64,000 nucleotides of DNA from Aciduliprofundum sp. MAR08-339 (GTDB lineage: Archaea; Thermoplasmatota; Thermoplasmata; Thermoplasmatales; Aciduliprofundaceae), in assembly GCF_000327505.1 (NCBI RefSeq), contig NC_019942.1, forward strand, positions 930,001 through 994,000, read 5' to 3'. Below are positions 1 through 64,000 of this stretch, piece by piece. The position numbers and the translations under genes are program-made. The notes below the pieces were generated by a model. It searched no databases and was not told the DNA's origin. It was given only the letters and a program-made list of their open reading frames with translations. Position 1 is the stretch's first letter. Each line of letters begins with the position of its first letter.

Positions 1-2166
1 GGGTACCTTGTGGCAGCCACGCTAAGGCCCGAGACGATATTTGGTGTGACAAACCTCTGGATCAACCCCCATGCTGAGTACTGCGAAGTACTCGTGGATG
101 GGGAGAAATGGTGGATTTCCAAGGAGGCGGCCGAGAAATTGCATTATCAGAAAGAAAATGTGAAAACGGGAAAATGTGTGAAAGGAGAGTATTTTGTTGG
201 TAAAACCGTTGTGGAGCCTTCAGAAGGACGAGAAGTGCCAGTTTTGCCTGCAGAATTTGTGGACCCTGATAATGCCACGGGCGTTGTTTATTCCGTGCCT
301 GCCCACGCTCCCTACGATTACCGTGCCCTTGAGGATCTGAAGAAGAATGATAATATGCTTTTAAAATACGGGCTCAACTCGGAGGAGATAAGGAAAATAG
401 AGCCGATTAAAATAATTGATATTGAGGGTTATGATATACCTGCAAAGGATATATGCGAGAGAATGAGCATAAAGGACCAGAATGATCCTAGGCTTGAGGA
501 AGCCACGCAAATAATCTACAAGGATGAATTCTATTCCGGCGTTCTAAATGATAAATGCGGAAAGTTTGCAGGTATAAAGATAAACGAGATAAAGGATGAG
601 GTTAAAAACTGGCTTAAGGATATGGGTAAGGCGGATGTTTTCTACGAAACCTCAAGAAAGGCAGTGACACGAAACGGACACAAGGTCATCGTGGCTGTTC
701 TCCAGGATCAGTGGTTCATAGACTACACGCCAGAATGGTGGAAGGATGCAGGGCATAGAGCAGTGGATAAAATGCTATTTTACCCGGAAAAATACAGGGA
801 TATAATGCATGGCATAATTGACTGGCTTGAAAAGAGGCCATGCGCCCGCAAGAGAGGGCTTGGCACCAGGTTCCCGTGGAACAGGGAGTGGATTATAGAG
901 AGTTTGAGCGATTCAACGATATATATGGCAATGTACACAATAGTTCACATCCTAAGGAGGGAGAATATAGGGCCTGAGCGGTTGGGTGAAGAGTTTTTTG
1001 ACTATGTTTTCCTTGGCAGGGGTTCAGCCTCAGAAGTTTCAAAAATAACGGGAATAGATGAAAAAATTGTGGAGGAGATGCGCTCTGAGTTCCTTTACTG
1101 GTATCCAAATGATCAAAGGCACACTGCTCCCCCGCATCTCAGCAATCATCTCGCATTTTTCATAATGCACCATGTTGCCATATTCCCAGAGGAGCACTGG
1201 CCCGGTGGGATCACATTGAACGGACTTATGATTCGCGAAGGAGCAAAGATTTCAAAGAGCAAGGGCAACGTGATCCCTCTTGCCCATGTGGCCGATAAGT
1301 ATGGTGTGGATCTCTTCAGGCTCTATTGCGCCCTGAACGCGGATCTTGACAGCGTGGTGGACTGGAGGGAGAGCGAGATCGCCTCTCTCAGGAGAAGATT
1401 TGTGCAGTTTGTGAATCTTGCGGAAGAGAGCATAGAGGTTGAAGATTTGAAAGAACTTAATAGAATGGACAGGTGGCTACTATCCAGATTCTACAGGCTC
1501 TTCAGGGAAAGTGTCGCGCTCTTTGAGAATTTCAGGATAAGGGATGCGATGCTTAATATGTTAATTCATTTTGTGAATGATATCAAGTACTACGAGAGGA
1601 GGGAGGGCCCAGAGCGCAGGAGAAGGATGGTTCGGAGAATTCTTGGGGACTGGCTTCTTATACTCTCCCCAGTAATACCCCATATATGCGAGGAACTCTG
1701 GCACAGGCTTGGGCATGAGAGTTATATCTCCCTTGAAACCCTCCCACCAATAAGGGAAGATTACATTGATGATGTTGTTGAGGCTGAAGAAGAGTACATA
1801 CGTTCTATTCTTGCAGATATCAAGGAAATTGTGGAGGTTGCTAGGATAAAGCCAAGCAAGATATACATTTATACCGCAGAGCGGTGGAAGTGGGAGATAT
1901 TCAATGCACTTAAAGATTCAACTCCCAGGGAGGCCATGAAAATTGCAATGCGAATTCGTAAGGGCAAAGAGACAGCAGATTTTGTTAAGAGATTGCTTAA
2001 AGAGCATCTGGAATACAGGGAAATAGATGAGATTCGTGTTTTAAAGGAATCAAGTGAGTATTTGCAAAAAGAGACAGGGGCAGAGATAATAATAAATGCA
2101 GAGTACGACCCAAAGAAGAAGAGACGGTTCTCACTTCCATTGAAACCTGCAATTTATATTGAATGA
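1..2166 (+). CDS. leuS: Leucyl-tRNA synthetase, 3' part (5' end outside window)
   Basis: Charges tRNA-Leu with leucine in the cytoplasm. The reading frame is open from base 1 and starts inside the protein, so the N-terminal HIGH region is missing. What remains begins with the LRPETIFG motif that opens the CP1 editing domain. It then has the class I KMSKS loop as KISKSKGN near residue 418 of the visible part, an anticodon-binding helical domain, and a long C-terminal extension typical of archaeal/eukaryotic LeuRS. The end lies 1 nt from the convergent tRNA-Cys gene. Family assignment is secure from motif order and overall similarity; only the start is unknown. Confidence 0.95.
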   Translation, partial: GYLVAATLRPETIFGVTNLWINPHAEYCEVLVDGEKWWISKEAAEKLHYQKENVKTGKCVKGEYFVGKTVVEPSEGREVPVLPAEFVDPDNATGVVYSVPAHAPYDYRALEDLKKNDNMLLKYGLNSEEIRKIEPIKIIDIEGYDIPAKDICERMSIKDQNDPRLEEATQIIYKDEFYSGVLNDKCGKFAGIKINEIKDEVKNWLKDMGKADVFYETSRKAVTRNGHKVIVAVLQDQWFIDYTPEWWKDAGHRAVDKMLFYPEKYRDIMHGIIDWLEKRPCARKRGLGTRFPWNREWIIESLSDSTIYMAMYTIVHILRRENIGPERLGEEFFDYVFLGRGSASEVSKITGIDEKIVEEMRSEFLYWYPNDQRHTAPPHLSNHLAFFIMHHVAIFPEEHWPGGITLNGLMIREGAKISKSKGNVIPLAHVADKYGVDLFRLYCALNADLDSVVDWRESEIASLRRRFVQFVNLAEESIEVEDLKELNRMDRWLLSRFYRLFRESVALFENFRIRDAMLNMLIHFVNDIKYYERREGPERRRRMVRRILGDWLLILSPVIPHICEELWHRLGHESYISLETLPPIREDYIDDVVEAEEEYIRSILADIKEIVEVARIKPSKIYIYTAERWKWEIFNALKDSTPREAMKIAMRIRKGKETADFVKRLLKEHLEYREIDEIRVLKESSEYLQKETGAEIIINAEYDPKKKRRFSLPLKPAIYIE

Positions 2167-2167
2167 G

Positions 2168-2239
2168 AGGGCAGGTCGGGATTCGAACCCGAGTGAACGG
2201 GATCTGCAGTCCCGCGCATAACCTCTCTGCCACCTGCCC
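2168..2239 (-). tRNA. tRNA-Cys (anticodon GCA)
   Basis: On the minus strand the sequence folds as a 72-nt cloverleaf. The acceptor stem is GGGCAGG/CCTGCCC with discriminator U. The T-arm has loop TTCGAAT, and the anticodon GCA is read at 2205-2207. CCA is not encoded. It is convergent with leuS, and a TATA-like box lies at about 2264-2273, 29 nt upstream of its 5' end. Confidence 0.95.
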
Positions 2240-2263
2240 GTTATTTAGAGGGATATGATTCGG

Positions 2264-2273
2264 GTTTATTAGG
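2264..2273 (-). promoter_or_regulatory. TATA-like box of tRNA-Cys
   Basis: The minus-strand sequence CCTAATAAAC is centred about 29 nt before the tRNA 5' end, the usual archaeal box A distance. Called by position and composition only. Confidence 0.5.
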
Positions 2274-2291
2274 TTTTCTCCCCTGTGGGAA

Positions 2292-2301
2292 ATGATAAAT
2301 A
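2292..2301 (+). promoter_or_regulatory. TATA-like box of the PAP2 gene
   Basis: ATGATAAATA is centred about 26 nt before the ATG at 2323. There is no ribosome-binding site between them, consistent with a leaderless transcript. Confidence 0.5.
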
Positions 2302-2322
2302 GGACATTGCATATTCTCAACC

Positions 2323-2874
2323 ATGGGTCTTGAATCTATAAACATTCACTGGTTCAAAATCATAAACTCCCTGGCTGGAAAAAATCCTTATCTGGATGCT
2401 TTTATGATACTCTTTGCTCAGTATATGATTTTCATCGTGCCCATTTACCTGATATATCTCTTTTTCAGAAAAAATGGTGAAGATAGAAAATTTGCAGTTT
2501 TTGTTTTCATATCCATTGTTTTATCTTTGGGAGTTTCCATGACCATAAGCCATTTCTACTACCATCCACGGCCATTTGCAATGGGTCTGGGCACGACTCT
2601 GATATCTCACTCTACCGATAGTTCATTTCCCAGTGACCATACTACGTTAATATTTTCATTTGCCTTGCCATTTCTGTACCTCAAAAGATACAGGGAGGGT
2701 GCTGTTTTCCTAACCATTTCCGTGCTCATAGGCTATGCGAGGATATTCTGCGGTGTGCACTTTCCCTTTGACATAATCGGAGGTTTTCTCGTGGCATTGG
2801 CGGTATCCTACATTCTGTTTCTTTTCAGAACTCCTATCTTCAGGTGCGTATCCAGAATGCCCTATCTTTCGTAG
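2323..2874 (+). CDS. PAP2-family membrane phosphatase
   Basis: A 183-aa integral membrane protein of the PAP2/acid phosphatase superfamily, which removes phosphate from lipid (polyprenyl) phosphates or diphosphates at the membrane. The three superfamily motifs are visible: HPRP near residue 84, PSDH near 104 (usually PSGH), and ARIFCGVHFPFD near 140-151 with the catalytic His and Asp. About five hydrophobic segments flank them. Recycling of a polyprenyl carrier (BcrC-like) is a reasonable role, but the substrate cannot be read from sequence. The 3' end overlaps the convergent guanine deaminase gene by 13 bp. Confidence 0.85.
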   Translation: MGLESINIHWFKIINSLAGKNPYLDAFMILFAQYMIFIVPIYLIYLFFRKNGEDRKFAVFVFISIVLSLGVSMTISHFYYHPRPFAMGLGTTLISHSTDSSFPSDHTTLIFSFALPFLYLKRYREGAVFLTISVLIGYARIFCGVHFPFDIIGGFLVALAVSYILFLFRTPIFRCVSRMPYLS

Positions 2875-4067
2875 ACAGTTTTTCCAGAGATGTAAGTTGC
2901 CTGCACATTGCCACATCTTCCCAGGTAGATGAGGTGAGAGAGCAGATCCATGGTTTCCATATATTCATCTGGGGCCTTTAAAACCACAAAATCTGCCCAT
3001 TTTCCAGGTTCAAGGGAGCCGGTTACATTTCCAAGATTTAGAGATTCAGCTCCCCCAAGCGTTATGTGGTAAAAGGCCTCCTCGGGGGATATTTTATTGG
3101 CGTAGGAGGCATCTCTTGCAACTTCAAGCATTGAAAAATAGGGGCCGGCAGCGATATCCGAGCCAAATCCAACCCTTATGCCATACCTTCTCATTTTCTC
3201 TATACTCATTATTCCGCTGTGCAGGAAGAAGTTTGAAGATGGACAGTGAGATATTTTCACATTTCTATCTTTCAAAATTTTCAATTCCAAGTCTGATAAA
3301 TGCACTCCATGGGCCAGTATGGTGCTATCCCCCAGCAATCCCGCATGATCGTAAACGGAGGCATAATTACCATACTCGGGATGCATTTTCTTGATCATAT
3401 CAATCTCACCAGCCTGCTCGGATATGTGGGTCTGTACGTAAAGCCCGAGATTCCTGGCCAGATTTCCGAGCATGCGCATTAGTTCTATACTGCATGAAAC
3501 TGCAAATCTGGGGGTGACTGCGTAGAAAACTCTCTCTCTGTATCCATTCCATTTTTTTGCAAGTTCTACCACATCCTTTTTTGCATTTTCCACGGTGGTT
3601 TTTATTTCATCTGGTACGTTCATATCCATCAGCACTTGACCCATTATGAAGCGCATACCAATCTTTGCCCCCTCTTCAAACGCAATATTCGTTGCCTCCT
3701 TAAAAGGAGAGGAGAATATTGCAGCTGTTGTGGTGCCGTTTTTAACGAGGGCTGAGAAGAATTTTGATGCCCTGTCCCTTGCATAATCCTCATCTGAAAA
3801 CCTTGCCTCTGCGGGAAACACGTATTTTTCAAGCCATCCGAGGAGTTCCGGGTTCCATCTTGCACGCACATCCATTTGGGGTAGATGGGTATGTGTGTCC
3901 ACAAATCCAGGGAGGATCACATGATCTCTGTAATCCACTGCGTGCTCCTGTCTCTCCCTTGTTATATCTTTAACTTTTCCGTTTTCCACAACCAAATATG
4001 CATCTTCAAGATCCCTAAGTTCTCCACGCCAGTATGTTATTATCCTTGAGCGGTATGCTCTCTTCAT
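2862..4067 (-). CDS. Guanine deaminase-like amidohydrolase
   Basis: A 401-aa metal-dependent hydrolase of the amidohydrolase superfamily, ATZ/TRZ-guanine deaminase group. It probably converts guanine to xanthine in purine salvage or catabolism. Seen: GFVDTHTHLPQ near residue 55 (metal-binding HxH), the LLGWLEKYVFPAE segment typical of guanine deaminases, QTHISEQ near 212, HGVHL near 248, SHCPSSN, and GFGSDIAAG with the metal Asp. The ATG is probably leaderless, with a box A at about 4088-4103 on the minus strand. Another cyclic deaminase specificity (for example a pterin) is possible but less likely. Confidence 0.82.
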   Translation of the reverse strand: MKRAYRSRIITYWRGELRDLEDAYLVVENGKVKDITRERQEHAVDYRDHVILPGFVDTHTHLPQMDVRARWNPELLGWLEKYVFPAEARFSDEDYARDRASKFFSALVKNGTTTAAIFSSPFKEATNIAFEEGAKIGMRFIMGQVLMDMNVPDEIKTTVENAKKDVVELAKKWNGYRERVFYAVTPRFAVSCSIELMRMLGNLARNLGLYVQTHISEQAGEIDMIKKMHPEYGNYASVYDHAGLLGDSTILAHGVHLSDLELKILKDRNVKISHCPSSNFFLHSGIMSIEKMRRYGIRVGFGSDIAAGPYFSMLEVARDASYANKISPEEAFYHITLGGAESLNLGNVTGSLEPGKWADFVVLKAPDEYMETMDLLSHLIYLGRCGNVQATYISGKTVYER

Positions 4068-4087
4068 TCCATGGCGAATTGCGGTGG

Positions 4088-4103
4088 TTAATTTAATACT
4101 TTT
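4088..4103 (-). promoter_or_regulatory. TATA-like box of guanine deaminase
   Basis: The A/T-rich minus-strand stretch AAAAGTATTAAATTAA is centred about 26-28 nt before the ATG at 4067. Confidence 0.5.
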
Positions 4104-4166
4104 TGCGAAAACCCAAAATCTAAAATAGAAGAAATCAATATGTGCTTTGCTAAGGGAGATGATATT

Positions 4167-5324
4167 ATGGGAGTTTTGAAAGATACAGGAGCAATAGAGT
4201 ATTCAAAGGGTTTGGAAGGTGTTATTGCCGCACTGTCCTCAATAAGCGCAATTGATGGCAATGAGGGAAAATTGATCTACAGAGGCATTCCCATTGAGAT
4301 GCTTGCCAAGTATTCCTCCTACGAGGAAACAGCATATCTCCTTCTGTATGGAGATCTGCCTACGAGGGAGGAACTGGATGAATTCTCGTCCCAGATGAGG
4401 GAACTTAGAATTCTTCCCAAGAAAGTTGAGGACTGTGTTAAGGAACTGCCTCCAAATCCTCACCCTATGGACATTCTCAAGGTAGCTGTGGCCCACGCCG
4501 GGCTCTACGATCCTGACCAGTATAGATGCTGTCGCGAGGGCGTGATGCGCAAGGTCATACGCATAATTGCCCAGATTCCAACAATCATTGCATACTACCA
4601 CAGGGCCCGTACCGGTCAGGAGATCGTGCCACCTGATCAGAATTTAGGTCATGCTGCCAATTTTCTCTACATGCTTCATGGAAAAAAGCCGGACGAGGAA
4701 GAGGCCAGAATCTTTGACATAGCACTTATCTTGCATGCGGAGCATGGGCTCAACGCGTCCACATTTGCAGCCATGGTAACTGCTTCCACGCTTTCTGATA
4801 TAAATTCAGCGATAGTATCTGCCATCGGAGCTCTCAAGGGGCCTCTCCACGGAGGAGCCAATGAAAGGGTTTTGAAAATGCTTGATGAGATAGGCTCACC
4901 TGATAAGGCGGAGGAATATGTGCTCAACGCTCTGAAAGAGAAGCGCCGCATAATGGGATTTGGGCATAGGGTTTATAAGACATATGATCCACGCGCCAGA
5001 ATTCTTAAGGAGTATGCAGAGTATCTCTCTGATAAATACAACGACAGGAAGTACATATCCATAGGTGAGAAGATTGAGGAGATAATGATTCGCGAGCTGG
5101 GAAATAAGGGCATATTTCCCAATGTGGATTTCTACTCGGGAATCGTTTATCAGTTCCTTGGAATTCCCCGTGATCTTTTCACACCTGTTTTCGCCATGGC
5201 CCGCTCGGTGGGCTGGGCCGCGCATGTTTGCGAGTACACTCAAAACAACAGAATTTTCAGACCGAGGGCTTACTATACCGGACCGGATTATGTTGAGTAT
5301 GTACCCATAGAAAATAGGAGGTAA
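4167..5324 (+). CDS. Citrate synthase
   Basis: Condenses oxaloacetate and acetyl-CoA to citrate. The protein is about 385 aa, the short archaeal/Gram-positive type. Catalytic residues are visible: His in LHGGANE, His in FGHRVYK and Asp in NVDFYSG. The C-terminal CEY..NNRIFRPRAYYTGP block is typical. An upstream in-frame ATG exists at 4140, but GGGAGATGAT lies directly before the ATG at 4167, so I chose that start. The next gene starts within a few bases of the stop, and the two LeuCD-like genes downstream form an operon with it. A 2-methylcitrate synthase activity cannot be excluded. Confidence 0.92.
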   Translation: MGVLKDTGAIEYSKGLEGVIAALSSISAIDGNEGKLIYRGIPIEMLAKYSSYEETAYLLLYGDLPTREELDEFSSQMRELRILPKKVEDCVKELPPNPHPMDILKVAVAHAGLYDPDQYRCCREGVMRKVIRIIAQIPTIIAYYHRARTGQEIVPPDQNLGHAANFLYMLHGKKPDEEEARIFDIALILHAEHGLNASTFAAMVTASTLSDINSAIVSAIGALKGPLHGGANERVLKMLDEIGSPDKAEEYVLNALKEKRRIMGFGHRVYKTYDPRARILKEYAEYLSDKYNDRKYISIGEKIEEIMIRELGNKGIFPNVDFYSGIVYQFLGIPRDLFTPVFAMARSVGWAAHVCEYTQNNRIFRPRAYYTGPDYVEYVPIENRR

Positions 5325-5329
5325 TGCGT

Positions 5330-6589
5330 ATGGGAAAGACAATGGCTGAGAAGATAATTGGAGAGCATGCAGGGAAGGAAGTGAAGGCTGGAGAAATCGT
5401 GGTTGCGAAAGTGGATGTGGCAATGGTGCAGGATGGCACAGGTCCACTGAGCGTGGATGTGCTGAAGAAGATGGGAATGGAAAAGGTGTTTGATAAGAAC
5501 AACACCATTCTGTTTCTTGACCATGCAACTCCTTCGCCCCGCAAGGAGCTGAGCAACGCACACAAAATTCTGAGGAATTTCTCTGAGAAAACGGGCGCGT
5601 ATCTCTCCGATGTGGGAGAGGGTGTGTGCCATCAGCGCCTTGTGGAATCATGGGCCTCCCCGGGACAGCTGATAGTGGGTGCGGATTCGCATACCTGCAC
5701 ATCCGGAGCGCTGGGCGCGTTTGCCACGGGAATGGGCAGCACGGATGTTGCCATAGCCTTCGCCCTCGGGAAGGTGTGGCTCCGAGTTCCCGAGACTCAT
5801 CTGTTCCGCATAACAGGAGAGTTTCCGAAGGGAGTGTACTCCAAAGATTTGATTCTGCACATAATTGGAACAATTGGAGCGGATGGAGCAACGTACAAGG
5901 CGATGGAATTCGTGGGACCAACCATTGACAGGATGAGTATGGAATCAAGGTTCACCATCACGAACATGGCCATTGAAGCTGGAGGCAAGACAGGAATGAT
6001 TCCTCCCGATTCCACAACGAAGGAATACCTTGAGAAAATGGGAAGGGGCGAGAAGTACAGGGAGATAAAGAGCGATGATGACGCGGAGTTTGAGAAAGAA
6101 TACGAGTTTGATGTTAGCGAACTTGAGCCCACGGTTTCATTCCCGCACACCGTTGACAACACGAGAACCATAACCGAGGCGAAGAAAATGGATATAAGAA
6201 TTGATCAGGTTTACATAGGCACATGCACAAACGGGCGCATTGAGGATCTTCGTATCGCCGCCAATATTTTGGATGGAAACAAGGTGAATAAGAAAACGAG
6301 GTTGATAGTCATTCCGGCATCCCGCAGGGTTTATATACAGGCCTTGAAAGAAGGATTGCTTGAGAAATTCGTTGAAGCGGGCGCGGCCATTGAATCCCCC
6401 GGTTGTGGGCCATGCGTGGGCATACATAAAGGTGTTCTTGCGGACGGAGAGAGGGTGTTGAGCACGCAGAACCGCAACTTCAAAGGGAGAATGGGCAATC
6501 CAAATGCGGAGATTTATCTCGGTTCTCCTGCCACTGCGGCTGCAACTGCAATTGAAGGAAAAATAGCGGATCCTCGTGATTATCTGTGA
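5330..6589 (+). CDS. Aconitase-family hydratase, large subunit (LeuC/HacA type)
   Basis: The [4Fe-4S] large subunit of a two-subunit isomerase of the 3-isopropylmalate dehydratase/homoaconitase family. Seen: [13 protein letters not shown] near residue 118 and [10 protein letters not shown] near 355, which supply the three cluster cysteines. GGAGG at 5317-5321 is only 2 nt from the ATG at 5324 but 8 nt from the ATG at 5330, so 5330 is the better start. It sits directly between citrate synthase and the small subunit, with no leucine-pathway gene around. I therefore infer that it works on citrate (aconitase role) rather than isopropylmalate. Homoaconitase or isopropylmalate isomerase remain alternatives. 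Confidence 0.85.
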
Positions 6590-6599
6590 GGTGATAGAA

Positions 6600-7106
6600 A
6601 TGGAGAAGATAATTAAAGGAAGAGTCTGGAAGTTTGGCGATGACATTTCCACGGATCACATCGCTCCTGGGCGCTATTTCCATCTTCGCACCAATCTTCC
6701 CGAACTGGCGAAGCATGTGCTTGAAGATGCAGATCCTGAGTTTCCGAAGAAGGTCAAGCCGGGAGACATAATCGTCGCAGGAAACAACTTCGGATTGGGG
6801 AGCAGCAGAGAGCACGCGCCGCGCATAATCAAGCTAGCGGGAGTGAGCTGTGTGATTGCAAAGAGCTTTGCAAGGATATTCTATCGCAACGCGTTCAACA
6901 TTGGCCTGCCACTTTTGGTTGCGGATACAGACAAAATTGACGAGGGCGATGAACTTGAAATAGACCTTGAAAACGGAGTAATAAAGGATCTTACCAAGGG
7001 AATTGAGCTGCAGAGCACTCCAATTCCACCGTTCATGATGCGACTCCTTGAAGATGGGGGCATCGTGGAGCACATAATGAAGCACGGGGATTTTAAGGTG
7101 GATTAA
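6600..7106 (+). CDS. Aconitase-family hydratase, small subunit (LeuD/HacB type)
   Basis: A 168-aa swivel-domain partner of the preceding large subunit. Seen: [14 protein letters not shown] near the N-terminus, [13 protein letters not shown] in the middle (usually NFGCGSSREHA) and [18 protein letters not shown]. The ATG at 6600 follows GAGGTGAT by a few bases, better than the upstream in-frame ATG at 6576. The substrate-recognition loop reads RYFHLRT. In archaeal enzymes of this family an Arg in this loop is associated with substrates carrying an extra carboxylate (citrate/homocitrate), which supports an aconitase-like role. That specificity reading is from memory of the family and is inference. 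Confidence 0.85.
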
Positions 7107-7125
7107 ATTTTAATCTTATCCACAA

Positions 7126-7141
7126 AGTTTTTATTTTTTGA
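7126..7141 (+). terminator. T-rich terminator after the citrate operon
   Basis: A run of T residues broken by one A (7128-7139) follows the small-subunit stop by about 20 nt, the usual archaeal intrinsic terminator pattern. Confidence 0.45.
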
Positions 7142-7172
7142 TTTCTAACCTTATTTGTGGGAGGAGGCAATT

Positions 7173-7805
7173 GTGAATGGAAAATCGAGTAGTATGGTTG
7201 TTGTGGTGAGCCTTATTTTTTTGGCTCTATTAGTGACACCAGTGGCACTTGGAGAGGATGTGAACAGTGATTCTGGTAATGTGAGCATCTCCGAAAACCA
7301 GTACTGGTACCATCTAATTGGCCTGCCAAATGGTGGCGGCATAAGGTACACAATAAAGGCAACTGGATCTGTGAATGCCTACCTTTTGGATGAAAACAAT
7401 TTTCAGAAATATGCAGCCGGGCAGAGATTCGTTTATATATCGGGCGGCTCCGTTTTGAGTGTTCAAAATGCAAATGTACAGTACTATGTGAACAGTTCTG
7501 CAGGGGGTAAGTATTATCTCGTGGTGGAAAGCGCAGCCCCAAGTTCTGTCAGTTTCAGTTATTCCCTGAAATATGGAAAGGATGTTGAACTGTCCATCGG
7601 TGAGTTTCTGGGAAGTCTGGGAGGAAAGACCTGTATCTTGGGCATGCTATTTTTTGTGGTATGGCTCTTGGTGCTGATATGGGTTTACAGAGATGCAAAG
7701 CGTCGTGGAAAAAGCGGACTGGTATGGTTTCTGGTGGTTCTCATACTGAACATAATTGGGCTCATCATCTGGCTTATAGTCAGACCAAAAAACAGAGTCC
7801 GCTAA
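7173..7805 (+). CDS. Secreted/membrane-anchored protein of unknown function
   Basis: About 210 aa. The N-terminus is a signal peptide or membrane anchor (VVVVSLIFLALLVTPVALG). A beta-rich extracellular part of about 110 aa follows. The C-terminus has two hydrophobic helices around the positively charged link YRDAKRRGKSG, a helical hairpin seen at the end of many small archaeal/bacterial membrane proteins. The GTG at 7173 is preceded by GGGAGGAGG with good spacing; the alternative TTG at 7155 lies upstream of that site and is unlikely. I do not recognise the ectodomain. It lies between the citrate operon and the convergent isocitrate dehydrogenase. Confidence 0.7.
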   Translation: MNGKSSSMVVVVSLIFLALLVTPVALGEDVNSDSGNVSISENQYWYHLIGLPNGGGIRYTIKATGSVNAYLLDENNFQKYAAGQRFVYISGGSVLSVQNANVQYYVNSSAGGKYYLVVESAAPSSVSFSYSLKYGKDVELSIGEFLGSLGGKTCILGMLFFVVWLLVLIWVYRDAKRRGKSGLVWFLVVLILNIIGLIIWLIVRPKNRVR

Positions 7806-7827
7806 TTTTTTTTATTTTTTAAAAAAT
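7806..7827. terminator. Bidirectional poly-T/poly-A terminator
   Basis: Eight T, one A, six T and six A lie between two convergent genes, giving T-runs on both strands. It can end transcription from both sides. Confidence 0.6.
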
Positions 7828-9027
7828 TTAAGAGGAGGTGTATTTCTTCCACCTTTCTTCCAGTTTTGGATCCTTCAAAGTTTCCATAACGTAATTTGCA
7901 AGTTCCTCGCCCGTTGCTCCATCGCTGCGCCCAGTTACTACAATTTTCTTCTCGTAGACCGTGCATATGTCTATGGCCATATTCAGGCGCCGTGCCTCTT
8001 CCACATAACCAATATGCTCAAGCATCATTGCACCAGCTTTGATCATGCTCATGGGACTCGCATACTTTGCCCTTCCTTCCTTCACCATGCGCAGTGCAGT
8101 CCCATGTATGGCTTCAAACATCGCATATCTCTTTCCGATATTTGCGCTGCCAGCTGTGCCAACGCCACCCTGAATCTGGGCGGCCTCATCCGTGAGTATG
8201 TCCCCGTACAGATTTGGAAGCACAATCACATCAAACTGTGAGCGCCTCGCCGGGTCAATGAGCTTTGCGGTCATTATGTCTATGAACCAGTCATCCCATT
8301 CCACATCTGGATAGTCCTTTGCAACACGCTCTGCCACATCCAGGAAAAGTCCATCCGTTTTCTTGACCACATTTGCCTTTGTTACCACAGTCACCTTCTT
8401 GCGGTTGTTCTTCTTCGCATACTCAAATGCGAGGCGAATTATGCGCTCTGCTCCGGGAGCGGTTATCACCTTGAAATCCATGGCTAGATCGTTGCCTATC
8501 ATGATTCCTTTTGATCCGAGCATGTAAGCACCCTCCGTGTTCTCCCTGAAAAACACCCAGTCAATGCCCAGTTCTGGTACACGCACCGGACGAACATTGG
8601 CAAATAGATCCAGGGCTCGACGAATTGCCACATTGGCGCTTTCAATATTTGGCCACGGATCACCCTTCTTGGGAGTGGTTGTGGGACCCTTTAAAAGAAC
8701 GTGACATTTTTTGATCTCTTCAAGTACATCATCTGGCACGGCCTGCATGTGCTTCACTCGATTCTCAATTGTGAGTCCCTCAATCTTCCTGAACTCTATT
8801 TTTCCCGTGGCAATTTCGTCTTTCAGAAGAAACTCAAGAACGCGCTGTGTTTGCTCTGTGATGTATGGTCCTATTCCGTCACCTCCTGCAACTCCTATCA
8901 CTATTTTTGGAAGCTTTGAATAATCAATCCAGTCCCCCTCGTTTCTTATCCTCTGCACCCTTTCAAGTTGTTCTCTAAGCAAACTTTCAAAGTGTTCCAC
9001 CGCTGCCTTGATTTCCTGCTCATGCAT
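7828..9027 (-). CDS. Isocitrate dehydrogenase (isocitrate/isopropylmalate dehydrogenase family)
   Basis: Oxidative decarboxylation of isocitrate to 2-oxoglutarate. The substrate loop reads SANVAIRRALDLFANVRPVR: the S-x-N-x3-R pattern is that of isocitrate dehydrogenases, not the pattern of isopropylmalate or homoisocitrate enzymes. The metal-binding segment NLYGDILTDEAAQ and the GDGIGPYI nucleotide-site start are present. The protein is 399 aa. The ATG follows GGTGAT by 4 nt. Coenzyme choice is unclear: the region after IHGTA (LRMVKEGRAKY) does not match the usual NAD or NADP signatures that I know. It is convergent with the citrate operon and completes a three-step path. Confidence 0.85.
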   Translation of the reverse strand: MHEQEIKAAVEHFESLLREQLERVQRIRNEGDWIDYSKLPKIVIGVAGGDGIGPYITEQTQRVLEFLLKDEIATGKIEFRKIEGLTIENRVKHMQAVPDDVLEEIKKCHVLLKGPTTTPKKGDPWPNIESANVAIRRALDLFANVRPVRVPELGIDWVFFRENTEGAYMLGSKGIMIGNDLAMDFKVITAPGAERIIRLAFEYAKKNNRKKVTVVTKANVVKKTDGLFLDVAERVAKDYPDVEWDDWFIDIMTAKLIDPARRSQFDVIVLPNLYGDILTDEAAQIQGGVGTAGSANIGKRYAMFEAIHGTALRMVKEGRAKYASPMSMIKAGAMMLEHIGYVEEARRLNMAIDICTVYEKKIVVTGRSDGATGEELANYVMETLKDPKLEERWKKYTSS

Positions 9028-9066
9028 ACTATCACCAATTTCAATAATAGGATTCAGTAATTAAAC

Positions 9067-10002
9067 TTACCGCTTTTTATCGGAACTCGTAAAATTGTAT
9101 CTTTTAAAGTATACGTATAGAACTGCAATGTAAGTGCCCCATCCCAGCGGTAATTCGGCAAGGTGGCCCATGGTGGCCAGAGCAAAATCCATAAAAAGTA
9201 GCCAGAATGAGAGGGCACCCAGCATAAGGGTATGGATAATTTTCTGTGGTTGATTTACCTGAATAACGTAAAAAAGAATGGCGATAGGTATGCCTAAAAT
9301 TATCGGTACCTCTGGAGGAATGGAGGTATGGGGAATAAGCACGAATATTATGAACAACGCTGTTGAGTATGCTATCCCGAGGAGAAGGGCTTTTTTCTCA
9401 GAGATCTCAGGTGGTCCGGGCAGTTTGAATTTTGTCCCCATAATTATGAATGAGATGGCAAGCATTGCCGTCAGGGAATATGGGATTAATGGTGGATGAT
9501 AATTATCCAGAATCTGATTCATTACTATTCCCATGCCCAGGTACATTGATAGAAGTAATATGGCGCTTTTTCTCTCGAGTAAAGTTGTGTTTCTGAGTTC
9601 TGGAAACAAGAGTTCAAAAAGTATTATGGGTACCCATATGCTCATAAACGCATGAAAAACAGTGAGCCATGCTGCCCATACGGTGTTTATGCCCATAATT
9701 CTTCCGTATCTTCCAAGTATTCCAAGATCGGGCCATGCAGGATCAAACCAAGATTTTATAAACACACCCTCCTCTAAAATGCCATAGGCAAATCCCAGCA
9801 TCATGATTCCACCGGGAGTTTTGTTTTTTCGGACCCACAGTTCGCGAAACAGGAGTACTCCAGAGCCGTAAAACGCCCAGAGTGATGGAAACGATAATGG
9901 CTCAGAAATCAACTGATGTGGTGGGGTTGAACCGCTGAGTACCTCCGCAAAGAGTGGTGATAAAAGTGAAAGTATCAGTATGGCCTTGGTCTCTTTTTTC
10001 AC
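9067..10002 (-). CDS. Polytopic membrane protein of unknown function
   Basis: A 311-aa protein with about nine or ten hydrophobic segments. I do not recognise the family with confidence. The segment FAYGILEEGVF followed about 40 residues later by TVFHAFMSI places a Glu pair and a His inside helices. This is loosely like CPBP (CAAX/Abi) glutamic proteases, but spacing and the Arg of the classical motif do not fit well. The start is a GTG with no ribosome-binding site and a box A at 10023-10033, so it is probably leaderless. It is a single gene between isocitrate dehydrogenase and the sedolisin. Confidence 0.7.
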   Translation of the reverse strand: MKKETKAILILSLLSPLFAEVLSGSTPPHQLISEPLSFPSLWAFYGSGVLLFRELWVRKNKTPGGIMMLGFAYGILEEGVFIKSWFDPAWPDLGILGRYGRIMGINTVWAAWLTVFHAFMSIWVPIILFELLFPELRNTTLLERKSAILLLSMYLGMGIVMNQILDNYHPPLIPYSLTAMLAISFIIMGTKFKLPGPPEISEKKALLLGIAYSTALFIIFVLIPHTSIPPEVPIILGIPIAILFYVIQVNQPQKIIHTLMLGALSFWLLFMDFALATMGHLAELPLGWGTYIAVLYVYFKRYNFTSSDKKR

Positions 10003-10022
10003 AAAAGGATATGAATGGGAAG

Positions 10023-10033
10023 ATATTTAAAAT
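10023..10033 (-). promoter_or_regulatory. TATA-like box of the membrane protein gene
   Basis: Minus-strand TTTTAAATATC is centred 26 nt before the GTG start at 10002. Confidence 0.5.
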
Positions 10034-10043
10034 GTGTGAGAAA

Positions 10044-13000
10044 TTATTTTTTCCTCCTAAGAAGAAGCACTGCAATTGCCAGGAACGCTGTTAGTGCGAA
10101 GAAACTCAGTTCTGGTACTGCCTGCAGAGTTACATCTATCTGAAGATTTGTTGTGGTACTGCTCATCGTGCCTGAATTTGTTCCTTTCATTCCAGCAGTC
10201 TCTGCGTCCACATTTATGGTATCTCCTCCCATACAGTTATGGGTGTAAACTTCGTAATATCCATTGGTATCCGTTGTTGTTTGATAGGTTATACCCAGAG
10301 TTGTGTCATTTATCCAAACAGTTGCTCCGCTTACAGGATTGCCCGACGAATCCTTTACATAGCCGTAGATGTGATACTGTGGAATTCCCGCCTTAACCTG
10401 AATGTCGTCGAAGTAGAAACCGGGATAATTATGAACGGACTCATCGCTTTCAAAGTAGAAAATGAAGCGAACTTTATGACCAAGAAGATTTCTGTTCACT
10501 TTTGTATCATTTATTGCACTGGTGTTGAAGGTTTTAAGTACCCATCCTCCGGAGTTGCCTCCGAAAATATACGTGTCATTTAATCCCTGATCAGATGCAC
10601 ATATTCCGTCATACTGAGAAGCATTGTTGTTTGGATCAAGAAGCCACCATGTAGAGCCTGTGTTGTTTTCGAAGGCTATGGTTACTCCATCCCACATTCC
10701 GCTGGAATCGGCTTCAAGGTCATACCATGCATAGAATGAAAGAGTGACCCAAGATGCGTTTGTGAAATCCATCCAGGGTGTCATTAAAACCTGTACCTGT
10801 TCATCTACACCATAATATCCATTTAACACTGTGCCTATCAAATCACTTCCAGAGTGCGCAGATGTGGGTCCTACATTGCTGGGTGAACCCCACTGCCATA
10901 TGCTTGGTTCACTGTTTCCTGTGCTATAATTCCAAGCCACGGTGTGCCAGTTATATAGATACTGCCCGTTATCACTGGTCTCGAAATCATTTGTACCGTT
11001 GAGGGTGAAACTGTATATGCTACTCCATACGCTTGTTGTACCATTGGTCATATAAATCTTGAAATAATACCTGATTCCTGGGGTTAGATTTTCTATTGCC
11101 ACCTCGTGGTATATGCTCGCACTGCTCTCTTCCGGTGTCTGCATATTCATACGGTTCGGACCAATACCGTATTCTATGTAAGTTTTCACGCTCTCGGAAG
11201 TGGTGTAATTTATAACTGCATCCAGGTGAGAATAAATGTGTATTGCGGTGATATATATCGTTGCTACGGTTGTCGTTGTGGTAACACTATCACTCTTGCT
11301 TGAATTACCCTCACTAACTGCTGTAACTGTTACAGACTGAGAATCCCCATTGTTCGCGGTGCTTGGAGCGGTGACTGTTAGAGTAACATTTGTAGTTGCT
11401 CCTGCATTTAGTGTGACTGAATTTTCTGAAAGTGATGCAGACCACCCAGTTGCCACCGAAGATGTACTCAGATCAAAGGTATCTTGAAGAGTTCCAATGT
11501 TCTTCACCGTTATGGTGTATGTGGCGGAGCTGCCCGGCTGCACGGTGGCAGATGTTGGATTTACGGAGAGTGAAACACCATATCCATTTACAGTTATGGA
11601 GGTAAATGCGGAGTTGTTTGTCTCGTTTTTCTCTGCTATTATATTGTCTGGGTCTGCGTAGGCGATTAAAGTATGTGTTCCAACATGCCCGCTTGTATCC
11701 CACGCAATCTGCACGCTTGCGCTTGCCCCTGCTGCCAGCGTGCCCACCGAGACATTTCCAATATGTGTACTTTCAGACACATTGTCGTAGTAGAAGCCAA
11801 CATACACGTTGTTTGCATCCACATTACCCACATTCTTTACCGTTGCGTATATGGTAACACTCTTTCCTTCATCAACAGTACTTGCCGAAGTAGATATTGA
11901 TGTGATTGTAAGGTCCGGTGCATTTGCAGAATTTATCGTTAATGTGAGCTGCACACTCTGTGTTAAATTTCCCCAACGGCCTGTGGTGTGGTTGTATGAA
12001 TAGGCAGAGAAGGTTAGGGTATATGTACCTGTGGGTGTGGATGGTTGTGTGGCCACGTTCAAGGTGACCGATGCAGCAGTGCCATTACCGGCCGGATGCA
12101 CATATCCCACCGATGTGCTTGCAGTTGCACCAGAAGGTAGGCCACTCACCGTGAAATGTCCCACATCGCATGTCCACATGTATGGAAATGCCACATTTAT
12201 CGTGTAGGAGGCAGTCTGTCCCTGGGATATGGTGGCCGAGGATGTGGAAGCCCTGAGTACAAATCCAATATCGTGTACAAATTCCCAGGCATTTATAACT
12301 CCCCACCCTGATGCAAGGTCCCAGCCAGTGCGGGCATCGTAGGCAGTTTCTCCATTGTGGTACCCGCTGGGCGTTTCTGTTACATCAAAGAAGGGCGGTG
12401 AAGAACTGTACTTCCCGTTGTTGTAAAAATCATTTCCAAGCTGATATATTGTTGGCAGAAGATATCCAAATCCATGATTCGAAACCCCGTACTGCACACC
12501 GACATAAGCGGCCATCTCTGCAATCATTCCGGCAGTTACAGGACATGCTACTGAGGTACCAGCCACAGCACTCCACTGCAATCCGCTGCTGCTACTGGTG
12601 TAGATGAAGGTGTGATTACCCATCGCAGATATGTCCGCAGTGGCCCTTCCAGTGCTTCCCGTGTTACTTATTACACTCCCCACGAAATCCTTCTGGAACC
12701 AAGGTTCTGAATATGAAGAGCTCACACCGCTCTGCGTGCCCCAGTGATCTCCAGCACTATTTGTGCTTGAAATATCGTACCACACTATCTCACTGCTTCT
12801 GGGGTCAGTAAGGTTAGTATTGTAGCCCATTGTAGCTTCATCATCAAGAGTGGTAATATCATACCCATTGGGAAATGGTGTGGTGCCACCAACCGCTATA
12901 ACACCAAATGATGAATGAGCATCTGTGGAGGGATAACTAGGAGAATCAGTATCACCATCATCACCACTTGAAGCAAGGACTGTGACTCCCATTGCGTTCA

Positions 13001-14198
13001 GCGCTTTAATATCATTATCTGTTTCGGCAGGGCCAGAAGCATCTCCCCCACCCCATGAATTGCTCACGGCCACCAACTGAGCTGATGTATCAGATGCAAG
13101 TGTATTTGCTATATAATCGTATTCATTGTCCGGAAAATTACTTTCAGATGGTCCCCCACTACTTCCTCCTGGACCATAGACACAGTAAGCATCCACACCT
13201 GGCGCCAGTGTTCCTACCATTTCGAGATCAAGTTCATTCTCCACGGACACCTGACCATCAGTATTACTCCCCGGAGCTACTGTTCCGCTTGTGCCATGGT
13301 AATGGACTGTGGAATTCACACCGAGATTTTGAATCCAGGAGGGAATCACATGAGCATAGTAATAACCTACTGCACTCGGATCAAAGGGCGCGTATTGATT
13401 TCCACTGCTATCGGCACCCTCCCAGAGAACAGTAGCCACGCGGAGTCCGGTAGCAAATATGTGCTTACTGCTTTCCGTCCCTGAAGCGGAATCATTATAC
13501 AACTCATAAACATGGTACATTCTGGCAACATCTGCTCCAGTGAGATAATCTATACCGGAGGAGGATTTGAAATAGTTGAGATGATAGGCTGTGGCATTGT
13601 TGAGTCCATCAATTCCAAATATGTATGGTATGAAATTACTTGGAAATTCTATGGGTTTTGATATGGCAAAATACTCTTTTCTTAGATGCTTTCCATCTCC
13701 TCTATAAATGCCAAACTGGGTGTGAAATACTCTCTGTATTTTTCCCATGGTATCGTATATAGTTATTGAATTCCTGAGGGGATATGTATACTGAATGTGT
13801 AACCCTTCCTTTTTCAACCATTTTAAAATTGAGTTGTAAACTATCTTGGAGGGGGCATATCTATTTTTGAATTCTTTCCAAGAGAGAAAATGGTGATATT
13901 GAGGGGATCTTGGATTGTTTATGAGCCATAATGTCTTGTTCAGATCATCATCGTTTCTCCATTTGAGGGCTATGGTCACATATATTTTATGCCCAGAATT
14001 TGGAGATCCTATGTAATTTTCAGGTTTTGCTAGATTTGCATTAAACCCTTTTGTGTAGATAACCATTTTTCCGGGGGATATTTCTCTCCTGCTGTTCAAC
14101 ATCTGTGGATTATTGACCGATGTGGCTATATTCACAATGACCAGTAACAGGATAATGGCAAATACGAACAATCTTTTCTTCCCACCCAACAAACCCAT
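10044..14198 (-). CDS. Secreted multidomain sedolisin (S53) acid protease
   Basis: A very large (1384 aa) extracellular protease. Order: N-terminal hydrophobic signal (about 8-28); pro-kumamolisin activation domain (about 50-200); S53 catalytic domain (about 210-650); a CARDB-like domain (about 765-865); an NEW3-like beta domain (about 870-965); a fibronectin-III-like part; a MAM/lectin-like beta sandwich ending FYFDDIQV; a carboxypeptidase-regulatory-like domain (GYVKDSSGNPVSGATV); and a C-terminal VPEL, hydrophobic helix, RRKK tail. Catalytic residues: E320 and D324 in VENELD, S549 in AGTSVACP, with SGDDGD for the oxyanion Asp. The ATG at 14198 follows GGTGATT; the GTG at 14207 overlaps that site. 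S53 enzymes work at acidic pH, so it probably feeds peptides to the cell and stays on the surface. Confidence 0.9.
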   Translation of the reverse strand: MGLLGGKKRLFVFAIILLLVIVNIATSVNNPQMLNSRREISPGKMVIYTKGFNANLAKPENYIGSPNSGHKIYVTIALKWRNDDDLNKTLWLINNPRSPQYHHFLSWKEFKNRYAPSKIVYNSILKWLKKEGLHIQYTYPLRNSITIYDTMGKIQRVFHTQFGIYRGDGKHLRKEYFAISKPIEFPSNFIPYIFGIDGLNNATAYHLNYFKSSSGIDYLTGADVARMYHVYELYNDSASGTESSKHIFATGLRVATVLWEGADSSGNQYAPFDPSAVGYYYAHVIPSWIQNLGVNSTVHYHGTSGTVAPGSNTDGQVSVENELDLEMVGTLAPGVDAYCVYGPGGSSGGPSESNFPDNEYDYIANTLASDTSAQLVAVSNSWGGGDASGPAETDNDIKALNAMGVTVLASSGDDGDTDSPSYPSTDAHSSFGVIAVGGTTPFPNGYDITTLDDEATMGYNTNLTDPRSSEIVWYDISSTNSAGDHWGTQSGVSSSYSEPWFQKDFVGSVISNTGSTGRATADISAMGNHTFIYTSSSSGLQWSAVAGTSVACPVTAGMIAEMAAYVGVQYGVSNHGFGYLLPTIYQLGNDFYNNGKYSSSPPFFDVTETPSGYHNGETAYDARTGWDLASGWGVINAWEFVHDIGFVLRASTSSATISQGQTASYTINVAFPYMWTCDVGHFTVSGLPSGATASTSVGYVHPAGNGTAASVTLNVATQPSTPTGTYTLTFSAYSYNHTTGRWGNLTQSVQLTLTINSANAPDLTITSISTSASTVDEGKSVTIYATVKNVGNVDANNVYVGFYYDNVSESTHIGNVSVGTLAAGASASVQIAWDTSGHVGTHTLIAYADPDNIIAEKNETNNSAFTSITVNGYGVSLSVNPTSATVQPGSSATYTITVKNIGTLQDTFDLSTSSVATGWSASLSENSVTLNAGATTNVTLTVTAPSTANNGDSQSVTVTAVSEGNSSKSDSVTTTTTVATIYITAIHIYSHLDAVINYTTSESVKTYIEYGIGPNRMNMQTPEESSASIYHEVAIENLTPGIRYYFKIYMTNGTTSVWSSIYSFTLNGTNDFETSDNGQYLYNWHTVAWNYSTGNSEPSIWQWGSPSNVGPTSAHSGSDLIGTVLNGYYGVDEQVQVLMTPWMDFTNASWVTLSFYAWYDLEADSSGMWDGVTIAFENNTGSTWWLLDPNNNASQYDGICASDQGLNDTYIFGGNSGGWVLKTFNTSAINDTKVNRNLLGHKVRFIFYFESDESVHNYPGFYFDDIQVKAGIPQYHIYGYVKDSSGNPVSGATVWINDTTLGITYQTTTDTNGYYEVYTHNCMGGDTINVDAETAGMKGTNSGTMSSTTTNLQIDVTLQAVPELSFFALTAFLAIAVLLLRRKK

Positions 14199-14233
14199 AT
14201 GAATCACCTTATAAACCTAATAAATGAAAGAGT

Positions 14234-14248
14234 CTTATTAATAACTTT
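14234..14248 (-). promoter_or_regulatory. TATA-like box of the sedolisin gene
   Basis: Minus-strand AAAGTTATTAATAAG. It predicts a start site about 15-17 nt before the ATG at 14198, leaving room for the GGTGATT ribosome-binding site. Confidence 0.5.
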
Positions 14249-14261
14249 CGCAACCAAAAAA

Positions 14262-14271
14262 GGTTTAATAG
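14262..14271 (+). promoter_or_regulatory. TATA-like box of HMG-CoA reductase
   Basis: GGTTTAATAG is centred 27 nt before the ATG at 14293, with an A-rich BRE-like stretch before it. A leaderless transcript is expected. Confidence 0.5.
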
Positions 14272-14292
14272 AGAACAGCCAATAACCTATCT

Positions 14293-15558
14293 ATGAAATC
14301 CTCGCGCATATCCGGATTCTACAAGTTGCCTGTGGAAGAGCGCCTTAGAATTGTAAAGGAATTCGCAGATCTAAGTGATGATGAGACGAACTTTCTTCTG
14401 AATGGGCACCTTCCCCTGGACCTGGCGGACAGGATGATTGAGAATGTGATAGGCATGACTGAGCTTCCAATGGGCATAGCCACGAATTTTCTAATCAACG
14501 GAAAGGACTATATCATTCCTATGGCCATTGAGGAGCCGAGCGTTGTGGCCGCTGCGAGCCACGCGGCGAAGCTTGCGAGACCCGGAGGCGGATTCTTCAC
14601 GTCCTCCACAGAACCAATAATGATCTCTCAGATTCAGGTTGTGGGACTTGAGAATCCGCACTTTGCGAAGATGCAGGTTCTTGAGCATAAAGAGGAGTTG
14701 ATGCGCATAGCGAATGAGCAGGATCCCGTGCTTGTTAAAGTGGGCGGCGGGTGCAGGGACATTACCGCGAGGGTTCTTGACTCAAAGATGGGCCCGATGC
14801 TCATTATCCATATTCATGTGGATGTCAGAGATGCCATGGGTGCAAATGCAGTGAACACCATGGCAGAAGCTCTGGCTCCGTACATAGAGGACATAACTGG
14901 TGGAAAGGTGTACCTCAGGATTCTAAGCAACCTCGCAATATATCGCCTTGCAAGGGCGAGGGCAGTGTGGAAAAAAGAGGTAATTGGAGAGGATACGGTG
15001 AAGGGCATACTCTACGCTTACGAGTTTGCACGTGTGGATCCGTTCAGAGCTGCCACGCACAACAAGGGCATAATGAACGGCATTGATGCTGTTCTGATCG
15101 CCACGAGCAACGACTGGCGTGCGGTGGAGGCGGGAGCGCATGCGTACGCTGCAATGAACGGAACTTACACTAGCATGAGCCACTACGAGATGGACTCAGA
15201 GGGAAATCTTGTGGGGAGCATTGAGATACCCATCGCTGTGGGAACAATTGGCGGCGCAACGAGCACGCACCCCAAGGCCAAGATTGCAAGGAAGATATTG
15301 GGAGTTAAAGGCGCGAGAGAGTTCTCCGAGGTTCTTGCCGCGGTGGGCTTAGCGCAGAACTTTGCAGCGCTGCGAGCCCTCGCCACGGAAGGAATTCAGA
15401 GGGGGCATATGAGCCTGCATGCGAGGAACATTGCTGTCATGGCCGGTGCAAAGGGAGAGGAGATTGACATCGTCGCCGAGAAGCTTGTGGAAGAGAGAAA
15501 GGTACGAGTGGATAGAGCGAGGGAGATACTGGAGGAACTGAGAAAAAATGAACATTGA
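14293..15558 (+). CDS. Hydroxymethylglutaryl-CoA reductase, class II
   Basis: Catalyses HMG-CoA to mevalonate, the committing step for archaeal isoprenoid lipids. The protein is 421 aa. Catalytic residues are visible: Glu in IEEPSVVAAASHAAK, Lys in NKGIMNGID, Asp in the same block, and His in GHMSLHARNIAVMAG near the C-terminus. The GIMNGIDAVLIATSNDWRAVEAGAHAYA block is that of class II enzymes (Pseudomonas mevalonii, Archaeoglobus, Thermoplasmata), not of the class I enzymes of most archaea. The Nudix gene overlaps its 3' end by 11 nt, so the two are co-transcribed. Confidence 0.93.
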   Translation: MKSSRISGFYKLPVEERLRIVKEFADLSDDETNFLLNGHLPLDLADRMIENVIGMTELPMGIATNFLINGKDYIIPMAIEEPSVVAAASHAAKLARPGGGFFTSSTEPIMISQIQVVGLENPHFAKMQVLEHKEELMRIANEQDPVLVKVGGGCRDITARVLDSKMGPMLIIHIHVDVRDAMGANAVNTMAEALAPYIEDITGGKVYLRILSNLAIYRLARARAVWKKEVIGEDTVKGILYAYEFARVDPFRAATHNKGIMNGIDAVLIATSNDWRAVEAGAHAYAAMNGTYTSMSHYEMDSEGNLVGSIEIPIAVGTIGGATSTHPKAKIARKILGVKGAREFSEVLAAVGLAQNFAALRALATEGIQRGHMSLHARNIAVMAGAKGEEIDIVAEKLVEERKVRVDRAREILEELRKNEH

Positions 15559-16078
15559 GAGGAGTGAGATCGTTTTTAAAGGCAATTTCCTACGTATTAG
15601 AAGGGACTACAATGGAAATGCAATATGGGAAAGTGTTGAAATTGGAAAGCATACGAAAACTGCGGTGGTGATTGCACTCACGGAAAATAAAGAAATCCTG
15701 CTGGAGAAGCATTACAGGTTTCCTTTGAACATGTATGTTATTGAACTTCCAGCGGGACTGGTTGACGATGAGGATCCTGAGGAATGCGCCCGACGGGAAC
15801 TTTTAGAGGAAACAGGGTATAGGGCAGAGGAACTGGTTTTCCTTTTCAAGGGGGTGATCTGTCAGGGCCTCACAAGAATGGAAGCCTACTATTTTTACGC
15901 ACCCGATGTGAAAATGGCTGCAAGGCAAAATCTTGAGCCTACGGAGGAGATAGAGGTGATAAAAGTTCCATTGGTACATGTGGATGAGTATCTCTTTTCT
16001 CTTCCGGAGGATCTTATTCTTGGAGCCAACGTGCTAAGTGGGATTTACGCCTTGAAAAGATATCTTGGAAAGTGTTAA
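15548..16078 (+). CDS. Nudix hydrolase, ADP-ribose pyrophosphatase-like
   Basis: A 176-aa hydrolase of nucleoside diphosphate derivatives, most like ADP-ribose pyrophosphatases (ELPAGLVDDEDPEECARRELLEETGY). The Nudix box keeps RELLEETG, but the first loop is one residue shorter than the G-x5-E consensus. Upstream beta strands (TAVVIALTENKEILLEKHYRFPLN) match the ADPRase subgroup. It overlaps the HMG-CoA reductase stop. The exact substrate cannot be read; housekeeping removal of ADP-ribose or a related metabolite is likely. Confidence 0.85.
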   Translation: MNIERSEIVFKGNFLRIRRDYNGNAIWESVEIGKHTKTAVVIALTENKEILLEKHYRFPLNMYVIELPAGLVDDEDPEECARRELLEETGYRAEELVFLFKGVICQGLTRMEAYYFYAPDVKMAARQNLEPTEEIEVIKVPLVHVDEYLFSLPEDLILGANVLSGIYALKRYLGKC

Positions 16079-16087
16079 ATTGTATAA

Positions 16088-16861
16088 ATGCTTGGACTGC
16101 TCATGGGAGATGCGCTGAAATACTTCAACAGGGAAAATTACCGCAGGGCTCTTGAACTTTTTCTCGATGAGTTGGAAAACTCCACAAACAGGGAAGAAAT
16201 CGCCTACAATGCTAATCTTGCAGGGCTATGTGTTTATTTTCTCCATTATCCAAGAGAGTCCCTTAAGTATTTTCAGGTGGCCCTTGACAACACTGATGGT
16301 ATCGAGAATCAAAAAGTCCAGGAAAATGTTGAGGAGGTCAAAAGGTTCATTGAGCGGGTTGAGAACGATATTGAAGAACTTGAGAGTAAGCTTGAAGTTG
16401 AGGAGGATAAGAAGCAGAGGGGCATAATTTTGAGCAATCTTGGTCTCTTACATTATTTTTTGGGTATGAGGGAGGAGGCCGAGAAAAATTTTGGGGAGGC
16501 GGAGATAATATTTCGTAATCTGAGGGATAACGTGGCCCTTGGTGCAGTGTATTCGAATTTTGCCTTGCTTTATGATGACATGAGACAGCTGGACTATCTT
16601 TATAGAGCCCTTGACCTGTTTGAGAAGGAGGGACATATAAGGGCTCAGGTTGAGACGCTTTATCATCTCGCCATGTACTACCTTGAAGATGACTATGTTG
16701 ATGAGGCTCTTCACTTCATCAAAAAGGCATTATCCATGCTTGAAAAAGTCGGAGACGATGAACTGAAGAAAAAGATCTATGAGGTGGCTGCAGACATATA
16801 CATGGAGAAGGGAGATGTGGAAAAGGCCTTGAAATTCACCGAGAGTGCATCCAATTTATAA
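16088..16861 (+). CDS. TPR-repeat protein
   Basis: A 257-aa all-helical protein made of tetratricopeptide-type repeats (MGDALKYFNRENYRRALELFLDEL; ILSNLGLLHYFLGMREEAEKNF; ALYHLAMYY..DEALHFIKKAL). There is an acidic, coiled-coil-like helix near residues 75-120. No enzymatic domain or membrane segment is seen. TPRs bind other proteins; the partner is unknown. It starts 9 nt after the Nudix stop, so it is probably in the HMG-CoA reductase operon, and it overlaps the convergent DUF2240 gene by 6 nt. Confidence 0.8.
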   Translation: MLGLLMGDALKYFNRENYRRALELFLDELENSTNREEIAYNANLAGLCVYFLHYPRESLKYFQVALDNTDGIENQKVQENVEEVKRFIERVENDIEELESKLEVEEDKKQRGIILSNLGLLHYFLGMREEAEKNFGEAEIIFRNLRDNVALGAVYSNFALLYDDMRQLDYLYRALDLFEKEGHIRAQVETLYHLAMYYLEDDYVDEALHFIKKALSMLEKVGDDELKKKIYEVAADIYMEKGDVEKALKFTESASNL

Positions 16862-17323
16862 TTCCATTATCCTTTTCTCTACCTCCTGGTAGAATTCAGA
16901 GCAGTCCATCTCGTTTTCCTTGCAGTAAATTAGGGCTGCCACTTCAATGCTCACATACTTCATTCTGTTTTTGATTTCGTTTATTTCCATAAGTATATCC
17001 CTTCTGCTCCTCTTGAGGTTGAATGTGAGATGATCCATTATCCTTGTGAAAATGTCCGGTTTTGTGAAATACTTGGCAACATCCTCCTCGGTAACCTTGA
17101 AATCAAGAGGCAGGATCAATCCCTTCATCTCAAAGGTCGGCTCATAGTGCTCATTCTTCCTCTCAATGAGATGAGTATCCACGGCAACCTTGAACAGTGC
17201 CCGTGCAGAATTTGGAGAGACCCACTTCATATCGTAGGACAGGGTGTTTACAAAGTCCTCCTCCTTTATTTCCCTTCCCTTTCTCTTCACCACGAATGCA
17301 ACTACCCTCTTCAGATCCTCCAT
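16856..17323 (-). CDS. DUF2240-family archaeal protein
   Basis: About 155 aa, soluble, mixed charge. The N-terminal half (VVAFVVKRKGREIKEEDFVNTLSYDMKWVSPNSARALFKVAVDTHLIERKN) reads like a winged-helix domain, as in the archaeal family DUF2240, whose function is not known to me. A helical C-terminus follows. The ATG at 17323 comes after GGAGGTGA; a TTG two codons upstream is less likely. It overlaps the end of the upstream gene (17311), so the two are translationally coupled. Confidence 0.72.
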   Translation of the reverse strand: MEDLKRVVAFVVKRKGREIKEEDFVNTLSYDMKWVSPNSARALFKVAVDTHLIERKNEHYEPTFEMKGLILPLDFKVTEEDVAKYFTKPDIFTRIMDHLTFNLKRSRRDILMEINEIKNRMKYVSIEVAALIYCKENEMDCSEFYQEVEKRIMEL

Positions 17324-17766
17324 GGGCAAATTTCACCTCCTTTTAGCACATAGGTATTGGCATGCACAAGTGGGGCCATGCGCACGGAGGTTATAACCTC
17401 TTTGCCTCCCATGCTCAGAAATCTCCCGATATCCTCAATATTGTATGATTTTAAAACTGTATTCTCAGTGAGTTCTATCGCCCTTGTTATCTCCTTCCAC
17501 CTTGTGAAATAGGGTGTGATCACTGCCTTGTTGCCTCCAATCACGAGCACATCCATAACATCGTAGTGCCTTCTTGGAGCGGCATCTATCCACATCTCAA
17601 AGAGTCCCGATAACTCATCGTAGACCTTGAAGTTAATCTCCCCACCATTGTGGGAGTCCACGTCTATGAGATAGAGCAAATCTTCATCGAAGGATTCCAC
17701 GAAATCATCAATTCTCTTTCCGTCAATTTTCCCATGAACTACTGCATGCATTTTCAAGCATTTCAC
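17311..17766 (-). CDS. Unknown soluble protein, weakly HisA-like
   Basis: About 150 aa. No family recognised with confidence. The stretch LLYLIDVDSHNGGEINFKVYDEL..MWIDAAPRRHYDV resembles the middle strands of HisA-like TIM barrels (iDlDai / vDaGir). If related, it would be only about half a barrel. Start choice is uncertain: a GTG at 17766 or the ATG at 17751. Coupled by overlap to the DUF2240 gene; both lie opposite to ThiL. Codon use looks like the neighbours. Confidence 0.6.
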   Translation of the reverse strand: MKCLKMHAVVHGKIDGKRIDDFVESFDEDLLYLIDVDSHNGGEINFKVYDELSGLFEMWIDAAPRRHYDVMDVLVIGGNKAVITPYFTRWKEITRAIELTENTVLKSYNIEDIGRFLSMGGKEVITSVRMAPLVHANTYVLKGGEICPWRI

Positions 17767-17824
17767 GGGGAAGTATGTTTGTATGGAGTAAAAACTTTAT
17801 CGTTGCAAGGGCATGCATAGGGTG

Positions 17825-18748
17825 ATGCAGTTGAAGGATATGGGTGAGAGAAGGGCCATAGACGGGATATGGAAAATCTTGAAAAAGAAGCAAGCCTATG
17901 ATGATTGCGTTTACATAAAAATGGGGAATCTTTATCAACTTTACACTGTGGATTTCATTGGAGAGGGCGTACATTTCATGAGAGAGTGGAACCCTGAGAA
18001 AGTTGGGGCTTTTTTTGCATCCATAAATTTAAGTGATATTGCCGCAATGGGGGGGCTGCCAGATTTATTTATGGCATCCATGTCATTCCCGCAGGATTTG
18101 GACTGGGACTATGTTGAATCCTTCGTTTTGGGAATGAACAGTGTTTTGCAGGGATTTGGTGTGCCCTATTATGGTGGAGATTTCAAAGAGTCAAAAAGCG
18201 TCGGGATGAGCGGCTTTGCGGTGGGCCACGTGGAGGCCAACAGAATATTAAGAAGGAACACAGTAAGTAAGGGCGAAAGGGTTTTTGTGACTGGAGAACT
18301 TGGAAAGCAGGCAGCAGGATATTTTCTCTGGAAAAACGGGCATGATGAGGGCATTGAGTATTTGTTAGACGTCCATCCCAGGATAGAGGAGGGTAGGAGG
18401 ATCTCGGAGTTGGGAAGTGCGTGCATGGATCTATCAGACGGCTTGCTTGCATCTGTTAAATTTATGGGAAATGAAAAATATGGATTGGAAATATATTTTG
18501 ATAAGATTCCCATACACAAACTTGCCTATGAGGTTTCAGAGGATTATGGCCTGCCTTTGGAGTACCTTGCAACAATGTTCGGTGGCGAGTACGAACTCGT
18601 ATATACTGCCAAACGTGGTGTGGTTGGCACGGAGATTGGGGAGGTTGTTGAGAGGGAGAATGCAGGGATATGGAAGGAAAATAAAAAATTTGAAGGTGAG
18701 GGTTATGCTCATTTTAGCCAGACACTGGGAAAAATTGGAAGACAATAA
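17825..18748 (+). CDS. thiL: Thiamine-monophosphate kinase-like protein (ThiL)
   Basis: Phosphorylates thiamine phosphate to thiamine diphosphate. The protein is about 307 aa of the AIR synthase/PurM superfamily. Seen: LKDMGERRAID N-terminus, YTVDFIGEGVHF, INLSDIAAMGG (metal/ATP-site Asp), YYGGD, and CMDLSDGLLASV near the C-terminal half. I chose the ATG at 17825, where similarity to ThiL starts (LKDMGERR), over the ATG at 17813. The 3' end overlaps the AmrS gene by 44 nt. A YjbQ-type protein at 59256 may also be linked to thiamine phosphate. Confidence 0.82.
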   Translation: MQLKDMGERRAIDGIWKILKKKQAYDDCVYIKMGNLYQLYTVDFIGEGVHFMREWNPEKVGAFFASINLSDIAAMGGLPDLFMASMSFPQDLDWDYVESFVLGMNSVLQGFGVPYYGGDFKESKSVGMSGFAVGHVEANRILRRNTVSKGERVFVTGELGKQAAGYFLWKNGHDEGIEYLLDVHPRIEEGRRISELGSACMDLSDGLLASVKFMGNEKYGLEIYFDKIPIHKLAYEVSEDYGLPLEYLATMFGGEYELVYTAKRGVVGTEIGEVVERENAGIWKENKKFEGEGYAHFSQTLGKIGRQ

Positions 18749-19706
18749 GGTTCGGTGCAATCTGTGCCCACATAGATGCGTGCTCAGTGATGGGCAGGTT
18801 GGTGTTTGCAGGGTCAGGAAGAATATTGGAGGTAAGCTTTACACGCTAAATTATGGCAGCGTATCCTCAATAGCGGTGGATCCCATAGAGAAAAAACCCC
18901 TATTTCATTTCAAGCCCACCTCTGAGGTTCTATCGGTGGCCACGGTGGGCTGCAATATGCGGTGCAAACACTGTCAGAACTGGGAAATAAGTCAGATCGG
19001 ACTTGAGTTTCCCTACATAAGGGAGATGAGCCCGGAGGAGCTCATGCAGGTGGCCCGGGATTATGAGGGTATAGCATTTACATACAACGAGCCAACAATA
19101 TGGCATGAATACACCCTTGATGTTGCAAAAATGGCAAAGCGGGAGGGACTCTACACTGTTTATGTTACCAATGGATACATATGCAAGAAGCCATTTGAGG
19201 AAATCTCCAGGTACCTTGATGCAATGAACATAGATGTAAAGGCATTCAACGATGAATTCTACAGAAAAATTGCGGGAGCAAGACTTCAACCCGTGCTTGA
19301 CACTGTTGAAAGGGCTCATCGCATGGGGATTCATGTTGAACTTACCTATCTTATAATTCCAACGTTGAACGATGGAGAAGGTGAGATAAGAAAATTTGCA
19401 GAGTGGGTGCAAGGAGTGAGTCCTGAGATACCCGTTCATTTCTCACGATTCTTTCCCATGTACAGACTCACGGATAAGCCACCCACACCGGTTAGAACTC
19501 TTCACAGAGCCTACGAGATTGCAAAGGAGGCTGGGCTGGAATACGTTTATCTTGGCAACACTTGGGAACCTGAGTACGAAAGCACCTACTGCCCGAAGTG
19601 CGGAAATCTTCTCATAGAGCGTGTTTATTACAACACCAGAATTCTCGGACTGACGGATGATGGAAAATGCGAGAAATGCGGGGCAAAGATAAATGTTAGA
19701 TTATAA
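18705..19706 (+). CDS. AmmeMemoRadiSam system radical SAM enzyme (AmrS-like)
   Basis: A 333-aa radical SAM protein of the PflA-like type that occurs with AMMECR1 and Memo proteins; its reaction is not established to my knowledge. Seen: N-terminal CNLCPHRC plus GVCRVR; the radical SAM cluster motif GCNMRCKHCQNW (C-x3-C-x2-C); TYNEPTIW; NIDVKAF; and a C-terminal zinc-finger-like pair CPKCGN..CEKCG. The ATG at 18705 follows GGTGAGG; the open frame extends further upstream only inside thiL. An AMMECR1 gene lies 4.5 kb downstream at 24201. Confidence 0.9.
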   Translation: MLILARHWEKLEDNKVRCNLCPHRCVLSDGQVGVCRVRKNIGGKLYTLNYGSVSSIAVDPIEKKPLFHFKPTSEVLSVATVGCNMRCKHCQNWEISQIGLEFPYIREMSPEELMQVARDYEGIAFTYNEPTIWHEYTLDVAKMAKREGLYTVYVTNGYICKKPFEEISRYLDAMNIDVKAFNDEFYRKIAGARLQPVLDTVERAHRMGIHVELTYLIIPTLNDGEGEIRKFAEWVQGVSPEIPVHFSRFFPMYRLTDKPPTPVRTLHRAYEIAKEAGLEYVYLGNTWEPEYESTYCPKCGNLLIERVYYNTRILGLTDDGKCEKCGAKINVRL

Positions 19707-19755
19707 TTGCATTTATACGCAAACATTAAAATAAGTTTTATCCTTTCAGGGCTTT

Positions 19756-21177
19756 GTGGCACTGCGGTTGAGCAGAGAGGAGATACTCGAAGGCGGAGTT
19801 ATACGCACCATGTTCCTTCTAGGCTGGCCCATGATGCTGAGCAGCCTTCTGCAAACCCTTTACAACCTTGCCGATATGTTTTGGCTGGGGCGTCTACCTC
19901 AGGAGGAGGCGAAGATTGCCGTGGCGGCCATAAATTTTACATGGCCCGTGGTTTTTTTCTTCATATCCTTTGCAGGGGGTCTTGGAAGGGGAGGTATACC
20001 CATAATCTCCCAGTATATCGGTTCAGATGATAGGGAGCAGGCAAATCATTACACGGGCCAGATTTTTGGCATAGTTATAGTTCTTGCAACAATAATGGCA
20101 CTCATAGGCTCGATTTTTTCCTACCCCATATTTGAGCTCATCGGGGCAAAGGGAAATCTTCTTCAAACATCTGCCCTCTACGGATCCATAATATTCCTGG
20201 GACTCCCATTCATGTTCGTTGTTATGGGGGGCGGGGGGGTAATATCTGCGGAGGGTGATACGGTAACACCCCTCATAATAAGTGGAGTCTCGGTGATTAT
20301 AAACATAATTTTAGACCCAATACTCATATTTGGCCTGCTGGGATTTCCAAGAATGGGTGTATTTGGTGCGGCAACTGCAACTGTGATAGCAAGAATGATA
20401 GCAGCAGCGTGGCTTTTGTACCTTCTATTCAAGGGTAGGCTCAGGTTGAAACCAAAACTCAGGGATTTCTTACCAAAGTGGGAGAGCGTGAAATTCATAC
20501 TTCGCATAGGCCTCCCTTCAAGTTTTAGTATGAGCGCAATGGCCCTTGGATTTGTCATCATTCAAAGTATCTTAGCCCACCTTCCCAACTACGATGTGGC
20601 AATTGCCACTTACGGAGTTGCAAACCGTATTGTAAATATGATGTTCGTGGTTGTCAACGGCCTGGCCTCCTCGGTGAGCATAATGCTTGGTCAGGCTCTT
20701 GGGGCAGATTTAACTTCTAGGGCCAAGAAAATTGCCCAGACAGGTATATTTTTTATGTTTTACCTTCTTCTAATCGCATCCGGCATAATTTATGTGTTTA
20801 GAGAACCCATTATTGCCTTCTTTGTGCCCAACAATCCTGATATAATAAAAAGTGCAGGAGTTTTTCTCTCTATAGTTCTGATAGGGATACCCTATTTTGG
20901 GATATTCAGGATAGTAAGTTCCATCCTAACGGGCTCCGGGCACACGTTCCAGAGTTTTGTGCTCAGCGTTTCCCGCCTCTGGGGAATAAGAATTCCCCTT
21001 GCTGCTTACTTTGCCCTATCCATTGGCGTGGGCATGGGAATGGTGGGCGTGTGGTTTGCCATGGCCATATCTAACATGGTATCTGCGGGAATAGGGGCAA
21101 TTTTCTACTTCAAAGGAGACTGGCTTAAAAAAATAATAAAGAAGCCTAAATCAAGAACACGGGTCCCCCTTTCCTGA
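19756..21177 (+). CDS. MATE-family multidrug/metabolite efflux transporter
   Basis: A 473-aa membrane protein with about twelve helices in two similar halves. Antiporter that exports organic cations or metabolites in exchange for H+ or Na+. Seen: GWPMMLSSLLQTLYNLADMFWLGRL at the N-terminus and GAATATVIARMIAAAWLLYLL in the first half, both typical of the DinF/NorM-like families. The start is a GTG. Its 3' end overlaps the convergent M24-like gene by 32 bp. Substrate unknown. Confidence 0.9.
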   Translation: MALRLSREEILEGGVIRTMFLLGWPMMLSSLLQTLYNLADMFWLGRLPQEEAKIAVAAINFTWPVVFFFISFAGGLGRGGIPIISQYIGSDDREQANHYTGQIFGIVIVLATIMALIGSIFSYPIFELIGAKGNLLQTSALYGSIIFLGLPFMFVVMGGGGVISAEGDTVTPLIISGVSVIINIILDPILIFGLLGFPRMGVFGAATATVIARMIAAAWLLYLLFKGRLRLKPKLRDFLPKWESVKFILRIGLPSSFSMSAMALGFVIIQSILAHLPNYDVAIATYGVANRIVNMMFVVVNGLASSVSIMLGQALGADLTSRAKKIAQTGIFFMFYLLLIASGIIYVFREPIIAFFVPNNPDIIKSAGVFLSIVLIGIPYFGIFRIVSSILTGSGHTFQSFVLSVSRLWGIRIPLAAYFALSIGVGMGMVGVWFAMAISNMVSAGIGAIFYFKGDWLKKIIKKPKSRTRVPLS

Positions 21178-22078
21178 CAAGGATGTTTCTCTTTACCCTT
21201 ATCACGCCGTCCTTGAGGTATATTGATGGTACAATGGTCATTATCATGTTCTCCTCAACCACACAATCGCCGGGTGCAAAGGGCTGATAGAACCCCGCAG
21301 AGGGTACGGCACTGTAGTGTGGAAAATTGCCTATGCTTCTTATTCTACCATCAAGGGTGTTGCATGAAATTCCCGGTTCTATTAGTTTCCCCAGGGCCTC
21401 GTACATTGAGTTTATCCTTTCCAGTGATTCAATCCACTCATTTCTCTCTCCTGTAAATATTACCCGGGAAAAATTCATGGGATAGCCCTGGAAAAATGGA
21501 GTACTGTCTATGTAAAGAATTCCATCCTTTTCAACCTTTCCGGAATGGGTGTGCGGCATGGGATACCTGCTCTTGGCTCCGAAGGCAACTATGCTTGGAT
21601 GCTGAAATCCTTCAATGCCATTTTTGAGCAGTTTAGATTCCAGAATTGCCTTTACCTCGCTCAGATCCATACCTATTGAAACAGCGTTCCAGAATTCGCC
21701 CAGTGCAAGATTTATGCGCTTATTTATGATTTTTATTATTTCAATTTCCTCCTCAAAGGGTTTTCGCATAGCCCTTTTCAGTATTTTCTCTCCATTTTTG
21801 AACTTGAAATTTAAATTACCAGTTCTTGAGTATGGACTTACAAAGTACTCTCCCTTCAAATCCGGCGTTTCGTAAATTACCTCATAGTCCTCTTTCAGTT
21901 CGTCTTCAATCTGCTCCTCCATAAGTGGATGCGCGTAGAGCGTGATTTCCTCATCCACCACCAGATGCGTGAACGCTCTCGTACTCACGATCTTTGGCGC
22001 TTCAGGGTCATCGGGGAAGAAAACAAACCTGCCGTAGGAACCAATCAATCTTGCCCGCATCTCCCTATAATTCATCAA
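21146..22078 (-). CDS. M24 (pita-bread fold) peptidase homologue lacking metal ligands
   Basis: A 310-aa protein with the two-domain layout of Xaa-Pro peptidases: N-terminal domain to about residue 105, then the M24 fold. IVAFGAKSRYPMPHTHSG..ILYIDSTPFFQGYPMNFSR aligns to the active-site region. Against the five prolidase ligands (D, D, H, E, E) I read D191 kept, the second Asp replaced by N202, the first Glu by V283 (TIVPSIY for TIEPGIY) and the second Glu by K296. It is therefore probably not a metallopeptidase. It is the last gene of an overlapping leftward trio after CARF-like and PIN genes and overlaps the PIN gene by 14 nt. A binding or scaffold role is inference. Confidence 0.8.
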   Translation of the reverse strand: MMNYREMRARLIGSYGRFVFFPDDPEAPKIVSTRAFTHLVVDEEITLYAHPLMEEQIEDELKEDYEVIYETPDLKGEYFVSPYSRTGNLNFKFKNGEKILKRAMRKPFEEEIEIIKIINKRINLALGEFWNAVSIGMDLSEVKAILESKLLKNGIEGFQHPSIVAFGAKSRYPMPHTHSGKVEKDGILYIDSTPFFQGYPMNFSRVIFTGERNEWIESLERINSMYEALGKLIEPGISCNTLDGRIRSIGNFPHYSAVPSAGFYQPFAPGDCVVEENMIMTIVPSIYLKDGVIRVKRNILVRKGGPVFLI

Positions 22079-23081
22079 TCACACCTCTACACACCCTTAT
22101 TTCCCTTGTCAGATACTCGTCCACGTTGTAGATTTTCATTCTTTCATTCATATAATCATCTACCTCTTTGCCCCTCCATTCTGCGAGTATTACGGTATCG
22201 TTGATCTTCAAAATCCCAAAATTGGTTATCATGTCGTAGAATAAATTTGAAATTTTCAAAGGATCAACGGTATCCACGTCGAGTCTGTGGGGCAGTTTGT
22301 AATAGATGGAACTCAGTCCCTGTGCCTGGGCATGGAATACCATGTCCTTATCTGCGGTTATGAGCACCACCTCTCCATGAAAATTCTCAGCAAACTCTCC
22401 ATACTGTTTTGCAATCTCTCTATCTCTTATCTCCTTGTCCCTCGTATCCGTGCTTTCCCCTGTCCGAAGTGCATCAAGCACATCGAAAAGGTAGTAAATT
22501 TCGTTCATGGCATTCTTTGCCTTTCTTGATTCCTTCACGCTTCCGTTTGCAAACTCGTGTAGTATGGAGTGGTAGGGTAAACTCTCAAAGTGGTAGAGCA
22601 TTTTTCCCGTGTACTTTGTATGGATCCTCGCATCCACCTCATCAACCACTATCTGGCTTATCACGTACTCAAACTCCTTTCCAAGGCGCCTTGATACCAC
22701 CCGATAATATGCAATATTGGTATCAATACCTATGAACACAGGCCTTATGTAAACCTTTTTGTTCTTCATTGATTCGCGCAGTATTTTGAATTCTTCCCTT
22801 ATTTCATCTTCGTTTTCAAAATCAACGATGGCTGAGGATAGAAAGGAATCAAGGAGATCGTAGTAATCTGGTAGATCCCTGCGCAGAAACTCACCCTTTG
22901 CGTATTTCTTCCTTGCATTGTCCATATCACCCTGGGTGAGAAGGTTCTCAACTTTGAAATTCTCAAGGTTCAGTGTGAAAAGAGGAATCTGGAAGGGAGG
23001 ATACTCGATCCTTGCCTCTCTAATTCCGCGCACAACGAATTCGTTGAGAAGCACATGTATTTCCTCCTTGGATATGATCAT
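22065..23081 (-). CDS. PIN-domain nuclease-like protein
   Basis: 338 aa. The N-terminal 105 residues are an unrecognised, charged helical region. A PIN-like domain then spans about 112-265: D120 in FIGIDTN, E148 in VVDEVD, D220, and D244/D246 in VLITADKDM, the acidic set that binds metal in PIN ribonucleases. A 70-residue tail follows. It probably cuts RNA. It is coupled by a 4-nt ATGA overlap to the upstream CARF-like gene and overlaps the M24-like gene downstream. Several conserved-looking residues around the domain differ from the small VapC toxins, and no antitoxin-like gene is present. Confidence 0.75.
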   Translation of the reverse strand: MIISKEEIHVLLNEFVVRGIREARIEYPPFQIPLFTLNLENFKVENLLTQGDMDNARKKYAKGEFLRRDLPDYYDLLDSFLSSAIVDFENEDEIREEFKILRESMKNKKVYIRPVFIGIDTNIAYYRVVSRRLGKEFEYVISQIVVDEVDARIHTKYTGKMLYHFESLPYHSILHEFANGSVKESRKAKNAMNEIYYLFDVLDALRTGESTDTRDKEIRDREIAKQYGEFAENFHGEVVLITADKDMVFHAQAQGLSSIYYKLPHRLDVDTVDPLKISNLFYDMITNFGILKINDTVILAEWRGKEVDDYMNERMKIYNVDEYLTREIRVCRGVIDEL

Positions 23082-23497
23082 CTCTCCACCTCCGAGAATT
23101 CCTGAAGGGAAAGTGGACGCATCATGAAGGGGTACCCGGAGAATCTCATATCCTTTAGTAGAAGGTACACTATTTTCACGTTTCGAATGTCTATGAGAGC
23201 CAGAAGCATGCTCTTTCTTGCACCTGTGATGTCTATAGTATCTCCATTTTCCAATAGGTCCTTTATAATCTTCTTCATTTCCTCCACAGAATCATCAATT
23301 TTTACCCTCTGTATGCTCACACTCTTTCCATTCTCTTTGTAAAGCACCTTTATTTTTTCCTCAAGTTTTTCTGCCATACTTGCATCCGTGTGGAAGATGA
23401 GAATCTTTTTGGGAAATGCATTTTTTAGTTTTGTGTAGGCGTATATGGAGTTGAACGCAGGCCATACCTCACGGGATACGAAAGTTATGTACTTCAC
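23078..23497 (-). CDS. CARF-like nucleotide-sensor domain protein
   Basis: 139 aa, alternating strands and helices of a Rossmann-like fold. YITFVS, KILIFHT, SIQRVKI, then DTIDITGARKSMLLALI at 86-102. The TG-x-RKSM segment after a beta strand matches the position of the TGGTK-x-M motif in CARF domains (DUF1887/Can2/Card1-like), which bind cyclic oligoadenylates. There is no effector domain in this protein; the PIN gene coupled by ATGA may supply it. The start is a GTG with a box A at 23520-23529, probably leaderless. No CRISPR array or cas gene is in the window. The assignment is by pattern only. Confidence 0.62.
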   Translation of the reverse strand: MKYITFVSREVWPAFNSIYAYTKLKNAFPKKILIFHTDASMAEKLEEKIKVLYKENGKSVSIQRVKIDDSVEEMKKIIKDLLENGDTIDITGARKSMLLALIDIRNVKIVYLLLKDMRFSGYPFMMRPLSLQEFSEVER

Positions 23498-23519
23498 ATT
23501 TGCATTAATACCTTTGAGA

Positions 23520-23529
23520 TATTTATACG
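23520..23529 (-). promoter_or_regulatory. TATA-like box of the CARF-PIN-M24 operon
   Basis: Minus-strand GTATAAATAT is centred about 27 nt before the GTG start at 23497. A second box (AGATTTAAGA, about 23539-23548) faces the other way for queE. Confidence 0.5.
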
Positions 23530-23569
23530 TATGGAAAAAGATTTAAGATAGGGCACAATTCCATCATCA

Positions 23570-24199
23570 ATGAAAATAAACGAGATGTTCCTGAGCATTC
23601 AGGGAGAGGGCACATACATCGGAGTGCCAATGTTCTTTATACGCCTCACCGGATGCAATCTGAGATGCGAGTGGTGCGATACAAAATATGCGTTCTACGA
23701 GGGAGAAGATATGGGCATTGAAGAGATAATGCAGAGGGTGAGAAAGGCAGGTGTGGAATGGGTCTGCATAACTGGAGGTGAGCCACTTCTTCAGGATGAT
23801 GTGTACAAATTAATTGATGCCCTTTTGAAGGAGGGCCACAGGGTTCTCTTGGAAACAAATGGCTCCATATCCATTGAGAATTTACCCACAGAGGAGAATT
23901 TGGTGGTCTCTCTGGATATAAAGACTCCCTCATCAAGGATGGAGAATGCCATGAGATTTGAGAACCTTGACTACCTCGGCCCGAAGGACTTTGTAAAATT
24001 TGTGATTGCCGATGAGAGGGATTTTGAGTATGCAAAGGGGATCATTGAGAGGTATAAAATAGAGCAGGATATTGTTTTCCAGCCTGTGGGCGGTACCGAT
24101 TTGAAATGGCTTGTGGAGAAGGTTCTGAATTCCCGTATGAATGTCCGTGTGCTTCCCCAGCTTCACAAGATAATATGGGGTGAGCAAAGAGGTGTTTGA
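23570..24199 (+). CDS. queE: 7-carboxy-7-deazaguanine synthase (radical SAM)
   Basis: Converts carboxytetrahydropterin to 7-carboxy-7-deazaguanine, a precursor of archaeosine in tRNA. The protein is 209 aa. Seen: N-terminal EMFLSIQGEGTYIGVPMFFIRLTGCNLRCEWCDT with the C-x3-C-x2-C cluster motif, then CITGGEPLLQ and ETNGS. The short length is normal for QueE. The ATG is probably leaderless. The AMMECR1 gene starts 1 nt after the stop, and dihydroorotase follows, so this is an operon of mixed function. Confidence 0.92.
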   Translation: MKINEMFLSIQGEGTYIGVPMFFIRLTGCNLRCEWCDTKYAFYEGEDMGIEEIMQRVRKAGVEWVCITGGEPLLQDDVYKLIDALLKEGHRVLLETNGSISIENLPTEENLVVSLDIKTPSSRMENAMRFENLDYLGPKDFVKFVIADERDFEYAKGIIERYKIEQDIVFQPVGGTDLKWLVEKVLNSRMNVRVLPQLHKIIWGEQRGV

Positions 24200-24200
24200 A

Positions 24201-24806
24201 ATGATGTACACCGATGAGGAGGGAATATTCGTCGTGAAAACCGCGAGGAGGGTTGTAGAGGAGTATCTGAATAGAAGGCGCGTTCCTGAAATTGAGTTTC
24301 CAAAAAAATTTGAGGAGAAAGGGGGAGTTTTTACGACAATATCCACCTATCCCGATAGAAATCTTCGGGGATGCATAGGCTTCCCAGAGCCCATATTTCC
24401 ACTTAAAAAAGCGCTGGTGGAATCCGCCCTTGCAGCAGCGTTTCAGGATCCCAGATTTCCGCCGCTTACAAGAGATGAACTGAATAGCGTGGTTTTTGAA
24501 GTATCGCTTTTAACTCCTCCGGAGGAGATCAGGGTGAAAAGTAGAAAAGAGTTGCTAAACATGGTGGTCATAGGAAGGCATGGGCTCATAGCCGAAAGGG
24601 GATTTTACCGTGGCTTGCTGCTTCCCCAGGTTCCGGTTGAGTGGAACTGGGATGTGGAAGAGTTCCTCTCTCAGACCTGTTGGAAGGCTGGATTGCCCCC
24701 GGATTGCTGGCTTGACGAGAGCACCAAAATCTACGCATTTTCTGCCGAGATATTTGAGGAAGAGGAACCATGGGGCAGAATAAGGAGGAAGGAAATTGGA
24801 GATTGA
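24201..24806 (+). CDS. AMMECR1-domain protein
   Basis: About 201 aa, full-length archaeal AMMECR1-type protein. Seen: the signature NLRGCIGFPEP near residue 60, AAAFQDPRFPPLTRDEL, FEVSLLTPPEEI, GRHGLIAERG, and LLPQVPVEWNWDVEEFL. It is one of the three partners (AMMECR1, Memo, radical SAM) that co-occur across archaea and bacteria; the biochemical role is not known to me. The ATG at 24201 follows GAGGTG, better than the GTG at 24180 inside queE. The dihydroorotase gene overlaps the end by 11 nt. Confidence 0.9.
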   Translation: MMYTDEEGIFVVKTARRVVEEYLNRRRVPEIEFPKKFEEKGGVFTTISTYPDRNLRGCIGFPEPIFPLKKALVESALAAAFQDPRFPPLTRDELNSVVFEVSLLTPPEEIRVKSRKELLNMVVIGRHGLIAERGFYRGLLLPQVPVEWNWDVEEFLSQTCWKAGLPPDCWLDESTKIYAFSAEIFEEEEPWGRIRRKEIGD

Positions 24807-26001
24807 GGGAAGAATTTACCATCGGGGAGAGATAATAGATGCTGCGCTTGAAATTGATGGGGGAAGGATAAAAAGAGTGAAAAAATACATTACGGGAGCG
24901 AAGAGAATAAGGGGCGTTATCTTTCCAGGAGCTATTGATCTTCACGCTCATTTCCGTGAGCCGGGATACGAGCACAAGGAGGATTTCTACACGGGTACCA
25001 TGAGTGCCGCATTTGGAGGGATCACATTTGTCATGGATATGCCCAACACAAACCCTCCTGTTTCGGATGCTGAAAGTTTCAACGAAAAACTCAGGACTGT
25101 AAGCAGAAAGGCAAATGTTGATTTTTCCCTTTATTTTCTTCTCAACGAAAATGCCCAAATTCTGAGAGAGCACAATGCCGCCTTCAAGCTATACATGGGC
25201 GAGACAACGGGTGCAAAGGGTTCAGAGGTGACTTACGTGCCCCATTCGTTTATCTCCGTGCACGCCGAACTGAATGAATGCATAAAAAAGGAGAGCACGA
25301 ATTTGAGGGAGCATGACCTTGCAAGACCTGAGAGTTGCGAGGTTCGTGCAGTGAAAACCCTTCTTGGAATGGGTAAATTTCACATTGCCCATGTGAGTTC
25401 TGTGGATACGGTGGACATGTGCAAGGTTGGAAGGTTCACATGCGAGGTTACACCCCATCATCTACTTCTGCACAGGGATATGCCTCTGGGCTCCTTTGGC
25501 AAGGTTAACCCTCCACTCAGAGCCAGATGGATAGCTGAGAGATTATGGGAAGAGTTGCTGATTGGCAGGATAGACATCGTGGCAAGTGACCACGCTCCGC
25601 ACACAGTTGAGGAGAAGGAAGAAGAATTCTCAAGCGCTCCTGCAGGTATTCCCGAGGTGGAAACCTACGTGCCAATTTTTATGAGGCTAATGAGAATGGA
25701 AAAAATTCCCCTGCGCAGAATGGTTGAAGTTCTAATGGAGAAGCCTGCAGAGCTCATCGGGATAGGTAAGGGAAAGATTGAAAAGGGTTACGATGCGGAC
25801 CTGATTGCTATGAATTTCAAAGATGTGAGGAGAGTGAGAAGCAGGGATCTGCACTACAAGTGTGGGTGGACACCCTATGAGGGGTTTGAAGCGATATATC
25901 CCCATACAGTGATTGTTGGAGGAGAGTACGTGATTGAGGACGGTGAATTTGTTGGCGAAAGGATGGGGAAATTTGTGAAGATAGAGGGGAATAAATTTTA
26001 A
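24796..26001 (+). CDS. pyrC: Dihydroorotase
   Basis: Interconverts carbamoyl aspartate and dihydroorotate in pyrimidine synthesis. The protein is 401 aa, amidohydrolase superfamily. Seen: GAIDLHAHFREPGYEHKEDF (metal HxH plus substrate Arg), MDMPNTNPP, a Lys in AAFKLYMGE at the position carboxylated in class I enzymes, HVSSVDT, TPHHLLL and ASDHAPHT. The start is a TTG just after AAGGAGGAAGG. It overlaps AMMECR1. Confidence 0.92.
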   Translation: MEIEGRIYHRGEIIDAALEIDGGRIKRVKKYITGAKRIRGVIFPGAIDLHAHFREPGYEHKEDFYTGTMSAAFGGITFVMDMPNTNPPVSDAESFNEKLRTVSRKANVDFSLYFLLNENAQILREHNAAFKLYMGETTGAKGSEVTYVPHSFISVHAELNECIKKESTNLREHDLARPESCEVRAVKTLLGMGKFHIAHVSSVDTVDMCKVGRFTCEVTPHHLLLHRDMPLGSFGKVNPPLRARWIAERLWEELLIGRIDIVASDHAPHTVEEKEEEFSSAPAGIPEVETYVPIFMRLMRMEKIPLRRMVEVLMEKPAELIGIGKGKIEKGYDADLIAMNFKDVRRVRSRDLHYKCGWTPYEGFEAIYPHTVIVGGEYVIEDGEFVGERMGKFVKIEGNKF

Positions 26002-26007
26002 TATATT
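25996..26007 (+). promoter_or_regulatory. TATA-like box of alaS
   Basis: TTTTAATATATT overlaps the pyrC stop codon and is centred about 25 nt before the ATG at 26026; no ribosome-binding site lies between. Confidence 0.5.
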
Positions 26008-26025
26008 GGCTCATTTGCCAAATCT

Positions 26026-28668
26026 ATGCTTGAGAGGGAACTGAATCTGCAGTTCTTCCATGAAAATGGCTGGAAGAGGTACAGATGCAAGAAGTGTGGT
26101 TCTTACTTCTGGAGCAGAGAGCCTAGGGACACATGCACGGAGGCACCCTGTGGAGAGTACAAATTTTTGGAAGAGCCAATTTTCAACCGGGAGTACTCCA
26201 TTGAAGAGATGCGATCCGCATTCATAAATTTCTTCAAGAGAAGGGGGCACGAGCCAATACCACGTTATCCCGTGGTGGCAAGGTGGAGGGATGATGTCTT
26301 CCTGGTCAATGCATCCATTTACGATTTCCAGCCTCACGTAACCTCTGGCCTGGCACCTCCACCTGCAAATCCTCTGGTTATCTCACAGCCATGCATAAGG
26401 ATGGTTGATGTTGATTCTGTGGGCAAGACCGGAAGGCATCTGACCGGATTTGAGATGATGGCACACCATGCATTCAACTATCCAGATAAATGGGTTTACT
26501 GGAAGGATGAGACTGTGGAGTACGCCCTCAAACTCATTGAAGAACTGGGGGGAAATGCGGATGAGGTTGTGCTCAAGGAGCATCCCTGGATCGGAGGGGG
26601 CAACGCAGGTGCCAGTTTTGAGGTCATTTATGGAGGTTTAGAGCTTGCAACCCTGGTATTTATGAATCTCAGGGAGGACGAAAGGGGCGAGGTTGAGATT
26701 GATGGAGTTCGCTATTCCGAAATGCCCGTCAAGGTTGTGGACACGGGATACGGCCTTGAAAGGTTCGTCTGGGCCTCGAAGGGCACGCCCACAATCTACG
26801 ATGCGATTTATCCTGATATGATCGAGGAGTTAATGGGGAGATTGAATATTGAGAGGAACGAGCGCAGAGATATGATACTGAAGCAATTTGCCCTGATCTC
26901 ACCACGCATAGAAATTGAAGATGAAGGGACCCTTGTGAATGAGGTGTTAAAGGCATCGAATTCCAGCATCAGAGAGTACAAGGAATTCATCGTACCTCTT
27001 CAGAAAATATATGCCATAGTGGATTACACCAGAAGTCTGGCATTTATGCTCACGGATGGAATAGTGCCATCAAATGCCCAGGCGGGTTATCTTGCAAGGT
27101 TGCTGATAAGAAGAACCTTGAAACTCCTGTATGATTTGGGCAATCCCGCTAGAATTGGAGAACTCGTGGAAATGCACGTACACAGGTTCTCCGATATAAT
27201 GGATACGAGCATGCTTCCCATTGTTCTGGAAGAACTTGAACTTGAAGAGTCCCGCTACAGAAAAACAATGTCCAAGGGTGTGGAGATAGTAAAGAGGCAT
27301 GTGAAGAAGAAGGGAAGAATAGATGTGGATGATCTCATCCTCTTTTACGATTCCCATGGCCTCTTGCCCGATATCGTTAAGAGTGTGGCCGAAGACCTGG
27401 GTGTGGAGGTTGAAGTTCCAAGGGATTTTCACGGGCTTGTTGCAAGTAGGCATGAGAGGGCTGCTAGGAAGAAGAAGATTGAAAGGAGTTACGATTTGCC
27501 CGCCACACGCAAGTTATATTACGAGGATCCTTATTTGAGGGAATTTGAGGGTGATGTCATTTATTCCAAGGATGGTGAGATCGTTCTCGATTCAACAGCC
27601 TTTTATCCAGAGGGGGGTGGCCAGCCATCGGACAGGGGGTATGTGGAGTATGGGGGAAAGCAGTACCATGTCAAGGATGTCCAGAAGTACGGAGATGTGG
27701 TTGTACACTTCATAGAGGGGCATATTCCTGTGGGAGTAAGGGTCAGGGGCTTTATTGATTGGGAGCGTAGAGAAAGGTTGATGAGGAATCATACCGCCGA
27801 GCATGTTCTTCTTGCTGCGTGCCGCAGGGTTCTTGGAAAGCATGTGTGGCAGCACGGCACCCAGAAGGACGTGCATGAGTGCAGGTTCGACATAGCCCAT
27901 TACAAACCCATAACCCGTGAGGAGATAAGGAGAATTGAAGAGGAGGCCATGCGCATAATAACCTCATGCATACCGGTTGAAGCGAAGTTTATGAATCGCA
28001 CTGAGGCTGAGAGGAGGTATGGATTTGTGCTCTATGAAGGAGGAATTCCCCCTGGCAGGGAGATAAGGGTTGTTAGAATCGGAAATTTCGATGTTGAGGC
28101 ATGCGGAGGTACTCATGTTAGCAACACGGGTGAAATAGGATTTCTAAAGATTATGCGTACCGAACGCATTCAGGATGGTGTTAGCAGGATAATCTACACC
28201 TCCGGGTTGAGTGCCCTTGAGCATACCCACCATGTTGAGGATATTCTGCATAGAAGCGCAGAGGTTCTGGGTGTACAGTGGGAGAAACTGCCCGAGAGTG
28301 TGGAGAGATTCTTCAATGAATGGAAGGATCAGAGGAAGACCATTGATAGGCTGAAGAGGGAAAGAATGGAGTCCATAAGGAGGGAATTTGAAGACAGGGA
28401 GATCATTGCTGAACTTCTTCCTCTTGAGATGAAGGAACTCGCTATTCTGGCCCGCGAACTTGCCAGTGTGGGAAAAAGAGGAGTGCTTATAGGAGAGGAT
28501 GGGAGTTTTGTGGTATTCGGTGTAAATGCCAGGAATATTGCCGGGAAAATTGCAGAATCCATGCAAGGTAGGGGTGGGGGTAAGAATGATTTTGTCCAGG
28601 GAAAGGGCAAAAGGGAGATGGTCAGAGAAGGATTAAATAAGGCGAGAGAATTGCTGGGGTTGAAATGA
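26026..28668 (+). CDS. alaS: Alanyl-tRNA synthetase
   Basis: Charges tRNA-Ala. The protein is 880 aa, archaeal type. N-terminal zinc-like cysteines (CKKCGSYFWS..DTC), class II catalytic core with FQPHVTSG and GGGNAG, then the editing domain with NHTAEH and CGGTHVSNTGEIG, and the C-terminal DHHA1 domain with GRGGGKNDFVQG. The following protease gene is coupled by an ATGA overlap. A stand-alone AlaX editing protein lies at 43868. Confidence 0.96.
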   Translation: MLERELNLQFFHENGWKRYRCKKCGSYFWSREPRDTCTEAPCGEYKFLEEPIFNREYSIEEMRSAFINFFKRRGHEPIPRYPVVARWRDDVFLVNASIYDFQPHVTSGLAPPPANPLVISQPCIRMVDVDSVGKTGRHLTGFEMMAHHAFNYPDKWVYWKDETVEYALKLIEELGGNADEVVLKEHPWIGGGNAGASFEVIYGGLELATLVFMNLREDERGEVEIDGVRYSEMPVKVVDTGYGLERFVWASKGTPTIYDAIYPDMIEELMGRLNIERNERRDMILKQFALISPRIEIEDEGTLVNEVLKASNSSIREYKEFIVPLQKIYAIVDYTRSLAFMLTDGIVPSNAQAGYLARLLIRRTLKLLYDLGNPARIGELVEMHVHRFSDIMDTSMLPIVLEELELEESRYRKTMSKGVEIVKRHVKKKGRIDVDDLILFYDSHGLLPDIVKSVAEDLGVEVEVPRDFHGLVASRHERAARKKKIERSYDLPATRKLYYEDPYLREFEGDVIYSKDGEIVLDSTAFYPEGGGQPSDRGYVEYGGKQYHVKDVQKYGDVVVHFIEGHIPVGVRVRGFIDWERRERLMRNHTAEHVLLAACRRVLGKHVWQHGTQKDVHECRFDIAHYKPITREEIRRIEEEAMRIITSCIPVEAKFMNRTEAERRYGFVLYEGGIPPGREIRVVRIGNFDVEACGGTHVSNTGEIGFLKIMRTERIQDGVSRIIYTSGLSALEHTHHVEDILHRSAEVLGVQWEKLPESVERFFNEWKDQRKTIDRLKRERMESIRREFEDREIIAELLPLEMKELAILARELASVGKRGVLIGEDGSFVVFGVNARNIAGKIAESMQGRGGGKNDFVQGKGKREMVREGLNKARELLGLK

Positions 28669-30320
28669 TCAATCCAGAGGTGGAAGAGGTAAATCTCATC
28701 GTGAGAAGGTACCTGAACGTTTACGATTTCAGAATCACACCGGACCATCTTGAATTCTACTTCACCCCTGGAGATGAGAACGAATTTGAAAAGAATTTTG
28801 AGAAGTTGAGGTTGGAACTCAAGAAAAGGCAGATGGTTCCCATAGTGAGAAAGGAAACAGGAGAATATGTTCTTGTGGTCATAAGAACACCTCCAAGAAA
28901 ATTTCTGGGTCTGTGGGTGAACATAGTCCTCCTTCTGGCCACCCTTGCATCGACGATATGGGTGGGTATGGGTTACTACGTAACATACTATGGCCCATCA
29001 ACAACATTAAATGAAATAGTGGGTGGTTTTGTTTACTTTGCCCTACCTCTTATGACCATTCTCGGTGTGCATGAAATGGGACATTATTTTGCTGCCAGAA
29101 GGCACAATGTTATGGTATCCCTACCCTTCTTCATACCTGCACCCACTCTGCTGGGTACATTGGGAGCCTTCATATCCGTAAGAGAACCCATTCCCGATAA
29201 GAAGGCACTTGTGGATATTGGACTGGCAGGGCCCATAGCCGGGTTCATAGTGGCAATTCCTGTAACTTTACTGGGTATGTACTTGGGTACCCTCAATCCT
29301 CCGACGATTAACATAACGGAGACAAACAGGTATATCCTGCTCAATGTTCCAATAATCTACAATGTGCTTTCCTATTTTATGCCCTCTCCAGAGTTCATAC
29401 ATCCCATGGCCATGGCTGGATGGGTCGGATTTGTGGTCACCGCCATAAATCTATTTCCCATAGGACAACTGGACGGTGGACATGTGGCTCGGGCGATTGC
29501 TGGGGATAATACAAAGTACGTGAGTTATGCCTTTGCTGCAATTCTCTTCATACTTGGAATTTGGTATCCTGGGTGGATAATCTTTGCCCTTCTGGTAGTT
29601 TTTCTGGGTTTGAATCATCCACCACCCCTCAACGACATCACGAAACTGGATAAAAAGAGATGGGCTCTGGCAATTTCTGGATTTCTACTTCTTGCAGTTA
29701 CCTTTGTTCCGGTGCCTATGCAAATGGTTACACTACACGAGGATATGCAGCTTTCCGTAAATTTAAATGGTGAAATTTTGGTTGAAAACCTTGAAAATTC
29801 AACAACTCTGCATATTATGGTGGTTAACAATGGTGAGATGAAGGAGAATACGACTGTAACCGTAAGGGGTGATTTTTACATATCAAATTCAACTTACAAT
29901 TTTGTATTGGATCCAGGTGGAAGCTGGAATGGTAGCGTGGTCTTGAAATTGAAGGAAAGTGGGGTACATGGGATAACGGTATCCCTTTTAACCAGAAGTG
30001 GTTATGTAAGAGAATGGCACAGGGATTTGCTGTGCTTGAATGAAAGCAGAACTCTGCATTTTGAGCCAGAATCTGTGCATTCTTTCTCCTTCAACACCAC
30101 TTTGGTCAACAATGGGAATATCTCCACAGTACAGTTTATGACCTTAAATGGTGTTTATTTCAACATAACAAGTTCCTCTTTACCAATACTGGAAAATGGA
30201 ACCATGGTTATACCTGAGAATTCATCTGCCGCTTTACATTTTGTGGTCATGGGAAAAACCACCATTCTTGCTGTGGATTTGCTCAATTACCAGGCTGCTT
30301 GGATTCAAGTAAGAGTTTAA
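28665..30320 (+). CDS. Site-2 protease family (M50) membrane metalloprotease
   Basis: A 551-aa intramembrane zinc protease. Seen: first hydrophobic helix near 83-105; HEMGHYFAARR near 141 (zinc HExxH); NLFPIGQLDGGH near 265 with the zinc Asp in LDGG; and further helices to about residue 350. A roughly 200-residue C-terminal beta-rich ectodomain with many N-x-S/T sites then follows, with no helix after it. The N-terminal 80 residues are soluble. It probably processes membrane proteins. The extracellular tail is unusual for short S2Ps and may bind substrate. Translationally coupled to alaS. Confidence 0.88.
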   Translation: MINPEVEEVNLIVRRYLNVYDFRITPDHLEFYFTPGDENEFEKNFEKLRLELKKRQMVPIVRKETGEYVLVVIRTPPRKFLGLWVNIVLLLATLASTIWVGMGYYVTYYGPSTTLNEIVGGFVYFALPLMTILGVHEMGHYFAARRHNVMVSLPFFIPAPTLLGTLGAFISVREPIPDKKALVDIGLAGPIAGFIVAIPVTLLGMYLGTLNPPTINITETNRYILLNVPIIYNVLSYFMPSPEFIHPMAMAGWVGFVVTAINLFPIGQLDGGHVARAIAGDNTKYVSYAFAAILFILGIWYPGWIIFALLVVFLGLNHPPPLNDITKLDKKRWALAISGFLLLAVTFVPVPMQMVTLHEDMQLSVNLNGEILVENLENSTTLHIMVVNNGEMKENTTVTVRGDFYISNSTYNFVLDPGGSWNGSVVLKLKESGVHGITVSLLTRSGYVREWHRDLLCLNESRTLHFEPESVHSFSFNTTLVNNGNISTVQFMTLNGVYFNITSSSLPILENGTMVIPENSSAALHFVVMGKTTILAVDLLNYQAAWIQVRV

Positions 30321-30981
30321 ATCTTTTTGCATCTTCCCACATATGGGTGTTGTTGAACATAATGTAGTCTTCATTCTTTACCAGTTCCATTAATTTGTTC
30401 AGGTCCTCATCCGAGTACCTGTAACTATAACCGCCTATGCCGTGGAGTCGGTAGTAGGAAAACTCTCCCCATACACTCCTGTTTTTGAATGGGTCAACCA
30501 CATGAATTAGATCCGCCTCCTTGCATATTTTCTTCACAATATCTAAATCCCATTTACCCCTTTGCTCCCATCCATATGTGGCTATCCTTTCCACATTATC
30601 AAAGAAATTGAGTATGTTTTCCATATTGCCCTTATTCTGCCTGAAACTTGCAGGGCTCTGAAATACTATTACCTTGGCCCTTAGAATTCTCGCAATCTCC
30701 GCAAAATTCTTCCATGAGAGCATAACATCCTCGTTGCTTTTGAAATAACCAAAATCTCCCAGAGGCCCCTTGTATCTGCGATATGTTGGACTTGACGGTG
30801 GATGCGTGATTGTTTGGGGTGCTTTAAGTGTGAAAATAAAATCTTTTGGTGTATTCTCCCTCCATCTTTGGGCAAGAGATTTTGATATTTGTGTGTAAAA
30901 TGTTTTCTGGATCTCAACAACCTTGAACTCCTCAAAGTATTTTTTCTTTGCAACTGGAAATCCGCATGTGCCTATGTACAT
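30283..30981 (-). CDS. DUF72-family protein
   Basis: About 232 aa, a TIM-barrel-like protein of the widespread DUF72 family; function unknown. Seen: MYIGTCGF at the very start, VVEIQKTFYTQ, WRENTPKDFIFTLKAPQTITH, VIVFQSPASF, YYRLHG and YIMFNNTHMWEDA near the end, all family marks. The ATG at 30981 lies 25 nt from a box A (minus strand, about 31000-31010), so it starts leaderless there rather than at the TTG three codons upstream. Its 3' end overlaps the S2P gene by 38 bp, convergent. Confidence 0.85.
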   Translation of the reverse strand: MYIGTCGFPVAKKKYFEEFKVVEIQKTFYTQISKSLAQRWRENTPKDFIFTLKAPQTITHPPSSPTYRRYKGPLGDFGYFKSNEDVMLSWKNFAEIARILRAKVIVFQSPASFRQNKGNMENILNFFDNVERIATYGWEQRGKWDLDIVKKICKEADLIHVVDPFKNRSVWGEFSYYRLHGIGGYSYRYSDEDLNKLMELVKNEDYIMFNNTHMWEDAKRFKLLLESKQPGN

Positions 30982-31015
30982 ATGTTTCAATTTTGATCCC
31001 CTATTAATAATTTTT

Positions 31016-32716
31016 CTAAATGCACAGGAATGAGAGCAGTGCCCCCAAAAATCCGCCCACCATTATAAGGGGCATAGCAAATTTTATGGTATTGATTGCA
31101 CTCTTGGTTATATTTGTCATCTCCTCCAGTTGTCCTCTTCGAGCCATTCTCAGTTTCACCATCTCTGTGTGCATGCTGACTTCAACCTCCTCGGCGTTGG
31201 AAAGTGCATCATTCACAGCATCCTTTACCATTTTTATTATTTCGTTCCAGTCATCCTTGTCCCCAACAGGGTTAAGGTCCATAATGTTGTAATTTACAAT
31301 GTGATTGTCTGTGGAAAAAACCTCAATCTCGTCAAGGACATCTCCAAAGGATTCTATAATTTTGTTTCTCAATCCCTTTTTGACATTGTTTCCATCGAGA
31401 AGAATGTACCCTATTCTCTTCCCATTATGGATAAATACGGCCACCTTTATCCCATCAGGCCCAAAACTTTTGCTTTTGAATGATCTCTGGGCATAACCCA
31501 CGACTATGGGAGCATCTGCTTCAAGGTTTTTTATTCTCTTTGCAATTGCATCCACATCACCATGGGTCAGGGTCAGTGGAAAGGCGTTCTTGTCAAAATT
31601 GTTATGGGCATCCACTATTGCAGCATCATCGTAAAAATTCAGAAGTTTTTTTCTGAGTATTAGCCCCGCTTTTAGATCCACATCATCAAATATATCCCTT
31701 GTTGGAAGCAGCGCCACCAGAAGATACCTTCCAAAAAGATGGGCGAGTACCTCTAAATTGCCAAATTCAAATCTCAGAGCATCACTCATTTTCCTGCATC
31801 GATTTTTTGCGTTGAGTGAATTTTTAACCACATTTGCAATCTTCTTAATATCCTTCTCGTCAGCCACATTGTTATCGTGGGTGGTCGTTGTGTGGAATAT
31901 CATCAGGTTATCAAACCCCGTGAATCTTTTCAATTTTTTTGTTATATCGCTGCCACCCACCTCTCCAAAGGGGCCCGGATGGATGTAGGGGAACAGGAAA
32001 ATTATTTTTGGTGTATCTCCTTTCCAAAAAACCATTGAGGATACAGGTACTGTTCTTTCAGTGTATATGTTTTCAAAGAATCTGTTTATTGAATGGAGAT
32101 GTTCTCTTTCACCGTTTGAAAGGTAGTTTATGAAGGATGCTATGAACCAGAGGGGATCCTCACTGAACTCCCTTACAAATTTGGCAACGGAAATGCGAAG
32201 AATGAAGAGCGAGGAAATCAGATAAATTCCGGAAGCTATGGTGTATGAAATAGTGAAATTTCTTGCAGTGAACAGGGCAATTACTCCGTATATCATGTTG
32301 TAATTGAGAGAGGTTATTATCCCCAAGACAGGTCTTTTTCTCATAAATACAAAGTAAACGAAGGTTCTGAGAAACACGGCGGATGAGAATGCGAGCAGCA
32401 GGGAAAACTCAAATGAAAAAAACCTCTGAAATATCAGTATTTGAATGAGTACCTCTATGAAGATGAGCAGGTTCAATGTGAGTATTCTTTTGCCCGGAAA
32501 ATAGGTTCTTCCAATCTTGATCATAGCATAGTCAAGAAAATTAACCAGAACGTATGGAACACCGAATATGAGCAGCGCCTTCCATATGTCCCAGTATATG
32601 AGATAGGAGGAGAGGAGAGTAAAGATTATTGAAAGGGTTATGGTGACCTCATACCTGGGAGTCGTTATTATATGTCTCCGCAACGAGAGTATGTACTTTT
32701 CTCCCTCTTGACCCAT
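31016..32716 (-). CDS. DUF2070-family archaeal membrane protein
   Basis: 566 aa. About six or seven N-terminal membrane helices (residues 20-185), then a soluble domain with FLFPYIHPGPFGEVGGSDI and TTTTHDNNVADE, which are marks of DUF2070, and one C-terminal helix (AMPLIMVGGFLGALLSFLCI). Conserved His and Asp in HPGPFG and THD suggest a metal site and perhaps hydrolase activity, but this is inference. Found in archaea; function unknown to me. It lies downstream of the UPF0104 and glycosyltransferase genes on the same strand. Confidence 0.85.
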   Translation of the reverse strand: MGQEGEKYILSLRRHIITTPRYEVTITLSIIFTLLSSYLIYWDIWKALLIFGVPYVLVNFLDYAMIKIGRTYFPGKRILTLNLLIFIEVLIQILIFQRFFSFEFSLLLAFSSAVFLRTFVYFVFMRKRPVLGIITSLNYNMIYGVIALFTARNFTISYTIASGIYLISSLFILRISVAKFVREFSEDPLWFIASFINYLSNGEREHLHSINRFFENIYTERTVPVSSMVFWKGDTPKIIFLFPYIHPGPFGEVGGSDITKKLKRFTGFDNLMIFHTTTTHDNNVADEKDIKKIANVVKNSLNAKNRCRKMSDALRFEFGNLEVLAHLFGRYLLVALLPTRDIFDDVDLKAGLILRKKLLNFYDDAAIVDAHNNFDKNAFPLTLTHGDVDAIAKRIKNLEADAPIVVGYAQRSFKSKSFGPDGIKVAVFIHNGKRIGYILLDGNNVKKGLRNKIIESFGDVLDEIEVFSTDNHIVNYNIMDLNPVGDKDDWNEIIKMVKDAVNDALSNAEEVEVSMHTEMVKLRMARRGQLEEMTNITKSAINTIKFAMPLIMVGGFLGALLSFLCI

Positions 32717-32739
32717 TTGAATTCCCCAATATTGCGCAT

Positions 32740-33762
32740 TTATTTACCTTTTGCGATGTAGTGAAGGGTGAAGACAAGTCCTACCCCGAGATTCATATAG
32801 AATGTGAGAATTCTCCACACAACTATCAGGGGACCAAGAAACTCGGAAGGAACCCTCTGACCATAGAGGAAATATGCCGAAAACTCTGCAAGACCGCTCC
32901 CTCCAGGGGATACAGGGATCATGGTGATGAGAACTATTATCATCTGAAATGTGTAGGATATGAGCCACATCGGATCCTGTCCGAAGCCCATAAGGAGCAC
33001 AGAGGGTATTGTAAATCCACAGGTCCACATGAGAGCCGTTGCCCCCATTGCAGCCACAAAGTGCAATTTTTTTCTTTTGAATATGGTTATTGTGCTCTCT
33101 GAGAAGGTGACAAATTCCTTTTCCATTTTTTTGAGTGTGTTCCATCTCTTGGCGTCCTCCTTTATTATGAACCTCAGAATCTTGTCAAGTTTATGTATTT
33201 TCTTTTTGAACCTGTGCGGGTGAGTTACCAGAAACATTGTAAAAAGGCCTGCGAGACCAAGAAGCACGGCCGATGCGATCATGAAATATTTTACCCCTGC
33301 AAGGTCTATTGAAAGCCCCACAAGGAGGAGAAGAATGGGAAGAGAGATTCCGAAGAAGAGGAAATCTATTAGGCGCTCTCCCACGGTGAGAGCAGTTGCG
33401 TCTCCTACGGAGGTGTTACCCCATGTCATATTATCCTGGGAGAGCATGTATATCCTCATGGGTTCTCCACCCATGGACGATGGAGTGACTGCGGCCATAA
33501 ACTGACTTACCATGACTATGCGAAATGCCTTTCTTAAGCATATCCCTATGTCCAGAGCGGAGGCAAGGATTTTTATCCTAATGGCCCAGAACGTCCAGGC
33601 GAAAACGTTGAGGATTATTGCGTACAGAATTATCAGGGGATTAAGGCTCAAAATTATGTTTCCGGCCTGCTTGGTATAACTGAGCATGAATATTATGGCC
33701 AGGGATGTGGCGCTTATAACGATGGATATGATGAGCCATTTTCTGTACTTTTTCACATCCAT
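32740..33762 (-). CDS. UPF0104/lysylphosphatidylglycerol-synthase-TM-like membrane protein
   Basis: 340 aa, about eight helices, of the flippase-like UPF0104 family (AglD/MprF membrane part). Seen: FRIVMVSQFMAAVTPSSMGGEPMRIYML and the late FTIPSVLLMGFG..PVSPGGSGLAEF block, both family marks. Such proteins move or modify lipid-linked sugars or lipids. It overlaps the glycosyltransferase gene by 10 nt, which supports a joint role in glycolipid or lipid-linked glycan assembly. Confidence 0.82.
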   Translation of the reverse strand: MDVKKYRKWLIISIVISATSLAIIFMLSYTKQAGNIILSLNPLIILYAIILNVFAWTFWAIRIKILASALDIGICLRKAFRIVMVSQFMAAVTPSSMGGEPMRIYMLSQDNMTWGNTSVGDATALTVGERLIDFLFFGISLPILLLLVGLSIDLAGVKYFMIASAVLLGLAGLFTMFLVTHPHRFKKKIHKLDKILRFIIKEDAKRWNTLKKMEKEFVTFSESTITIFKRKKLHFVAAMGATALMWTCGFTIPSVLLMGFGQDPMWLISYTFQMIIVLITMIPVSPGGSGLAEFSAYFLYGQRVPSEFLGPLIVVWRILTFYMNLGVGLVFTLHYIAKGK

Positions 33763-34811
33763 TGGAAGATCACCCTCATGGCGTTTTCCACGGATTTTGA
33801 AACATCGTAATTACCCTTGAATCCTCTGTAATTCTTTGCCCTTTCAACCATCTCTCCAAGGTTTATTTTATCCTGGGTGGTGTACCCGGCTATACCGGTA
33901 TTTTCGAGGTACCGTGCAAGGTACTCCTGTTCAGGTTGTCCTGGAGTGGGTACGAACATTGCCTTTCCCCCAATCACATACAGATCCATAATGGTTGAGT
34001 ACCCTGAGCGGGATATCACGATTTTGCTTCTGTTCATAATCTCCTCTCTTTTCTCCATGCTAAGGTAGGGAAATATGCGTACGTCATTCCTTTTCTCTCC
34101 ATCCTCTGGTCTGCCGAGAGTAACAACTACATTTCCTTCAATACTGTCCAGACTTTCAAATACCCTCTTTTCGAATATGCTTCTCTGAGGTTCTGGACCT
34201 GAAATGGATATTAGCACGTCAATATCCCTTTTCATGTTTCTGTACCTGAATGGAGAGAGGGGTCCTATGTACTCAATTTTATCCTTCTCCATCATCTTCA
34301 AATTGTGGGACATCTCCCCCGATAGGGAATTTTCTCTGAAATCCGGAACGAGAATTCTTTTGAAAAATCTGGTGATGTACCTGTTGTAAATGGTTATTCC
34401 GAATCTCAGCAACTTGAGCGGAACCATGATGCGCAGTTGGTGAATTATGAGGAAGGATGGAACGTTTCTGTGAAACACATCAAATCTGCTATCGGATATT
34501 ATGAGATCAAAATTCTCTCTCTCATGCAAGTTTACAAATTCTCTGTGTGAACCAAGCATCGTACTGAGAATTTTGTTTGAGTGCATGAAAAAATAGGGGA
34601 TGAACTGATGAGCCTTTTCAGGATACTGTATCGGAAAATCTGGAATTTGATAGAGTTTCAGATGTCCCATCTCTTTTCTGAGCATCTGCGCAGCCCTGCC
34701 GTAGGATACAAGCACAATCTCGTGACCCTCCTCTTCCAATTTTTTTATGAGTGGAAGACTTCTGGTCACGTGTCCGATCCCAAGAGAGCATATGCCAAAC
34801 GCAATCTTCAC
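33753..34811 (-). CDS. Glycosyltransferase (GT28/MurG-like)
   Basis: 352 aa, GT-B fold. N-terminal glycine-rich IAFGICSLGIGHVTRSLPLIKKL and C-terminal SGYSTIMDLYVIGGKAMFVPTPGQPEQEYLARYL, the nucleotide-sugar site of GT28-type enzymes. No membrane helix. The start is a GTG. It probably adds a sugar to a lipid or polyprenyl acceptor at the inner face; substrate unknown. Coupled with the UPF0104 gene. Confidence 0.82.
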   Translation of the reverse strand: MKIAFGICSLGIGHVTRSLPLIKKLEEEGHEIVLVSYGRAAQMLRKEMGHLKLYQIPDFPIQYPEKAHQFIPYFFMHSNKILSTMLGSHREFVNLHERENFDLIISDSRFDVFHRNVPSFLIIHQLRIMVPLKLLRFGITIYNRYITRFFKRILVPDFRENSLSGEMSHNLKMMEKDKIEYIGPLSPFRYRNMKRDIDVLISISGPEPQRSIFEKRVFESLDSIEGNVVVTLGRPEDGEKRNDVRIFPYLSMEKREEIMNRSKIVISRSGYSTIMDLYVIGGKAMFVPTPGQPEQEYLARYLENTGIAGYTTQDKINLGEMVERAKNYRGFKGNYDVSKSVENAMRVIFQWM

Positions 34812-34847
34812 AAAATGGAAAAAAGAGGGATTGTATTAAATGTTTTC

Positions 34848-36059
34848 TTAACTCAATGCAAGGTATATGAAAACCTTTGCATCGTTTATGCAATTATCAA
34901 CGCGGCAGTACTCGTTTGGTTGGTGCTCCACGTCGTCTGCGGTCATCCACACAACTGCGGGTATGCCAACTCTGCGGAAAAATGCTGCTACTGTGCCCCC
35001 TCCGATTCCTCCAGCAACAGGCTCTATACCCCTGAGTTCTCTAAGCGCCTTCATCAATTTTTGCACAATTTCGCTGTTCACATCCGTAGGGGGTGCTGCC
35101 TGAGATGCCTGCACTATCTCCACATTTATTTTGACATTCTCTTTCTTTTCATACTCTTCCGCAATTTTCCTCACATCCCCTATAACATCTTCAATTTTGT
35201 AATGGGGAAGCACACGGAAATCAAAGTAAATCACATCCGTGCCGGGTATCGTGTTTATATTATCCACATTCCTCTCCTTCTTGGTTATCTCAAATGTGGA
35301 GATTGGAGGTTCAAATGTGCTATCCTCATCTGCATACTTTTTGTGCAGGTACTCATCCACCGCAAGGGCAAATTTCATGGCCGCCCGGTGTGCGTTCACA
35401 CCTGTATGGGGCATTGATGCGTGGGCCTGCTTTCCAATGGTAACAATTTTTATCCACGCCGCGCTTTTCTCCGCGATTTCCACAAACGAGCCATCTGGAG
35501 CACCTCCATCCGGCACAACAACAAGGTCATTGGGCTTGAATATGCCCTTATCCATGAGAAATTCTGCCCCGTATCTGCTTCCAGCCTCCTCATCTGCAAC
35601 ATAGGCAAGCCCTATGTTGTACTTTGGTCTCATTCCTGCCTTCCGCATGGCCTTTGCTGCAAAATATGAAGATACTATCGCCTGGCCATCATCGAGGGTT
35701 CCGCGCCCGTATATCTTTCCGTCCTTCAAAATCGGGTCATAGGGGTCATGCTCCCAGAGAGATAGGTCCCCCTCTGGTACGGTATCCATGTGACCTATGA
35801 GCCACAGGGTTCTGCTTCTATCCTCCCCGTATATTATACCAATCAGATTTGGTCTCTTTATTCCGTTTTCATCAAGGGTATCGTAGCGCTCAACCTCGTC
35901 GCATATCTCCCTAAGTTTTTTTTCAAGCCAATCTGCTCTTTTTTCCTCACCCTCTCCACCACCTGCAGGGTTCACAGCCTTTATTCTGTTCATTTCAATT
36001 GTGAACTGGATCAACTCTTCTCTCATACTTTCAAGTTTTTCAAACACCTTTTCCATCAT
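34848..36059 (-). CDS. M20-family metallopeptidase (ArgE/DapE/ACY1 type)
   Basis: About 403 aa. Zinc-dependent amidase or dipeptidase. Seen: LIGHMDTVPEGD (metal His and catalytic Asp), GRGTLDDGQ (bridging Asp), YVADEEAGSRYGA (general-base and metal Glu), PDGGAPDG and a late EHQPNEYC (metal His). The ATG at 36059 is 26 nt from a box A at 36080-36090 and suits the family start; the frame is open upstream only into the divergent promoter. Substrate is probably peptides or acyl amino acids, fitting a peptide-fermenting cell. Confidence 0.85.
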   Translation of the reverse strand: MMEKVFEKLESMREELIQFTIEMNRIKAVNPAGGGEGEEKRADWLEKKLREICDEVERYDTLDENGIKRPNLIGIIYGEDRSRTLWLIGHMDTVPEGDLSLWEHDPYDPILKDGKIYGRGTLDDGQAIVSSYFAAKAMRKAGMRPKYNIGLAYVADEEAGSRYGAEFLMDKGIFKPNDLVVVPDGGAPDGSFVEIAEKSAAWIKIVTIGKQAHASMPHTGVNAHRAAMKFALAVDEYLHKKYADEDSTFEPPISTFEITKKERNVDNINTIPGTDVIYFDFRVLPHYKIEDVIGDVRKIAEEYEKKENVKINVEIVQASQAAPPTDVNSEIVQKLMKALRELRGIEPVAGGIGGGTVAAFFRRVGIPAVVWMTADDVEHQPNEYCRVDNCINDAKVFIYLALS

Positions 36060-36079
36060 GGGTGGGATAATTGCGCACA

Positions 36080-36113
36080 ATAAGATTAAGGTTTTCATGG
36101 TAAGATTTAAGGT
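36080..36113. promoter_or_regulatory. Divergent promoters: M20 peptidase and oxidoreductase operon
   Basis: Minus-strand CTTAATCTTA (36080-36090) is 26 nt before the M20 start at 36059. Plus-strand TAAGATTTAAGG (36101-36112) is about 29 nt before the ATG at 36136. Both would give leaderless transcripts. Confidence 0.45.
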
Positions 36114-36135
36114 AGAGGAGTGTATAACCCCCACC

Positions 36136-36687
36136 ATGTACGAGGTAAGATTCCATGGAAGAGGTGGTCAGGGAGCCGTTACAGCGGCTAATATCCTGGC
36201 CATAGCAGCTGTGAAGCAGGGATTCTACGCTCAATCGTTTCCATACTTCGGTGTGGAGCGGAGAGGAGCGCCCGTGCAGGCATTTACAAGAATAGATGAC
36301 AAAAAGATTGACATAAGAATGAACGTGTACAATCCGGATGCGGTGGTTGTGCTTGATCCATCGCTCATGGACGTCATTGACGTTACCGAGGGACTTAAGG
36401 AGGGGGGAATAATTGTGATAAACACCTCCAAAAAACCTGAAGAGTTTGAACTAAAAAACTTCAAGATTGCCACTGTGAACGCAACGGAGATTGCACTGAG
36501 GCATCATCTTGGTTCACAGGCAGCACCTATTGTGAACACATCTATTCTGGGTGCCTACGCAAGGGCGGTAGGAAATGTGAAGGTGGAGTACGTTGTGGAG
36601 GCAATTCGTGAGAACGCTCCTGCAAAGAAGGAGGAAAACGCTCTGGCTGCCAAGGAAGCCTATGAGCAAACTGTTTTGGGGTGGTAA
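36136..36687 (+). CDS. 2-oxoacid:ferredoxin oxidoreductase, gamma subunit
   Basis: 183 aa. The catalytic gamma chain of a pyruvate- or isovalerate-type ferredoxin oxidoreductase. Seen: RFHGRGGQGAVTAANILA, the mark of the family, and PYFGVERRGAPVQAF. First of four linked genes (gamma, delta, alpha, beta), in the order used by archaeal Por/Vor enzymes. The frame is open upstream, but similarity starts at this ATG, which also sits at leaderless distance from a box A. Confidence 0.93.
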   Translation: MYEVRFHGRGGQGAVTAANILAIAAVKQGFYAQSFPYFGVERRGAPVQAFTRIDDKKIDIRMNVYNPDAVVVLDPSLMDVIDVTEGLKEGGIIVINTSKKPEEFELKNFKIATVNATEIALRHHLGSQAAPIVNTSILGAYARAVGNVKVEYVVEAIRENAPAKKEENALAAKEAYEQTVLGW

Positions 36688-36688
36688 A

Positions 36689-37006
36689 ATGGAGATAATA
36701 ACAAGAGGAGCCGTAATTCCTGAACCTGGAAATTCGGTTGAGAACAAGACGGGAACCTGGAGGGTATTCAAGCCCGTAATAAACTACGATAAATGCATTC
36801 GGTGCCTTATATGCTGGCAGTTCTGCCCGGAGCCGGCGATATGGAGGCACGATGATGAAGAGACAAAGATGAACACTCCTGCACCCAAGGAAGCCCTAAA
36901 GCGACTGCCCGTTGTGGAGATTGACTACGATTACTGCAAGGGGTGTGGAATATGCTATAACGAATGTCCTGTTAAGGCAATAGATTTTGTGAAGGAGGAG
37001 AAGTAA
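36689..37006 (+). CDS. 2-oxoacid:ferredoxin oxidoreductase, delta subunit (2x[4Fe-4S])
   Basis: 105 aa. Ferredoxin-like electron-transfer subunit with two cluster motifs, CIRCLICWQFCPEP and CKGCGICYNECP. It takes electrons from the TPP-bound intermediate to ferredoxin. The ATG at 36689 follows GGGGTGGT, 1 nt after the gamma stop. The next gene begins at the base after its stop. Confidence 0.94.
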   Translation: MEIITRGAVIPEPGNSVENKTGTWRVFKPVINYDKCIRCLICWQFCPEPAIWRHDDEETKMNTPAPKEALKRLPVVEIDYDYCKGCGICYNECPVKAIDFVKEEK

Positions 37007-38206
37007 ATGAAGGCGATGATTAGAGGAAACGAATCAATAGCGTACGCCTTTAAACTGGCAAGGGTAAAGGTGATACCTGCATACCCAATAACGCCATCCA
37101 CGCTTGTACCTGAGAAGATAAGCGAGTTCATAGCCAACGGTGAGATGGATGCCGAGTTTGTGACTGTGGAGAGCGAGCACAGCGCCATAAGCGCGGCCAT
37201 AGGGGCAAGTGCCCATGGTGTTCGTGTGGGTACTGCCACTGCATCCCAGGGTCTGGCTCTCATGCATGAGGTACTGTTCATTGCCAGTGGAATGAGACTT
37301 CCAATCGTGATGGGCATAGGAAATCGTGCCCTCAGCGCTCCCATCAACATATGGTGCGATCATCAGGATATGATGTCCCAGCGTGATACGGGATGGATGC
37401 AATTCTACGCGGAGAGCAATCAGGAGGGTTTGGACCTCGGACTTATGGCATTCAAGATCGCCGAGGATGAGCGTATTCTCCTGCCAGCCATGGTTGGTAT
37501 TGATGCCTTCGTTCTCACGCATACCGTCGAGCCCGTGGAGCTGCCGGAGCAGAGGGATGTGGATGATTTCATAGGTGAGTTTGTGCCCCATTATGTAACC
37601 CTTGATCCTGAGAAGCCGGCCACCCTTGGAGCATTTGGATTTCCTGAGTACTTCATGGAGTTTAAGTACGGACAGTGGATTGCCATGGAGAGGGCAAAGA
37701 AGGTCATAGATGAGGTGTTCAGCGAATTTGAGGAGAGATTTGGCAGGACTTACAAGAAGGTCTATCCAGAGTTCATGGAGGATGCGGACATTGTTCTCAT
37801 AACTATGGGTTCAATGACCTCAACCACCCGAGAATTTGTGAAAAGGCTTCGTGCTCAGGGCAAGAAGGTTGGGCTTCTGAAGATCACCACATTCAGACCA
37901 TTCCCGAAGGAGGAGCTGAAAGAACTTCTCAAGGGTGTGAAGGTTGCTGCAGTGCTTGAACGCAACATATCCTTCGGATTCGGAGGTGCCGTTTATGCGG
38001 AAGTTGGAGCTGCATTTGCAAACATGGAGAGCAAGCCCAAGATTGTGGATTTCATTGTGGGTCTTGGAGGAAGGGACATAACATTCAAAACGCTAAATGA
38101 GGTCTACGAGATTGCAGAGAAGGCAGCCAAGGGAGAGAAGGTGGACGAGGTGAACTGGATTGATGTAAATAAGGAGGCCGTGCTTAAAGCGGAGGGATTA
38201 CTATGA
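37007..38206 (+). CDS. 2-oxoacid:ferredoxin oxidoreductase, alpha subunit
   Basis: 399 aa. Pyrimidine-binding/transketolase-type chain of the enzyme (IRGNESIAYAFKLARVKVIPAYPITPST; GVRVGTATASQGLALMHEVL; NRALSAPINIWCDHQDMMSQRDTGWMQFYAE). The last block is typical of pyruvate (PorA) and 2-oxoisovalerate (VorA) enzymes; I lean to pyruvate, but sequence alone does not decide. Overlaps the beta gene by 4 nt (ATGA). Confidence 0.93.
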   Translation: MKAMIRGNESIAYAFKLARVKVIPAYPITPSTLVPEKISEFIANGEMDAEFVTVESEHSAISAAIGASAHGVRVGTATASQGLALMHEVLFIASGMRLPIVMGIGNRALSAPINIWCDHQDMMSQRDTGWMQFYAESNQEGLDLGLMAFKIAEDERILLPAMVGIDAFVLTHTVEPVELPEQRDVDDFIGEFVPHYVTLDPEKPATLGAFGFPEYFMEFKYGQWIAMERAKKVIDEVFSEFEERFGRTYKKVYPEFMEDADIVLITMGSMTSTTREFVKRLRAQGKKVGLLKITTFRPFPKEELKELLKGVKVAAVLERNISFGFGGAVYAEVGAAFANMESKPKIVDFIVGLGGRDITFKTLNEVYEIAEKAAKGEKVDEVNWIDVNKEAVLKAEGLL

Positions 38207-39096
38207 GTTACGAAAAGGAAGAATTTTTCGCACCTGGTCATGGAATGTGCGCTGGATGCGCCGCTCCCATAATTGTGAAATGGGTACTCAAATATGCAGG
38301 TCCAAATACCATAGTGGTTAATGCCACAGGATGCTTGGAGGTGGCTACAACAGCATATCCGCGCACATCCTGGCGTGTACCATGGCTCCATGTGGCCTTT
38401 GAAAATGCTGCGGCTGCCGCCAGCGGAGTAGAGGCTGCGGCGAGAGCCAGAGGTGAGAAACTAAATATAATTGCCTTTGGCGGGGATGGTGGAACTGCCG
38501 ACATAGGGTTCCAGGCTCTCAGCGGAATGGTTGAGAGAGGGCACAACGTGCTCTACGTGCTCTATGATAATGAGGCGTATATGAACACTGGAATCCAGCG
38601 TAGTGGCGCCACACCTTGGGGAGCATGGACCACCACCAGCAAGGTCGGGCAGGCAAATCCTATAGGCAAATTGGAGCCCAAGAAACCAATTGCAAGAATA
38701 ATTGCAGCACATAATGCCAAGTACGTTGCAACGGCAAATCCTGCAATATTCAACGATTTTAAGAAGAAGGTTCAGAAGGCACTCAGTTACGAGGGTCCTC
38801 GCTTCCTACATGTGATATCCTCCTGCACAACTGGATGGAGGCATGACCCGAGTAAGACAATAGAGATAATGAAACTTGCAACGGATACTGGTATATTTCC
38901 ACTCTGGGAAGTTGAGGACGGAGACCTTGAGAACATGCGCATAACATACAAGCCAAAGAAATTCAAGCCTGTGGAGGAGTACCTCAAGCCCCAGGGCAGG
39001 TTCAGGCACCTGCTCAAGAACCCAGAGTACGTTAAGATGTTGCAGGAACAGGTTGATGCATGGTGGGCCAAGTACGGGCACCACTATAAACCATAA
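38203..39096 (+). CDS. 2-oxoacid:ferredoxin oxidoreductase, beta subunit
   Basis: 297 aa. TPP-binding chain. Seen: cluster cysteines CAGC near the start, AFGGDGGTADIGFQALSG (TPP/Mg motif GDG), YDNEAYMNTGIQRSGATPWGAWTTTS. With the three preceding genes it oxidises a 2-oxoacid to acyl-CoA, CO2 and reduced ferredoxin. The 3' end overlaps the convergent mfnA-like gene by 13 bp. Confidence 0.94.
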   Translation: MSYEKEEFFAPGHGMCAGCAAPIIVKWVLKYAGPNTIVVNATGCLEVATTAYPRTSWRVPWLHVAFENAAAAASGVEAAARARGEKLNIIAFGGDGGTADIGFQALSGMVERGHNVLYVLYDNEAYMNTGIQRSGATPWGAWTTTSKVGQANPIGKLEPKKPIARIIAAHNAKYVATANPAIFNDFKKKVQKALSYEGPRFLHVISSCTTGWRHDPSKTIEIMKLATDTGIFPLWEVEDGDLENMRITYKPKKFKPVEEYLKPQGRFRHLLKNPEYVKMLQEQVDAWWAKYGHHYKP

Positions 39097-40205
39097 TCTC
39101 TTTTTATATTTTTGAGTTCTTCCAAGAACCTCTCAATAACTTCTCTGGTTACGTGGGGCATAACCACTATTCTTACCGTGCTGTATTTTGGGTTTGTTGA
39201 TATTCCCCATCCTCTTGTAAGGAGGATCTCTTTTGCTTTCCTTACATCTTTTAGCCCAATGTTCACGATGTTCATCTCCGGTTTGAAGGGCACATCAAAA
39301 CCCTCTTCCTCGGCTCTTTTTACCATGTATTCTGCTCTATCCATGCATTCTTTCACCACTTTTCTATACCCTTCCCATCTGAAATGCAGTATTGCTGCGT
39401 AGGCGGCAGCCACACTTCCACTCTGCCTTGTGCCAAGGAGCGTGTCACTCTTTCCCCCCATCAGGTACGGAGCATCCACCGCAATTCTCTCAAATAAATT
39501 CTCCCTCGCAACCAGCCCGCCAGCGGGGTATGGTGCCATGCCCATCTTGTGGGGGTCAATTGTTACGCTCATCACATTCTCCACATCAAATCCGAATTTT
39601 TTATCTGTGTGGCCCAACTCACGCAAAAATGGGATCACGTAGCCTCCAAAGGCAGCATCCACATGCAAATAGCATCCCTCATCGCATAATTTCGATACCT
39701 CTTCAATTGGATCAATGAGGCCCAGGGGTGTTGTGCCCGCGGTTAGAACTACAATGTCTCCTCTTCTCAATTCCGATGACAGTGCGTCTATATCCATTAT
39801 GCCATTCTTCACTTCCAATCTCTTTAAGGGTATTTTGAGCAATTTTGCAGCCTTTGTTACTGAAAAATGTGCATCTTCGGTTGTCAGAATCCTGCTGTAT
39901 CCCATCTCCCGTGCGGCCCATAGGGCTGTTATGTTTGCCTCTGTGCCCCCGCTCACAATACGCCCGTAAAAATCCTCACTGCCAGAAGTCAATTTAAGTA
40001 GGAATTTCACAACCTCTCTCTCCAGTTCAGCAGTTCCGGGATAGAGCCCTGCATTGCCCAGATTTGCCTGGTAAAATTTGAAAAACGATTTTAAAACCAC
40101 ATCCGGGGGCTTTGTGTACATGGAGCCTAGAATCCTACCCTCTTCGTAGTGCATATCCCTGCTGTAGTACCCGTCCAGTAGATTTTCTATTTCCTCATCA
40201 TCCAT
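39084..40205 (-). CDS. mfnA: Tyrosine/aspartate decarboxylase (MfnA family)
   Basis: 373 aa, PLP-dependent group II decarboxylase. Seen: GRIVSGGTEANITAL, AHFSVTKAAKLL, LHVDAAFGGYVIPF and the PLP lysine in TIDPHKMGMAPYPAGG. In archaea the family makes tyramine (methanofuran) or beta-alanine (for CoA); in a likely non-methanogen, aspartate decarboxylation for CoA is the better guess. The ATG at 40205 lies about 29 nt from a minus-strand box A (about 40227-40240) and matches the family start; the ATG at 40217 would be too close to it. Confidence 0.85.
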   Translation of the reverse strand: MDDEEIENLLDGYYSRDMHYEEGRILGSMYTKPPDVVLKSFFKFYQANLGNAGLYPGTAELEREVVKFLLKLTSGSEDFYGRIVSGGTEANITALWAAREMGYSRILTTEDAHFSVTKAAKLLKIPLKRLEVKNGIMDIDALSSELRRGDIVVLTAGTTPLGLIDPIEEVSKLCDEGCYLHVDAAFGGYVIPFLRELGHTDKKFGFDVENVMSVTIDPHKMGMAPYPAGGLVARENLFERIAVDAPYLMGGKSDTLLGTRQSGSVAAAYAAILHFRWEGYRKVVKECMDRAEYMVKRAEEEGFDVPFKPEMNIVNIGLKDVRKAKEILLTRGWGISTNPKYSTVRIVVMPHVTREVIERFLEELKNIKRDYGL

Positions 40206-40244
40206 CTCCCTCAGCATGCGCTTGTAGGATTAATAAATTTGCAG

Positions 40245-41558
40245 TTAAAGTATTGGCAGTAGATTCTTTATCTCCCACTCCGTAACCTGGGCCCTGTATT
40301 CGCTCCACTCCTTGCGCTTCACATATAGAAAATGATTGAATACGTGCTCTCCAAGGACTTCTCGCATAAACTCGCTTCTGCTCAGGTGGTGCAATGCCTC
40401 GCCCAAACTCTCGGGCAGGGATTTTATTCCCAGTTCTTCTCTTTTTTCTGGACTCATCGCAAATATGTTCTGCTCAACGGGTTCGGGAGGCTCTACTCTT
40501 TTTGCTATTCCGTCAAGGCCGGCTGCAAGCATCACGGCAAATTGCAGATACGGATTTCCAGCAGGATCAGGATTTCTCAGTTCTATCCTTGTCTTCATGC
40601 CTCTCCCTGCGGGTACTCGTATTAGTGCACTTCTGTTTAGATTGGCCCAGGAAATGTAAACGGGTGCCTCGTATCCGGGCACAAGGCGCTTGTATGAATT
40701 CACCCACGAGTTCAGTATGGCGGTGGTCTCATCTGCATGCTTGAGCAATCCGCCAATGTAGTGAAGGGCCACATCGCTCAGTTCCCATGGCCCATTTGGG
40801 TCGTAGAACCTGTTTTCATTGCAATCTCTGCTTAAAAGACTCTGATGCACATGCATTCCGGTGCCGTTAACCCCGAATACCGGTTTTGGCATAAATGTGG
40901 CGTATAGCCCGTATTTGAGGGCAACCCTCTTTATCATAGCCTTCAGTGTTAGAATCCTGTCGGCTATGGTCAGAGCGTATCCGTATCTCAGATCAATCTC
41001 GTGCTGTCCTGGAGCCACTTCGTGATGTGCTGCCTCAGGCATGTAATCTATGTCTGCAAATATCCCTATTATCTCCTTGCGCACCTCCTCACCCTGATCA
41101 ACAGGGCCAAAATCAAAATAACCACCGTAGTCGTTTGGCTCCAGAGTTGGCTTTCCGTCTCTCATCTTGAACAGAAAAAATTCAAACTCTGGCCCTGTGA
41201 CGAATTTGAAATTCATACTCTCTGCCTTTTTCAGTGCTCTCTGAAGCACGTACCTCGGATCGCCATCAAATCTCTTGCCGTTTGGCAAATATATGTCACA
41301 TATGATAGTTGCCGTTTTGGGATCATCGGGCAGAATTTGAAACGTTTTTGCATCTGGAACCGCACGCATATCACTCTCGTCAATGGTGGCGTATCCTGCA
41401 ATGCTGGAACCGTCAAAGAGTATTCCCTCGCTTAGAGCCTTCTCAAGCATTATGTGAGGTATCATAACGCTCTTTACCTGCCCCAGAATGTCCATGAATT
41501 GCAGGTGTATGTACTTCACACTCCTCTCCTTCACCATTTTTAAAATCTCTTGCTGCAT
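40245..41558 (-). CDS. glnA: Glutamine synthetase
   Basis: Makes glutamine from glutamate, ammonia and ATP. The protein is 437 aa, short type I-alpha. Seen: MDILGQVKSVMIP, LFDGSSIAGYATIDESDM, GPEFEFFLF, AAHHEVAPGQHEID, GTGMHVHQSL, RSALIRVPAGRG, ELRNPDPAGNPYLQFA. The ATG at 41558 is leaderless: a box A (minus-strand AAAGTTTTAAAT, about 41580-41590) is 26 nt away. The TTG three codons upstream is not needed. A perfect palindrome at 41593-41612 abuts this box A on the upstream side, so repression or activation by a regulator is likely. Confidence 0.95.
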   Translation of the reverse strand: MQQEILKMVKERSVKYIHLQFMDILGQVKSVMIPHIMLEKALSEGILFDGSSIAGYATIDESDMRAVPDAKTFQILPDDPKTATIICDIYLPNGKRFDGDPRYVLQRALKKAESMNFKFVTGPEFEFFLFKMRDGKPTLEPNDYGGYFDFGPVDQGEEVRKEIIGIFADIDYMPEAAHHEVAPGQHEIDLRYGYALTIADRILTLKAMIKRVALKYGLYATFMPKPVFGVNGTGMHVHQSLLSRDCNENRFYDPNGPWELSDVALHYIGGLLKHADETTAILNSWVNSYKRLVPGYEAPVYISWANLNRSALIRVPAGRGMKTRIELRNPDPAGNPYLQFAVMLAAGLDGIAKRVEPPEPVEQNIFAMSPEKREELGIKSLPESLGEALHHLSRSEFMREVLGEHVFNHFLYVKRKEWSEYRAQVTEWEIKNLLPIL

Positions 41559-41579
41559 ATGAAACAATGATTATCCAAG

Positions 41580-41590
41580 ATTTAAAACTT
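41580..41590 (-). promoter_or_regulatory. TATA-like box of glnA
   Basis: Minus-strand AAGTTTTAAAT centred 26 nt before the ATG at 41558; the 41593 palindrome adjoins it. Confidence 0.55.
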
Positions 41591-41592
41591 TC

Positions 41593-41612
41593 TTTTACCA
41601 GATTTGGTAAAA
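41593..41612. promoter_or_regulatory. Perfect palindrome, likely operator between glnA and an aminotransferase
   Basis: TTTTACCA, four bases, TGGTAAAA: 8-bp arms with no mismatch, 3 bp upstream of the glnA box A. A third half-site TGGTAAAA stands at 41660-41667, just before the aminotransferase ATG. The arrangement suggests a dimeric regulator controlling nitrogen genes both ways. The half-site is not the GGAA-N6-TTCC of methanogen NrpR. Confidence 0.55.
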
Positions 41613-41668
41613 TTGAACATGGAATAAAGTTAATATCGCACGCACACATTACCCTCTGGTGGTAAAAA

Positions 41669-42871
41669 ATGTGGGATGAAGAATTCTCGGAGATCGCAAA
41701 ACGCCTTAAAGCATCGGAGATTAGAGAACTGCTTAAAGTTACCCAGGAGCCTGATATAATCTCGCTGGCCGGGGGTTTGCCAAGCCCCAAGGCCTTTCCC
41801 GTTGAAATAATCGGGGAAATCGTCTCCAATATGCTTGAAAAGCATGGGGATAAGATGCTTCAATACGGTTCAACCGAGGGTGTTAACACTTTCAGAGATA
41901 CTCTCGTTGATTTTCTCACCTCACGCTACGGGTTCAATAATCTAAAAAGAGACAATATTCTCATCACAACGGGCTCTCAGCAGGGTCTCTATCTACTCGC
42001 CAAGGTATTTATCGATCCCGGAGATTATGTGATCATTGAAGCGCCAACCTATGTGGGAGTTCTCACGGCGTTCCAGTCCTATCAGCCGCGGTACGTATCC
42101 ATTGAGATGGATGATGATGGAATGAGAATGGATATGCTTGAGGATGCACTTAAGAGATTGAAGGGTGAGGGAATAAGGCCCAAGATGATTTATACGATCC
42201 CAACTTTCCAGAATCCAGCGGGCGTGACCATGTCCGAGGACAGAAGAAAGAGACTTCTGGAACTGGCGGAGGAGTACAACCTTCTCGTTGTTGAGGATGC
42301 TCCCTACGAGGAACTCCGTTTCTCCGGTGAGCCTGTTCCCCAGATCAAGCGATTTGACCGCGAACACAGGGTTGTGTACCTCGGCACGTTCTCAAAGACC
42401 CTCAGCCCGGGAATGAGGGTTGCCTATATGGTGGCCCACGAGGAGATAATTCACAAGGCCGTGCTTGCAAAGCAGGGCATAGACCTGTGTACCAGTCCGT
42501 TCCTGCAGTATGTGGCTCAGGAGTACATCAGGGGTGGCTATTTTGAGAAACACATACCCAACATAATCAAATTGTACAGAGAAAAGAGAAATGTGATGCT
42601 GGATGCCCTTGAGGATTATTTCCCGGATGGCGTTAGATGGACTAGGCCCGATGGTGGAATGTTCCTTTGGGTAACTTTGCCTGAAGGAATGGATGCTGAA
42701 AAACTGTTCAAGAAGGCCATTGAGAAAAGGGTGGCATTTGTCATAGGTGCAGCGTTCTTCCCAAACAGGGACCACAGAAATACCCTGAGATTGAATTTCA
42801 CCTATCCATCAGAGGAAGAAATAAAGGAGGGTGTGAGGAGACTTGGCCAGGCGATAAAGGAAACCCTCTAA
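41669..42871 (+). CDS. PLP-dependent aminotransferase, class I (2-aminoadipate/aromatic type)
   Basis: 400 aa. Transfers amino groups to 2-oxoglutarate. Seen: IISLAGGLPSPKAFP, QYGSTEGVNTFRDTL, ILITTGSQQGLYLLAK, TIPTFQNPAGVTM, EDAPYEELRF and the PLP lysine in LGTFSKTLSPGMRVAY. The LAGGLP/FQNPAG marks belong to the group with LysN, kynurenine and aromatic aminotransferases; the amino acid used cannot be fixed. It is divergent from glnA, with the palindrome between. The ATG follows GGTGGT. Its end overlaps the M42 gene by 4 bp. Confidence 0.88.
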   Translation: MWDEEFSEIAKRLKASEIRELLKVTQEPDIISLAGGLPSPKAFPVEIIGEIVSNMLEKHGDKMLQYGSTEGVNTFRDTLVDFLTSRYGFNNLKRDNILITTGSQQGLYLLAKVFIDPGDYVIIEAPTYVGVLTAFQSYQPRYVSIEMDDDGMRMDMLEDALKRLKGEGIRPKMIYTIPTFQNPAGVTMSEDRRKRLLELAEEYNLLVVEDAPYEELRFSGEPVPQIKRFDREHRVVYLGTFSKTLSPGMRVAYMVAHEEIIHKAVLAKQGIDLCTSPFLQYVAQEYIRGGYFEKHIPNIIKLYREKRNVMLDALEDYFPDGVRWTRPDGGMFLWVTLPEGMDAEKLFKKAIEKRVAFVIGAAFFPNRDHRNTLRLNFTYPSEEEIKEGVRRLGQAIKETL

Positions 42872-43881
42872 TTCCCATTTATTATTTTTTCCAGAAGGCT
42901 AATTGTGTTTTTTATATCTGCAATGTGGCACATCTCCACTGGACTGTGTGTGTATTTTACGGGTATGCATATGGGCAGCGCCCTGAGACCATGATTAAAA
43001 GCAACCGCAGCGTCTGTACTTCCACCTGTTATCGCCACCTGAACAGGTATTCCGTTGTTCCTTGCTATTTTAAGAACCTTATCCCTGAGTAACTCTGATG
43101 ATGCGCCCCGTCTGTCAAAGAATCTTATTGCAGGCCCCTCTCCTATTTTCACAGGACTCAGGTGGAAGGGTACGCCTGGCATCATGCCGCTTGTCATTGT
43201 ATCTATGGCGTAAACTTCATCAAAATCCATACGGGAGGTTATGGCACTTGCACCCCTCAATCCAGTCTCCTCCTGAACGGTCCAGATGAAAGTAACCTTG
43301 TTCCGGAGATTTTTCCCCTTTAGAATCTGGATGAGATAGTAGAGAATTGCGCAGCCAACCCTGTCATCTATTCCCCTTGTAACGATGTAATCTCCCATTC
43401 TAACAAAATCCTTCTTCCATCTTCCAGGCATTACAGGTCCCACTCCAATTTCTATGGCCTCCTCGTAACTCTTTGCTCCTATATCTATGGCCAGCTCTTT
43501 CCATGTTGGATTTTTCTTTTTATCTTCGGATGTGCTTAGATGAGGAGGAATCAATCCAATTACACCGTAAACTATTCCCCGGGGAGTGAATATCTCAACC
43601 ACCCTCCCGTAGAGCATTCTGTCATCCACTCCACCCACGGGGGTAAAACGCACATAGCCGTCCTTTTCAATGTGCGTGGTTACAAATCCTATCTCGTCCA
43701 TATGTGCCATTATGGCTATATGCTTCTCACCCTCACCAAGGGTCACGTAAACGTTGCCCACAGCATCCATCTGTGGCTTCAGGTCCTTCAACTTTTCGAG
43801 GAGATAGTTCCGTATTGGGCTTTCAAATCCGCTCACTCCGGGAAGCATTACAAAATCTCTGAGTATATCAACTATATCCAT
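42868..43881 (-). CDS. M42-family metallo-aminopeptidase
   Basis: 337 aa, co-catalytic dinuclear metal aminopeptidase of the tetrahedral (TET) or glutamyl aminopeptidase family, which trims peptides inside the cell. Seen: IAIMAHMDEIGF (metal His, Asp), RGIDDRVGCAI (bridging Asp), TVQEETGLRGA (Glu pair), YAIDTMTSG, GGSTDAAV and a late PVKYTHSPVE with metal His. The ATG at 43881 follows GGTGATGAAA, the spacing typical here; two upstream ATGs are possible. It overlaps the alaX stop. Confidence 0.88.
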   Translation of the reverse strand: MDIVDILRDFVMLPGVSGFESPIRNYLLEKLKDLKPQMDAVGNVYVTLGEGEKHIAIMAHMDEIGFVTTHIEKDGYVRFTPVGGVDDRMLYGRVVEIFTPRGIVYGVIGLIPPHLSTSEDKKKNPTWKELAIDIGAKSYEEAIEIGVGPVMPGRWKKDFVRMGDYIVTRGIDDRVGCAILYYLIQILKGKNLRNKVTFIWTVQEETGLRGASAITSRMDFDEVYAIDTMTSGMMPGVPFHLSPVKIGEGPAIRFFDRRGASSELLRDKVLKIARNNGIPVQVAITGGSTDAAVAFNHGLRALPICIPVKYTHSPVEMCHIADIKNTISLLEKIINGN

Positions 43882-45034
43882 TTTCATCACCATGCAATTG
43901 TAATGCCTTTTCGCATATAATATTTTTCAGAATTTTCGTAAACTCATCAGGGTTTGGAACGCTTCCGCTCAGAAAATTGCCCTTTCCACCGCCTCTACCA
44001 CCCATGCTCTCAATGAGATTCATATACTCTTCCCTTGCCCAGGAATGCGCTGGATTGAAGGCCATGCATACCACGTTGTTTATTGCATAAATAATTACAG
44101 CGTCCCTATGATTTGCAAGTTCCATGGCTCTTCTCTGAATGATCTTGTGATCCCCGTAGGGGAATATCTGGTGATAAATTTCCACATCTCCGCAAAGATC
44201 CATTGAAAACTCCCTGCTCTTGCTCAGCTCTCGCAGGGCGTTGAGCATCTTTTTACTCTCCTCCTCCATATTTTCCACATATTTTTCCACACTCTCCATG
44301 CTCAGGTTTCTCTTCCACATTATTCTCCTTAGAGTTTGAGACACTCTGAAATGATAATTTTTTGCTCTTTCCCCTATGACGAATTTAACCTCTTTTTTCT
44401 TTCCCATTCTGATCCATGTTATGGCAAAATCTCCTATTTCTGAAAGGTTTTGGATATGCACACCCTTGCATGCTGATAGGTCATGCCCCTCAATCTCTAT
44501 CACCCTTATGGCATCTTCCTTTATTCTTTCAATTTTGATTCTTAATTGGGGATAGTCCTTTATCTCCTCTCTGCTTATCCAGAATGCCCTAACTTTTCTT
44601 CCCTCTTCAATGAGCCTTCTTGTATCCCTCTCCGCCTGCAGGATATCCTCAACATCAATCTCTCCCGTGAATATTATGGAGGATTCCTCGCCCAAATTTA
44701 TTTTGCCCATCCGTGCTCCCATATTTTCCAGAAATCTGAAGAATGTGTGCTCTGCAGTGTGGGAGCGCATGAGCAGGTACCTTCTCTCCCAGTTTAGATC
44801 TATCTGTAACTCTTCGCTCTTGCATTCTCCGTCGATTTCATGCCAGAGATTGCCAATGTGCCTTATTTTGAAATTTCTCCCTCCGCATATGGCTGTGCCC
44901 TCATCCGCTGGCTGCCCACCCCCTCCGGGGTACAGGATGGTATTGTTTAGGAGAATTCTGTTGCTCTCAACCTTGAGAACCTTGAATTTTGCACTCTTCA
45001 AATAAGGGTTCTGGTAGTAAAGGTACTGAAGCAT
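43868..45034 (-). CDS. alaX: Alanyl-tRNA editing protein AlaX with DHHA1 domain
   Basis: 388 aa, long AlaX type. Hydrolyses mischarged Ser- or Gly-tRNA-Ala. Seen: NTILYPGGGGQPADEG, the metal site RSHTAEH and the partner ACKGVH, then a helical linker (about 235-270) and a C-terminal DHHA1 domain with GGRGGGKGNFLSG. Lacks the catalytic synthetase core. Overlaps the downstream M42 gene start. It adds to the editing domain inside AlaRS at 26026. Confidence 0.9.
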   Translation of the reverse strand: MLQYLYYQNPYLKSAKFKVLKVESNRILLNNTILYPGGGGQPADEGTAICGGRNFKIRHIGNLWHEIDGECKSEELQIDLNWERRYLLMRSHTAEHTFFRFLENMGARMGKINLGEESSIIFTGEIDVEDILQAERDTRRLIEEGRKVRAFWISREEIKDYPQLRIKIERIKEDAIRVIEIEGHDLSACKGVHIQNLSEIGDFAITWIRMGKKKEVKFVIGERAKNYHFRVSQTLRRIMWKRNLSMESVEKYVENMEEESKKMLNALRELSKSREFSMDLCGDVEIYHQIFPYGDHKIIQRRAMELANHRDAVIIYAINNVVCMAFNPAHSWAREEYMNLIESMGGRGGGKGNFLSGSVPNPDEFTKILKNIICEKALQLHGDENGYS

Positions 45035-45064
45035 ATGGGTAAAACAAAAAGATATAAAAAATAG

Positions 45065-46711
45065 TTATGGAGAGCGCCGCTTTTTGAGAACTGCCGCGAC
45101 TATCGCGATGATCACCAATACAACCACCAGCACTGCGATTCCTATGACTGTGGGCATAAGCCAGGGATTCTCTGGTGTGTTGAGTATTCCAGCTCCTCCG
45201 CCCTTAACATTTTTCATGGAATCAATTTCTTTCTGCGCATTGCTGTATGTTATTGCCTGTGTGTCAAATTTCTTGGTGCCTATCTGTACGCCCCCTCCAA
45301 CTATGAACTTCTTGGATGGGGAGTAGAAGTACCAGAAATCAAAGTTTGGGATGCTATTCTCCTTCGGTATGTTGAGATGTACGATGTACACATTCTCTCC
45401 TCCATACTCCATTGTACCACTTATCCGCATGGGCGCAACGGTTATTCTTGTGCTCTTGTTTATTGTGCCATTGGAGAACCCGGGTATGTGTGTGTTGAAG
45501 GTTTGCAGATTTATGGGGAATGTCAGGTTTAGCACATTTTCCAGAATCTTCTTGTATTTTTCCTGAAGCCCAACTATGGTTATGGTTCCATAATATTTGC
45601 CCCTTGTCACCATTGTTATATTTTCCCTGCTTTTTGGAATAAGCGGTAAGGAAGGATTGTAAGTGGTTGTGGTGTTCTCCTGCACTTCTGCCAGGATGGT
45701 GAAATTGAAGTTGTCATACAGGGGGAGCGATTTGACCTCGTTCAGCAGTTTTTCGTATCTGGGCACGATTACGGGCACATAAAAGTCCCAATCAAGGCTC
45801 GCGGACCACTCTTGGGGCATAAGCGAGACGGAGAAATGGTATGAGTGCCCCTTGAAGGAGGTTTTGAATCCCAGTTCTACGGGAGAGAACTGATTGAAGA
45901 AACTCGGATTTATATGGAGGCATAGGTAGTCTCCCGTGTCCAGGTAACCATCGTGATTCTGGTCAATCACATTCACACTCACAAGACTGGAGTTAACATA
46001 CACATCGGAAGTTTTTATGGTTGAATTTATGGGAATTCCATCGAGTGTCTCGTTGAGATAGGTTTTAAGGCATATGTTGGTGAGGTTGCTCATTGAAGAG
46101 ATGTAGTTTAGGTCCATTCTTATGCTCAGATCCTGGTATCTCACAGCCTTTGACTCTATCATGGGATAGAGAATCAGGGAGAGAGGTATGTTCTTTCCTT
46201 TAAAATGCAATCTGAAATAATTGTAGGAGTTTGAGATTATCTTGGATACGTTACCGGGTGTGCTTTCAATAACAGTGCCGTTGGATAGGTGCTTGGTAAT
46301 GAGGCTCACCATGGCAGATATGTTCAAATTCTTTGGCTCCACGCTCCCGTTGATCACCTGGGAAACATTTGTGGCGTAGGGAAAGACTCCATTGGCGTAG
46401 AAGGAAAGGTTTGCATTGGTGTATTCTCCACCTTCATATTCAATTCCATTGCCCGTGGCCATCATTGCCTCTGCCATTCTGAAAGTCCCGTTTAGAGAGG
46501 AATCGTATGAGTTGATCTGGTATGTGGAGTTCATATGGTTGAACTTTGAAACGAGCATATCGGTTAAAACCTTAACGTAGGGCTGTAACTGGTCCTTCAA
46601 ATTCACGTTTAGTTTGAAACCCCATTTCTGGTTCTCCTGGGCGATCGCGGTGCTTGCAAGTATGCTGAGGGATAAAATTACCACCAGCCCAATACTTAGT
46701 AACCTCTTCAT
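45065..46711 (-). CDS. Secreted, membrane-anchored protein of unknown function
   Basis: 548 aa. Signal peptide of about 24 residues (MKRLLSIGLVVILSLSILASTAIAQ), large ectodomain with a long series of N-x-S/T sites, C-terminal helix VIGIAVLVVVLVIIAIVAAVLKKRR. The ectodomain is beta-rich; no family recognised. The ATG at 46711 follows GGTGATTG. It is probably a heavily glycosylated surface protein, inferred from the sequon density. It could be an S-layer associated or binding protein. Confidence 0.78.
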   Translation of the reverse strand: MKRLLSIGLVVILSLSILASTAIAQENQKWGFKLNVNLKDQLQPYVKVLTDMLVSKFNHMNSTYQINSYDSSLNGTFRMAEAMMATGNGIEYEGGEYTNANLSFYANGVFPYATNVSQVINGSVEPKNLNISAMVSLITKHLSNGTVIESTPGNVSKIISNSYNYFRLHFKGKNIPLSLILYPMIESKAVRYQDLSIRMDLNYISSMSNLTNICLKTYLNETLDGIPINSTIKTSDVYVNSSLVSVNVIDQNHDGYLDTGDYLCLHINPSFFNQFSPVELGFKTSFKGHSYHFSVSLMPQEWSASLDWDFYVPVIVPRYEKLLNEVKSLPLYDNFNFTILAEVQENTTTTYNPSLPLIPKSRENITMVTRGKYYGTITIVGLQEKYKKILENVLNLTFPINLQTFNTHIPGFSNGTINKSTRITVAPMRISGTMEYGGENVYIVHLNIPKENSIPNFDFWYFYSPSKKFIVGGGVQIGTKKFDTQAITYSNAQKEIDSMKNVKGGGAGILNTPENPWLMPTVIGIAVLVVVLVIIAIVAAVLKKRRSP

Positions 46712-46764
46712 TTCAATCACCTGTCCATGGTATATATGCGGTTCCTCATAAAACTTCTGGATTT

Positions 46765-47322
46765 TTATTCTTTTCTCTCAATTAAAAATTCGCAGTACTC
46801 ATATCCCTGCGCCTTGCATTTCACTTCCTTTCCTTCGTATTTTGATTTTTCTATCTCCTCAACAATTCCTGTCAGAACCCCTCTCATGAAATGGCATACT
46901 GGCTTATCGCCCTTGCCCTCGTTCTCTATGTAACTATCTGCCTCAAAAGAATCGTATAAAATCATTCGGTAATTATCACCTTCCTTAAATGAGTCACCAA
47001 TGGCCCATCCAAAATACCAGCCCACGGCTGCCAGAACATCGTACATACTTATATCATCTATATCATCATTTATTGAGTTCGCATATTCCCTGACGAGTCT
47101 CTTACCTATTCTCTTTCCTCCTCTGTAAAGTACGAAATCTCCCACACCACCGAACAATTCCTCCATATCTTTCTTGAGTTCGTACGGAAAATAGCGTGTA
47201 GATAAAAGCACGTATCTATTCCCGTAGAATTCTATCTGAAGATTTTCAGAGCAGCATCTACCATTCTTGCCCAATTTTTTAAGGGTTTCCTTTGCCCTCC
47301 TCTCAATTTCCTCTTTTTTCAT
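46765..47322 (-). CDS. V4R-domain protein
   Basis: 185 aa. C-terminal region VCHFMRGVLTGIVEEIEKSKYEGKEVKCKAQGYEYCEFLI is a V4R (4-vinyl reductase) domain with its typical Cys pair; the N-terminal part contains a helix and a region CCSENLQIEFYGNRYVLL. V4R domains bind small aromatic or hydrocarbon molecules, or metals through Cys, and are often linked to regulators. It stands alone here, without a DNA-binding or enzyme domain. Function not assigned. Confidence 0.75.
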   Translation of the reverse strand: MKKEEIERRAKETLKKLGKNGRCCSENLQIEFYGNRYVLLSTRYFPYELKKDMEELFGGVGDFVLYRGGKRIGKRLVREYANSINDDIDDISMYDVLAAVGWYFGWAIGDSFKEGDNYRMILYDSFEADSYIENEGKGDKPVCHFMRGVLTGIVEEIEKSKYEGKEVKCKAQGYEYCEFLIERKE

Positions 47323-47367
47323 CTATCTCCCCAGAATATTTAGGGTTCCATACTATTTAAAACCTTC

Positions 47368-48825
47368 TCAATCAATTACCCAACCAAGGGACCTTGAAAC
47401 GGCTCTTTTCCACCTTGCGTACAGTTTTTCCCTTTCTGCCTCATTCATTTTGGGAACAAATTTCCTATCCACCTCCCACAGTTTCTCAAGCGTTTGCATA
47501 TCCCATACATCCTCTTGCAATCCTGCCATAAACGCCACCCCCATGCTGGTACTTTCTCTGTTAACAGGTCTGAGAAGGGGTACGCCGAGAATATCCGCCT
47601 GGAACTGCATGAGGAAGTTGTTTATGCTCGCTCCCCCATCAACACGAAGTTCCCTAACAAATATGTGTCTTTTGATCTCTTCAACCACATCCCTTGTCAG
47701 ATAGGCAATGGCTTCCAGAGTTGCCCGTACAATGTGCTTTTTTCTTGTTCCCCTAGTTATTCCTATTATGATACCTCTTGCGTATGGATCCCAGTACGGG
47801 GAACCTAGACCTGAAAAGGCGGGTACGAAATAAAGATCTTCGTTGCTTCCTAGGGATCTTGCAAGTTCTTCCGTTTCCTCGTAAGATTCAATGAGACCCA
47901 GATCTCGGATCCATTTAAGGGCCGCTCCTGTTATGAATATGCTACCCTCAAGTGCATAGTTCATTTTATTTCCAATTTTCCAAGCTATGGTGCTGAGCAG
48001 GTTCCTTGAGTTTGGCACACTCTCACCCGTGTTGATCAGCAGGAAATTTCCGGTACCGTACGTCACTTTGAGCATTCCCTCCCTGAAACATGCCTGGCCG
48101 AACAGTGCAGCCTGCTGATCTCCAAGCACTCCAGAAACTGGTGCGTTTCCAAGGAATTCCTTGGCATGTCCGTAATCATCTGCAGAATTCAATACTTCAG
48201 GTAAAATCTCCTCGGGAATTTTAAATATTTCAAGAAGTTCATCATCCCACTGGCCCCTTTTTATGTTGAACAGCATGGTGCGCGATGCATTGGAATAATC
48301 CGTTGCGTGCTTCCCTGTGAGTTTGTAAATTAGATATGAGTCCACAGTACCGAACATAAGTTCTCCCTTCTTTGCCCGCTCCCTAGCCCCTTGCACATTA
48401 TCCAGGATCCATCTTATTTTACTGGCTGAAAAGTACGCATCTCCAATGAGTCCGGTTTTCTCCCTTATCAGATCACCATACTCTTTTTTCACCCTTTCCA
48501 TGAATTCTGCCGTTCTCCTGCACTGCCACACTATTGCGTTGTATACAGGCTTTCCGTTCCTGTCCCAGATTATGGTTGTCTCTCTCTGATTTGTTATGCC
48601 TATCGCAGCAACATCTCCCGGCTCCAATTTTGCCTTTTTTATTGCCTCTCTGGCGGCGAGGATCTGTGCGTTCCATATTTCCTCTGGATTGTGCTCAACC
48701 CATCCCGGGCGTGGATAGTACTGGGGAAACTCACGGCTTGCCGAGGAAATGATCTTTCCCTCCTCGCTGATTATAAAGGCCTTTGCGTTTGTGGTACCTT
48801 CGTCCAGAGAAAGAATGTATGGCAT
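47368..48825 (-). CDS. glpK: Glycerol kinase
   Basis: ATP + glycerol to glycerol 3-phosphate. The protein is 485 aa, FGGY family. Seen: [89 protein letters not shown] and [14 protein letters not shown]. The ATG follows GGTGATAGG. Together with the GlpA-GlpB-DUF1667 operon at 54026 it allows growth on glycerol or lipid-derived glycerol. Confidence 0.95.
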
Positions 48826-48917
48826 CCTATCACCATACGGTTAATGCTCTTGGTGGATATATGATTTTTCTGGGACAATCCGCAAAATTAAAAATGGAAT
48901 AAGGCATAATGAGAAAT

Positions 48918-49409
48918 ATGGGCGTGGAGATAAAGGTTGTGGATATCAAGAAACCCAGCAACGAGATAAATGTGATCATCGGATACACGCATTTCATAAA
49001 GAGCACTGAAGATATATACGAGGCGCTGGTTACCAGTATGCCGGGCATAAAGTTCGGGTTTGCCTTCTGCGAAGCATCGGGCCCGAGATTGGTCAGGTAC
49101 GAGGGTACGGATGAAGAACTTGTGAAATACGCCATTGAGAATGCGAGGAAAATTGGAGCAGGACACTCCTTCATAATAATGCTACGCAACGCTTATCCCA
49201 TAAACGTGCTCAACACGCTGAAAAATGTGCAGGAGATCACGCACATAATTGTGGCAAGTGCAAACCCCCTGCAGGTGATAGTGGCAGAGACTGAGCAGGG
49301 AAGGGCAATAATAGGCGTTGTGGATGGCTACTCTCCCCTTGGAGTTGAAGATGAAGAGAGAAGGAGGGAGAGAAAGGAGTTTCTGCGTAAGATTGGTTAC
49401 AAGTTGTGA
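48918..49409 (+). CDS. Adenosine-specific kinase family protein (DUF355/PF04008)
   Basis: About 163 aa; archaeal/bacterial family whose Pyrobaculum member is described as an adenosine-specific kinase. Seen: [104 protein letters not shown]. The start may also be the ATG at 48909; 48918 fits the family start. Followed by a methyltransferase gene 5 nt downstream. Confidence 0.85.
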
Positions 49410-49414
49410 TCCCC

Positions 49415-50125
49415 ATGGACTTCTACGATGTTGAGGCGGATCTTTACGATCTGTTCTATTTTGATTTTCAGGATGATATTGAGATATACCGCAAGTACGC
49501 AAAGGAATGCGACTCCCTGCTTGAACTCATGTGCGGTACAGGGCGCATACTCTATTATCTTGATCATCCAAATATGTGGGGCATAGACTCCAACGAAAAG
49601 ATGCTCGCACGTGCCAGGGAGAATCTCAAGGGCAAGAATGTGAAATTGGTAAAGGGAGATGTGCTGAATTTTTCCATTCCCGAGAGATTCTGCCTTGTGC
49701 TCATAGGACTCAACTCTCTCACAATGTTCCCCAAGGAGGAGAGGTTGAAGATTTTAAAAAATGCAAATGCGCATTTGGAGAGTGGTGGAAGAATAATTGT
49801 GGACATATTCAATCCCTTTGAGATGGTTGAGGGAATTGTGCACCATGGGGACACTATATTTAGGGATGATAGGATATATTCCAGATTCTTCGTTCCTGTA
49901 AAATACGGAAATCGCTGGAAACTGCTCTATTTTTACGATACTGTGGAAAACGAGATTCTGAGAAGAAGGTTTGCTGAGATGTACATCTACCCCATTGAGA
50001 AGGAGGAAATCGTGAGAGAGTTGGAGGATGTGGGATTTGAAATAGAGGACGTTTATGGAGATTATGAAATGAACGAGTTTGACGAGTATTCCGAAAGGAT
50101 AATTGTTGTGGGAGTTAAGAGGTAA
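49415..50125 (+). CDS. Class I SAM-dependent methyltransferase
   Basis: About 236 aa. N-terminal YDVEADLYDLFYFDF region, SAM-binding motif LLELMCGTGRILYYL near residue 36, then GIDSNEKMLARARENLKG and LVKGDVLNFSIPE. Substrate unknown: it belongs to the broad UbiE-like group. The ATG at 49415 lies just after the preceding stop (49409); GTG at 49406 overlaps it. Part of a run adenosine kinase, methyltransferase, Toprim. Confidence 0.82.
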   Translation: MDFYDVEADLYDLFYFDFQDDIEIYRKYAKECDSLLELMCGTGRILYYLDHPNMWGIDSNEKMLARARENLKGKNVKLVKGDVLNFSIPERFCLVLIGLNSLTMFPKEERLKILKNANAHLESGGRIIVDIFNPFEMVEGIVHHGDTIFRDDRIYSRFFVPVKYGNRWKLLYFYDTVENEILRRRFAEMYIYPIEKEEIVRELEDVGFEIEDVYGDYEMNEFDEYSERIIVVGVKR

Positions 50126-50129
50126 TGGA

Positions 50130-50510
50130 ATGAGAAACGGGATATCGCAGGAGAGCATGGAAAAGATTGAGAGCATCCTTGAGGATATGAGAGTGGAGAA
50201 TGTGCAAACACCTATCCTTGTTGAGGGAAAGAGAGACAGGGAGGCGCTTAGAACTCTCGGAATGGAAGGGGAAATAATAACCGTTAACATGGGTAAATCC
50301 CTTTCTGATCTTGCGGATTTCATAGCATCACGCCATTTTAAAGTCATAATTCTGACTGACTGGGACAGGAAGGGTAGTTATCTTGCGGGGAAATTATTCA
50401 CACTCCTGCGTGACAACGATGTGATCTGCAATATGGAGTACCGCAGAAAACTTGGGTTCTATGTTGGTGCGCACATCTCCAGTGTGGAGGAACTTGCCTC
50501 GCTTTTCTGA
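50130..50510 (+). CDS. Stand-alone Toprim-domain protein (UPF0292-like)
   Basis: 126 aa, a single Toprim domain as found in primases and RNase M5. Catalytic Glu in PILVEGKRDREAL and Asp pair in ILTDWDRKG. A helical N-terminus precedes it. Small Toprim proteins of this type in archaea have an unclear role in RNA or DNA processing. The ATG at 50130 follows AGAGGTAATGGA, 4 nt after the methyltransferase stop. Confidence 0.82.
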   Translation: MRNGISQESMEKIESILEDMRVENVQTPILVEGKRDREALRTLGMEGEIITVNMGKSLSDLADFIASRHFKVIILTDWDRKGSYLAGKLFTLLRDNDVICNMEYRRKLGFYVGAHISSVEELASLF

Positions 50511-50511
50511 A

Positions 50512-50525
50512 AAATTTATTTAAAT
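50512..50525 (+). promoter_or_regulatory. TATA-like box of trpS
   Basis: AAATTTATTTAAAT, centred 26 nt before the ATG at 50544 with no ribosome-binding site; leaderless. Confidence 0.5.
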
Positions 50526-50543
50526 GCAAAGCCTTCCCCACCC

Positions 50544-51854
50544 ATGGAATTCATAAATCCATGGTCTTCGCAGCAGTACAAGGACTATGCAAAACTCCGA
50601 GACCAGTTTGGCATTGAGCCCTTTGATTTTGAACTTCCAGATGCACCGCGACTTTTCCGCAGGGGTGTTATTTTCGGGCACAGAGGCTTTGATTATATAT
50701 ACGATGCCATAAGGAATGGGGAGAGTTTTGCGGTGCTCACAGGACTTATGCCCTCAGGACGCATGCATTTTGGGCACAAGATGACCATTGATCAGGTCCG
50801 TTATTACCAGGATTTAGGTGCAGATGTTCACATAGCCGTGGCGGACATAGAGGCCTATGCTTCGCGGGGAATATCGCTGGAGAAGGCGAGGAAAATAGCC
50901 CTTGAGGAGTATGTTCCCAGTTACATAGCCCTCGGCCTGAAACCTGGTAAGACGGAGGTGTATTTTCAGTCTAAGAGGCAAGAGGTAAAGGATATAGCTT
51001 GGAAACTTGCCAGGAAGGTGAATATGAGTGAATTTCTGGCCATATACGGGTTTGGCGGAGAAACGAATATGAGCCATATTTTCTCCCCCTTGATTCAGGT
51101 GGGGGATATACTCCATGTGCAACTTGAAAAATTCGGAGGAGCGAGGCCCACCGTGGTACCCGTGGGTGTGGATCAGGATCCCCATATGCGTCTGACCCGG
51201 GATATTGTGGCGAGGTGGAGGATGTTCTCCATATCCCCTCAGGGGGAAGAGGGCATGGGAATTTTCTACAAGGGTGAGGATGTGGAGGGAAAATTGAAAG
51301 AGTTGGCTCTGCATCTTGAATCTGCGGGTTTTTCAGATTTTAAGATCAATGTCCCCTACAGGGCCCTTTACGTGAGAGATGCGGATGAGAGGGACATGCT
51401 GAAGATAAACAAGATCCTAATCAGGTACGAGCAGGGATTTAATGAGAATACATTCTACCCTCCGGCCGCCACGTATCACCGCCTAATGACAGGACTCACC
51501 GGTGGAAAGATGTCCTCCTCAGTGCCAGAGAGTGCGATATTCCTCACAGATGATCCTGAGGATGCAAGAAAGAAGGTTCTCCGCGCAAAAACGGGTGGTG
51601 GAGCAACTCTGGAGGAGCACAGGAAGCATGGAGGAAACCCAGACGTGTGTACGGTTTACGAGTTATTTGTCTACCACCTTCTGGATGACGATAAGTATCT
51701 GAAGGAGGTTCACGACACCTGTAGCTCTGGAGAGAGGGTATGTGGTCCCTGCAAGAGGGAGGCTGCCGATATAATATCTCAGTGGCTAAGAGATTTTCAG
51801 GAAAGAAGGGAGCAGGCTAAGGAAGAGGTAAATGATATGGTTTCATGGGAATGA
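50544..51854 (+). CDS. trpS: Tryptophanyl-tRNA synthetase
   Basis: Charges tRNA-Trp. The protein is 436 aa, archaeal/eukaryotic type with a longer N-terminus (NPWSSQQYKDYAKLRDQFGIEPFDF). Class I motifs PSGRMHFGHKM (HIGH) and GGKMSSSVPES (KMSKS) are present, plus AVADIEAY and PVGVDQDPHMRLTRDI. A C-terminal CSSGERVCGPCKREA segment has cysteines near the anticodon-binding domain. Confidence 0.95.
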   Translation: MEFINPWSSQQYKDYAKLRDQFGIEPFDFELPDAPRLFRRGVIFGHRGFDYIYDAIRNGESFAVLTGLMPSGRMHFGHKMTIDQVRYYQDLGADVHIAVADIEAYASRGISLEKARKIALEEYVPSYIALGLKPGKTEVYFQSKRQEVKDIAWKLARKVNMSEFLAIYGFGGETNMSHIFSPLIQVGDILHVQLEKFGGARPTVVPVGVDQDPHMRLTRDIVARWRMFSISPQGEEGMGIFYKGEDVEGKLKELALHLESAGFSDFKINVPYRALYVRDADERDMLKINKILIRYEQGFNENTFYPPAATYHRLMTGLTGGKMSSSVPESAIFLTDDPEDARKKVLRAKTGGGATLEEHRKHGGNPDVCTVYELFVYHLLDDDKYLKEVHDTCSSGERVCGPCKREAADIISQWLRDFQERREQAKEEVNDMVSWE

Positions 51855-51861
51855 AAGTGTG

Positions 51862-51881
51862 CATATAAATCCTTAAATATA
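51862..51881 (+). promoter_or_regulatory. TATA-like region before the 37-aa gene
   Basis: CATATAAATCC and CTTAAATATA (51862-51881) predict a start near 51903, leaving a short leader with GATGGTG before the ATG at 51918. Confidence 0.4.
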
Positions 51882-51917
51882 CGGATTGCATACATCTTCA
51901 AAAGAGATGGTGTGCAG

Positions 51918-52031
51918 ATGGGATGGGAAAGGGAATTTAAAATAGGAAATGGAATGGTGGCGTTTGTGGGTGGAGACAGAATAGTGGTTAAAGTTGGGGC
52001 AAAGGAGTATTTGCTTTACTCGGAAGATTAG
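51918..52031 (+). CDS. Candidate 37-residue protein
   Basis: A short open frame (MGWEREFKIGNGMVAFVGG, then DRIVVKVGAKEYLLYSED) between trpS and the convergent RNase Z gene, with a box A, a ribosome-binding site (GATGGTG) and a normal amino-acid make-up. It has alternating hydrophobic residues that could form three or four beta strands (EFKIGN, MVAFVGG, RIVVKVG, EYLLYSE), like a small beta-barrel. No family recognised. The stop overlaps the RNase Z stop by 4 bp. Real gene status is plausible, not proven. Confidence 0.5.
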   Translation: MGWEREFKIGNGMVAFVGGDRIVVKVGAKEYLLYSED

Positions 52032-52945
52032 CCCTTCTTTACCTTCACGATAAACTCGTCCAGATCGTTTACCACAAAGCTATTTGGGAATATCTTCTTT
52101 GCTTCATTCTCGATTGTCGTTGGATCTTTGTACCTGGGGCTTATGTGCACAAGAAGCAGGGTGTCCACATTTGCCCTCTTTGCTATCCTGGCTGCCTGCC
52201 TTGCGGAAGAGTGTCCGTACTCGTTTGCCTTATCTTCCAGGGAGGATTCTGTGGTTGCCTCATGGATCAGAACACTTGCATCTCTGGCAAAATTGATCAT
52301 CTCATCCATCGGTGCGGTATCCCCAGAATACACTATCTTTCTTCCTATTCTAGTTCCATTGCTCACATCTTCAATTCTTATTGTTTTTCCCCGATACTCT
52401 ATCTCCCCTTCTCTCCTCAGTTTTTCCAGGATCTTGCTGTTGAGTTTCATGGATTTTGCCTTGTTTCTGTCGATTCTTGGCATGTCCTTCTCCTTTATGG
52501 AGTAAGCCAGGGATGGTACGGGATGCTTTGTTCTTAGGGTTGAAATAGTGTAATCTCCAAAATCAAGAATCTCGTTTCCTTCAAGTTCGTAAAGTTTTAC
52601 TGGAAATGTGGTTGAATAATAGCCGATGGAGAAGTAGCGTGTGAGTATATCCACCGTCCTCTCAGGCCCATATATTTCAAGGGGCTCCTTCCTGTCGTTA
52701 AGAGCCATAGTCTGAATAAGTCCAGCCAAGCCGAGAAAATGATCCCCGTGATAATGGGTTATAAATATGCGCTTTATCTTCATAAAACTCATGTTTGTGC
52801 GCATCATCTGCCTCTGGGTTCCTTCTCCACAATCAAAGAGCAGAACCTCACTGTCTATCTGCACTCCTATGCTCATTACATTTCTCTCGGGTGAGGGCCA
52901 GGAGCCTCCGGTGCCGAAGAACACTATGCGAATTGTGGATGCCAT
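52028..52945 (-). CDS. rnz: Ribonuclease Z
   Basis: 305 aa. Removes 3' trailers from tRNA precursors, fitting tRNA genes that do not encode CCA. Metallo-beta-lactamase fold with THYHGDHFLGL, GTGGSWP, SGDTAP near residue 212, a HEATTESS segment and a C-terminal VHISPRY. The region between about 175 and 200 matches the short (tRNase Z-S) type. Convergent with the mini-gene. Confidence 0.92.
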   Translation of the reverse strand: MASTIRIVFFGTGGSWPSPERNVMSIGVQIDSEVLLFDCGEGTQRQMMRTNMSFMKIKRIFITHYHGDHFLGLAGLIQTMALNDRKEPLEIYGPERTVDILTRYFSIGYYSTTFPVKLYELEGNEILDFGDYTISTLRTKHPVPSLAYSIKEKDMPRIDRNKAKSMKLNSKILEKLRREGEIEYRGKTIRIEDVSNGTRIGRKIVYSGDTAPMDEMINFARDASVLIHEATTESSLEDKANEYGHSSARQAARIAKRANVDTLLLVHISPRYKDPTTIENEAKKIFPNSFVVNDLDEFIVKVKKG

Positions 52946-52983
52946 AATGGATACCTCATCGCTTGGGGCGTATTAAATTTTAC

Positions 52984-53766
52984 TCATAGATGAATGGAGG
53001 AATATTGAGTTCTACTTAGAGTGCATATATCCGACTTTTTAAGTAGTTTCCACACAACGAGGGAACCAATGATGTACCCCTCTCTTTTCCCGTAGAACAT
53101 GGATATTGTTTCAGGAGTGATTTTAATCTCTTTCATCTTTTTGAATCGGGATATGATGTATTTCTCATTTTCCATAACTTTATCCCATTCCCCCTTGCGC
53201 ATGGGTATGCATTTCCACGTATCTTCCTTTGCATCTCCGTTGAATATGCAGGAGAAAACAACTCCCAGGCCTTCAAATAATGCGAGATCCTCGAAGGTCA
53301 TCTGGTATGGGGAATAAATTCCTGCTGGTATCATAACCCTCTGAAGACGAACTATATGGGCATACTCGTGAGGGAGAAAGATATTAAGATTCATGATCTC
53401 CATGGACTCTCCAACCCCAAAAAATATGAATGCTCCAAGATTTTTTGAGTACTGGGTTATTATCATATAATCATCCACAGGCACTGGCAGGAAAAATACA
53501 TTGAAATCCTCCTTTGTAGGACAAATTTTCATTGATTTTTCAATTATTTCCTTTATTTCACATCTCCTCTTTTCATATTCGCATAGATTTTCAACTATTC
53601 TTTTTATATTTCTATCTGTGGCGAAAATATGCCTTGGATTTTTTCCCTGCATTTTTCCAATGGACGCTTCATAGATGTCTTTGTACTCTTCGTATATTGA
53701 TCCCCATGGATCTTCCAGATCAAGGTTCTCTTGAATCTCCCTGCATGGGAGGTGTATTTTATACAT
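52984..53766 (-). CDS. Putative zinc protease-like protein (DUF2268-like)
   Basis: 260 aa. HEYAHIVRLQR (HExxH) near residue 143 with a downstream EDLALFEGLG, and later GYIIGSLVVWKLL, recall DUF2268-type predicted zinc proteases. No signal peptide. The last 15 residues (CTLSRTQYSSIHL) look unlike the rest of the fold, so a frameshift at the end is possible. Intracellular metalloprotease activity is inference. Confidence 0.65.
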   Translation of the reverse strand: MYKIHLPCREIQENLDLEDPWGSIYEEYKDIYEASIGKMQGKNPRHIFATDRNIKRIVENLCEYEKRRCEIKEIIEKSMKICPTKEDFNVFFLPVPVDDYMIITQYSKNLGAFIFFGVGESMEIMNLNIFLPHEYAHIVRLQRVMIPAGIYSPYQMTFEDLALFEGLGVVFSCIFNGDAKEDTWKCIPMRKGEWDKVMENEKYIISRFKKMKEIKITPETISMFYGKREGYIIGSLVVWKLLKKSDICTLSRTQYSSIHL

Positions 53767-53823
53767 ACCTCACCTATTGGGCAGAATTACTTAAATTTTC
53801 TTCACATAAGAAGATGGCCACAA

Positions 53824-53833
53824 AATTTAAAAA
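53824..53833 (+). promoter_or_regulatory. TATA-like box of tRNA-Val
   Basis: AATTTAAAAA is centred about 28 nt before the tRNA 5' end at 53857. Confidence 0.5.
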
Positions 53834-53856
53834 CAAAATACCCATTCCCATTCACA

Positions 53857-53929
<73 letters not shown>

Positions 53930-53980
53930 TTTCCTCTCTGTTTCTTCTTTTGGGGGGAAATTAGCGTAAGTTCTGCGAAT

Positions 53981-53991
53981 TGTTTAATATT
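53981..53991 (+). promoter_or_regulatory. TATA-like box of the GlpA-GlpB operon
   Basis: TGTTTAATATT, predicting a start near 54010, with GGTGAG then the ATG at 54026. Confidence 0.45.
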
Positions 53992-54025
53992 GATGAATCC
54001 ATAATCCCCTGCTCTGGTGAGTTTG

Positions 54026-55507
54026 ATGACGAGGGTAATTATAATTGGTGCGGGTATCGTAGGAATGAGCATAGCACGTGAACTGAGTCAGTATGAACTG
54101 GATATAGTTGTAATTGAGAAAAACTCCGATGTGGGATGGGGTATAAGCAAGGCAAATACGGCCCTGATCCATGGGGGTTACGATGATGACCCTGAGAGGT
54201 ATCCCGTGCGTGCAAGATTGTGCGTACGGGGAAATGAAATATGGCACAGGTGGGTAGAAGAACTTCAGATTCCCCATGTGTGGAATGGGGCGCTTGTGAT
54301 TGCAAGCAGTGAAGAGGAGAGGAGAGAGCTTGGTGTTCTTCTCAGGAGGGGTGAGATTAACGGAGTTGAGGGAATGAAGATCATTGAGGATGAGATTTTC
54401 ACCATGGAGCGAAATTTGAATGAGAATGCCTTGGCGGCTCTATGGATTCCCAGTGTGGGGCAGATTGCTCCGATACCTGCAGTTATAGCCCTTGCAGAGA
54501 ATTCCGTTGATAATGGAGTGAAAATAATGCTCGATACTGAGGTCAAAGGCATAGGAATTGAAAATGGATGCGTGAGTGGTGTGGAAACAAATAAGGGATT
54601 TGTGGAGGGAGACATCATAATAAACGCCGCTGGACTTTACGCCGATGAAATATCTAGGATGGCCGGTGTGGATTATTTCACAATTCATCCTCGAAAGGGT
54701 GAGTACTGGCTATTTGATGATTCTGCAGGTCCAAAACCAAAGCATGTGCTCTTTCCAGCACCCACAAAAAAGAGCAAGGGAGTGGTGGTCACAACCGAGA
54801 TCTCGGGGCATCTCATGATAGGACCCAACGCACATGATTTATCTCCCGAGGAAAAGGAGGATTTGAGCAATACAAGGGAGGGTCTGGAGGAGGTTTGGGA
54901 AAAGGCGAGAAAAATCTGGCCGAGATTACCTCCAAGGAGCAAGGTGATACGCACCTTTGCTGGCCTAAGGCCTGAGACTGAAGGGGCTGATTTCATAATA
55001 AGGAGCGAGGAGGTGCGTGGTTTCATAAATGTGGCGGGAATACGCTCTCCAGGGCTAACAGCCGCACCTGCCATAGCCAGGGAGGTCTCTGAGATACTTG
55101 AAGGAGATCTGGACATATCGCTTGTGAGAAAGAAGAAGTGGAACCCACATCGCAGGGAGATAACGCATTTCTTCATGATGAACGATGAGGGCATATCTTT
55201 AAAAATAAGGGAGAATGCGGCCTATGGTAGAATAATCTGCAAGTGCAACAAGGTGAGTGAAGGAGACATTCTTGAAGCCATTGGGAGAATGAAAAAAATA
55301 GGTGTGCAGGTTCCCAGCGTGGATTCTGTTAAGTTCAGAACTAAGGCGACAACGGGCACATGCCAAGGTGGATTTTGCAGGCCCAAGATTGTGGAAATTC
55401 TTTCCAGGGAGTACAATGTGCCCATGTGGGATGTAACTCTAAAGGGTAAGGGGACAGAGATAGCGGTTGGAGACGTTAAGGTGCTTCGCAGGGGGGCGAG
55501 AGCATGA
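54026..55507 (+). CDS. FAD-dependent glycerol-3-phosphate dehydrogenase-like subunit (GlpA type)
   Basis: About 493 aa. Oxidises glycerol 3-phosphate to dihydroxyacetone phosphate. N-terminal FAD motif IIIGAGIVGMSIARELSQ, KANTALIHGGYD, NAAGLYADEISRMAG, GLRPETEG. The C-terminal extension has CKCNKVSEGDI..CQGGFCRPKI, a BFD-like [2Fe-2S] domain as in anaerobic GlpA. The ATG at 54026 follows GGTGAG. It overlaps the GlpB-like gene by 4 nt. A role with the glycerol kinase at 47368 is likely. Confidence 0.88.
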   Translation: MTRVIIIGAGIVGMSIARELSQYELDIVVIEKNSDVGWGISKANTALIHGGYDDDPERYPVRARLCVRGNEIWHRWVEELQIPHVWNGALVIASSEEERRELGVLLRRGEINGVEGMKIIEDEIFTMERNLNENALAALWIPSVGQIAPIPAVIALAENSVDNGVKIMLDTEVKGIGIENGCVSGVETNKGFVEGDIIINAAGLYADEISRMAGVDYFTIHPRKGEYWLFDDSAGPKPKHVLFPAPTKKSKGVVVTTEISGHLMIGPNAHDLSPEEKEDLSNTREGLEEVWEKARKIWPRLPPRSKVIRTFAGLRPETEGADFIIRSEEVRGFINVAGIRSPGLTAAPAIAREVSEILEGDLDISLVRKKKWNPHRREITHFFMMNDEGISLKIRENAAYGRIICKCNKVSEGDILEAIGRMKKIGVQVPSVDSVKFRTKATTGTCQGGFCRPKIVEILSREYNVPMWDVTLKGKGTEIAVGDVKVLRRGARA

Positions 55508-56736
55508 AATACGATCTTGTTATTGTGGGGGGTGGCCCTGCTGGGCTATCTGCGGGTATAAGGGCAAGTGAGGATGGATTGAAGGTCTTGATTCTGGAGG
55601 AGAGGGAGTACCTTGGAGGTATACTTCCCCAGTGTGTGCACCCTGGATTTGGATTGCACTATTTCAGGGAGGATCTCACAGGTCCAGAATTTGCCCACAG
55701 GCTCGTTGAAAAAATAAAGAATTTGAATGTTGATTTCATTCTTGAATCCACAGTTTTGGATATCTCTGTGGATGGAAAATTTAAGGTGGTGAAGTTTGTT
55801 TCTCCACGGGGACTGGAATATGTGCAGACACACGCCATAATTTACGCTGCTGGAGCAAGGGAGAGGCACAGATTTGAGGTTGGAATTTACGGAGATCGTG
55901 TGGCAGGGGTATTCACTGCAGGAGAGGCTCAGACCTTAATGGATATTTACGGAATTATGCCGGGAAGGGATGTTGTTATAGTCGGTTCCGGAGATGTTGG
56001 GCTGATCATGGCCAGAAGATTTGCCCTTGAAGGGGCCAGGGTTGGGGCGGTGATTGAACCGATGCCCTATCCAGGTGGTCTTGCAAGAAATGTTGTGCAG
56101 TGCTTGGAGGATTTCAACATACCCCTCTATCTATCCCACAGGGTTCTTGAGATCAGGGGTAGGAAAAGGGTTGAGTATGTCAAGGTTGCACGGGTTGATG
56201 AAGGGTTGAAGCCGATAGAGGGTACGGAGTTTGATATTCCCTGCGATACTGTTGTGATTTCTGCAGGACTTGTACCCCGTACAAAATTGCTGAAGAAAAT
56301 GGGGATCAGGATGGATCCATTTAGTGGTGGTCCGGTGGTTGATGGAAATTTGGAGACAACCGTGCCGGGTGTTTTTGTTGCAGGTAATGCCCTTATGATA
56401 AATGACCTTGTGGATTACGTGGTTGAGCAGGGTGAACTGGCCGCTCAATCTGCGGTAAAATACATAAATGGTGGAGTTAAGAAGGAGAGAAAAATACCGA
56501 TTATTCCAGGAAATAATGTGCGTTTTGCAGTTCCACATTACGTCCTTCCGGGGGAAGATTTAATATTATATGCGCGTGTTAAGAGACCCGTTGAAGATTC
56601 ACTTCTTGTGATAAAGGAAATCGGACTTCGCAGAAGATATCCCGTTCTAAAACCCTCTGAGATGGTCAGAATCAAACTTTCCGGTGTGGATGTTGGGGAC
56701 GATGTTAAGGGTCTTACTCTGGAGGTGCAGGAATGA
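55504..56736 (+). CDS. FAD/NAD-dependent oxidoreductase (GlpB-like partner)
   Basis: 410 aa, pyridine-nucleotide-disulfide oxidoreductase fold: DLVIVGGGPAGLSAGIRASEDG at the N-terminus, YAAGARERHR, VVIVGSGDVGLIMARRFALEGA (second nucleotide site), and GVFVAGNALMI (FAD). It lies between the GlpA-like and DUF1667 genes. This is the same trio as in anaerobic bacterial glycerol operons such as Thermotoga, where it forms a complex that hands electrons on. Exact electron acceptor unknown. Confidence 0.85.
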   Translation: MKYDLVIVGGGPAGLSAGIRASEDGLKVLILEEREYLGGILPQCVHPGFGLHYFREDLTGPEFAHRLVEKIKNLNVDFILESTVLDISVDGKFKVVKFVSPRGLEYVQTHAIIYAAGARERHRFEVGIYGDRVAGVFTAGEAQTLMDIYGIMPGRDVVIVGSGDVGLIMARRFALEGARVGAVIEPMPYPGGLARNVVQCLEDFNIPLYLSHRVLEIRGRKRVEYVKVARVDEGLKPIEGTEFDIPCDTVVISAGLVPRTKLLKKMGIRMDPFSGGPVVDGNLETTVPGVFVAGNALMINDLVDYVVEQGELAAQSAVKYINGGVKKERKIPIIPGNNVRFAVPHYVLPGEDLILYARVKRPVEDSLLVIKEIGLRRRYPVLKPSEMVRIKLSGVDVGDDVKGLTLEVQE

Positions 56737-57098
56737 AGAAACTCTACAAATTTACCTGCATAGTTTGTCCCCTTGGATGCTATATTGAAGCGGAGGTGGA
56801 TGGACAAAATGTGCGTGTTAGGGGCTGCCGTTGTGCCCGTGGTGAGAATTGGGCTAAGCAGGAAATTCTTGAACCAAAACGTGTCGTTATGAGTGTTGTG
56901 AGGGTGAAAAATGGAAGATATCCTGTGGTTTCGGTTAAAACTGACGCACCTGTGCCTAAGGAGAAAATAGAGGATGTGATGTACTACATTGCCAATGTGG
57001 AGATTTCCGCTCCCGTGAGGATAGGAGATGTTCTTGCTGAGAACATGTTGGGTCTCGGAGTAAATTTAGTTGCCACAAGGAGTGTAGAAGAGAAGTAA
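56733..57098 (+). CDS. DUF1667 cysteine-rich subunit
   Basis: 121 aa. CIVCPLGC near residue 9 and GCRCARGENWAKQE near 30 give a Cys set likely to bind a metal or an iron-sulfur cluster. DUF1667 proteins follow GlpA and GlpB homologues in many anaerobes and are probably the third subunit of the dehydrogenase. Overlaps the preceding gene by 4 nt. Confidence 0.85.
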   Translation: MKKLYKFTCIVCPLGCYIEAEVDGQNVRVRGCRCARGENWAKQEILEPKRVVMSVVRVKNGRYPVVSVKTDAPVPKEKIEDVMYYIANVEISAPVRIGDVLAENMLGLGVNLVATRSVEEK

Positions 57099-57133
57099 TT
57101 ATACATTAAATCCATATACCCCCGGTGAGGAAT

Positions 57134-58987
57134 ATGAGATGGAAAGAAGATTCGTTCACGAGGTTTTCATATCTGCAGGATGTGAGCATAACCAGGGATG
57201 GAACCCTTGTTGCCTATGTTCTTAGAAAGGCGAATATGAAGGAAAATAAGTACGAAAACACAGTGGTTATAGAGACTCTTTTGGAAGGTGGGCGGAAGTA
57301 CGTGGAAGATGCCACAATGCCCAAATTCTCCCCGGATGGAAAGAAGATGCTCTACCTCCGCGTAGATGAGGATAAGAAGAAAAGCGATCTCTACCTCCTT
57401 GACCTTGATAGTATGACATCAAAAAGGCTCATTGAGGCAAAGAACATAGTGGGCGTTGACTGGCACCGAGAATCAAGAAAAATTTTGATTCTCTATTCAA
57501 AGAAGTTGGAGGATGAGGACCTGTACTATGATGACTCAATTCCCGTATGGTTCAACGGAAAGGGATTCAGAGACGGCGAGAAGAATGTTATTCAGATATA
57601 CGACACCGAGGGAGAGGTGGCAATTGAAGAATTTGAAGACAGGTATGTGGAAAACGCCATGTGGTTCGGAGATGAAATAATATACACAGTTTCTCGCCGT
57701 GAAAATCCGTTCAAGTCATTTGATATCATCGCGTATAGGGGTAAGAAGAAAAAGATTTTTGAAAACGTGTCCTTTCATCCTGTGGCCACCAACGGAAAGC
57801 AGATTCTCATGCTTGGAAAGAGAAAGATGGACCACATTTCAGAGCACTCATACCTTCTCATATACGATGGGAAGGAAGTGAGAGAGATAACATCCAGGTA
57901 CGGGCTTGAGAACTTCTCAGGTAAACTGGATTCTTCCGGAAATGTGTATGCACTCACAGCAGATGCGGGAAGCGTTGTGCTTGAGAAGTTTGAAAATGGA
58001 GAGAGGGAAAGAATAGTGGGCAGTGGTTGGTACGTTTACTCCTTTGATGTGAGTGATGATGGTAAGATTGCCATCTTGATGATGAGTGATACAAGATTGG
58101 GTGAGTTGTACATTTATGATGGAAAGTTGAAAAAATACACATCCTACAATGACGAGATCCTCAAAAAATTAAGGCCCAGAAAGCATGTGCACTTCACCTA
58201 TGAGAGTTTTGACGGCAAGAAACTTGATGGGTGGTACATAAAGCCCAGGGGTGCTGGAAAGAGGAAGATGCCTGCCATACTTTTTGTGCATGGCGGTCCC
58301 AAGGGTATGTACGGGTATTATTTCCATTACAACGCGCAACTGATGGCGGATCGGGGCTTCTATGTGATCTTTACAAATCCCCGTGGCTCAACCGGTTACT
58401 CTGAGGATTTTGCCCTTGAGGTTCTGAATCGTACGGGTCTTGAGGACTTTCAGGACATACTTGCAGGCCTTGACTGGGTTATTGAGCATGAGAGTATCGA
58501 TGAGGGTAAGGTGGGTATAACGGGCATAAGTTATGGAGGGTATATGACAAACTGGGCTGTGACGCAGAGCGATAGATTCAAGGCGGCCATAAGTGAGAAT
58601 GGAATCTCCTACTGGCTGAGCTCCTACGCATTTTCGGACATAGGTCTGTGGTTTGATAGGGAAGTGATAGGCGAAGACCCGCTCAGCAACGATAATTACA
58701 GAAAACTGAGTCCTCTATTCTATGCGGAATCTGTGAATACTCCAATTTTGCTCATTCACAGTCTTGAGGACTACAGATGCCCCCTGGATCAGAGTCTTAT
58801 GTTCTACCATGTGCTGAAGTCTCTGGGGAAGGAAGCCTACATTGTTATATTCAAGCAAGGTGAGCATGGGCACAGTGTTCGGGGCAAGCCCAGGCACAGG
58901 TTGAAGAGGTACAGGATTTTTGTGGATTTCTTTGTTAAAAAGATAAAGGAAGAAAAGGAATTCAAAATAGAGCCGCTCCTGAAGTAA
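57134..58987 (+). CDS. S9-family acylaminoacyl/prolyl oligopeptidase
   Basis: About 617 aa. N-terminal beta-propeller of WD40/TolB-like blades (ISITRDGTLVAYVLRK; PKFSPDGKKMLYLR; VDWHRESRKI), then an alpha/beta-hydrolase from about residue 355. Catalytic Ser in GISYGGYMTNW, Asp in HSLEDYRCPL, His in GEHGHSV. Cytoplasmic trimming of peptides. The ATG at 57134 follows GGTGAGG; GTG at 57125 lies upstream of it. No signal peptide. Confidence 0.9.
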   Translation: MRWKEDSFTRFSYLQDVSITRDGTLVAYVLRKANMKENKYENTVVIETLLEGGRKYVEDATMPKFSPDGKKMLYLRVDEDKKKSDLYLLDLDSMTSKRLIEAKNIVGVDWHRESRKILILYSKKLEDEDLYYDDSIPVWFNGKGFRDGEKNVIQIYDTEGEVAIEEFEDRYVENAMWFGDEIIYTVSRRENPFKSFDIIAYRGKKKKIFENVSFHPVATNGKQILMLGKRKMDHISEHSYLLIYDGKEVREITSRYGLENFSGKLDSSGNVYALTADAGSVVLEKFENGERERIVGSGWYVYSFDVSDDGKIAILMMSDTRLGELYIYDGKLKKYTSYNDEILKKLRPRKHVHFTYESFDGKKLDGWYIKPRGAGKRKMPAILFVHGGPKGMYGYYFHYNAQLMADRGFYVIFTNPRGSTGYSEDFALEVLNRTGLEDFQDILAGLDWVIEHESIDEGKVGITGISYGGYMTNWAVTQSDRFKAAISENGISYWLSSYAFSDIGLWFDREVIGEDPLSNDNYRKLSPLFYAESVNTPILLIHSLEDYRCPLDQSLMFYHVLKSLGKEAYIVIFKQGEHGHSVRGKPRHRLKRYRIFVDFFVKKIKEEKEFKIEPLLK

Positions 58988-58996
58988 AGCTTATAT

Positions 58997-59018
58997 CCCC
59001 TTTCTTTTTTCCTTTTTC
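58997..59018 (+). terminator. Pyrimidine/T-rich terminator after the S9 peptidase
   Basis: C4, T3, C, T6, CC, T5 with few purines lies between the S9 stop and the next ATG. The TATATCC box A of the next gene (58986-58996) immediately precedes it, so the same stretch could serve both roles. Confidence 0.4.
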
Positions 59019-59019
59019 T

Positions 59020-59259
59020 ATGATATTCGTGATGTTTGCCACCGCCGCGCCGGAGCGATTTGCGGATTTATTTCATCTTGTGAGAAATGCGAAGGTTCCA
59101 GACGGGATAAAAATTCTAGAGAAACTTGAGGTTTTTGGAAAGCCCGATGTTGTGGTGGTGTTTGAAGCACCAAATGAGGAACTTGCAGCAAAATTTATTG
59201 AGCAGTTTGGAAGGGTTAGCACGGTAACCACCCATCTTGCCATGAAGGTGGTTAAATGA
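59020..59259 (+). CDS. Small ferredoxin-fold (Lrp-ligand/GYD-like) protein
   Basis: 79 aa. FVMFATAAPERFADLFHLVRNAKVPDGIKILEKLEVFGKPDVVVVFEAPNEELAAKFIEQFGRV gives a beta-alpha-beta-beta-alpha-beta order, like the GYD and Lrp ligand-binding domains that form dimers. No DNA-binding part. Function unknown. The YjbQ gene overlaps by 4 nt, so the two are coupled. Leaderless start, box A TTATATCC at about 58990. Confidence 0.65.
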   Translation: MIFVMFATAAPERFADLFHLVRNAKVPDGIKILEKLEVFGKPDVVVVFEAPNEELAAKFIEQFGRVSTVTTHLAMKVVK

Positions 59260-59672
59260 ATTACTACGAGGAAATCGGGTTGACTACGGCAGGCGAGGTG
59301 GATATAATAGACATAACCCCAATGGTACAATCCATAGTTGACAGATCAGGAATAAGGAACGGAATGGCGCTGGTTTTTGTGATAGGATCCACAGGAGCGG
59401 TAACAACCATCGAGTACGAACCGGGGCTAAAAAAGGATCTACCCGCCGCACTTGAAAGGTTATTTCCCAAGAGTATTCCCTATGAGCATGAAAAAACATG
59501 GCACGATGGAAATGGCCACTCTCATATACGTGCCTCTTTTCTAAAACCCGATCTGTGCGTGCCCATAGTTGATGGAACCCTTGTACTTGGCACATGGCAG
59601 CAGATTGTATTTGTTGAACTTGATGTTAAAGAGAGAAAAAGGCGCGTAGCTGTGCAGGTTATGGGCGATTAG
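59256..59672 (+). CDS. YjbQ/UPF0047-family protein
   Basis: 138 aa. Seen: ALVFVIGSTGAVTTIEYEPGLKKDLPAALERLFP, HDGNGHSHIRASFL (metal His set) and GTLVLGTWQQIVFVELD. The family is annotated as a secondary thiamine-phosphate synthase-like activity in E. coli; its real role in archaea is open. Translationally coupled to the small dimer-fold protein. The 3' end overlaps the convergent HTH gene by 14 bp. Confidence 0.85.
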   Translation: MNYYEEIGLTTAGEVDIIDITPMVQSIVDRSGIRNGMALVFVIGSTGAVTTIEYEPGLKKDLPAALERLFPKSIPYEHEKTWHDGNGHSHIRASFLKPDLCVPIVDGTLVLGTWQQIVFVELDVKERKRRVAVQVMGD

Positions 59673-60207
59673 CCTTTACTATTTTTCTCACTTCCTCTAT
59701 ATCTCTCTCATCAATTTTCAGGAGTATTAGAAGGAGGGTTAATTTCCTCAAGATTCCCCAATCAACATCCTTCTCCAATTTTTCGATATCTTCTATTGAG
59801 AGTTCATCAAGACGCACAAGAAAGTCAAAAAGAGCATCCAGATCCGTAACTTCGTAGCCAATGGAGTGAAGGGTCTCTGCAAGTATTTCAACCCTTTTCT
59901 TGTTCATCTTCTTTATTGCCTCATCCTTCACGTAACTCTCTGGGGCAAGAAATATCGTTCTGGCGGTCCTTCCGTAGATCTTCTCTGGAACGTTATGAAT
60001 CCTGCGCTCGCCTGTAACTTTCACAAATCCAGCCCTTTCCAGTTTTTTAATGTGTCTGAAAATTGTGGATACATCCTTATTGAGAATGGATGCAAGTTCG
60101 GATATGGTCATATCGCGGAAGCGCAGGAGCCGTAGAATCTTGGTCCTTGTGTCTTCAATTATTATTTTGATCTTCTCTGGATCGTCGACAATCTCAATTT
60201 CTTTCAT
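59659..60207 (-). CDS. ArsR-like winged-helix regulator
   Basis: 182 aa. N-terminal winged helix: DTRTKILRLLRFRDMTISELASILNKDVSTIFRHIKKLERAGFVKVTGER. A helical C-terminal half (about 105-182) has no recognised ligand motif. Metal-binding cysteines are absent, so this is not a classical metal sensor. Genes upstream (truA) and this gene form a leftward pair with 6 nt between. Target unknown. Confidence 0.82.
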   Translation of the reverse strand: MKEIEIVDDPEKIKIIIEDTRTKILRLLRFRDMTISELASILNKDVSTIFRHIKKLERAGFVKVTGERRIHNVPEKIYGRTARTIFLAPESYVKDEAIKKMNKKRVEILAETLHSIGYEVTDLDALFDFLVRLDELSIEDIEKLEKDVDWGILRKLTLLLILLKIDERDIEEVRKIVKANRP

Positions 60208-60213
60208 TGTTTG

Positions 60214-60966
60214 TTAAATAAAATTAAACGATTTATAGTTTTCCCCGCCCAAATACAAGTAAACCATACCTGCAAGGTAGTTTATCACCATCTTCTCTCT
60301 GAGTCTTCTGGAAAATCCTATGTGCTCGAATGGGAATGGATATCTCACATCCATAAGTACAAGTGGCTCTGGAGGTGCAATTCCAAAATTCATTCTTTTT
60401 TCAAATATTTCCTCTCCGAACTCCATACCAGAGGCGTATTTCACCATGGCTGCCACCAAGCGCCTTATGAGATTCCACAGATAGTTTCGTGCGAAGAAAT
60501 CGATGTATATCATATTTCCCTCCTTTTTCACACTTATTTTATCAATCCTTACCACCGTGTTTTTCCTTGCCCTTGTGAAGTTTTTGAAATCGTGCTCACC
60601 TTCAAACATCCTGGCAGCATACTTTAATTTCTTCAAATCGTAGTTGAAATCAAAAAGATGGTATCTGTACCACCTTTTCTCTGCATGGCGGGGGTTTAGG
60701 TTATGAAGGGAAAATGAATGAAAGTAGATTCTATCCAGATTTGAGTTGAGTATTCCGATTACTTTTCTGGGCTCCATATTCGTGTGGATGAGAATCACAT
60801 TCCCCAGGGCACTCACTCCCCTATCCGTTCGCGATGCACTCTTCAGATCCTCGGCTATGCCATTTTCCCTGAGCACCCTTAAAATCTCACCCTCCACAGT
60901 GGGTACATCTGGCTGCCTCTGGTACCCGTAGAATTTTGTTCCATCGTACGCGAATTTGAGAAGCAT
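60214..60966 (-). CDS. truA: tRNA pseudouridine synthase A
   Basis: 250 aa. Modifies uridines of the anticodon arm (positions 38-40). Seen: FAYDGTKFYGYQRQPDVPTVEGEIL, SASRTDRGVSALGNV with the catalytic Asp, YRYHLFD, FEGEHDFKNFTRAR and RNYLWNLIRRLV. The frame is open upstream to 61161, but similarity starts here. The ATG at 60966 lies 22-26 nt from the box A at 60984-60993. The HTH gene follows downstream. Confidence 0.92.
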   Translation of the reverse strand: MLLKFAYDGTKFYGYQRQPDVPTVEGEILRVLRENGIAEDLKSASRTDRGVSALGNVILIHTNMEPRKVIGILNSNLDRIYFHSFSLHNLNPRHAEKRWYRYHLFDFNYDLKKLKYAARMFEGEHDFKNFTRARKNTVVRIDKISVKKEGNMIYIDFFARNYLWNLIRRLVAAMVKYASGMEFGEEIFEKRMNFGIAPPEPLVLMDVRYPFPFEHIGFSRRLREKMVINYLAGMVYLYLGGENYKSFNFI

Positions 60967-60983
60967 ATACGCATATCGACACA

Positions 60984-60993
60984 TTTTTAATAA
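60984..60993. promoter_or_regulatory. Shared bidirectional TATA-like element (truA and HIT genes)
   Basis: TTTTTAATAA lies 18-29 nt from both the truA ATG (60966, minus) and the HIT ATG (61013, plus), with no second A/T-rich box in the 46-bp gap. One element appears to serve both directions, so both genes would be leaderless. Confidence 0.45.
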
Positions 60994-61012
60994 TCCTTTT
61001 CCATTACTCCAT

Positions 61013-61516
61013 ATGGAAAGACTGTGGGCCCCATGGCGGATAGAGTATGTGCGTATGGAAAAAATGGAAGGGTGCATATTTTGCAAGTTTCCCAGGGATA
61101 ACAGGGATGAGGAAAATCTCATTTTGTATCGTGGTAAATATGCGTTCATAATAATGAACAACTATCCCTACAACCCTGGCCATGTTATGGTTGCTCCCTA
61201 CAGGCATGTGGGGAATCTTGAAGATTTGAGTGACGAGGAAGTTTTGGAGATGCATCACCTAACCTCTCTGGCAATAAGGGCGATAAAAAATGCGATGAAC
61301 CCGGGAGGATTCAACATTGGAATAAACATAGGGCGCGTGGCAGGTGCTGGTATTGAGGGGCATGTGCATGTGCATATTGTGCCAAGATGGAATGGCGATA
61401 CCAATTTCATGCCCGTGCTCGCGGACACAAAGGTGATCGTACAGGGAATAAGGGAAAATTACAGTGAGTTGAGGAAGGAGTTGGAAAAAATCATCTCTTC
61501 TTCAGAACGGCCGTGA
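61013..61516 (+). CDS. HIT-family hydrolase
   Basis: 167 aa. Nucleotide hydrolase or transferase of the HIT superfamily (Ap4A-phosphorylase/Fhit-like). Seen: MERLWAPWRIEYV, CIFCKFP near residue 21 (metal-binding Cys pair), NNYPYNPGHVMVAPYRHV, and the HIT motif GHVHVHIVPRW. The ATG at 61013 is leaderless. The ORF extends 57 nt further upstream only through the shared promoter. The 3' end overlaps the YhbY gene by 26 bp. Confidence 0.9.
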   Translation: MERLWAPWRIEYVRMEKMEGCIFCKFPRDNRDEENLILYRGKYAFIIMNNYPYNPGHVMVAPYRHVGNLEDLSDEEVLEMHHLTSLAIRAIKNAMNPGGFNIGINIGRVAGAGIEGHVHVHIVPRWNGDTNFMPVLADTKVIVQGIRENYSELRKELEKIISSSERP

Positions 61517-61712
61517 AGCCACGGATCTCCAAGATATCTGCGTTGGACCTCTCTGCAAGATTTTTTATTTTCTCCCTGAAGTTATCCCTGTCTGCGTTTT
61601 GAAGGAATTTTATCTTTATTATCTTTCTCTTTTTTAGTTGCGCTTTTATTTCATTGATAACTCCTTCTGTTATACCATCTTTTCCTATCTGCACGGTGGC
61701 CTTTATCTCCAT
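61491..61712 (-). CDS. CRS1-YhbY domain RNA-binding protein
   Basis: 73 aa. Small basic RNA-binding protein of the YhbY type: IKATVQIGKDGITEGVINEIKAQLKKRKIIKIKFLQ and a late ADILEIRGFTAVLKK. It probably binds ribosomal RNA. The ATG at 61712 follows GGGGTGAAT; GTG at 61718 is an alternative. Convergent overlap with the HIT gene. Confidence 0.82.
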   Translation of the reverse strand: MEIKATVQIGKDGITEGVINEIKAQLKKRKIIKIKFLQNADRDNFREKIKNLAERSNADILEIRGFTAVLKKR

Positions 61713-61782
61713 ATTCACCCCAATGGTTGCTTGGTTAAAAATGTTGCCACAATTTTTTTATTACACATAACCATGGTGAATT

Positions 61783-63432
61783 ATGCGAGAGATTAGAGCC
61801 CCTAGAGGCACTAAATTGAATGCAAAATCGTGGCAGACGGAGGCACCTCTTCGCCTTTTGATGAACAATCTTGATCCCGAAGTTGCAAAGGACCCTGCGC
61901 ATCTCATAGTGTATGGTGGCACGGGCAGAGCTGCTAGGAGCTGGGAGGCTTTTGACGCGATTGTGCGCACACTGAAAGAGATGGAGACCGATGAGACGCT
62001 CCTTGTGCAGAGCGGCAAACCCGTGGCGGTGTTCAAGACGCATGAATGGGCACCGAGAGTGCTTATTGCTAATTCCAACCTGGTGCCCAAATGGGCCAAC
62101 TGGGAGTACTTCCGCGAATTGGAAGAAAGGGGATTGATAATGTATGGGCAGATGACCGCTGGCTCATGGATCTATATCGGTACACAGGGCATACTTCAGG
62201 GAACATATGAAACGCTCTACGCAGTGGCTCGCAAGGAATACGGACAGCATGACCTGACAGGCAAATGGGTTCTTTCCTCTGGACTTGGAGAAATGGGCGG
62301 AGCGCAGCCACTGGCAATCACCATGAACAATGGTGTGGGCATAATCGTTGAGGTGAATAAGTGGGCTATTGACCGCCGCCTCAACGGAGGATATCTGGAC
62401 ACATGGACCGATGACCTTGACGAAGCCCTCAAGATGAAGGATGAAGCTTTGAAGGAGGGAAAACCCCTGAGTATAGGATTGCTGGGTAATGCCGCGGAGA
62501 TATACCCCGAGCTTATGCGCAGAGGCATTGTACCGGATGTTGTCACAGATCAGACGGCGGCTCATGATCCTCTTAACGGGTATATCCCCGCTGGGTACTC
62601 TGTGGAGGAGGCCGCCGAACTCAGGGAAAATGATCCCGAGAAGTACCTTGAGGAGGTTCAGAAATCTTTGAGAAAGCATGTTCCCGCGATGATATGGTTC
62701 AAGGAGCATGGGGCCAAGGTGTTTGATTATGGAAACAATATAAGGGCTCAGGCAAAGGAGGCAGGAGTGGAGGATGCCTTTAAGATTCCTGGCTATGTGC
62801 CCGAGTACATTCGTCCTCTATTCTCTGAGGGCTCGGGACCATTCCGCTGGGTGGCTCTAAGCGGAAATCCTGATGATATATTTGAGACGGATAACGCAAT
62901 TCGCAAGTTGTTCCCTGATAACAAGCATGTGATACAGTGGCTTGACAAGGCGGAGGAGCATGTGAAATGGCAGGGTCTTCCAGCTAGGATTCTCTGGCTG
63001 AATTACGGCGAGAGAGAGAAGGCAGGACTCGCATTTAACGAGCTTGTGCGTGAGGGTGTTGTGGATGCACCCATTGCAATTGGCAGAGATCATCATGATA
63101 CAGGTAGCGTTGCCTCTCCATACAGGGAGACGGAGAGAATGAAGGATGGAAGCGATGCCATCGCTGACTGGCCAATCCTGAATGCGATGCTCAATGTTGC
63201 CTCAGGTGCCACATGGGTATCGTTCCACCATGGCGGTGGTGTGGGAATTGGCTATTCCCTCCACGCTGGTATGGTCATCGTGGCGGACGGAACCAAACTC
63301 GCTGAGCAAAAGTTATCAAGAGTGCTCAACAACGATCCTGGGCTGGGTGTGGTCCGCCATGCAGACGCTGGCTATGAGATAGCGATACGCACCGCCAAGG
63401 AGAAGGGAATCTGGATGCCAATGCTCGAGTGA
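61783..63432 (+). CDS. hutU: Urocanate hydratase
   Basis: 549 aa. Converts urocanate to imidazolonepropionate in histidine breakdown. Seen: [62 protein letters not shown] (NAD-binding), [16 protein letters not shown] and [25 protein letters not shown]. The length is normal. No other hut gene is in the window. The ATG follows GGTGAA. A T-run follows the stop. Confidence 0.93.
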
Positions 63433-63442
63433 TTTCCACAAT

Positions 63443-63452
63443 GTTAATATAA
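63443..63452 (+). promoter_or_regulatory. TATA-like box of the last gene
   Basis: GTTAATATAA, centred about 25 nt before the ATG at 63473; leaderless start expected. Confidence 0.5.
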
Positions 63453-63461
63453 CCTAAACTC

Positions 63462-63468
63462 TTTTTTT
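63462..63468 (+). terminator. T-run after urocanate hydratase
   Basis: Seven T residues lie about 30 nt after the hutU stop and within the leader of the next gene. Confidence 0.35.
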
Positions 63469-63472
63469 CTTT

Positions 63473-64000
63473 ATGGATTTAAGATGCAATGAAGAACTTC
63501 GATATGTTCCATGCCCTGTTTGTGGGTTACCCGTGGTTGAAGGGCAATGCAAAGCGGGACACCCGTACTATGTGCACACGCTCTCACTCTCCGAACTTCC
63601 CGAATTTCTCGCAAGGAAGGACATCGGAGAGTTCAGGGAATGGGAGTGCTGCGTGCTGGAAAAGAGCGACTCCTATCTCCCCATAGAAGAGCAGCTCATC
63701 ACCATAGAGATCCGCCCTTCATACGAGAAGCTCATACCAGTGAAAAGCACAGCAATATCAGTGTACATCGATGAGCGCTACACGAACAGAGACATGATCC
63801 GCTCAGCCATACAGATGATCGTGGCCGAGTTTCTGTATAGACCAGAGTGCAGAAATCCCGTGCACGTGGTGAAAAAATGGTACCCAAAAGAGCACAGAAT
63901 ACGCATGAGGTTCACGGTGCGCATCTCACCGCAGATGGCTGAGAAACTCAGAGAAGCAGCGCAGTATTTCGGGCTGAAGTACTCGCACATGATTGAGGCC
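63473..64000 (+). CDS. Zinc-ribbon protein of unknown function, 3' end outside window
   Basis: The reading frame is open from the ATG at 63473 to the last base (176 codons) and has no stop in the window. It begins MDLRCNEELRYVPCPVCGLPVVEGQCKAGHPYYVHTL: CPVC plus C and H suggest a zinc ribbon. The middle part is unrecognised. The last residues (RMRFTVRISPQMAEKLREAA, then QYFGLKYSHMI) have a beta strand then two helices like a ribbon-helix-helix DNA-binding fold. It is G+C-richer in codons than hutU. It may be a DNA-binding regulator; function not assigned. Confidence 0.6.
   Translation, partial: MDLRCNEELRYVPCPVCGLPVVEGQCKAGHPYYVHTLSLSELPEFLARKDIGEFREWECCVLEKSDSYLPIEEQLITIEIRPSYEKLIPVKSTAISVYIDERYTNRDMIRSAIQMIVAEFLYRPECRNPVHVVKKWYPKEHRIRMRFTVRISPQMAEKLREAAQYFGLKYSHMIEA

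Follow-up and report, generated by a model that had tools for sequence, protein, structure and literature searches.

A perfect palindrome separates glnA from a divergent aminotransferase gene in an Aciduliprofundum genome (G000, a 1.44-Mb single-contig archaeal genome), which raises the question of whether it is an operator and, if so, for which genes and what kind of regulator. In the window (the whole stretch of DNA that was analysed, 64,000 nucleotides long), glnA occupies 40245..41558 on the minus strand and encodes a type I glutamine synthetase (TIGR00653, 521.7 bits; cut-off 429.15). The class I/II PLP aminotransferase (41669..42871, plus strand; PF00155, E 1.5e-39) had no NCBIfam equivalog at cut-off among the 25 matches listed. 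The preliminary description had placed the palindrome, TTTTACCA-GATT-TGGTAAAA, at 41593..41612 adjoining the glnA promoter, with a further copy of TGGTAAAA at 41660-41667, and all of this was confirmed. The full sequence is TTTTACCAGATTTGGTAAAA, the site has no assigned strand, its core TTACCA-N4-TGGTAA spans 41595-41610, and it lies directly upstream of the BRE/TATA predicted from the sequence for glnA (41580..41592, minus strand; TATA box TTTTAAAT at 41587-41580, BRE side at 41592-41588). Read in the glnA direction, the palindrome is followed by 8 bp, by TTTAAAT and then by about 25 bp to the ATG at 41558, the start kept in relatives, with the longest frame opening at TTG 41567 (window positions 41556-41567). 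This spacing suggests that the glnA message is leaderless and that the centre of the palindrome lies near −45. A role at the RNA level was set aside, as the palindrome is upstream of both promoters. At G000:C1:1394893-1396113 the genome encodes another glutamine-synthetase-like protein, with 37% identity to GlnA, that recurs in many genomes of the family.

The symmetry of the site proves nothing by itself, because the counts of such arms are close to those expected from base composition: the window contains one case of perfect 8-bp arms around a 4-base loop, where about one per 64 kb is expected, and ten cases when loops of 0-10 bases are allowed. Within the window, the 20-mer with up to three mismatches gave three matches against 0.35 expected from shuffles, the only exact one being at 41593-41612, and TGGTAAAA was present in eight copies against 2.66 expected, the five beyond the glnA-aminotransferase intergenic region all falling within listed open reading frames. 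The preliminary description had proposed a genome-wide motif scan, and this had a mixed outcome. The 18-mer form occurs exactly once in the whole G000 genome, and with up to three mismatches it was found at 87 places, compared with 85 for the reversed control. This lack of enrichment counts against an operator, and the idea of a broader regulon in G000, made up of sites with 2-3 mismatches, was rejected for want of any excess over the control. What did emerge from the scan of relatives was the presence of the exact core at glnA in all four congeners.

Conservation, and not symmetry, is the feature of the glnA palindrome that goes beyond chance. Each of four Aciduliprofundum species (G000-G003) has a single copy of the exact core, always between glnA and the aminotransferase gene, whereas the reversed control gave no exact match in the same four genomes, a difference that we count in favour of an operator. 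In a four-way MAFFT alignment the arms TTACCA/TGGTAA are identical in all species, as against 29 invariant columns among the 66 other intergenic columns used for comparison, from which the TATA boxes, the Shine-Dalgarno/ribosome-binding site and the arms were left out (hypergeometric P = 2e-4 with the arms taken as 12/12; a gap in the MAFFT alignment displaces one right-arm base, leaving 11/12 arm columns). The glnA TATA box is likewise invariant in 7/7 columns. The distance from TGGTAA to TTTAAAT is 8 bp in all six genomes in which at least the TATA-side half survives, including two from another genus (G013 and G015) in which just this half, TTTGGTAA, is intact at glnA; the invariant arms and the half-site with its retained spacing were both counted for an operator.

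Outside the genus the site is scarce. Among 79 glnA upstream regions (80 loci were found, one of which, L220, was dropped before the count since its gene start was missing), the exact core was present in two, both from congeners already counted, and absent from 77. It is also absent from G012 (genus g3), although glnA and the aminotransferase gene are still divergent there, and in genera g2, g4 and g5 neither the palindrome nor glnA was found in the DNA examined upstream of the aminotransferase gene (up to 1500 bases). The absence from the 77 regions and from G012 implies that the site at glnA is recent or quickly lost, and it was counted against an operator. Across 18 genomes of the family, the exact core has eight occurrences in seven genomes, compared with one for the control: four at glnA, two inside frames of G006, one preceding nrdD in G005 and one in the polC-nadE region of G015. 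We regard the result as real but modest, the glnA palindrome being a candidate operator of a known kind, conserved at genus level, lineage-specific and with few targets.

A second site conserved in the genus points in the same direction. The polC-nadE region carries the core with one mismatch in all four Aciduliprofundum genomes, the polC-direction sequence being TTACCAATTTTGATAA in G000 and TTATCAATATTGGTAA in G001-G003, so that the imperfect arm is on opposite sides, and in G015 the same region has an exact core, the sole exact match in that genome. The opposite placement of the mismatch and the exact copy in G015 were counted for an operator, and no other observation is as strong an indication of a recognised site as this recurrence at an orthologous promoter region of another genus. 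The distance to the nadE TATA box is 17, 17 and 18 bp in G001-G003 and 17 bp in G015; that to the polC TATA box is 21, 21, 21 and 20 bp in G000-G003 and 10 bp in G015. In G000 the site adjoins polC alone, a frame judged by eye to be radical SAM-like taking the place of nadE, and the loss of nadE from this position was counted against an operator. NadE, the NAD synthetase, consumes ammonia, and PolC, DNA polymerase D, serves replication. Allowing one mismatch, the core was found at 29 places in the four genomes: four at glnA, four at polC-nadE, 19 within frames (open frames no shorter than 100 codons, taken as frames rather than established genes) and two outside (L252 and L259). The relaxed pattern TTAYCA-N4-TGRTAA occurs at 18 places in these four genomes against one in the control, an excess that was set aside as proof of a regulon given its composition: four places belong to one conserved coding stretch, four are at glnA and four at polC/nadE, one overlaps the ribosome-binding site of amt in G000, and the others are single.

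These results lend partial support to the proposal that the palindrome is a shared operator of nitrogen genes. The conserved site between glnA and the divergent aminotransferase gene agrees with it, but the core was not found in the ammonium-transporter (amt) promoters of G000-G003, and the other conserved site is that at polC/nadE. The absence from amt was also counted against an operator. In G001-G003, the amt promoter has two tandem palindromes of type TTGAACANNTGTTCAA within 260 bp upstream, some copies imperfect (L116-L118), and farther upstream there is a palindrome ATAACTCAATTTTGAGTTAT, slightly shorter in G001; both are absent from G000. Three perfect palindromes TTTTCCAAWWTTGGAAAA with similar flanks and a further inverted repeat lie at G000:C1:818701, 1103046 and 1231284 (L113-L115), and suggest either a dispersed repeat element or a further operator.

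The palindromic control site upstream of glnA, putative here, resembles the arrangement described in methanogens, where NrpR represses glnA through the operator GGAAN6TTCC (PMC2723118). It differs from that arrangement in sequence, in the lack of NrpR and in the absence of the core at amt. The glnA intergenic region contains TTACCA-N4-TGGTAA and not GGAA-N6-TTCC, and the NrpR domain PF01995 was found in none of the four Aciduliprofundum genomes while the M. jannaschii and M. acetivorans controls were positive, which upholds the earlier view that this is not an NrpR site. Other published work points to Lrp/AsnC proteins: glnA is activated by Lrp in Halobacterium (PMC2894021), and in Sulfolobus its control regions are bound by Sa-Lrp (PMC3584215). 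The archaeal Lrp/AsnC activators Ptr2, LysM and Ss-LrpB bind at constrained positions that precede the BRE by a few bp, and in the reviewed Lrp cases sites so placed activate (PMC2995911). Like these sites, the glnA palindrome is of dimer size, precedes the BRE by a few bp and keeps a constant distance from the promoter (8 bp to TTTAAAT in 6/6 genomes), and this match in position was counted for an activator operator. Unlike them, it is a single good palindrome, not a cluster, and it has an even 16-bp symmetry where the Lrp-type FL11 site is a 13-bp palindrome (PMC2995911).

All four Aciduliprofundum genomes contain Lrp/AsnC proteins (PF01037; 5-6 loci each). Three of the six in G000 have an N-terminal part that, judged by eye, is HTH-like, and these three are candidate regulators. 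The 150 bp preceding each Lrp-family open frame (23 loci, approximate starts) showed no TTACCA/TGGTAA palindrome, and no Lrp-type regulator was among the ten window ORFs scanned, though autoregulation or a regulator gene adjoining its target is common in Lrp/AsnC and not obligatory. The missing motif upstream of these frames and the 16-bp versus 13-bp symmetry were counted against an operator, and because of both the Lrp/AsnC family stays a lead and not an assignment. Judged by titles and abstract openings, none of the papers listed in the literature searches describes such a site in Aciduliprofundum, and no relevant title came up for the letters of the motif.

On the aminotransferase side, the predicted BRE/TATA (AATAAAG/TTAATAT; 41623..41636, plus strand) is invariant in 13/14 columns across four species, and the distance from TGGTAA to TTAATAT is 19, 20, 10 and 10 bp in G000-G003, with an additional half-site 10 bp from this TATA box in G001. 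The copy of TGGTAAAA at 41660-41667 had been taken for a third half-site of the operator and the ArsR-like protein at 59659 named as one candidate regulator; both parts of this proposal were rejected. The supposed half-site overlaps the ribosome-binding site of the aminotransferase gene (41658..41668, plus strand: GGTGG and spacer before the ATG), an identification made because the orthologue sequence GGTGA and the 3' end of the 16S rRNA of G000 itself, GGATCACCTCC, match. The anti-Shine-Dalgarno ATCACCTCC is complementary to 41658-41662, so that these bases combine 16S complementarity, a position a few nucleotides before the start and conservation in orthologues: GGTG is present in 16/16, as GGTGA in the 15 others and as GGTGG in the window, while TGGTAAAA occurs at this position in the window alone (1/16; 0/15 of the others). 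As for the ArsR-like protein (PF01022), its distribution does not track the palindrome: it is present in 16/18 family genomes, many of which lack the palindrome, glnA and its gene are some 90 kb apart in G001, and the motif was not found in the DNA upstream of the gene for the ArsR-like protein. An operator of three half-sites under this protein is thus already contradicted, despite the presence of TGGTAAAA where it had been noted, and we consider it extremely improbable.

Three further explanations deserve more weight. That no trans-acting factor is involved, the palindrome either having arisen by chance and survived because divergence has been short, or acting as an extended core-promoter element, would fit the single palindrome found where about one was expected and a congener intergenic identity that is still 69-72%, but the arms outlast the surrounding sequence and its indels, and four genomes have the exact core at glnA and nowhere else, while another genus has an exact copy at a second, orthologous promoter region; we hold this to be quite unlikely. 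The regulator might instead serve DNA replication and dNTP supply and not nitrogen, glnA being included as the source of glutamine for nucleotides. The polC site, conserved in 4/4 genomes and G015 and still present in G000 although nadE no longer adjoins it, favours such a role, as does the exact palindrome about 60 bp upstream of nrdD, the anaerobic ribonucleotide reductase gene, in G005 (L248:1501-1516). This nrdD site is known from one genome only and may be due to chance, and the spacing to the nadE TATA box (17-18 bp) is steadier than that to the polC TATA box (10-21 bp), so that the idea strikes us as doubtful. Equally doubtful, in our estimate, is a repressor site, at which a dimer would cover the glnA promoter on its BRE side, blocking TFB/TBP when nitrogen is plentiful. 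The palindrome is right beside the glnA BRE, and glnA is repressed by NrpR in methanogens (PMC2723118), but it overlaps neither the TATA box nor the start site, and upstream-of-BRE sites activate in the archaeal Lrp cases reviewed in PMC2995911.

Cumulatively, we think it likely that a dimeric HTH transcription factor binds the palindrome and controls glnA and possibly the aminotransferase gene. An HTH dimer would sit on the palindrome directly upstream of the glnA BRE and, once bound, would most likely help to recruit TBP/TFB and so activate glnA, as in archaeal Lrp-type activators. By this analogy, the regulator is probably an activator. With the promoters back to back, the aminotransferase gene may be controlled by the same factor, which probably also binds the polC-nadE intergenic region. 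The analysis shows the sequence, position, conservation and spacing of the site; binding by a protein, activation and a signal of nitrogen or glutamine status are inferences.

To our knowledge, the control of glutamine synthetase in archaea without NrpR is poorly known. It is conceivable, if on the whole somewhat unlikely, that an undescribed regulator of the Aciduliprofundum lineage replaces NrpR and that TTACCA-N4-TGGTAA ties together glutamine synthetase, NAD synthetase and DNA polymerase D. If this were true, nitrogen or cofactor status and DNA replication would share one switch through this motif. A conserved operator with few targets offers a bait for isolating the regulator, and would reveal whether the lineage couples nitrogen assimilation to the synthesis of NAD and to DNA replication.
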